Shown here: positions 1 to 24,751 of the stretch, piece by piece | Numbering within the stretch: position 1 is the stretch's first letter | Layout of the letters: the number at the start of each line of letters is the position of its first letter | IMG/VR virus record: IMGVR_UViG_3300013233_000066 | Coordinates: 1 to 24,751 of that record | Reading direction: 5' to 3' (one strand) | Length of the DNA stretch: 24,751 nt | Source of the DNA: a virus | Program-made: the position numbers and the translations under genes | The notes under the pieces: model-generated | What the model was told of the DNA's origin: nothing | The model's input: only the letters and a program-made list of their open reading frames with translations | Database searches by the model: none

Positions 1-973
1 GGTCGCGGTAACATTCGTTTGCCTCCGCAATCAATCGTTCTTTAATCATCTGCTTTCGTGACTTCACCAGCTTTTCCAGCTCCAGCCGCTTGCTGCGCAT
101 TTCGGCCTTCAGGTCGTCGATGGTTGAAAATAGGTCGGCAATGTCGGCAGTCTGTGATAACGCCGCTTTTTTGACTGCCTCCAGCTCCTTCTCTGTTTTG
201 CCGCAGAACTTCACCAGCGCATCGGCATCGGCGAAATCTTGATCGGTTTTCAGGTCGGTGTTGATAGAGCGGATAAAATCCAGTGCATAGGTTTTGTAAT
301 CGTCCAGATTCGACCTGGTAACGCCGCCGGAAATCTGCACATTCAACGCTGGCAGGCTTTCCACCGACTTAGCGACCGGCTCAACCTTCAACTCCGGCAC
401 TTCGTATGATTCAAGGTCGGATTGAAACTGCTTCCATCCTGCAATAATCTTTTTGCGCAGTTCCGGATTGGACTCATACCAGCAGTGCAATTCTTGCTCA
501 CCATCGTAGCCCATGAACAGCGCCTTTTCTGCACAGGTAATGAGCATCATCTGTTCCATCTGCGGATGGTATGATTCAGGGATTGAACCAGGCAGGGCTT
601 CGCGCAGGCTGTTGTTTAGTGTTTTGCACTCCCACACGATATCCTGCATGAGCGTCAACCCATCGCATGAGCATGATAGCGGCAAACCATCCAGGTCGGC
701 GGACATTGTTGGTTGAAAAAGATCCTCGCCGATAATCTTCTCGGCGATTGGCCGCGCCAGAGCCTCCAGCTCATGGCCCCGGTCAAATATACGCTGCGTG
801 GCTTCATCTACTTCCGGCGCAATACCTGTCGCCTTTTCGCGTAGTAGCTCATCGCGTGTTTTGTAGGGGGATAAGCCCAGCATGGCTGCCGCATCTGATG
901 CACCGTAGTGGCGAGCGCGGAACTGATGCCATTCAGGCGAGCCTTGTTGTAGATTGTGTGTTGTTGTTTTCAT
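1..973 (-). CDS. YqaJ-type phage exonuclease (3' end cut off by window)
   Basis: This protein probably degrades one strand of double-stranded DNA ends to give the single strands that the neighbouring Bet/RecT protein anneals. Read from the ATG at 971-973, 324 residues are present before the window ends. The N-terminus has SPEWHQFRARHYGASDAAAMLG (GASDAA near residues 24-29), typical of YqaJ recombinases. An RGHELE segment (66-71), a CDG aspartate (D104), WECKT (E115-x-K117) and YHPQMEQMM (135-143) follow, which together form the lambda-exonuclease-fold active site. The last 100 residues visible are charged and probably coiled-coil. Its start overlaps the stop of the bet gene (ATGA), so the two are translationally coupled. 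The C-terminus is missing only because of the window edge. Confidence 0.88.
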   Translation of the reverse strand, partial: MKTTTHNLQQGSPEWHQFRARHYGASDAAAMLGLSPYKTRDELLREKATGIAPEVDEATQRIFDRGHELEALARPIAEKIIGEDLFQPTMSADLDGLPLSCSCDGLTLMQDIVWECKTLNNSLREALPGSIPESYHPQMEQMMLITCAEKALFMGYDGEQELHCWYESNPELRKKIIAGWKQFQSDLESYEVPELKVEPVAKSVESLPALNVQISGGVTRSNLDDYKTYALDFIRSINTDLKTDQDFADADALVKFCGKTEKELEAVKKAALSQTADIADLFSTIDDLKAEMRSKRLELEKLVKSRKQMIKERLIAEANECYRD

Positions 974-1734
974 CCGTTCACCACCTCCGCTTCTGTGACG
1001 TTTACCACCTTTATATTGTTGAGTGTTTCACATTGATCCGGCGAGAGTTCTTTTTTACTGGATAGAAAGGCGATCAATTCGCCCGGTGTTTTTTTTCTAC
1101 TCTCAATCATCTTCGTATATGTCGGCAGGTTCTTCGCAAACGAGGCATCATCCATGAACTCGCGGATCGGCTCTGCCTGCTCGATTACACCAACGGATTC
1201 CATCCGGTCAGCTTCATCCGGATCTGCAATGCCGGAGAATCCAAACGCATATCGCGCAGCCTGGATGGTGGCCTTGTGTCGCAGCATGCGTACCGGCCAC
1301 TTTCTCCACGGCTCAGATGTACCCTTGCACTCACTCATGTATTCAGTGACTTCGGTTGGGTGATTGCGATCCTTGCGGAATATCCGGCATGTAACAGCTG
1401 ACAGCTTCCCATCCTCCAAAGAGTCGATGAATTCCATGCCGTCAAATTGTGGGTGGCTATTGATAATGTTCAGCCAGCCGTCGATTGATACGATAGGCTG
1501 AACCCCGCCACCCTTGGATGGGAATGCGTAAATCTCCTTGGTGATTGGATTCAACTTGTATTCATTCGCAACCAGAAGGAAAGCTGCAAACTGTTCATTC
1601 GTAACCTGCACCTTTGCTGGCATAACCGTGTTGCGCACCGTCTGCTCGAATGCTTTTGCCTCCATTCCGTATCGTGTCGCCATTGATACCAGTACAGACT
1701 TCTTCTCTGTTTGTGTTGCCAAATTGTTTGCCAT
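970..1734 (-). CDS. bet: Bet/RecT-family single-strand annealing protein
   Basis: This is the phage recombinase that anneals complementary single strands and pairs with the YqaJ exonuclease encoded immediately downstream. I place the start at the ATG at 1732-1734 (MANNLATQTEK), because GGAGG lies 9 bases upstream; the frame is open further upstream, but that part overlaps the preceding small gene. The product is 254 residues, normal for the Bet family. Family features are FAAFLLVANEYKLNPITKEIYAF in the first third, the PIVSIDGWLNIINSHPQFDG block, YMSECKGTSEPWRKWPVRMLRHKA, and QAARYAFGFSGI. It is the penultimate gene of the leftward early operon, overlapping exonuclease by four bases. Identification is by conserved blocks; the acidic C-terminus after about residue 200 is less conserved. 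Confidence 0.9.
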   Translation of the reverse strand: MANNLATQTEKKSVLVSMATRYGMEAKAFEQTVRNTVMPAKVQVTNEQFAAFLLVANEYKLNPITKEIYAFPSKGGGVQPIVSIDGWLNIINSHPQFDGMEFIDSLEDGKLSAVTCRIFRKDRNHPTEVTEYMSECKGTSEPWRKWPVRMLRHKATIQAARYAFGFSGIADPDEADRMESVGVIEQAEPIREFMDDASFAKNLPTYTKMIESRKKTPGELIAFLSSKKELSPDQCETLNNIKVVNVTEAEVVNG

Positions 1735-1735
1735 T

Positions 1736-1879
1736 TTAGTTTTCCTCCAGCTTGTTTGATGATCCCAGTAAAGGATCGGTATCTGTTTCTTTTTTATCGT
1801 CGCGCCCATTGACGTAAAGCATGATAAACCCGGCAATAATCACGCCAATGAACAGTAGGATGAATTTGACCGCGCTCAT
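1736..1879 (-). CDS. Small single-pass membrane protein
   Basis: A 47-residue protein that I do not recognise. Residues 2-22 (SAVKFILLFIGVIIAGFIMLY) form one clear hydrophobic membrane segment. A short charged, Asp/Lys-rich tail follows (residues 26-47). Its ATG overlaps the stop of the gene before it (ATGA), and its stop lies just 5' of the bet start, with the bet ribosome-binding site inside its last codons. This tight coupling supports it being a real gene although it is short. Function unknown; small inner-membrane peptides are common in phage early operons. Confidence 0.6.
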   Translation of the reverse strand: MSAVKFILLFIGVIIAGFIMLYVNGRDDKKETDTDPLLGSSNKLEEN

Positions 1880-2010
1880 GCCGCAGTCTTCAGGTAGTTC
1901 GGAATTCGACCGATATAAACCGCAATGCGAATAACGCCGTCGTCATCGACTGCAACTTTGGTCACGCGACGACCATGATTGATTCGTGTTTTTGCTGATA
2001 AAATTTTCAT
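1876..2010 (-). CDS. Small basic protein, unknown function
   Basis: A 44-residue product (MKILSAKTRINHGRRVTKVA at the start). It has a basic first half and a hydrophobic beta-like segment DGVIRIAVYIGRIP in the second half. The gene overlaps its neighbours on both sides by the ATGA arrangement, which is the main support for translation. No family recognised; a small beta-sheet DNA- or protein-binding peptide is possible but not shown. Confidence 0.5.
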   Translation of the reverse strand: MKILSAKTRINHGRRVTKVAVDDDGVIRIAVYIGRIPNYLKTAA

Positions 2011-2168
2011 CCCTCAGCCTCCATTTCTTTATCACGCTGCTGCTCCATTACCATATCGCCAAAGTCATACATGCACCATTCACACATCCTGTGCCTGTTG
2101 ACAACTCTCATATCCAGCACATGCCTTGTCTCTTTGCAGCATGGGCATTCCTTTTCTGAGTTAATCAT
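2007..2168 (-). CDS. Small zinc-finger-like protein
   Basis: A 53-residue product with two cysteine pairs, CPCC at residues 8-11 and CEWC at 29-32, a spacing that would suit one zinc ribbon. The C-terminus is highly charged (MEQQRDKEMEAEG). The start ATG at 2166-2168 overlaps the stop of the preceding gene (2165-2167), and its stop overlaps the next start, so the gene lies in a chain of coupled reading frames. Zinc binding is inferred from the cysteines only. Phage early operons often carry such short zinc ribbons with unknown partners. Confidence 0.6.
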   Translation of the reverse strand: MINSEKECPCCKETRHVLDMRVVNRHRMCEWCMYDFGDMVMEQQRDKEMEAEG

Positions 2169-2383
2169 TCTGCTTCAATCGGGAGTTCAGAAAGGGTTAG
2201 GGCCGTATGTGAATAGCCAGCGATTTTATGCCGTAACATTTCACCCGTCATGTCGGCTTTCACCGTAGCGACATATTTACCCGCAGCATTTGACACTTCG
2301 TGGGCCGTTGTTGAATCCATTGTGCCATTCATTAAGCCGTTAATCGTTGCTTCAAGCTTTTCTCTTAAAATATTAGTGTTCAT
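2165..2383 (-). CDS. Conserved-looking small phage protein, unknown function
   Basis: A 72-residue soluble protein (starts MNTNILREKLEATINGLMNG). It reads as helical: residues 5-20 and 22-45 are amphipathic, and the C-terminal part TALTLSELPIEAE is acidic. A GGGAG ribosome-binding site lies 7 bases before the ATG at 2381-2383. It overlaps the preceding repeat-protein gene by 11 bases and the next gene by four. I do not recognise the family. The clear ribosome-binding site and the uninterrupted operon position make the reading frame credible. Confidence 0.65.
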   Translation of the reverse strand: MNTNILREKLEATINGLMNGTMDSTTAHEVSNAAGKYVATVKADMTGEMLRHKIAGYSHTALTLSELPIEAE

Positions 2384-2891
2384 TTCTTAACTCCCTTTTT
2401 ATTTGAATTTCCAATCGTTTTAATTTGATCAGTTCTTGTGGTACATCTTCTTTCCTTAGTGGCGTTCCTGCTCGTATTAGGCTATTAAAATAACTATTAC
2501 TTTGCAGATATACATGCTGGTATGCCTTCATGTACACCTTGCGCTTGTCAGTGTTCCCGTGTGTCTTCACGTATGCCTTCTTGTATGCCTTGAACTTGTC
2601 AGTTTGCTGGTATGCCTTCATGTACACCTTGCGCTTGTCAGTGTTCCCGTGTGTCTTCACGTATGCCTTCTTGTATGCCTTGAACTTGTCAGTTTGCTGG
2701 TATGCCTTCATGTATGCCTTGTACTTGTCAGTTTGCTGGTATGCCTTCTTTTGTACCTTGCGCTTGTCAGTTTTCTCGTATGCCTGCCAGTATGCTCGAA
2801 GGCATGCCTTGCACTGATTTCCACCCTTAGAAAACGAAGACTCAGGAAGAATCAGTCCGCACTTGGTGCATTTCTTTACCGAGTCATTCAT
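2373..2891 (-). CDS. Zinc-ribbon protein with KAY-type tandem repeats
   Basis: A 172-residue, very basic protein. An N-terminal zinc ribbon (C8-x2-C11 and C27-x2-C30) is followed by about seven 10-18 residue repeats built on (K)AYQQTDKxKAYMK, residues 34-126. A short conserved-looking tail, VPQELIKLKRLEIQIKREL, closes it. The layout resembles the N-terminal zinc ribbon and KEYYxKN repeats of phage HNH/endonuclease VII-like proteins, but no His-Asn-His catalytic core is visible, so it is more likely a DNA- or RNA-binding relative. Its start overlaps the stop of the upstream gene (ATGA at 2888-2891). The repeat region contains a perfect 90-bp tandem duplication, so length probably varies between relatives. 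Confidence 0.7.
   Translation of the reverse strand: MNDSVKKCTKCGLILPESSFSKGGNQCKACLRAYWQAYEKTDKRKVQKKAYQQTDKYKAYMKAYQQTDKFKAYKKAYVKTHGNTDKRKVYMKAYQQTDKFKAYKKAYVKTHGNTDKRKVYMKAYQHVYLQSNSYFNSLIRAGTPLRKEDVPQELIKLKRLEIQIKRELRNEH
2515..2714. repeat. Perfect 90-bp tandem duplication inside the zinc-ribbon gene
   Basis: The 90 bases at 2521-2610 recur without change at 2611-2700, and identity extends a few bases to each side (2515 to about 2714). Shorter, 30-45-bp degenerate units of the same motif (TGCCTTCxTGTAxxCCTTG) continue to about 2800. The unit is a multiple of three, so it adds 30 residues without breaking the frame. Exact identity shows that the last duplication is recent or kept uniform by recombination. 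Confidence 0.9.
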
Positions 2892-3286
2892 GACGCCCGC
2901 CTAAGATGCGCTATTTCCTGCCGGTCGATGATGTCAGAGGCGCATTGCGCGTCATGCTCTTGCGGCTCGCTATTCCACCCCTTCAATGCCGCTTCTCGCT
3001 CGCGGTCTTTGATGATTGTTGGCCTGATATATTCAACCAACCGTTCCCGGAGCCATGCGCCTATTTCGGCATCATGTTCTGCTGTTTCGTCGAAAAGTGC
3101 GGCGCGAATGGAGCCCATCACGTCTTCGAGCTCGATATCCGGAGTCTCGCCAAACGCTTCGGTTATCAGCGCGTATTCTTCCCTTGTACGCATTGCCATA
3201 AGCTTGCAGCCTGCGATATGTCTGATGTCCGTTTCTTCGGTGATTGTGTGGCCGTCATTGAAGAGTGAGTTTTCATAGGCGCTCAT
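2888..3286 (-). CDS. Unknown soluble phage protein
   Basis: A 132-residue acidic and helical protein (starts MSAYENSLFNDGHTITEETD). The middle (residues 55-110) is rich in Glu/Arg and reads as one or two long helices, ending in HLRRAS. No motif is recognised. The ATG at 3284-3286 overlaps the stop of the upstream 90-residue gene (ATGA), and its own stop overlaps the start of the next gene, so it belongs to the leftward early operon. An internal ATG (MAMRTREEYAL) could give a shorter form, but the overlap supports the longer start. Confidence 0.65.
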   Translation of the reverse strand: MSAYENSLFNDGHTITEETDIRHIAGCKLMAMRTREEYALITEAFGETPDIELEDVMGSIRAALFDETAEHDAEIGAWLRERLVEYIRPTIIKDREREAALKGWNSEPQEHDAQCASDIIDRQEIAHLRRAS

Positions 3287-3555
3287 AACACAAGCCCCAT
3301 TTTTGCAGACTTTAGAAGCGCAGCTGCTGATCCGGTTACTGGTACATGATATTTACGCGAGAACGATAGCGCCCGGTGTGCAAAGTATTGTGGTGTGCAC
3401 TCAACAGGTATTGCTGATTTATCAATGCTTTTTACCAGTACGCGAGCGACACCAATCCGACCGGCATCAATAGACACAATATTTGCCCACTTGCGCGATT
3501 TACTGCATAAATAAACGCGGCTTCCTTGCCCGTTATTGAATCTGATTACTTCCAT
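3283..3555 (-). CDS. First gene of the leftward operon, unknown function
   Basis: A 90-residue basic protein (MEVIRFNNGQGSRVYLCSKS), unrecognised. The first half is beta-rich (VYLCSKSRKWANIVSIDAG, ARVLVKSIDKSA). The second half holds a Lys/Arg-rich stretch. A GGGGG ribosome-binding site lies 9 bases before the ATG at 3553-3555. It is the first gene after the leftward promoter, with a leader of roughly 90 bases from the expected start of transcription near 3642. This is the place where lambdoid phages carry N, but I see no arginine-rich N-like N-terminus, so an antiterminator role is not supported. Confidence 0.65.
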   Translation of the reverse strand: MEVIRFNNGQGSRVYLCSKSRKWANIVSIDAGRIGVARVLVKSIDKSAIPVECTPQYFAHRALSFSRKYHVPVTGSAAALLKSAKMGLVL

Positions 3556-3648
3556 AACAACTTACCCCCTTTAACTCCAAGCCCGTGTCGGTTGTCCGAA
3601 GCAATGTTTTACCATCCGGTTCGGTTTGCCTTCGTGCTGATGGGGTGA

Positions 3649-3677
3649 ACACTACAACTAAAGGTTGTTCGTGTCAA
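3649..3677 (-). promoter_or_regulatory. Leftward early promoter PL
   Basis: On the minus strand, a perfect TTGACA (plus-strand 3672-3677) is followed by a 17-base spacer and TAGTGT (3649-3654). Transcription would begin near 3642 and read the leftward operon. One operator fills the spacer up to the first base of the -10 box, and a second covers the first base of the -35 box. The rest of the 3556-3764 gene-free stretch shows no other convincing element; 3709-3714/3737-3742 is a weak TTCAGT/ACTGAA inverted repeat. Confidence 0.75.
3654..3668. promoter_or_regulatory. Operator OL1 (CI/Cro binding site)
   Basis: ACAACTAAAGGTTGT, an inverted repeat ACAAC-N5-GTTGT. The identical 15 bases occur at 4717-4731 in the rightward promoter. 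It lies inside the spacer of the leftward promoter, so binding would block polymerase. Confidence 0.8.
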
Positions 3678-3691
3678 CAACAAAAAGTTGT
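3677..3691. promoter_or_regulatory. Operator OL2
   Basis: ACAACAAAAAGTTGT has the same half-sites as the other operators, with flanking bases (3676-3692) extending the symmetry. It starts 23 bases from OL1, about two helical turns, so proteins would bind side by side on one face. It overlaps the -35 box of the leftward promoter. Confidence 0.75.
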
Positions 3692-3764
3692 TTAGATTTC
3701 CAAGGGGTAATGGTTCAGTGGGGAGCTTGCTTTTACTGAATGGTTTTTAATGGTGGGGGGTTGT

Positions 3765-3962
3765 CTACCAGTGCCAAAGAGGGTGACGGAGCGCCCCGTT
3801 ACTAACGATTACAACAATATCTCCCGTCCAGCGATCCAGAACAACAACACCACCAGTATTCCTGTTTGTCGTATCAAAGCGAAGTAGCCACGCGCTTGTT
3901 ATAAAGATAAGCATTACCATTGCACACACAATATAAAATCTTTTCTCTTTAGTTCGTGCCAT
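3765..3962 (-). CDS. Small membrane-anchored protein downstream of cI
   Basis: A 65-residue product when started at the ATG at 3960-3962 (MARTKEKRFYIV), which is preceded by AAGGCGGA; an upstream ATG at 4002-4004 would overlap the repressor gene. Residues 8-26 form one membrane helix (RFYIVCAMVMLIFITSAWLL), followed by a short outer domain with VVVLDRWTGDIVVI, a beta-hairpin motif seen in many small phage and bacterial membrane proteins. It lies 19 bases after the repressor stop on the same strand, so it would be made in the lysogen. A lysogenic conversion or exclusion role fits this position but is inference only. Confidence 0.6.
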   Translation of the reverse strand: MARTKEKRFYIVCAMVMLIFITSAWLLRFDTTNRNTGGVVVLDRWTGDIVVIVSNGALRHPLWHW

Positions 3963-3981
3963 GGTGTCCGCCTTTATGTTG

Positions 3982-4659
3982 TTATTCCGGTATAAATGAG
4001 CCAATCACCTTGCCGATGATGTGACAGTTACCGTTTATGTATAGGTTCTTATATTGAGGGTTCAGTGGCTTTAAGAATAGCTCGCCTGCATCTTCTGATA
4101 ATACCTTGAATGTGGCTGCGTTATCGTCATCTAGCTTGGCGACGACCCGATCCCCAACCGACGGTTCACGCTCAGGGTCAACAAATATGATTGTACCGTC
4201 GGGATAGCTTCGGCTGCCAGGATATGGCGATGTCATTGAATCACCATCAACCCTAAGCGCAAATGTACAGTCGCTATGATTTACAGGACAAGGCAAGACC
4301 TCCTCTGCATCACCTGTTGAAAAGTTGTCTATTACCTCTGACCATTCCCCAGCCTTCACCCATGAAATGAGCGGAACTGATCTATGTGCGTCTGGCCCAC
4401 CGTCCTTACGGGTGACTGATGTAACATTGCCTGAAGGTGTGCCAGATTCTGATTGTACCGGAACACCTTCCCCTGTTGAAAGCCACTCAAAACTTACACC
4501 ACAAACACGGGCAATCTTGACCAGCCTGGTTGTATTAGAGACGCCATTCTTCTCCCATTTTTGCACTGCCTGCTGTGATACCCCAACCCTCTTGCCTAAT
4601 TCGGCTTGATCGAACCCTGAATACTCCCTGGCAGTCTTTATTCTGGTCGCAATAGTCAT
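3982..4659 (-). CDS. cI: CI-type repressor with LexA-like self-cleavage domain
   Basis: This is the prophage repressor that would shut both early promoters. The protein is 225 residues. Residues 1-65 form an HTH_3 domain (QAELGKRVGVSQQAVQKWEKNG). Residues 95-225 form the S24/LexA autocleavage domain: the cleavage site is A103-G104 (in WVKAGEW), the nucleophile is S141 (GDSM) and the general base is K185 (TFKVL). The end, FLKPLNPQYKNLYINGNCHIIGKVIGS, closely follows lambda CI. Inactivation by RecA after DNA damage is therefore expected. The ATG at 4657-4659 has no clear ribosome-binding site and sits 12 bases from a degenerate operator, so autoregulation is likely. It is divergent from cro. 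Confidence 0.93.
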   Translation of the reverse strand: MTIATRIKTAREYSGFDQAELGKRVGVSQQAVQKWEKNGVSNTTRLVKIARVCGVSFEWLSTGEGVPVQSESGTPSGNVTSVTRKDGGPDAHRSVPLISWVKAGEWSEVIDNFSTGDAEEVLPCPVNHSDCTFALRVDGDSMTSPYPGSRSYPDGTIIFVDPEREPSVGDRVVAKLDDDNAATFKVLSEDAGELFLKPLNPQYKNLYINGNCHIIGKVIGSFIPE

Positions 4660-4671
4660 GAAGCAACGCTT

Positions 4672-4686
4672 ACAACATTATGTTTT
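4672..4686. promoter_or_regulatory. Operator OR3, degenerate
   Basis: ACAACATTATGTTTT keeps the left half-site exactly and the right one partly. It starts 22 bases before OR2 and lies next to the cI start, where a lambda-type OR3 would control repressor synthesis. Confidence 0.55.
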
Positions 4687-4693
4687 ATAGCAA

Positions 4694-4708
4694 ACAATAA
4701 TAAGTTGT
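4694..4708. promoter_or_regulatory. Operator OR2
   Basis: ACAATAATAAGTTGT, one change from the half-site consensus. It starts 23 bases before OR1 and overlaps the first base of the rightward -35 box, exactly mirroring OL2. Confidence 0.7.
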
Positions 4709-4736
4709 TGCAGTGAACAACTAAAGGTTGTATAGT
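4708..4736 (+). promoter_or_regulatory. Rightward early promoter PR
   Basis: TTGCAG (4708-4713), a 17-base spacer and TATAGT (4731-4736). Transcription should start at about 4742-4744, which is the cro ATG itself, so the cro message would have little or no leader. The promoter and its two operators have the same layout as the leftward promoter. Confidence 0.7.
4717..4731. promoter_or_regulatory. Operator OR1
   Basis: ACAACTAAAGGTTGT, identical to OL1. It occupies the spacer of the rightward promoter and ends on the first base of the -10 box. Confidence 0.8.
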
Positions 4737-4743
4737 TCGGGTT

Positions 4744-4959
4744 ATGAAACCACTAGAGAACATTATTCAGCAAGTTGGCGGGCAAACAGCACTGGCAAGC
4801 ATGCTTGGCCTAAAGCAGCAGCATGTGTATGGGTGGCTTAATCGCGGCGGCAAGGTTCCCGCTGAATATGTTATGCAGATTGAGTCATCCACAGGAATCC
4901 CATGCTGGGAGATACGCCCTGATTTATACCCTCCAGAGCGTTTCAAGAAAGCCGCGTAG
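4744..4959 (+). CDS. cro: Cro-like regulator (YdaS-type HTH)
   Basis: A 71-residue DNA-binding protein, the first gene of the rightward operon and the expected antagonist of CI at the shared operators. It reads MKPLENIIQQVGG, then the helix-turn-helix QTALASMLGLKQQHVYGWLNRGGKVPAEYV (residues 14-43), then IESSTGIPCWEIRPDLYP, which matches the YdaS/Cro family. The ATG sits at the predicted transcription start and I see no ribosome-binding site, suggesting a leaderless message. The last codons overlap a hairpin terminator. Confidence 0.88.
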   Translation: MKPLENIIQQVGGQTALASMLGLKQQHVYGWLNRGGKVPAEYVMQIESSTGIPCWEIRPDLYPPERFKKAA

Positions 4960-4980
4960 TTCACTTGCGCGGCTCTTTTG
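4950..4980 (+). terminator. Intrinsic terminator at the end of cro (tR1-like)
   Basis: AGCCGCG (4950-4956) pairs with CGCGGCT (4968-4974), with an 11-base loop that contains the cro stop codon, followed by CTTTTGTTT. It would limit transcription into replication genes unless antiterminated, as tR1 does in lambda. Confidence 0.6.
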
Positions 4981-5017
4981 TTTGGTAAAATAAAAGCCCA
5001 TCCGGGAGGAAAACAGA

Positions 5018-5260
5018 ATGACGGATCAAGATGGTGAGCTGTATTCCCGCTCCTGCAATGCAAATCCGTTCGGGAAATGCACTGAAGAGGCAAAATGCAT
5101 GATTGATGAGCAAACAAAAGAGGCTCTTCAGTTCCTTGCTTTTGGTTCCGGTACAAGCCTTTCCGAATACATAAGGCACACACTTCAATGTCACGTTCAT
5201 GGTCATGCAGCTATTGTAAAGAAGGCTATGCAAAACGGAACGTCAGGAATACGGCGGTAA
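5018..5260 (+). CDS. Ribbon-helix-helix-like small protein in the cII position
   Basis: An 80-residue protein with a strong ribosome-binding site (GGGAGG, 8 bases before the ATG). Residues 26-58 (KCMIDEQTKEALQFLAFGSGTSLSEYIRHTL) have the pattern of a ribbon-helix-helix domain: a short strand, a helix, a turn with GTSLSEYIR, and a second helix. The first 25 residues are polar, with two cysteines. It follows cro where lambdoid phages carry cII, so a regulatory role is plausible, but it is not a CII homologue that I can recognise. Confidence 0.65.
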   Translation: MTDQDGELYSRSCNANPFGKCTEEAKCMIDEQTKEALQFLAFGSGTSLSEYIRHTLQCHVHGHAAIVKKAMQNGTSGIRR

Positions 5261-5265
5261 TAAGT

Positions 5266-5349
5266 ATGGCGCATACTCATAAGGAAAACTTCTGGATACC
5301 GATGGTGATCATATTGATTGCTGTTGTGGAGTGCGCGATATGGGTATGA
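5266..5349 (+). CDS. 27-residue membrane peptide
   Basis: MAHTHKENFWIP is followed by MVIILIAVVECAIWV, a single hydrophobic segment that ends at the stop. The stop TGA at 5347-5349 overlaps ATG 5346-5348 of the next frame. No good ribosome-binding site is seen upstream, so translation is uncertain. The coding signal rests on hydrophobicity and the overlap. Confidence 0.35.
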   Translation: MAHTHKENFWIPMVIILIAVVECAIWV

Positions 5350-5555
5350 CGCACGCGACACCAGAGGATGTCAGAGAGCAGTTTTTCAAAACACTTCGCG
5401 TTTGCACTCGTGGCAGTGAATCGCTCCGGATGGAGTGCGAGGAGGCTTACCGGCAGGGGCGCGGCAGCCAATCACACCGCCAAAACGTCATGCCTCTTTT
5501 TGATAATAAGACGGAAAATAAATCAACCCTGTCGGGGGGGGATGTAGATGCGTGA
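5340..5555 (+). CDS. Unknown small protein upstream of the replication gene
   Basis: A 71-residue product from the ATG at 5340 (MGMTHATPEDVREQFF), chosen because GGAG lies 8 bases upstream; ATG 5346 is an alternative. It looks helical and charged (TPEDVREQFFKTLRVCTRGSESLRMECEEAYRQ), ending in a polar tail. I do not recognise it. Its last codons contain a run of eight G (5534-5541) that probably doubles as the ribosome-binding site for the initiator gene, which it overlaps by eight bases. Confidence 0.55.
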   Translation: MGMTHATPEDVREQFFKTLRVCTRGSESLRMECEEAYRQGRGSQSHRQNVMPLFDNKTENKSTLSGGDVDA

Positions 5556-6354
5556 ATATGCAAAAGTATCTCCGACATTTTGGACGGGGGAAACTGGTAA
5601 AAAAATACGTGAAAGCGGAATTGAGTGCCAAATCGTTTGCCTCTATTTATTAACAAATCGTCACACCAATATGCTTGGTGTCTACTACATACCGATAATG
5701 TATATCGCCCATGAAACAGGGTTAAGTATTGAAGGGGCTACGAAGGGGCTGGTAAGGGGTGAAGATGTTGGGTTTTGCCTCTATGATAGGGGTGCAGAGG
5801 TTGTTTTTGTGCCTAATTTCGCCAGAGATCAGGTCGCACCATTCCTAAAAGCTAATGACAACAGGGTTAAAGGCGTACAAAAAGAGTTTGATTTATTACC
5901 TAAGTGTAAGTTTTTATTGCAGTTTTATAATCGCTACAAGGACGCATTCCACATAGAAGATACGCGAGGTTTAGAAGCCCCTTGTAAGCCCCTCCGAAGC
6001 CAAGAGCAAGAACAAGAGCAAGAACAAGAGCAAGAACAAGAAAAAACCGCCGAACAAGTCCGGCAACTTTTTGACTTCTGGAAAACTGAGCATCATCACC
6101 CAAGATCAATCCTAGACAACAAGCGAAGAAGGGCGATACAAGCGAGACTGAAAGACGGGTACACAATCGACACAATCAAGGCCGCAATCACAGGCTGCAA
6201 GCTTTCACCATATCACCAAGGCGAGAATGAAACGAAAACCGTTTATGACGACATCGAGCTGATTTGTCGGAACGGGGTAAACCTCGAAAAGTTTGCAAAC
6301 CTTTCTGGGCAGTCTTCACCGATTAACTACTTCGAGGGCGTCCGCAATGCGTAG
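5548..6354 (+). CDS. Replication initiator, lambda O-like
   Basis: This protein probably binds the phage origin and recruits the DnaB-like helicase encoded next. It is 268 residues. The N-terminal part (1-110) has the winged-helix pattern of phage replication proteins: YAKVSPTFWTGETGKKIRE, CLYLLTNRHTNMLGVYYIP, then the IAHETGLSIEGATKGL recognition segment. A linker of seven Glu-Gln pairs follows (residues 152-165). The C-terminal domain (KRRRAIQARLKDGYTIDTIKAAITGC, then SPYHQGENETKTVYDDIELICRNG) is the conserved tail that in such phages contacts the helicase or loader. Its ATG lies seven bases after a G8 run. The start of the helicase gene is within its last codons. Confidence 0.8.
   Translation: MREYAKVSPTFWTGETGKKIRESGIECQIVCLYLLTNRHTNMLGVYYIPIMYIAHETGLSIEGATKGLVRGEDVGFCLYDRGAEVVFVPNFARDQVAPFLKANDNRVKGVQKEFDLLPKCKFLLQFYNRYKDAFHIEDTRGLEAPCKPLRSQEQEQEQEQEQEQEKTAEQVRQLFDFWKTEHHHPRSILDNKRRRAIQARLKDGYTIDTIKAAITGCKLSPYHQGENETKTVYDDIELICRNGVNLEKFANLSGQSSPINYFEGVRNA
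6004..6045 (+). repeat. 12-bp direct repeats inside the initiator gene (possible origin iterons)
   Basis: GAGCAAGAACAA occurs three times in a row from 6004 to 6039, with a partial fourth copy. It encodes the Glu-Gln linker. In lambda the origin iterons lie inside gene O in the same linker position, so these may be initiator sites. The alternative is a simple protein linker with no DNA role. Confidence 0.45.
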
Positions 6355-7606
6355 CTCAACGAATGACGAGCGGGCATTGATCGGGGCGGCCATGATTGCC
6401 GGTGACGGACACGGCATCATCAACCTGGAGCCTGCCGAGTTCGAGTCAGACCTTTGGGCAAGGGTTTGGGGGTGGATGCAGAAGGTTAAGTCGATTGACA
6501 TGGTTGCACTTGAATCAGCCTTTATTGACCACAGGCACGAATTGACGGACGCAGCAAGTAACCTTCCAACACTGAATGCAGCAACCAGTATGCCGAAGAT
6601 TGCAAAGCGAATCAGGGAAGCGGCGCACAGGCGCAGGGTGGCTAAGGCATTGGCTGACGCACATCACCTTCTGCAAGGGGGCAGTGAGTTGTCGGCAGTT
6701 GGTGACTGCGTGATCGGCGCGCTTGATAACGTAGGTAGCGATGAAGGCTGGAAGCCATTGGCAGATTTTCTGATACCGGCATATCAGGACATAGAGCGGG
6801 CGCAGATACACAAGGAAAATTGCAACTTCGTGACGACAGGGTTTGTTGATTTCGACAGAGAATTTGGCGGGTTACAAAAAGACGGGCTTGTGATTGTTGC
6901 CGGTCGCCCAGGTATGGGTAAATCGGCCTTCGCGGCGGCTTTGTCCAGGAACACAGCAAAACGCGCACCGGCTTTGATAATGAGTATGGAAATGTCCGGC
7001 AAGCAATTGGCAATGCGTTACTACGCATCAGAAGCCGATGTCTGTATGCAGCGTATGATGCAAGGCAAACTCACCAGCGAGGATTGGGGGAAGATGGTCG
7101 GGGCACAGCGATCATTGAGCGAAGCCGGCGTGTATATCAACGAGGGCCGGAGCAGGTCACTGTCAGACGTAATCGCAGAGGCGAGAAGGTTCAAGCGCAC
7201 GCACGGGCAGGTCGGGGTAATCACGCTGGATTATCTGGGGCTTCTTGAGCTCCCAAAAGCAAACACAAAGACAGACGCGATTGCAGAAGTGACGCGCCGC
7301 CTGTCCAGCCTTGCCGGTGAGATCGAATGCCCGATTGTGCTTCTATCCCAGCTTAATCGCGACCTGGAAAAGAGGGCGAACAAAAAGCCGATCATGGCAG
7401 ACCTGAGAGATTCAGGCGCAATCGAGCAAGACGCATCACAAATTTTATTTCCCTTCCGTCCAGAGGTTTATGACAAGAGCCCTGACCTAAAGGGTGTTGT
7501 GTTCCTCGAACTGGCAAAAAACAGAAACGGGAGCACAGGCACAGTTCAGATGCAGTGGGTGGCGGAGTCTGCAGCCTTTAGGGATTTCGGAGGTATAGAT
7601 GTCTGA
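6347..7606 (+). CDS. DnaB-like replicative helicase
   Basis: This is the ring helicase that unwinds the phage fork. I use the ATG at 6347 (MRSSTNDERALIGAAMI), with GAGGG upstream and overlapping the initiator stop, giving 419 residues. Residues 1-130 form the helical N-terminal domain. Residues 160-419 form the RecA-like core: Walker A GRPGMGKS (186-193), MSMEMSGKQLAMR (212-224), Walker B VITLDY (D295), LLSQLNRDLEKR (332-343), and DLRDSGAIEQDAS (352-364), all typical of DnaB. It is a normal length for a phage DnaB (P-like position) and would bypass the host helicase. The next gene starts eight bases before its stop. Confidence 0.93.
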   Translation: MRSSTNDERALIGAAMIAGDGHGIINLEPAEFESDLWARVWGWMQKVKSIDMVALESAFIDHRHELTDAASNLPTLNAATSMPKIAKRIREAAHRRRVAKALADAHHLLQGGSELSAVGDCVIGALDNVGSDEGWKPLADFLIPAYQDIERAQIHKENCNFVTTGFVDFDREFGGLQKDGLVIVAGRPGMGKSAFAAALSRNTAKRAPALIMSMEMSGKQLAMRYYASEADVCMQRMMQGKLTSEDWGKMVGAQRSLSEAGVYINEGRSRSLSDVIAEARRFKRTHGQVGVITLDYLGLLELPKANTKTDAIAEVTRRLSSLAGEIECPIVLLSQLNRDLEKRANKKPIMADLRDSGAIEQDASQILFPFRPEVYDKSPDLKGVVFLELAKNRNGSTGTVQMQWVAESAAFRDFGGIDV

Positions 7607-7892
7607 CATCATCACGCAAGCAGAAACCATTGATCAAGAATTCGGGGTGTGGATCAGGGACAATTCCAAGATTTACCAGAAGTTCGAGGAGCAGGCAAAA
7701 ATAATGTATACAGAAGGACATATCCCGTATGCAGCAAGAACGATTGCCGAATGGATCAGGCATCACACCATGCTCACGGAGCGCAACTCGGCGTTCAAGC
7801 TCAATAACAATGCAATCCCTAAAATGGCCAGGCTGTTCGTTCTCAGAAATCCGGATATGTCGGCCCTGTTCAGAATGCGGGAGGCGGCATGA
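7599..7892 (+). CDS. Conserved small phage protein, unknown function
   Basis: A 97-residue protein in which KIYQKFEEQAKIMYTEGHIPYAARTIAEWIRHHT followed by FKLNNNAIPKMARLFVLRNPDM form a pattern I recognise from many temperate phages near replication genes, where it has no assigned function. The core would be helical. A ribosome-binding site (GGAGG) lies within the end of the helicase gene, and the two frames overlap by eight bases. Its stop overlaps the next ATG. Confidence 0.75.
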   Translation: MSDIITQAETIDQEFGVWIRDNSKIYQKFEEQAKIMYTEGHIPYAARTIAEWIRHHTMLTERNSAFKLNNNAIPKMARLFVLRNPDMSALFRMREAA

Positions 7893-8077
7893 GCGATTCA
7901 GAGCAAGTGCAGGAATGCCACAACTGCGTGTATCGAAATGTTGATGCGTCTGGTGAACCATGTCTGTCATGTGTAATGAGTGTCGGCGTCTGGCCGAACT
8001 GGGAGCCGGTAACAGCAAGGAATTGTGGTGTATGTGGAAAGGCTATCCCGGAGTGTGAGTTAAATGAGATTTGTTGA
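7889..8077 (+). CDS. Small double zinc-ribbon protein
   Basis: A 62-residue product with four Cys pairs or near-pairs: CHNC (10-13), CLSC (25-28), C46-x2-C49 and two later cysteines. This would form one or two zinc ribbons. The gene starts by ATGA overlap with the previous stop and overlaps the next start. Similar cysteine-rich mini-proteins are frequent in nin-type regions. Function is unknown. Confidence 0.65.
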   Translation: MSDSEQVQECHNCVYRNVDASGEPCLSCVMSVGVWPNWEPVTARNCGVCGKAIPECELNEIC

Positions 8078-8198
8078 GTGGCTGTTTATTCAGGCGGAAA
8101 AAATCTGCAGGGCGTGGGACCGTGCTTGCGAGGCAGCACAGGCAATGTGGGATGATAACAATAACTGGCCGGGTGACGGCTTGGGAGGTGTTGGGTGA
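8064..8198 (+). CDS. 44-residue unknown protein
   Basis: MRFVEWLFIQAEKICRAWDR starts an amphipathic helix, continuing CEAAQAMWDD, then a polar, glycine-rich tail that doubles as the ribosome-binding site (GGGAGGTG) for the next gene. The frame overlaps both neighbours (14 bases with the previous gene, four with the next). Its reality rests on this packing and on the absence of any other use of the stretch. Confidence 0.5.
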   Translation: MRFVEWLFIQAEKICRAWDRACEAAQAMWDDNNNWPGDGLGGVG

Positions 8199-8440
8199 TC
8201 AATCCACGCGCAAAAGATGAAATGAGAAGGATGATTAAGGCCGGCATTAAAACCGAGTCAATTTCCATTGTCACAGGAATAGACATCAACACGATAAGAA
8301 ATGCAAAACGCAAGCACACACAGATAGAGAAGCACAAGGCCGCGATTAAAGCTATGGCCGCAGAAGATTTCAGGATATGCCCGGAGCTGGAAGTTATTGG
8401 TCGCGTAAATGGGTTTGAATGGGCGGAAGTGGCGCGATGA
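8195..8440 (+). CDS. Small HTH-like DNA-binding protein
   Basis: An 81-residue protein starting at GTG 8195, six bases after GGAGGTG, in a GTGA overlap with the previous stop. Residues 8-38 (DEMRRMIKAGIKTESISIVTGIDINTIRNAKRK) have the length and hydrophobic spacing of a helix-turn-helix, like resolvase or transposase-type recognition domains. The rest is helical and charged. It could bind DNA in a regulatory or recombination role; no family name is offered. Confidence 0.6.
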   Translation: MINPRAKDEMRRMIKAGIKTESISIVTGIDINTIRNAKRKHTQIEKHKAAIKAMAAEDFRICPELEVIGRVNGFEWAEVAR

Positions 8441-8742
8441 CAGATGCCCACTCAAAGAAACTCACCCAATCGGCAAAAGGGAAGACGTGTATTCGTTGCG
8501 GCGCTCCCGATGCATACGCATGCCACTACAATGGACCCAGGCAGCACGCGTATGGAAAGGGGCGCAGTATCAAGGGGCACGACCTTGCAAGTGCCGAGTT
8601 TTGCCACTCATGCGATCAGCAGTTCAGTGAAGGTGTAATGCCGAACGATTGCATAAACAAGTGGGACAAGTCGGAAATGTTCCTGCACCTGATAATGCTT
8701 ACAAATATTCGACGCTGGGAAAATGGGGATATCACAGGATGA
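8437..8742 (+). CDS. YbcO-like zinc/HNH-type nuclease candidate
   Basis: A 101-residue protein from ATG 8437, overlapping the previous stop (ATGA). It has C-x2-C in TCIRCGAPDAYACHYNGPRQHAYGKGRSIKGHD, followed by AEFCHSCDQQFSEG and a helical end, KSEMFLHLIMLTNIRRWENGDI. A first Cys pair, conserved His and GKG, and a second Cys pair with Asp fit the small His-Me-finger nucleases (DUF1364/YbcO class) found in nin regions of lambdoid phages. Catalytic activity is inferred. The family call rests on pattern alone. Confidence 0.6.
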   Translation: MTDAHSKKLTQSAKGKTCIRCGAPDAYACHYNGPRQHAYGKGRSIKGHDLASAEFCHSCDQQFSEGVMPNDCINKWDKSEMFLHLIMLTNIRRWENGDITG

Positions 8743-9206
8743 GGCAGGCCACCTTTCCACTCACCGACCAGCGCAACATGGACAACGCCATAGCGTTTAT
8801 TCAGAAGCAGGAATTGACTGGCGACAAGGAAGTGACGATACGAAATGCCGGTGTTGGGAAGACGCTTCAACAGCTTGGCGCATTGTTCGGGTTATGGGTG
8901 ATGGAGGTGTCAGAGCGTGATGGATTATCTGAGGCGCGCATTCACCGAGAATGGAAGCGTGAATTTCTAGAGCGGATATATAAAACAGAAGCAAAGAATA
9001 ATCATCAGCGCATGTGGGTTGATTTATGCACAATACTCCAAGAGACGGGCAAGTTTGAGTTACTGGAGTTTCATAGAGATCACATATCACTCTCATGGGC
9101 TGACATAAATCAAACAAAACAGTATATGAATGCAATCCAGAACCACTACATCGACATAGGTGAACCGCTGACGATTCCGGATAAATTTAGGAGGTGTTAT
9201 AGGTGA
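8739..9206 (+). CDS. NinB-like recombination protein candidate, 3' end replaced by mobile insertion
   Basis: A 155-residue protein from ATG 8739, overlapping the previous stop by four bases. The start (MRQATFPLTDQRNMDNAIAF), DKEVTIRNAGVGKTLQQLGALFGLWV and the C-terminal AIQNHYIDIGEPLTIPDKFR resemble the NinB layout: an N-terminal beta/helix part, a KTxxQxxxLF segment and a helical end. NinB assists recombination by binding single-stranded DNA. The last 30 residues are repeated, in diverged form, 694 bases downstream after an HNH endonuclease gene. The present 3' end is therefore probably a substitute brought in with that gene. Confidence 0.5.
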   Translation: MRQATFPLTDQRNMDNAIAFIQKQELTGDKEVTIRNAGVGKTLQQLGALFGLWVMEVSERDGLSEARIHREWKREFLERIYKTEAKNNHQRMWVDLCTILQETGKFELLEFHRDHISLSWADINQTKQYMNAIQNHYIDIGEPLTIPDKFRRCYR

Positions 9207-9829
9207 GTGTTTCTATAGGACGCACATACGGAAATTGGGCTGTTGTTTGTTTTTCTGGCAGGGATAAATTTAGTAATAAGCGTTTTCTGTGTAGATGTGT
9301 GTGTGGAAAAGAAAAGGTTGTGGATTCATCCAATCTCAGCTCAGGAAAAAGCAAATCATGCGGGTGTATGAGGCGATCAAACGAGAAGCATGGCTATTAC
9401 TATACCAATGAATACAAAATTTACCATGGAATGAAAACACGATGTTACAATAAAAACAGTGTGTCATATGTGAACTACGGCGGTCGCGGGATACGAGTGT
9501 GCGACAGGTGGCTTGAGTCATTTGAGAATTTCCTATCAGACATGGGAAAAAAACCATCTTTAGATCACAGTATTGATAGAGAGGATAATGATGGTGACTA
9601 CTCGCCTGAAAATTGCAGGTGGGCGACAGCAAGCGAACAAAGTTCGAACAGGCGTGATGCTGTTCGCATTGTTTACAATGGAATAACCGGGAGCCCATCA
9701 GAGTGGGAAGAGATAACGGGGATACCTGCAAGGACGATATACAACAGAATCCACAAGTTAAAATGGGGCGATAAAAAGGCGGTAACAACACCGGTTAATG
9801 TAAATTTACGGAGATGTATCGGGAAATGA
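9203..9829 (+). CDS. HNH homing endonuclease (zinc-ribbon, SxDRxDNxGxYxPENCRWAT type)
   Basis: A 208-residue free-standing mobile endonuclease. GTG 9203 overlaps the upstream stop (GTGA) and uses GGAGG in the host gene. Residues 30-55 form a zinc ribbon (CRCVCG then SCGC). Residues 70-110 include the YKIYHGMKTRCYN and YGGRGIRVCDRWLESFENF blocks. Residues 119-142 hold the HNH core (HSIDREDNDGDYSPENCRW, with H122 and N137). The C-terminus (NGITGSPSEWEEITGIPARTIYNRIHK) is an added helix-turn-helix that would recognise DNA. It would cut an allele lacking the insertion and be copied into it. The final codons overlap the displaced 3' end of the host gene. Confidence 0.88.
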   Translation: MSVSIGRTYGNWAVVCFSGRDKFSNKRFLCRCVCGKEKVVDSSNLSSGKSKSCGCMRRSNEKHGYYYTNEYKIYHGMKTRCYNKNSVSYVNYGGRGIRVCDRWLESFENFLSDMGKKPSLDHSIDREDNDGDYSPENCRWATASEQSSNRRDAVRIVYNGITGSPSEWEEITGIPARTIYNRIHKLKWGDKKAVTTPVNVNLRRCIGK

Positions 9830-9900
9830 TCCAGCAGTATTACATTTCAGTCGGCAACCCATTACCGATTCCGGACAAATTCAGGGAGGTGTATAGATGA
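9808..9900 (+). pseudogene. Displaced original 3' end of the NinB-like gene
   Basis: In one frame these 93 bases encode TEMYREMIQQYYISVGNP, then LPIPDKFREVYR and stop, which aligns without gaps to the last 30 residues of the 8739-9206 gene (17 identical by hand). Both copies end with the stop at the matching place and carry the ribosome-binding site for the gene that follows. No start codon or upstream frame belongs to it now, so it is a remnant. Confidence 0.75.
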
Positions 9901-10043
9901 ACGAATCAGCGAGTTACAGGCCATGCGTTGAATGTGGCGAGGAGACAAGGAACGTAGGGAGTTTGTGTCCTGTCTGTATGGGGAAAGCCCAGAAGCGCGC
10001 AGAAGAGACGCGAAACGCAGCAGCCAGGGAGAGCAGGAGGTGA
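9897..10043 (+). CDS. Small zinc-ribbon protein
   Basis: A 48-residue product: CVECG (10-14) and CPVC (24-27) make one zinc ribbon, followed by a basic helix (KAQKRAEETRNAAARESRR). Its ATG overlaps the stop of the remnant before it, and GGGAGGTG is a good ribosome-binding site. It overlaps the next GTG by four bases. Unrecognised beyond the zinc ribbon. Confidence 0.6.
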   Translation: MNESASYRPCVECGEETRNVGSLCPVCMGKAQKRAEETRNAAARESRR

Positions 10044-10195
10044 GCCAAGTAATAAAATTGAGGAACCTTGATCCCGTGTGGGCAATAGCAGCAGCGGTAT
10101 CATTGATTATTGGCATCATCATCCCATCCGGTGTTCTTGGAATGGTTTTGTACATTGTAGCGAAAGAATATTGGAAGATGGCAAAAGAGTGGTGA
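10040..10195 (+). CDS. Small membrane protein
   Basis: A 51-residue product from GTG 10040, with GGAGG immediately upstream inside the previous gene. Residues 12-41 form one long or two short hydrophobic stretches (VWAIAAAVSLIIGIIIPSGVLGMVLYIV), closed by a lysine/tryptophan-rich end (KEYWKMAKEW). A holin cannot be excluded, but no endolysin is nearby, so membrane function is all that can be said. Confidence 0.6.
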   Translation: MSQVIKLRNLDPVWAIAAAVSLIIGIIIPSGVLGMVLYIVAKEYWKMAKEW

Positions 10196-10299
10196 AGGAG
10201 TCCGCCAAGCATTGTCGCGAGGCCAGAGAGCGCCGAGAGGAGAGCAAGAGAAAATCGCGCAGGTGGTGGAAGCTTTATCGGGCACGGTATGAGAAATGA
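10192..10299 (+). CDS. 35-residue basic peptide
   Basis: Starts at GTG 10192 in a GTGA overlap and stops at 10297-10299, overlapping the next ATG. The sequence is almost entirely Arg, Lys and Glu with two Trp (REARERREESKRKSRRWWKL), a single charged helix that could bind nucleic acid. Translation is supported only by the overlapping starts and stops on both sides. Confidence 0.4.
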   Translation: MKESAKHCREARERREESKRKSRRWWKLYRARYEK

Positions 10300-10517
10300 G
10301 AAAAATGACCGCGAAAGAGCACTTGAGCCCCGGAAGCATCGGAAGACCGGTGCTCAAGCTGATGTGTCCGTATGCCGGCTGGCCAATACCAGCAAAGTCG
10401 TGCCGGCGTGATTATTGTAGAGCGAACAGGGGCTACAAAGAGATATCAGATGAACATGGAATCATCGGCATTGAAACATTATGCGCATACGACGAGATGA
10501 AACAGGAGGAAAAATAG
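10296..10517 (+). CDS. Unknown Cys-containing small protein
   Basis: A 73-residue product; ATG 10296 overlaps the previous stop, and ATG 10305 is an alternative start. It contains CPYAGWPIPAKSCRRDYCRANRGYKE, with three Cys in a spacing that could hold a metal, and a last Cys at residue 63. No family recognised. Confidence 0.5.
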   Translation: MRKMTAKEHLSPGSIGRPVLKLMCPYAGWPIPAKSCRRDYCRANRGYKEISDEHGIIGIETLCAYDEMKQEEK

Positions 10518-10736
10518 ATGAACGGACGACAAAGCAAAAAGATACGCAAAGACATCCGCCGGGCGTATGAGGGTAACAAAAATCAAATGCTGGCGCGAGT
10601 GATCAAGGATATGGAAGCGAACCCGGATTTCTGTCTGGCAGTGCACAACGAGGCGGTGAAGGGGCGCGTGCTACTCCGGATAAAGCACGCATGGCGATTG
10701 ATCGATACAAGCCCGCATATCAAGATGAAGTGGTAA
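10518..10736 (+). CDS. Unknown small basic protein
   Basis: A 72-residue helical, lysine/arginine-rich product (MNGRQSKKIRKDIRRAYEGN). AGGAGG nine bases before the ATG is a strong ribosome-binding site, and the gene starts directly after the previous stop. It resembles generic small phage early proteins but shows no named motif. Confidence 0.6.
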   Translation: MNGRQSKKIRKDIRRAYEGNKNQMLARVIKDMEANPDFCLAVHNEAVKGRVLLRIKHAWRLIDTSPHIKMKW

Positions 10737-10739
10737 TTC

Positions 10740-11180
10740 GTGCGCCTCACTGAGCAAGAGGCCCATGTGCTGGGTATCGAAAGAAAGCGCGGGGCAGCAA
10801 TGCCGTGCAAGAAACCTGTGCGCATAAAGAGAAGCGCAAAAAGCAAGGGTGAGGAGACACTGGCACTGCACATGAAATTGAGCGGCATGCCAGAACCTGA
10901 GCGAGAGTATCGGTTTCATAATGAAAGGAAGTGGCGTTTTGATTTTGCATATCCGTCGCTGAAAACCGCGATTGAGATTGAGGGTGGTACGCGGGGGAAA
11001 TCACGACACACGCAGCACAGCGGGTTTGAGAAAGACGCAGAGAAATATAACGAAGCGGTCATCCTCGGGTGGCGGCTGCTTCGGTTTACAACGGACCAGG
11101 TTGTTAATGGTATTGCGATAGATACAATAAAACGATTGTTGACGGGGATTGCAGATGGACAAACTGGCGCAGTACGCTGA
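10740..11180 (+). CDS. PDDEXK-fold nuclease candidate (DUF559/Vsr-like)
   Basis: A 146-residue protein from GTG 10740 (ATG 10800 is an alternative). KGEETLALHMKLSGMPEPEREYRFHNERKWRFDFAYP supplies a glutamate (E38/E39) and the catalytic-type aspartate D68. AIEIEGG (E79-x-E81) and FEKDAEKYNEAVILGWRLLRFT follow, the pattern of small PDDEXK nucleases, where the usual ExK is here ExE. In many lambdoid phages the slot between the nin genes and Q holds a Holliday-junction resolvase (RusA or NinG), and this gene occupies it. A resolvase or repair nuclease role is inference. The next gene starts 26 bases before its end. Confidence 0.65.
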   Translation: MRLTEQEAHVLGIERKRGAAMPCKKPVRIKRSAKSKGEETLALHMKLSGMPEPEREYRFHNERKWRFDFAYPSLKTAIEIEGGTRGKSRHTQHSGFEKDAEKYNEAVILGWRLLRFTTDQVVNGIAIDTIKRLLTGIADGQTGAVR

Positions 11181-11670
11181 CATATTCGGATCAGCTAGAG
11201 CCGCAGTGTTGTGGGCAGTCGGGGCAATGAGCTCTGTCAACCCGTATGGATCAACAACACTGGGTAACATGGCTGTACCAGAAACCCCACCAGATGCAGA
11301 GCCGGTTGATTCGGTGGCCGCAAACCCGGCACTGGAAGGTATGAACAAGAAGGAGAAGCGCACAGAGGCCGCAGCCGTAGTGAAGCAAGCGCGTGAAATA
11401 ATAGGGTGTGATTGGTCGGTCGTTACGCTGTACCACTCAAACGACGAGATGGAAAAGAGTGTGGCGGCACAGTTCCTGGCGATACGGATGGCAGACAGGT
11501 ATCCGGTTGATTACGCGAGGCTTGTTTGTTTACGCGTAGGCGGGGTAAACGTGAGGTCGTCACTCATGGCGCAGGTATCATGTAGGTCGGAGCGGACAGA
11601 AAGGCGGTGGCGTGGTGAAATAGCAGAGCTGCTTGGTGTGACGTATGAAAGGGCTATGGAGAAGTTATAA
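11155..11670 (+). CDS. Candidate late antiterminator, Q position
   Basis: A 171-residue protein from ATG 11155 (GGGG six bases upstream). The first third is weakly structured; residues 60-171 are helical, including EIIGCDWSVVTLYHSNDEMEKSVAAQFLAIRMA. The C-terminus SCRSERTERRWRGEIAELLGVTYERAMEKL reads like a helix-turn-helix (recognition helix near SERTERRWRGE). I recognise no Q signature. The call rests on position, just before a strong promoter followed by terminators, as Q precedes pR' and tR' in lambda. Its stop overlaps the next ATG (TAATG). Confidence 0.4.
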   Translation: MDKLAQYADIFGSARAAVLWAVGAMSSVNPYGSTTLGNMAVPETPPDAEPVDSVAANPALEGMNKKEKRTEAAAVVKQAREIIGCDWSVVTLYHSNDEMEKSVAAQFLAIRMADRYPVDYARLVCLRVGGVNVRSSLMAQVSCRSERTERRWRGEIAELLGVTYERAMEKL

Positions 11671-12332
11671 TGAAAAACCTGTATGATGTACTCAACGTGA
11701 CAAGCGACGCCACCCAGAATGAAATAAAAAAAGCCTACAGAAAGCGTATGATGGAGATTCACCCGGATAAAAACGGAGGTGCACAGCACATTGACCACGA
11801 TCCCGTGCAACATGCGTATGATGTACTATCAGACCCTGAGCGAAGAAAAAGATACGACGAGACTGGAGACGATGGGGACGCCACATCATTGATCGAACAA
11901 GCAAGAAACAAAGTGTCACAATATGTGATGCAATACATAAACAGCAGCTACAATGAAAAGTACACCAACATGGCCAGCACAATAAAGCAGCACATAGCAA
12001 CTGAAAGACAGGGGCTCGATGACATCAAGGTGGGTAGCGAAAAGATGGCCAAGAAGCTGGCGGAAATAAGGAAGAGGCTACATACCGGCGATGGATCAGG
12101 CTTTGTAGAGGCGATGGTCGCTGATATGGAGAAAAAGATTGCAGACAGCAAGCAGGAGCTAGAGGGCGAATACAGGGTACTGGAAGAGGCGGAAAGGATT
12201 GCTGAGACAATAGGGTATGATGTTGAGGAAATGGTCGCTGTTGCTGATGCGCCGGGTTGGGCGGCGGCGACAGCAGCAGGGGAGCGGCAAAGGGCTTCCT
12301 TCCAAAACGCTTCTTTTAGATGGGGAAAATAG
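11670..12332 (+). CDS. Phage J-domain (DnaJ-like) protein
   Basis: Residues 1-65 are a J domain: LYDVLNVTSDATQNEIKKAYRKRMMEIHPDKNGG, with the essential HPD at 31-33, and HAYDVLSDPERRKRYDETG. Such domains activate the ATPase of a DnaK/Hsp70 partner. The rest (about 150 residues, 220 in all) is not a zinc-finger or C-terminal DnaJ domain. It is an extended coiled coil (KKLAEIRKRL, VADMEKKIADSKQELEGEYRVLEEAER), so this is a J protein with a private substrate arm. It overlaps the upstream gene by one base and is followed five bases later by the late promoter. It could recruit host DnaK to capsid or tail assembly, or, like lambda P with DnaJ/DnaK, to replication. Confidence 0.85.
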   Translation: MKNLYDVLNVTSDATQNEIKKAYRKRMMEIHPDKNGGAQHIDHDPVQHAYDVLSDPERRKRYDETGDDGDATSLIEQARNKVSQYVMQYINSSYNEKYTNMASTIKQHIATERQGLDDIKVGSEKMAKKLAEIRKRLHTGDGSGFVEAMVADMEKKIADSKQELEGEYRVLEEAERIAETIGYDVEEMVAVADAPGWAAATAAGERQRASFQNASFRWGK

Positions 12333-12336
12333 ACGC

Positions 12337-12366
12337 TTGACTTTATGGCCGGTTTTTGGCTATATT
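12337..12366 (+). promoter_or_regulatory. Probable late promoter
   Basis: TTGACT (12337-12342), an 18-base spacer and TATATT (12361-12366), five bases after the J-protein stop. Transcription would start near 12373. It is the only strong promoter-like sequence before the packaging genes, and the first terminator lies about 50 bases past its start, the layout of lambda pR' and tR'. Confidence 0.65.
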
Positions 12367-12423
12367 TTGTCACACTGGGTTGATTGCCCGGTAGATACTG
12401 CCGGACAGGCAGCCAGAGATACG

Positions 12424-12453
12424 ATAGCCTCCATTGCGTGAGGCTATTTTTTT
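12424..12453 (+). terminator. Late-region terminator 1 (tR'-like)
   Basis: ATAGCCTC (12424-12431) pairs perfectly with GAGGCTAT (12440-12447) with loop CATTGCGT, followed by seven T. A smaller hairpin, CTGCC/GGCAG (12398-12412), lies just upstream. Confidence 0.85.
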
Positions 12454-12522
12454 GTGCTGGAGTTAATCGGTAAAACACATAATCTCAAACTATACGAGAG
12501 AGCGAATAACTCGCACACAACA

Positions 12523-12549
12523 GGCCATCCATTGCGGGTGGCCTTTTTT
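12523..12549 (+). terminator. Late-region terminator 2
   Basis: GGCCATCC (12523-12530) pairs with GGGTGGCC (12536-12543) with one G-U pair and loop ATTGC, followed by six T. The loop region shares CCATTGCG with terminator 1 although the stems differ. Confidence 0.8.
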
Positions 12550-12567
12550 GTTCCCTACCTGGGATGG

Positions 12568-12599
12568 GAGGTGGCACTAAGGTGTCGCCTCTTTTTTTT
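12568..12599 (+). terminator. Late-region terminator 3
   Basis: GAGGTGGCAC (12568-12577) pairs with GTGTCGCCTC (12582-12591) with two G-U pairs, loop TAAG, then eight T. The rest of the 286-base gene-free stretch 12333-12618 shows nothing beyond the promoter and these three hairpins. Confidence 0.8.
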
Positions 12600-12618
12600 G
12601 TAAAACAGGAGCCATGAA

Positions 12619-12918
12619 ATGGACAATGAATCAAATTACAAACTGGAATCGCTCAACATTCGGGCTGCTGATAACGGTTACATCATTCGTTGCGAAAAAA
12701 CACTGACCGAAAAAGCAAAGGCAAAGCGCCGGATCGCCATGGCAAAGAAAAGCAAGAACCCGGAAGTAGCAGAGGCGGCAATGCCGATGGATCACTACAA
12801 ATCGAAAGAGCAGGTGGCCGACTCGGTAGAAGAGGTGCTGAAGATCGTTAAGGGCGTGCTGAAGAAGAACGACTCAAACATCGAGTTTGATGAAGCATTC
12901 GATGAGGACGACGGTTAA
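12619..12918 (+). CDS. First late gene, conserved small phage protein
   Basis: A 99-residue protein with ribosome-binding site AGGAG 13 bases before the ATG (12619); ATG 12614 is in another frame. The first half, LESLNIRAADNGYIIRCEKTLTEKAKAKRR, is basic and beta-rich. The second has a long helix (SKEQVADSVEEVLKIVKGVLKK) and an acidic end (EFDEAFDEDDG). I have an impression of similar proteins preceding terminase genes in podovirus-like phages, but give no function. Confidence 0.65.
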   Translation: MDNESNYKLESLNIRAADNGYIIRCEKTLTEKAKAKRRIAMAKKSKNPEVAEAAMPMDHYKSKEQVADSVEEVLKIVKGVLKKNDSNIEFDEAFDEDDG

Positions 12919-12921
12919 AGG

Positions 12922-13104
12922 GTGGCGAGTCAGTATATTGGCGGCGATGGATCGCGCGGAGACGGTGACGAGTTCCTGTACGTCGGGGATGATGCCGGTG
13001 AAGCGATACAGCAAGCCATGAAGCGCGGGTCAGTTGGTATGGCGGCAGCATTAAACCATGCAATAGATGAAATGTATCGCATGCCGACTGAAGGATGCGC
13101 GTAA
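12922..13104 (+). CDS. Unknown small acidic protein
   Basis: A 60-residue product from GTG 12922, three bases after the previous stop, with a weak AAAGG upstream. A glycine-rich, acidic start (YIGGDGSRGDGDEFLYVGDDAG) leads to a helix (EAIQQAMKRGSVGMAAALNHAIDEMYRMP). The gene lies four bases before the small terminase. Function unknown; translation is likely from the spacing. Confidence 0.5.
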   Translation: MASQYIGGDGSRGDGDEFLYVGDDAGEAIQQAMKRGSVGMAAALNHAIDEMYRMPTEGCA

Positions 13105-13108
13105 GGCT

Positions 13109-13540
13109 ATGGGTAGAAGGCTGTCTCCAAAACAGAAGCTTTTCTGCGAGGAGTACCTTATCGACCTGAACGCAACACAGGCGGCAATCAGGGCAGGGTA
13201 TAGCAAAAAAACAGCTTATTCCATTGGAGAAGAGAACCTGAGAAAACCTGATCTGGCTAAACAGATACAGGAAAACATGGATAAACGCAGTAAAAAGACA
13301 GAGATAGGCGCTGATTATGTTCTGAGCGGCATTGTAGAAGTAATCGAAGATGCAGCACAAAAAGTTCCAATAGGTGAAAATGGCTGCGAGGCAATGTTGA
13401 ATCATACCGCAGCGCTGAAGGGTCATGAGCTGCTGGGTAAACATCTAAAGCTATTCACTGAAAAACATGAGCATTCAGGAAATATTGGCGTATCTATGCA
13501 GTTTGTAGCGAACATAACACGAGATAAAAGCAAGAAATGA
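13109..13540 (+). CDS. terS: Terminase small subunit
   Basis: This is the DNA-recognition subunit that selects the pac or cos site and hands DNA to the large subunit. From ATG 13109 (MGRRLSPKQKLFCEEYL) the protein is 143 residues, typical of the Terminase_2 family. Residues 1-60 carry the family signature: LSPKQKLFCEEYLIDLNATQAAIRAGYSKKTAYSIGEENLRKPDLAKQI, an HTH-like DNA-binding domain. The remainder is a helical oligomerisation region and a basic tail (ITRDKSKK). AAGG lies four to seven bases upstream of the start. Its stop overlaps the start of the large subunit by four bases. Confidence 0.88.
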   Translation: MGRRLSPKQKLFCEEYLIDLNATQAAIRAGYSKKTAYSIGEENLRKPDLAKQIQENMDKRSKKTEIGADYVLSGIVEVIEDAAQKVPIGENGCEAMLNHTAALKGHELLGKHLKLFTEKHEHSGNIGVSMQFVANITRDKSKK

Positions 13541-14976
13541 GCAATGAAGTGGTGGTTCGCTATGATCCACCCGGTCCGGTAGCAGCAGCGTTCCACCGTA
13601 GTAATGCATTCGTTCGTGGAATTATGGGCCCGGTGGGTTCGGGCAAGAGCGTATCATGTGTTTGGGAGCTATTCACCAGAGCGGCAGAACAGGAGCCGGG
13701 TAGCGATGGGATACGCCGGACGCGATGGGCGATAGTTCGTTCAACATTCCCTGAACTGAAGACAACAACAATCCCGACGTGGCTGGACTGGTTTTCTGAA
13801 GAGGTGTTCGGTCCGGTAGTGTGGGGCTCACCAATCACGCACTCGATAAAATATGGCGATGTAGAAATGGAAGTGTGGTTTATCGCACTGGATCAGCCAA
13901 AGCATGTGAAGAAGCTGCTATCCATGGAGCTCACAGGCGCGTGGGTAAACGAGGCAAAAGAGACGCTCAAGGCCATTGTTGATGGTCTGACGCAGCGAGT
14001 TGGCCGCTTTCCGGGCAAAAAATACGGGTGTGGCATCACATGGTCCGGTGTGATCATGGATACAAACCCGCCGGATGACGACTCGTGGTGGTATCGACTG
14101 GCTGAAGAAGACAGGCCGGATGGTTGGGAGTTTTTCAAGCAGCCTGGCGCATTGTTCAAGGTTGGCGCGAAATACATAAAGAACCCGACAGCAGAAAACA
14201 TTCAGAATCAGCAGCTGGGTTATAATTATTATCTGCGGATGCTGGCCGGCAAGACTCGTGAATGGGTCAAGGTTTACATACTGGGCCAGTACGGAACCAT
14301 CATTGACGGAAAGCCGGTGTATCCGGAATGGAACGACTCAATACACGTTGCAGAAGCAGATATACCGGCAATGAAGGGTGTTCCACTCGAATTAAGCTGG
14401 GACTTTGGGCTCACGCCTGCATGCATTGTCTCGCAGATAACACCCAGGGGCCAATGGCGAATCATTGACGAGCTGGTGTCAGAGGACACTGGCATACGTC
14501 AGTTCGCAAACGACGTTGTGTTGCCGTATCTGGCGCGTAAATACCCTGGCATCCCGATTGATGAAGAAGGCGCAGGTGATCCCGCTGGAACGAAGCGCAT
14601 GGATACGGACGAGCGGACGGTGTTTGACGAGCTGGACGATGCCGGACTACACGCAGAACCGGCATCAACAAACAACTTCATCCCGCGCAGGGAGTCAGTG
14701 GCCGGTTATTTGACGCGGCTGATCGACGGGAAACCTGCTTTTTTACTGTCACCACGCTGTAAATCGCTGCGGAAAGGGTTCAATGGCGGGTACAGATACA
14801 GGCGGCTGCAGCTGGCCGGCGAGGCACGATACAAGGATGAGCCGGAAAAGAACGAGCACTCACATCCACATGATGCGCTGCAATACCAGGGGCTGAAGCT
14901 GGATACGCACAGGAAAAACCCGATTGCACGCAAAGTAAAAGCGGCACCGCCGCCACCACGACCAAGGAAATACTGA
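13537..14976 (+). CDS. terL: Terminase large subunit (packaging ATPase/nuclease)
   Basis: This motor drives DNA into the procapsid and cuts it at the ends. It has 479 residues. The N-terminal ATPase has Walker A GPVGSGKS (31-38) and Walker B LTGAWVNEA (132-140, catalytic E139). The C-terminal RNase H-like nuclease has three aspartates, D289 (LSWDFGLTP), D348 (AGDPAG) and D446 (HPHDALQY). The C-terminus is proline-rich (PPPPRPRKY). The domain pattern is that of T4/T7-type large terminases. Together with the small subunit upstream and the portal just seven bases downstream, it forms the packaging module. Confidence 0.95.
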   Translation: MSNEVVVRYDPPGPVAAAFHRSNAFVRGIMGPVGSGKSVSCVWELFTRAAEQEPGSDGIRRTRWAIVRSTFPELKTTTIPTWLDWFSEEVFGPVVWGSPITHSIKYGDVEMEVWFIALDQPKHVKKLLSMELTGAWVNEAKETLKAIVDGLTQRVGRFPGKKYGCGITWSGVIMDTNPPDDDSWWYRLAEEDRPDGWEFFKQPGALFKVGAKYIKNPTAENIQNQQLGYNYYLRMLAGKTREWVKVYILGQYGTIIDGKPVYPEWNDSIHVAEADIPAMKGVPLELSWDFGLTPACIVSQITPRGQWRIIDELVSEDTGIRQFANDVVLPYLARKYPGIPIDEEGAGDPAGTKRMDTDERTVFDELDDAGLHAEPASTNNFIPRRESVAGYLTRLIDGKPAFLLSPRCKSLRKGFNGGYRYRRLQLAGEARYKDEPEKNEHSHPHDALQYQGLKLDTHRKNPIARKVKAAPPPPRPRKY

Positions 14977-14983
14977 GGTACAC

Positions 14984-16873
14984 ATGGCAGAAGATAAAGC
15001 GGAAACAGCATTTTCAAAACTGGATTCCGTAGGGGCCATTCTGCGCGCAGAATTTGAGCAGGCGAAAACTGACAGGCTGCCATACGAAATGCGCTGGTTG
15101 ATGAACCTTCGTATGTATAAAGGCGAGTACGAAGCGAGTGTCAAAGCACGGTTCGATAAAAACCAGACAGATGCATATATCAGGCTTGGGCGCATCAAGT
15201 GCAACACAATGGACGCACGGATGTTCGATATGCTGTTTCCTGCAGGGCTGGAAAAGAACTGGTCAATAGCAGCTACGCCAAAGCCGGCGTTGCCGGATAA
15301 TGTATACAACGATATCGCCCAGGGTATTGCTGATAGCGCTCAGATAAGTATTGATCAAGTGCCACCGGAAGCGCTCGAAAAGGCCGTGAAAGAGTTTGCG
15401 GACTATAAAGCAGAGAAGATGACAACAGCGATTGAAGATGTACTCACAGAAGGGAAGTACAGACGCAATGGGCGAAAGGTTATCCGGTCAGGCAATTTGT
15501 TCGGCACAGGCTGGCTGAAAGGCACGCTCACTGAGACATCGAACGACATTGAATGGACGTATGATCCAGATGTGGATGACTATGTGGCGCAACCCACGGA
15601 AAAAACAAAAGCCGGATTCAGCTTTGTGTCTGTGTGGGACGTATATCCGGACTTGTCCGCCCAATCGTCTGACATAAACCTGTCTGACTACATTTATCAG
15701 CGGCATGTTATGGGTAAGCATCACGTACAAAAACTTTTGAAGCAGCCCGGCTTCGACAAGAAGGCAATCAAAGATTACCTGAGAAACCATCCACAAGGCG
15801 ATGCGAAGCGCGCATATCACGAAGAAGAGCTCCGCTTAATAAGCGACGACGGCAAGCGCACCCAGACACTGCGCAACAAATACGAAGTGCTTGAGCGGTA
15901 CGGGTACATTGACGCGGAAGATTTAGCGGCGTGTGGCTGCAAAGATATCGAGGAGGGCGACACTTCAAACTTGTTCGGTGTTGTCTGGATGCTCGGCAAT
16001 CGTGTAATCAAAGCAGACATACACCCAAGCGACCGGGCAAAGCATATTTTCCACAAGTACCACTTTGAAGAAGATGAGACAAGTATATTCGGATTCGGTG
16101 TTCCCGATGCGATACGTGATACACAGGACCTTGCAAACAGCGCGATCAGGGCGGCGGTTGATAATGCTGGTATTTCAGCGGGGCCACAGGTTGAGGTTAA
16201 TGTCGATCTGATAGACCCTGCCTATCTTGAGACAGCGAACGAAGTTTATCCGTTCAAGACGTGGCTACGGCGCGGTAAGGGTGCAGAAGCGCAGCAAAAA
16301 GCCGTTCATGTGACAAATATCGATTCCCATGTTGCTGAATTGATCGGCTTGTTTAATGCATTCAAGACACTAAACGATGAGGTGTCGAATATCCCAAGTT
16401 ATATGCACGGAGAAGGTGACCGTGGAGCTGCAGATACCGTAGGCGGACTGTCAATGCTGATGGGCGCGGCAAATATCACAATCAAGGATGTGGTGGCGAA
16501 CTTCGATGAAGGGATCACCGTTCCGTTTATCACTAGCGTGTACGACTGGCTGATGATGTTCGGGCCGAAAGAGGTGAAAGGCGACGTAGCAGTCAAAGCC
16601 ACCGGCTCATCAAGTCTGGTTGCGCGAGAAGTTCGCGCGCGGTCGTTAAGCCAATTCCAGCAGGATACAGCTAACCCTTCAGATGCCATTTACGTGAACA
16701 GGTACAAGATACTCCGCGAGAGCGCAAAAAGCCTAGAATTACCTGAAGACGTACTGTATCCGGAAGAGAAATCACAAGAAATCATGCATCAAGTACAGCA
16801 GATGGCGGCACAGATGCTCGCACAAGCAATGGCACAGGCTGCACAGCAGGACGCGCAAGCAGGGCAGCAATAA
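14984..16873 (+). CDS. Portal (head-tail connector) protein
   Basis: This ring protein at the capsid vertex is the channel for DNA. It is 629 residues, near T7 gp8-like or P22-like portals and longer than lambda B. The start (KLDSVGAILRAEFEQAKTDRLPYEMRWLMNLRMYKGEYEASVKARFDKNQTDAYIRLGRIKCNTMDARM) is a podovirus-portal-like opening with a helical clip and KNQTDAYIRLGRIKCNTMDARMFDMLF. Residues 430-470 include IPSYMHGEGDRGAADTVGGLSMLMGAA, the conserved tunnel region. The last 30 residues are Gln/Ala-rich (QQMAAQMLAQAMAQAAQ), a probable barrel helix. GAGGT lies upstream of the ATG. Its stop overlaps the next gene (TAATG). Confidence 0.88.
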   Translation: MAEDKAETAFSKLDSVGAILRAEFEQAKTDRLPYEMRWLMNLRMYKGEYEASVKARFDKNQTDAYIRLGRIKCNTMDARMFDMLFPAGLEKNWSIAATPKPALPDNVYNDIAQGIADSAQISIDQVPPEALEKAVKEFADYKAEKMTTAIEDVLTEGKYRRNGRKVIRSGNLFGTGWLKGTLTETSNDIEWTYDPDVDDYVAQPTEKTKAGFSFVSVWDVYPDLSAQSSDINLSDYIYQRHVMGKHHVQKLLKQPGFDKKAIKDYLRNHPQGDAKRAYHEEELRLISDDGKRTQTLRNKYEVLERYGYIDAEDLAACGCKDIEEGDTSNLFGVVWMLGNRVIKADIHPSDRAKHIFHKYHFEEDETSIFGFGVPDAIRDTQDLANSAIRAAVDNAGISAGPQVEVNVDLIDPAYLETANEVYPFKTWLRRGKGAEAQQKAVHVTNIDSHVAELIGLFNAFKTLNDEVSNIPSYMHGEGDRGAADTVGGLSMLMGAANITIKDVVANFDEGITVPFITSVYDWLMMFGPKEVKGDVAVKATGSSSLVAREVRARSLSQFQQDTANPSDAIYVNRYKILRESAKSLELPEDVLYPEEKSQEIMHQVQQMAAQMLAQAMAQAAQQDAQAGQQ

Positions 16874-17088
16874 TGGGCCTGAGCGAAAAGATTTCTGACT
16901 GCCAGGATTGCATTCGTACAGCAGGAGGCCGGGCATTCACTGAAATGCTTGAAGAAGCCGCCGACGAATGGACAGCAGACCTGATTGCAATAGATGATCG
17001 TGACGAAGCAATGCGCCTCACAGGCGCTATCAGGAAGATTAAATACCTGATTGCTCGTGTAAACGAAGACAAAATCACAAAAAAATAA
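16873..17088 (+). CDS. Small conserved protein between portal and scaffold
   Basis: A 71-residue helical protein (MGLSEKISDCQDCIRTAGGR), starting on the last base of the portal stop. LIAIDDRDEAMRLTGAIRKIKYLIARVNEDK reads as a coiled hairpin. Phages with this portal type often carry a similar-sized gene here with unknown function; a head-completion or portal-associated role is a guess from position. The following 17089-17170 has no gene; it holds a GC hairpin (CCGGC/GCCGG, 17097-17115) without a T run. Confidence 0.6.
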   Translation: MGLSEKISDCQDCIRTAGGRAFTEMLEEAADEWTADLIAIDDRDEAMRLTGAIRKIKYLIARVNEDKITKK

Positions 17089-17188
17089 CCAGTTATCCGG
17101 CTGCACACTTGCCGGGAAAGCAATGTCAGGCCCGAAAAGGACACCTGATAAATAAAAGCGGACACCAGAAATGGCCCGAGGAGAAAGC

Positions 17189-18112
17189 GTGAGTATAGAG
17201 CAAATTGATAACAAAGAAGGCGCAGAGGAGTTTGATGCTGCGTTTGACGATGATGAATCACAGGCAGGCGATACCGAACAGGCCGCAGAAGAAAGCCATG
17301 ATGATGAATCAACCACCGAAACACAGCCCGAAGATGATGAGCTGACAGGCGAATTGGACTCCGACACTCCAGACGATGATCTGGATAACGACGACGAAAC
17401 GCCTGCCACAGATGATGAGCCGTCAGATGATGATGGCGACTTATCGGATGATGATGTTCCTGAAGAGGAGCAGCAGGCATTCAAGTCATGGCAAGGGCGC
17501 TTACGAAAGAAGGAGCAGGAGCTGCAAGAGCGTGAGAACGCACTGAAAGCAGCGAAGCAACCAGAAGGCGAAACTGAAGAAACTGACTCTGACTCAGCCG
17601 GCGATGATGCCGATACTGAGGGCGAAGACGAGGATATTCAGGCTTTTCTGGAGGACTTCCCAGAAATGGAAGGCCCATTAAAGAAAATGATCCAAAGGGA
17701 AGTTGCGCAAGCAACAGCACCGGTACTGGAGAACGTAAGCACACTCACGGCTGATCAGGAGAAGCAGAGATATGAAGAGCATGTTTCTGCAATCACCAGT
17801 AAGCATGAGGATTTTGGTGAAATAGTCGAAAGCGGCGTATTGGAAAGCTGGATAGAAGAGCTTCCATACAAAGATGCGGTCAAATACAAGGCTGTATGTG
17901 AATCAGGCCAGGCACCTGAAGTTATCGAAATGCTTGATCGGTATAAGCAAGACAACCGAAAAGGGCAGAAGCAAGAACAGTTAAGGCGACGTCGTGACTC
18001 GCAGAAACGCGCCGGCGCTGCAGTACCTAACCATTCGTCCCGAGTGTCGAACACGTCAGGTAATGCAGATCCGGAAGACTATGACGCAGGCTGGGACGAG
18101 GCCGAAGACTGA
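17189..18112 (+). CDS. Scaffold-like acidic head protein
   Basis: A 307-residue protein from GTG 17189 (VSIEQIDNKEG), chosen because AGGAG lies five bases upstream; ATG 17171 is possible but has no such site. The first 110 residues are extremely acidic, with long runs of Asp/Glu. The middle has a coiled coil (FKSWQGRLRKKEQELQERENALKAAK), and the C-terminal part is helical and basic (RYKQDNRKGQKQEQLRRRRDSQKR). Acidic start, coiled coil and basic capsid-binding end are the layout of T7- and P22-type scaffolds. It lies directly before the capsid gene, as scaffolds do. Confidence 0.8.
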   Translation: MSIEQIDNKEGAEEFDAAFDDDESQAGDTEQAAEESHDDESTTETQPEDDELTGELDSDTPDDDLDNDDETPATDDEPSDDDGDLSDDDVPEEEQQAFKSWQGRLRKKEQELQERENALKAAKQPEGETEETDSDSAGDDADTEGEDEDIQAFLEDFPEMEGPLKKMIQREVAQATAPVLENVSTLTADQEKQRYEEHVSAITSKHEDFGEIVESGVLESWIEELPYKDAVKYKAVCESGQAPEVIEMLDRYKQDNRKGQKQEQLRRRRDSQKRAGAAVPNHSSRVSNTSGNADPEDYDAGWDEAED

Positions 18113-18119
18113 CAAGCTT

Positions 18120-18145
18120 TTGCTCCAAATAACTTAAAGGAGCAA
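18120..18145 (+). promoter_or_regulatory. Hairpin containing the capsid ribosome-binding site
   Basis: TTGCTCC (18120-18126) pairs with GGAGCAA (18139-18145) across a 12-base loop. The ribosome-binding site AAGGAG (18137-18142) lies in the 3' arm. The capsid ATG follows at 18150. It could modulate capsid translation; a chance hairpin is not excluded. Confidence 0.4.
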
Positions 18146-18149
18146 TAAG

Positions 18150-18563
18150 ATGGCTGTAACAATCTATGGCGATATCACGCCACGTACCGCAGCACATGCG
18201 GTCAAGAAAATGCTCAAACGCGGTATTCCGATTATGGTGTTTGAGAAATTTGGGCAGACTTACCCTCTGCCGCAGAAGAGCACGAAAGTTGCAAAGTTCC
18301 GTAGGTACAATGCACTTTCAGCTGTTCCAAACGCACTGACGGAAGGTGTCGCGCCAGCAGGCAAAACACTCACGTCAACCGACGTAACTGCAACGCTCGC
18401 TCAGTACGGTGATTTTGTGCCGGTATCCGATGTTATCATGGATACACACGAAGACCCTGTGCTGGTTGAAGCGACCGACGTTTTAGGTGAACAGCAGGCG
18501 GAAATGATCGAAACCGTCCGCTACAATATCCTGAAGGCTGGAACCAACGTAAAAAGATTCATT
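18150..18563 (+). CDS. Major capsid protein, exon 1 (N4-gp56 type)
   Basis: Exon 1 (138 codons) encodes the N-terminal part of the coat protein (MAVTIYGDITPRTAAHAVKK, RGIPIMVFEKFGQTYPLPQKSTKVAKFRRY, then EGVAPAGKTLTSTDVTATLAQYGDFVPVSDV and AEMIETVRYNILKAGTNVKRFI). These blocks are the N4-gp56-family signature. The open frame runs 39 bases past the splice point to a stop at 18600-18602, inside the intron, so without splicing the protein would be truncated. The spliced gene is 993 bases (330 residues), normal for the family. The exon end is placed by the P1 pairing described for the intron, which falls between codons. Confidence 0.88.
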
Positions 18564-19338
18564 GAGGGTATTTTTACTCCGATGAAGGAATGCGCTGTCT
18601 AGGGAGTAATCCCTAGATCGACACTGGAAGTGATTTACTGGAAAACCTAAGGCTGATGTAATATGCTGTGTGTCCTGCATTAAGGAGGATATATGGCAAG
18701 AGAATTAGCTATGGCAACCAGAGGCAAGTTAAACCCAACAACCAAAGAAATATGTTACCTGGCCGGGGTTATTGATTCTGACGGGTGCATCTCGATGTCT
18801 AAGATGCACGCAGGTAAACAAAGAACTGCTAATCCACGATACGTACTTACAGTAAACGTGGTGAATACAAGTGAAAACTTAATGCAGTGGTTGGTTGAGA
18901 AGTTTGGAGGACGATATAAAGTCCGCCGAAAGGCCAGCGAGAACCATAAGACCACTTATGATTGGTGGTTTAATAATGGCAAAGCTGTTTGGATTCTCAG
19001 TCTGATTGAACAGTATCTCATCGTAAAACGAGCCCAAGCACAACTTGGTATCAAGTTGATAAAAGGGTGGAAAACTGAGCACAAAGGACCTGGGACAAAA
19101 ACCCCGGAAAGAGAAGTGCAACGAAGAGAGGGCTTTTACATTAAGTTTAAAGCTTTAAATCAGATGGGTAATACAGCCGCAACGACTAAGTCTTCCGGCC
19201 CCTGCATTGTTCAGCAGGGTGATGCGATAGTCTGAACTTGCGGGAAACCGTAAGAGAGAGAGTCGAAGAACTTTCTCCGCCACCATAAATGGTGGTCAGT
19301 AGGCGAAAAGCTGAAAGTAACAGATTTGGTTCTATTCG
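18564..19338 (+). ncRNA. Group I intron in the capsid gene
   Basis: A 775-base self-splicing intron model. P1: exon TTCATT (18558-18563) pairs with the guide GATGAA (18581-18586), with the required U-G pair at the splice site. P2 hairpin: CTAGGGA/TCCCTAG with GTAA loop (18599-18616). P3: CTGGAAG (18624-18630) with CTTCCGG (19192-19198). P7: GACTA (19184-19188) with TAGTC (19228-19232). P8: CCCTGC/GCAGGG (19200-19219). P9-region hairpins: TTGCGG-GAAA-CCGTAA (19238-19253) and CCACCAT/ATGGTGG (19280-19295). The intron would end at G19338 after TTC. P4-P6 were not resolved, and no clear P10 was seen; G19329 is an alternative 3' end. It encodes a LAGLIDADG endonuclease. Confidence 0.85.
18693..19235 (+). 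CDS. Intron-encoded LAGLIDADG homing endonuclease
   Basis: A 180-residue protein with one LAGLIDADG motif at residues 23-31 (LAGVIDSDG, catalytic D30), so it should act as a homodimer, as single-motif enzymes do. YVLTVNVVNTSENLMQWLVEKFGGRYKVRRKASENHKTTYDWWFNNGKAV and ILSLIEQYLIVKRAQAQLGIKLI match the alpha-beta core. AAGGAGG lies four bases before the ATG; ATG 18711 is an alternative. The final about 20 residues (NTAATTKSSGPCIVQQGDAI) are encoded by the ribozyme core (P7, P3', P8), and the stop TGA directly follows the P7 3' strand. It would cut intronless capsid genes to spread the intron. Confidence 0.92.
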   Translation: MARELAMATRGKLNPTTKEICYLAGVIDSDGCISMSKMHAGKQRTANPRYVLTVNVVNTSENLMQWLVEKFGGRYKVRRKASENHKTTYDWWFNNGKAVWILSLIEQYLIVKRAQAQLGIKLIKGWKTEHKGPGTKTPEREVQRREGFYIKFKALNQMGNTAATTKSSGPCIVQQGDAIV

Positions 19339-19917
19339 AATGGTGTTGCACGAACTGCCGTAAATACAGTGTACACACGCGCCTTGCAGCGTCAGGTGAC
19401 ACGCGCACTGAAACGACAGAATGCCAAGAAGGTAACCACGGTTGTACGTTCCACAGCGAACTTCAACACTGAAAACGTGGCGCCGGCATTCATCGGCCTG
19501 ATTCACACTGATATGGAAACCGATATTCGCAACATGACCGGATTTGTGCCTGTTGAGAATTATGGTTCCATGACTCCGTATGAGTCAGAAATCGGCAAGT
19601 GCGAAGATGTTCGCTATGTAACCAGTACCGTACTCGCACCGTTCGCGGATGCAGGCGGCCTGGCAGCAACAAACGCGACGCTTTCCACCACCGGCACGAA
19701 TTCTGATGTATATCCTGTCCTGATTGTAGCACGCGACGCCTACGGCATCGTGCCGCTGAAGGGTAAGAACGCATCCAGCATTCTGGTCAATAACCCACGC
19801 CCACAGCACGGCGACGAGCTCGCACAGCGCGGTTCAGTCGGCTGGAAGGCGCTCACTACAGCGGTAATCCTGAACGACTTGTGGATGGCGAGAGTTGAGA
19901 CAGCCGCAACAAACTAA
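19339..19917 (+). CDS. Major capsid protein, exon 2
   Basis: Exon 2 (192 codons plus stop) continues the coat protein: NGVARTAVNTVYTRALQRQVTRALKRQNAKKVTTVVRSTANF, then AFIGLIHTDMETDIRNMTGFVPVENYGSMTPYESEIGKCEDVRYV, ADAGG, VYPVLIVARDAYGIVPLKGKNAS and GWKALTTAVILNDLWMARVETAATN. These are the C-terminal blocks of the N4-gp56 capsid family. There is no start codon of its own with a ribosome-binding site, so it depends on splicing from exon 1. A weak AAAGG/CCTTT hairpin with T run follows the stop (19916-19935). Confidence 0.9.
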   Translation, partial: NGVARTAVNTVYTRALQRQVTRALKRQNAKKVTTVVRSTANFNTENVAPAFIGLIHTDMETDIRNMTGFVPVENYGSMTPYESEIGKCEDVRYVTSTVLAPFADAGGLAATNATLSTTGTNSDVYPVLIVARDAYGIVPLKGKNASSILVNNPRPQHGDELAQRGSVGWKALTTAVILNDLWMARVETAATN

Positions 19918-19963
19918 AGGTGTTTTGGCCTTTTTAGTATTGCATGTTCAATGAACTATGGAT

Positions 19964-19989
19964 AGCGTCTCCTTTAATTAGGAGGCGCT
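19964..19989 (+). promoter_or_regulatory. Hairpin burying the HNH gene's ribosome-binding site
   Basis: AGCGTCTCC (19964-19972) pairs with GGAGGCGCT (19981-19989) with one G-U pair and an eight-base AT-only loop. GGAGG, the ribosome-binding site of the ATG at 19994, is fully inside the stem, so translation from a long transcript would be poor. In T4-like phages hairpins of this kind restrict homing endonuclease synthesis to particular transcripts. Confidence 0.65.
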
Positions 19990-19993
19990 TACC

Positions 19994-20587
19994 ATGGCAA
20001 AAAAAACAGGCAAGCTTCTTTCGTGTAAGGAGTGTGGAAAGGAGTTCTACGCTCCATTGAGCCGGTTGAAAACGGCAAAGTATTGTTCAGTAACATGCTC
20101 GAATCAGCACAGAGGGGCATCAAAGGAAAAGGTTGCCCTGATATGCATAGAGTGTGGCGAAACATTTCTTGAACACCAATGCCATGCTGGGCGGCGGGTT
20201 TATTGTTCCAATGGATGTCGAGAGGCAAGCAGGCTATATCAGGATGCTAAGTCATCACGAAATAAGGCGGACAAAAACCCAATGTGGAAAGGCGGGCGCA
20301 CTATTCATTCAGATGGATATATCTACCTGAATAGCCCAGACCACCCTCGCGCAAGCAATGGGTATGTTCTTGAGCACAGGCTTGTTGTGGAAAGACATCT
20401 AAATGATGTTGATCCAGACAGTCCGTTTCTTGAGGGCGTACATGGCAGAAAGGTGTTAAAGACGTGTTTCGTGGTGCATCATAAAAATTTCGATAAGGCT
20501 GACAACCGAATTGAAAATTTACAATGCATGACTACCAGTGAACACAAAACATTACATGAAAGACTTAAACAGGAGTCCGCCAACTAA
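19994..20587 (+). CDS. Free-standing HNH homing endonuclease with two zinc ribbons
   Basis: A 197-residue mobile nuclease between the capsid gene and the next structural gene. Two zinc ribbons lie at the N-terminus (C11, C14, C31, C35 and C51, C54, C71, C75). NPMWKGGRTIHSDGYIYLNSPDH and VLEHRLVVERHLN lead to the HNH_3 core VVHHKNFDKADNRIENLQCMTTSEHKTLHER (H162/H163, N171/N175, H184, H188). It is a different family from the HNH gene at 9203 and from the intron's LAGLIDADG enzyme. Because it follows the capsid gene so closely, its target is probably that gene or the intergenic region; this is inferred. Confidence 0.88.
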   Translation: MAKKTGKLLSCKECGKEFYAPLSRLKTAKYCSVTCSNQHRGASKEKVALICIECGETFLEHQCHAGRRVYCSNGCREASRLYQDAKSSRNKADKNPMWKGGRTIHSDGYIYLNSPDHPRASNGYVLEHRLVVERHLNDVDPDSPFLEGVHGRKVLKTCFVVHHKNFDKADNRIENLQCMTTSEHKTLHERLKQESAN

Positions 20588-20602
20588 CAGGTAGACCCAT
20601 AA

Positions 20603-20623
20603 CTGGATGCCTTCGGGCAACAG
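20603..20623 (+). repeat. Small TTCG hairpin after the HNH gene
   Basis: TGCC-TTCG-GGCA (20608-20619) extended by CTG/CAG. No T run follows, so it is not a terminator by itself. Two copies of GACCCAT (20594-20600 and 20627-20633) flank it; I see no function. Confidence 0.35.
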
Positions 20624-20635
20624 TGTGACCCATGA

Positions 20636-20667
20636 AAGGGCTGCTCTTCGGAGTGGCCCTTTTTTTA
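20636..20667 (+). terminator. Intrinsic terminator after the capsid/HNH genes
   Basis: AAGGGCTGCTC (20636-20646) and GAGTGGCCCTT (20651-20661) pair across a TTCG loop with two G-U pairs, followed by a run of T to 20667. The TTCG tetraloop makes it very stable. It would set high capsid expression apart from the downstream genes. Confidence 0.85.
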
Positions 20668-20688
20668 TTCCAGGACAGGAGAAACAAC

Positions 20689-21144
20689 ATGGAAGAAATT
20701 AAAAAGAAAGCGTTATCTGCCGTTAAGCGGATGTCTGAAGTCAATATCTGCAAACATTTACTGGAAAGCTTTGGTATTGAAGCTACTCCGAATGATTTCA
20801 CGAAAGATCAGCTGGTCGAGCTGTTTATGGATGCACAATCAGCTCACTTTGCCGAGAACGGCGGCGGAGACGAAGGCGACGACAACGAAACCCCAGAAAG
20901 CATTTATCCCGCAGAAGAAAAGGTAAAGATCAATATCTCGAAAGAAAAGGGTGAGCCACCATACGTTGATGTATCAATCAATGGTCGCGCATCTCGCATC
21001 CCACGCGGTATTGACGTTGAAGTGCCTCGATCTGTACTTGAGTTGTTGAACAGTTGCATCCAAACATTCTATGAACACGACCCTGAAACAGGTGAAAACA
21101 CACCGAATGATGAGCCCCGCTTCAACATTCAGGTGAAGAGCTAA
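20689..21144 (+). CDS. Head-region protein with IPRGxxVxVPR motif
   Basis: A 151-residue protein from ATG 20689, with AGGAG seven bases upstream; the frame is open further up but that part overlaps the terminator. Residues 1-60 are helical, an acidic glycine stretch (NGGGDEGDDNETPES) follows, and residues 90-140 are beta-rich with SINGRASRIPRGIDVEVPRSVLELLNS. A conserved NG...IPRG..V.VPR.V block of this form is common in proteins encoded after capsid genes in several tailed phages, without a firm function. A minor head protein is a reasonable inference. Confidence 0.6.
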   Translation: MEEIKKKALSAVKRMSEVNICKHLLESFGIEATPNDFTKDQLVELFMDAQSAHFAENGGGDEGDDNETPESIYPAEEKVKINISKEKGEPPYVDVSINGRASRIPRGIDVEVPRSVLELLNSCIQTFYEHDPETGENTPNDEPRFNIQVKS

Positions 21145-21147
21145 CAC

Positions 21148-21756
21148 ATGGCAACCACAACAGCGCAATCCATTATTGATAAAGCAGCCACGGCATTACT
21201 GGACATAGCCGGAACCCGGTGGCCGGCGACAGAGCTGCTTTCATATCTCAATGATGGTCAGAGAGAGGCTGCGAAGCTTCGCCCTGAGTTGACCTCAACC
21301 ATGGTCGACGTTGCGCTGATTGCTGGTGTAGAGCAATCAATTCCGGCAGATGGACATGCACTTCTTGATGTAGTGCGTAACACGGGTATCGGTGGTGGTG
21401 TGCCTGGCACTGCAATCACCAAGGCAGATGAAGTAACCCTGTCACAGTTTAACCCAGGTTGGGTGCTTGATGTAGCAAGCGCGGTCGTAAAGCACTTCAT
21501 GCCTGATGCAAGGACACCGCGAAAATTCAGGGTGTACCCGGCACAGCCAGTAGCTCCGGGCAATGTAGAAATGCTGTATTCAAAGACTCCAATCGACATT
21601 GCAGCCAACGCTGTTATTACGCTTGATGATGCCTACGAAAACGCTCTGCGTGATTATGTGGTCTATCGTGCCATGGCTAAAGAGGCGGAAACACAAAACG
21701 AAGCAAAAGCAGGCGCATACTATAAATTATTCCTTTCAGGGATTGGGGTAGCGTAA
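21148..21756 (+). CDS. Head-tail adaptor protein (phage adaptor family)
   Basis: A 202-residue protein that should sit between portal and tail. The start ATTTAQSIIDKAATALLDIAGTRWPATELLSYLNDGQREAAKLRPEL, the middle SIPADGHALLDVVRNTG, KFRVYPAQPVAPGNVEMLYSKTP and the end LDDAYENALRDYVVYRAMAKEAE together match the adaptor family common in podovirus-like and other tailed phages. It begins three bases after the previous stop and overlaps the next gene by one base (TAATG), so the neck genes are coupled. Family recognition is by pattern. Confidence 0.78.
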   Translation: MATTTAQSIIDKAATALLDIAGTRWPATELLSYLNDGQREAAKLRPELTSTMVDVALIAGVEQSIPADGHALLDVVRNTGIGGGVPGTAITKADEVTLSQFNPGWVLDVASAVVKHFMPDARTPRKFRVYPAQPVAPGNVEMLYSKTPIDIAANAVITLDDAYENALRDYVVYRAMAKEAETQNEAKAGAYYKLFLSGIGVA

Positions 21757-22391
21757 TGACAAACTTATCAGACATGCTTCCTGAAGTACTGCCGAGCGTG
21801 ACCGGTTGTCCTGAACCACTTGCGATAAATGCAATAAGAAATGCTGCAATCAAGTTTTGTGAAAAAACACAATTTTGGGAAGTAGATATTGACCCGATCA
21901 TGATGATTTCCGGTGTGCCGGAGTACGATATAGATCAGCCGGAAAACCAGCGAATTATCAGGGTTTCACAGGTTATCGGAAAGCAGAAGCTGGTATTCAA
22001 AACAGTTTCAGAAATGGATTTTATTCACAAGGCATGGCGCACCGTTACAGGAAGAACGCCGATTGTCCCGGTTATGATGAACCCACGACTCTTGCGTATG
22101 TATCCGGTTCCCGACGTATCAGGCGAGTCGTTCGCACTGAAAGCTATTGTAAAGCCAGCGCCTACAGCGACCGTGATTGACGATTACGTGTACGACGATT
22201 TTTACACAGCGATTGCGGCGGGTGCAAAGGCAGAACTGTGCGCAATGCCTGGCAAAGCATGGACCCAGTACGATTTGGTGCCGTATTACCAATCATTGTT
22301 TGATGACGGTGTAAGCAGCGCACGAATGAGGGTTGCGAGCGGTTTTGCAAACGCGCCAATGCGTGCCCGCTATCATCGGCTCGGCGGATAA
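21756..22391 (+). CDS. Second neck/tail adaptor protein
   Basis: A 211-residue protein with LPEVLPSVTGCPEPLAINAIRNAAIKFCEKTQFWEVDIDPI at the start, PVMMNPRLLRMYPVPDVS, YDDFYTAIAAGAKAELCAMPGKAW and a basic end. This resembles the conserved neck or tail-tubular-A-like proteins that follow the adaptor in related phages. Start codon and upstream stop share a base. The next gene, 12 bases on, has AAAGGAGG as its ribosome-binding site. Confidence 0.72.
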   Translation: MTNLSDMLPEVLPSVTGCPEPLAINAIRNAAIKFCEKTQFWEVDIDPIMMISGVPEYDIDQPENQRIIRVSQVIGKQKLVFKTVSEMDFIHKAWRTVTGRTPIVPVMMNPRLLRMYPVPDVSGESFALKAIVKPAPTATVIDDYVYDDFYTAIAAGAKAELCAMPGKAWTQYDLVPYYQSLFDDGVSSARMRVASGFANAPMRARYHRLGG

Positions 22392-22403
22392 AGGAGGCTA
22401 TAG

Positions 22404-24751
22404 GTGCCACTAATTCCAACAGTAAACGTAACAGCAACAATACATAATCAGGATGGATCAGTTGCTTCCGGTGCAATTATAACCGCCAAATTAAATAAAA
22501 CAGATACATACAATGGGTATGTAGCCCCTATGCAGCAGATGTTTACAGCAGATGTAAACGGGCAAGTGGTTATGCCTCTTTGGCCAAACGCGTTAGGGGC
22601 TTCTGGTTCGCAATATCAGTTTAAGATCGTAAGCGCGCAGACAGGTAAGACAATTCTAAGCGGGCTGGGCACTGTGCCAAATTCTGCCGCAAATCTATTT
22701 ACAATCATTTCAACCGCACCGCCTGCAACACTTAGCCAGGCAACAGTTGCGCAAAATGCAGCAGCGGCAAGTGCAGCGGCAGCCTTTGCATCTGAAGCAA
22801 ACGCTGCCACTTCAGAGGCAAACGCAGCCACATCTGAGACGAATGCAGCTGCAAGCAAAACGAATGCAGCAACCAGCGCAACGAACGCCGCCGCAAGTGA
22901 AGCGAATGCGGCGACATCCAGCACAGCAGCTGCCTTGAGTGCCAGTAACGCCGCCGCAAGTGAAGGCAACGCGGCCGTATCTGAATCGAATGCAGCCACG
23001 AGCAAGGCGAATGCAGTTACTTCGGAAACGAATGCGGCCGCGAGCGCCACAAACGCCGCTGCTTCGGAAGCTAATACTGCTACCTCGGAGACGAACGCTG
23101 CAACTTCGGAGACAAACGCTGCTACATCTGAAACAAATGCAGCCACGAGCGCTACAAACGCCGCTACATCGGAGACGAACGCAGCAGCTTCAGACAATCA
23201 CGCTACCGCTCAGGCCACGGCTGCCGCGAGCAGTGCCGCGTCTGCCAGTCAGGATGCGTCCTCCGCATCGAGCAGCGCCAGCGCCGCAGCCGCGAGCGAA
23301 GCCAATGCCGCCGCTGTTGTGACCGGGGGTACCGCTTCGCTCGTGCCTTCCCCAGGCAAGATCCCTCTGGCGGATGCCCAAGGGAAGGTTCGCGCCGACT
23401 GGCTTGGTGCTTTCCCTGCTGTTGTCGCACAGCTGCCTGCGCTTTCGATTGTAGATTACGACTACTTTGACAACTCGAAAGACAGCGCATGGATTGACAA
23501 GTGCGCAGACAAGGCGTGGGAGAATGAGACCGTTTACACCGGCAAGCAATATCTCGGCGCAACCTACGCCAACGATGCCGCCGCCCTTGCCGCGAACCCT
23601 TCCATCGTAGCCAACGACATTTACTACAACGGCACGGACTTCGTGCTGTATTCCACCGGCACTGTGATTTATCGGGCATCCCGCCGCAAGTTCCCGATGC
23701 GCGGTTTTGTCTCAGTAGAGACAGGCCGTATGATTGTTTGGGACACCACTGCGGGCGTACCTATGATGTGGAAAGTGTTTATACTTGGTACTACGGTGGC
23801 GAAAAGATACCATCTTTATAACGGGAGCCAGGGGGCCAACGCTACGCTGACCTCCGTAAAGGTGCTCGGTAGCAGAATTGTTGTCGGCATGAACGGGAAT
23901 TCTCCTCGCGTCTCTATAATTAACTTCACCAAGGACACTACAGAGGTATACCACACTACGGGCTATTATGTCTATGCCAATACGTTGGACAAGGCAAATA
24001 CACAGTCTCCCCTACCCTTGGTAGACTCATCGAGGAAGATTCTGGGAGCGGTCAATGATGTAGCGCTAACCTATCTCGCTGACGCACCGCTCGATGAGGA
24101 CGGGGTGCGAGTGCCCACTATTTATGCGTTTATGTCGCCCGGTGTAAGTCGAATTGCTGATGACGGTACGGTTAGTTCAACAGCGGCTGCTTTTAGATTG
24201 AATCGGAAGGGGAGTGTATTTGGGGGCTATGTTTACGTTGCGTCTGCAGGGTTTACGTTTCCAACGAAGTGGCCTGTATCCTCAACTCTACCAACGGGTG
24301 GAGGGGCTGATCTCGTAACATATTGGCCAAACTACGTCATATCAAATGCATGGTCAACAAATAGCATGCCTGTTGTAGAAGGACGATCTCCGTCAGTAAT
24401 GGCGGGGGAGATGTTTGGTTCCTCGGCCGGCATAGCCGTTACCAGATTAAACTTTATATCTGTAGGAAAATCCCTGGCAGCAGGGGTCTCTAATACCCAC
24501 AACACCGGCTACATGGTAGGGGACATCCGCCGTGCCATTGGCTACGACTCAGCTTCTGTCCTTGCTGACAAATCAGTAAAAGCCGGGGCCCCTGTAGAAG
24601 TAGGTACCCTTACCAAGACGTTACAACCAAATGGACGTACTATCGTCTCAGGCTTCTCTGCTGCCAACTACATTCAGGAACCTACTCATGCAGACTTTAA
24701 TGCTCTGGGTACGGGCGACTTCTCCATCATTATGAGCGGGGTGTTCATAAG
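22404..24751 (+). CDS. Tail fibre protein (3' end beyond window)
   Basis: Starts at GTG 22404, nine bases after GGAGG; 782 codons are present and the frame continues past the window. Residues 1-120 form an N-terminal virion-attachment region (TVNVTATIHNQDGSVASGAIITAKLNK). Residues about 127-266 are some twenty Ala-rich heptads (AATSETN type) like the coiled-coil shaft of lambda Stf. TGGTASLVPSPGKIPLADAQGKVRADWLG links to a beta-rich domain (residues about 370-720), and the end (FSAANYIQEPTHADFNALGTGDFSIIMSGVF) opens a LamG/concanavalin-like receptor-binding domain. It would decide host range. Base composition changes within the gene at about 23200-23750. Confidence 0.88.
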   Translation, partial: MPLIPTVNVTATIHNQDGSVASGAIITAKLNKTDTYNGYVAPMQQMFTADVNGQVVMPLWPNALGASGSQYQFKIVSAQTGKTILSGLGTVPNSAANLFTIISTAPPATLSQATVAQNAAAASAAAAFASEANAATSEANAATSETNAAASKTNAATSATNAAASEANAATSSTAAALSASNAAASEGNAAVSESNAATSKANAVTSETNAAASATNAAASEANTATSETNAATSETNAATSETNAATSATNAATSETNAAASDNHATAQATAAASSAASASQDASSASSSASAAAASEANAAAVVTGGTASLVPSPGKIPLADAQGKVRADWLGAFPAVVAQLPALSIVDYDYFDNSKDSAWIDKCADKAWENETVYTGKQYLGATYANDAAALAANPSIVANDIYYNGTDFVLYSTGTVIYRASRRKFPMRGFVSVETGRMIVWDTTAGVPMMWKVFILGTTVAKRYHLYNGSQGANATLTSVKVLGSRIVVGMNGNSPRVSIINFTKDTTEVYHTTGYYVYANTLDKANTQSPLPLVDSSRKILGAVNDVALTYLADAPLDEDGVRVPTIYAFMSPGVSRIADDGTVSSTAAAFRLNRKGSVFGGYVYVASAGFTFPTKWPVSSTLPTGGGADLVTYWPNYVISNAWSTNSMPVVEGRSPSVMAGEMFGSSAGIAVTRLNFISVGKSLAAGVSNTHNTGYMVGDIRRAIGYDSASVLADKSVKAGAPVEVGTLTKTLQPNGRTIVSGFSAANYIQEPTHADFNALGTGDFSIIMSGVFI
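22782..23201 (+). repeat. 21-bp heptad repeat of the fibre shaft
   Basis: About twenty degenerate 21-bp units encode AATSETN-like heptads. No two adjacent units are identical in full, except that TSETNAA recurs nearly unchanged around 23090-23150. Such repeats recombine easily and could change shaft length. Confidence 0.85.

Follow-up and report, generated by a model that had tools for sequence, protein, structure and literature searches.

The 24,751 bases analysed here (the window), an IMG/VR record, carry a block of head genes in which terminase, portal/adaptor and a 313-aa ORF precede the gene of the major capsid protein, which is present as two parts. This capsid gene is of the N4-gp56/PHROG-1357 type and is split by a group I intron. 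We are highly confident that the insert is a mobile group I intron with an I-CreI-like LAGLIDADG gene, which interrupts the major capsid gene, would excise itself and would home. The basis is sequence, structure, covariation, recurrence at the same site and a patchy distribution. In the proposed mechanism the P1–P10 ribozyme would remove itself from the transcript by guanosine attack at U18550, and the exons would be joined after the omega-G at 19328 to give a capsid protein of 329 aa. The I-CreI-like protein would then cleave the joined-exon site of capsid alleles that lack the intron, and these would gain a copy of it during repair. An earlier note, made from the sequence alone, had proposed that the capsid gene contains a group I intron encoding a LAGLIDADG protein, and this is strongly supported by the covariance model, the covariation and the intact homologs.

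Intron boundaries and the joined capsid product

The earlier note had described two capsid halves split by an insert with an in-frame stop. Both were found: the exon-1 frame meets a TAG at 18600–18602 inside the insert, which also holds the LAGLIDADG ORF at 18693–19235. About 80 relatives on viral contigs with an uninterrupted capsid gene read AGTNV-F/Y-YANG at the interruption point (A/S variants: F/Y-Y-A/S-NG). Among the 79 intact relatives in the alignment, 72 retain the V and 65 retain the Y found two positions later. The pattern GTNV-F/Y-Y-A/S-NG in these sequences requires a join of 18550 to 19329 and a product of 329 aa. The intron splits the Val codon of GTN-V between its second and third bases, and the join reads ...GTNV/FYSNG.... 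L002, the closest intronless allele (93% protein and 85.5% DNA identity), aligns gap-free across this join. The 329-aa product matches PHROG 1357 (major head protein) with an E-value of 4e-59.

According to the earlier note the same intron extends from 18564 to 19338, with P1 formed by UUCAUU and GAUGAA and a joined capsid of 330 residues that contains GTNVKRFING. The product of an 18563/19339 join is in frame, and the fold does contain the UUCAUU × GAUGAA helix, which has a U·G pair at its end. However, this join, which reads ...GTNVKRFINGVAR..., inserts KRFI, without counterpart in the 79 capsids, and discards FYS, which has one. Against a capsid HMM from which the window had been left out, it scored 556.5 bits versus 567.2 bits for the 329-aa join (−10.7 bits). 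The UUCAUU × GAUGAA helix is absent from the five same-site relatives, and inspection by eye found no P10 for the 18563/19339 join. The homolog check had been expected to give a junction of ...FI to NG..., but the 79 intact relatives read GTNV-F/Y-Y-A/S-NG. We consider splicing at 18563/19339 very improbable; the length of 330 residues is wrong, and the boundaries have to be moved to 18551–19328 (778 nt), as fixed by the 79 intact capsids and the L002 DNA. Without the corrected splice sites, annotation would render this capsid gene as two separate parts.

Ribozyme helices and covariation

With the general group I model of Rfam (RF00028) the intron reached 19.2 bits, which is below the gathering threshold of 50, a search cut-off and not a biological definition of a group I intron. 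The 5’ half was mispaired. The low score and the misplaced 5’ half arise because the ORF separates the strands of the core. As the generic model was weak, other introns were therefore gathered for a covariance model of their own, using two DNA patterns of the ribozyme core that are blind to the host gene. The model was built from 45 aligned introns with the window’s family left out, and it shows compensatory changes in 16 of 25 pairs. It finds the window at 19173–19323 with 96.5 bits (E 6e-23), as well as the five same-site relatives and two further introns in one of them, L104; no match was obtained in nine intronless capsid loci. A scan of Rfam at the gathering thresholds gave no hit. One candidate, L089, was discarded as a chance match to the 3’-end pattern without a ribozyme core.

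In the window and its five same-site relatives 94.3% of the cells in P1–P10 are paired, a percentage that is favoured by the alignment having been cut into strands by hand with the sequences in view. Double-sided changes occur in 26 of 53 pairs, compared to 11.8 ± 2.3 in shuffles, and pairing falls to about 44% when the strands are slid by one base. The strongest covariation was found for P3 (7/7 pairs kept, 6 with a compensatory change). For P7 all cells are paired, again with compensatory changes. The helices P7–P9.1 stand independently on the 45-intron model, free of the hand-cut alignment. P2, P3, P7 and P8, all of which had been read from the single sequence before, are real pairings that covary in the six introns. 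The coordinates of all elements are given in Table 1.

The former P1 (UUCAUU × GAUGAA) is an extra hairpin in an enlarged L1, present in this intron only, and the true P1 is CAACGU × GCGCUG. An A·C or C·C mismatch is found in P1 of five of the six introns, while the U18550·G18592 pair at the 5’ splice site is present in 6/6; G19328 is the last intron base. A U-G pair at the 5’ splice site had been predicted, and the true P1 does end in such a pair, though not at the site named in the earlier note. In P10 91.7% of the cells are paired across the six introns, with the variants G·U/A-U at +1 and C-G/U·G/U-A at +4. We also considered 3’ strands of P4, P5 and P6 directly before P7. This arrangement was rejected, as RNA folds locate these strands in the first codons of the ORF, and the ORF-less introns L093 and L100 contain the same P4–P6 string contiguously.

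Table 1. Positions of the capsid exons, the intron, its helices and its reading frame in the window
Feature	Position	Strand	Details
Capsid exon 1	18150..18550	+	133 codons + 2 nt, ends ...GGA ACC AAC GT; Pfam Phage_capsid_4, E 6e-9; capsid HMM positions 1-135
P1 exon strand CAACGU	18545..18550	+	pairs with GCGCUG 18592-18597; U·G at 5’ splice site; internal A·C mismatch; -3 pair C-G to G-C in L087
Group I intron	18551..19328	+	778 nt; follows U18550, last base omega-G 19328; independent covariance model, P1/P10, six-intron covariation, intact homologs
Extra L1 hairpin UUCAUUG/CGAUGAA	18558..18586	+	folds; absent from relatives in alignment
Guide sequence GAAU + GCGCUG	18588..18597	+	GAAU forms P10 with GUUC 19329-19332, GCGCUG forms P1; conserved in same-site introns
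P2 UCUAGGG/CCCUAGA	18598..18617	+	contains exon-1-frame stop UAG 18600-18602; compensatory changes in 8/8 pairs
P3 5’ strand CUGGAAG	18624..18630	+	partner 19192-19198; 100% of cells paired; 6/7 pairs changed on both sides
P4 5’ strand CUGG	18638..18641	+	partner 18718-18721, inside ORF
P5 5’ strand ACC	18645..18647	+	partner 18713-18715; C-G to U-A in three relatives
L5 hairpin, 13-bp stem	18664..18698	+	buries Shine-Dalgarno 18682-18689 and ATG 18693-18695; -18.8 kcal/mol, z -5.2, 0/200 shuffles as low
LAGLIDADG homing endonuclease gene	18693..19235	+	180 aa, single motif YLAGVIDSDG; Pfam LAGLIDADG_1 (PF00961) above cut-off
Codons M-A-T-R-G-K	18711..18728	+	P5 3’ + P4 3’ (CCAG) + P6 5’ (GGC 18723-18725); fold and strand alignment
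P6 3’ strand GCC	19176..19178	+	six-intron alignment
P7 5’ strand GACUA	19184..19188	+	partner UAGUC 19228-19232; covariation A-U/G-C across the six-intron and the 45-intron sets
P3 3’ strand CUUCCGG	19192..19198	+	six-intron alignment
P8 CCCUGC/GCAGGG	19200..19219	+	six-intron and 45-intron covariation analyses
P9 CUUGCGG-GAAA-CCGUAAG	19237..19254	+	six-intron and 45-intron covariation analyses
P9.1 GAGAGAGU/ACUUUCUC	19256..19277	+	compensatory changes across 45 introns
P9.2-like hairpin CCACCA/UGGUGG	19280..19295	+	read from sequence
Capsid exon 2	19329..19917	+	starts G-TTC-TAT; stop TAA 19915-19917; joined product compared with PHROG 1357

The endonuclease frame within the ribozyme core

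An AlphaFold model of the endonuclease based on 38 phage sequences reached a pLDDT of 88.7 and matches the folds of I-CreI and I-MsoI (Foldseek E 3.7e-9, TM 0.64–0.75), with which it shares the single-motif LAGLIDADG fold. At the sequence level the similarity to these two enzymes is low (E 3e-5 to 0.1, about 20% identity); the D/E30 of the LAGLIDADG motif is kept. I-CreI and I-MsoI come from introns of algal organelles. PHROG 5046, the family to which the protein belongs, is labelled HNH endonuclease; the window’s member is LAGLIDADG by its Pfam motif and fold. A palindromic target, as for a homodimeric LAGLIDADG enzyme, did not stand out: at the join, the best symmetry over 22 bp is unremarkable and is equalled by 12% of capsid positions.

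The endonuclease frame spans from L5 to the 3’ strand of P7 and consequently codes through P5, P4, P6, P7, P3 and P8. ORFs reaching into the group I core are a known arrangement (PMC3984707). A stop codon has been suggested in the same work to keep ribosomes out of the ribozyme core, and the exon-1-frame UAG in P2 fits this idea. Since the start of the endonuclease frame is buried in the L5 hairpin and the exon-1 frame stops in P2, the core would probably fold in most cases before any ribosome enters it. The buried start and the exon-1-frame stop may thus provide translational control. A strong hairpin at the start codon is a feature of the window alone; z is −1.4 in L086 and −1.9 in L087.

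Same-site relatives, host genes and known capsid introns

Five distinct relatives carry an intron at the same capsid codon (L082/L083, L084/L085, L086, which is identical to L088, L087 and L104). L086 belongs to the genome sequence of Kushneria aurantia DSM 21353 (NZ_KB907863.1), a bacterium available in culture; its intron spans 2889–3624 of L086 (736 nt). This carrier makes splicing and homing at the site directly testable and is the obvious bench system. Compared with the window, the capsids of the five relatives are 44–57% and their endonucleases 61–69% identical. Across all 15 pairs the endonucleases are 54–69% and the capsids 39–59% alike, with the endonuclease more alike in 14 of the 15, a contrast that homing predicts but that unequal evolutionary rates might explain as well. 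A blastn search of the whole locus against phage isolates gave no match.

On the capsid tree the window nests among the intronless L002, L003 and L004 with 100% bootstrap. The intron distribution is patchy and forces at least three gains or losses; related genes thus differ in the presence of an intron at one site, the pattern by which mobile introns are recognised. The patchy distribution and the position of the window inside an intronless clade are what homing predicts. The recurrence in divergent capsids agrees with the suggestion that the conserved capsid codon may serve as a reliable homing site.

A dead or decaying insert, which would leave the capsid gene broken on the contig of a defective prophage or a minority variant, has very little probability in our view. 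The record of 24.75 kb may be a fragment, yet no core helix is lost, the open ORF retains its active-site motif, and exon 2 reads undamaged up to the stop codon. Practically negligible is an assembly chimera, a programmed frameshift or an intein instead of an intron: the record is a contig, but five other phage lineages, one of them represented by an isolate genome, have the same insert at this codon, the ribozyme covaries, and the in-frame stop together with the internal start excludes an intein.

We then turned to the host genes of the lineage to which this mobile intron belongs. Among the matches listed, 41 of 113 intron cores (on 35 contigs, the window and its family included) adjoin exons of this capsid family; the cores were gathered mostly by host-blind patterns, whose exactness favours one lineage, the contigs are interrelated, and short exons are missed. 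Downstream of the cores among the matches listed, 95 reading frames were considered. Of these, 18 match PHROG 1357 and 15 PHROG 283, both head proteins, with 13 matches to the Pfam P22 coat; a family of major tail proteins accounts for 8, and two portal families are matched once each. Polymerase, reductase or terminase were absent from the 25 commonest PHROG matches of these 95 frames, the remainder of which are mostly endonucleases. Head-protein genes are therefore the commonest identified host in this intron lineage among the matches listed. Mobile introns recur in phage capsid genes, a point of importance for phage surveys and phylogenies that rely on the capsid.

Some of these loci are more complex. 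The capsid gene of L104 (6841–9918) is interrupted by three group I introns, all of which contain a LAGLIDADG-type ORF; the first scores weakly (25.9 bits), and its core is unlike the other two (AACGACTATCCCTTCGGGGAGTAGGG). In L188 (1–2640) five intron-core matches surround one capsid gene on a 6-kb contig. For three of them the preceding exon ends at capsid residue 185 and the following one starts at 181, which may point to tiny exons or nested introns. P22-coat-type capsid genes with introns of the same lineage, some with several per gene, were seen in L140, L142, L173, L224 and others.

Capsid introns are already known from several phages, and the window’s intron adds a member. Mycobacteriophage LittleE has a group I-type intron of ~819 bp with a LAGLIDADG-like ORF in its major capsid gene, and its splicing was proven by RT-PCR and protein sequencing (PMC3706429, Pope et al. 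2013). It shares with the window the U before the intron, the G at the intron end and the LAGLIDADG-like ORF inside, but differs in its HK97-type capsid, the ORF on the bottom strand and its description from one phage with no same-site family (PMC3706429). For lactococcal phage Tuc2009 the likeness is a group I intron in the gene of a capsid subunit, as cited in PMC3706429. CrAss-like phages contain group I introns in major capsid genes with up to five gene fragments (PMC7886860); they are a different phage lineage and were compared with the window by intron type and host gene. Together with the 41 of 113 cores among the matches listed, these cases leave the former statement that a capsid host is uncommon unsupported. 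Twort-type, AR9/PBS1 and other phage introns show short P7–P9 DNA matches of ~82–95% to the lineage member L106; they are located in different host genes and do not match the window’s own intron. In the open-access literature we found no description of the same-site family, the apparent head-gene preference or the extent of the overlap between ORF and core.

Tentatively, and with somewhat less than even confidence, these introns may represent a phage group I lineage specialised on head genes. It would home to a single capsid codon in capsids that are 39–59% alike, elsewhere with up to three introns with LAGLIDADG-type ORFs per capsid gene (L104). The endonuclease frame overlaps most of the core and would have a hairpin-gated start, so that translation and splicing would exclude each other.

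Further nuclease genes are present in the window. Directly 3’ of the capsid gene is a stand-alone gene for an HNH endonuclease (HNH_3, E 4.5e-9; 19994–20587, + strand), so that a homing-type nuclease of another kind adjoins the capsid gene. Another HNH-family endonuclease gene is found at 9203–9829 (+; PHROG 374, E 6e-65). An Endonuclease VII-like protein is encoded at 2373–2891 on the − strand, its middle part being tandemly repeated (KAYQQTDKFKAYKKAYVKTHGNTDKRKVYM). Long repeats rich in Ala, Ser, Asn and Glu (ANAATSE-type units) at 22730–23320 (+) are perhaps part of a tail-fibre-type gene.
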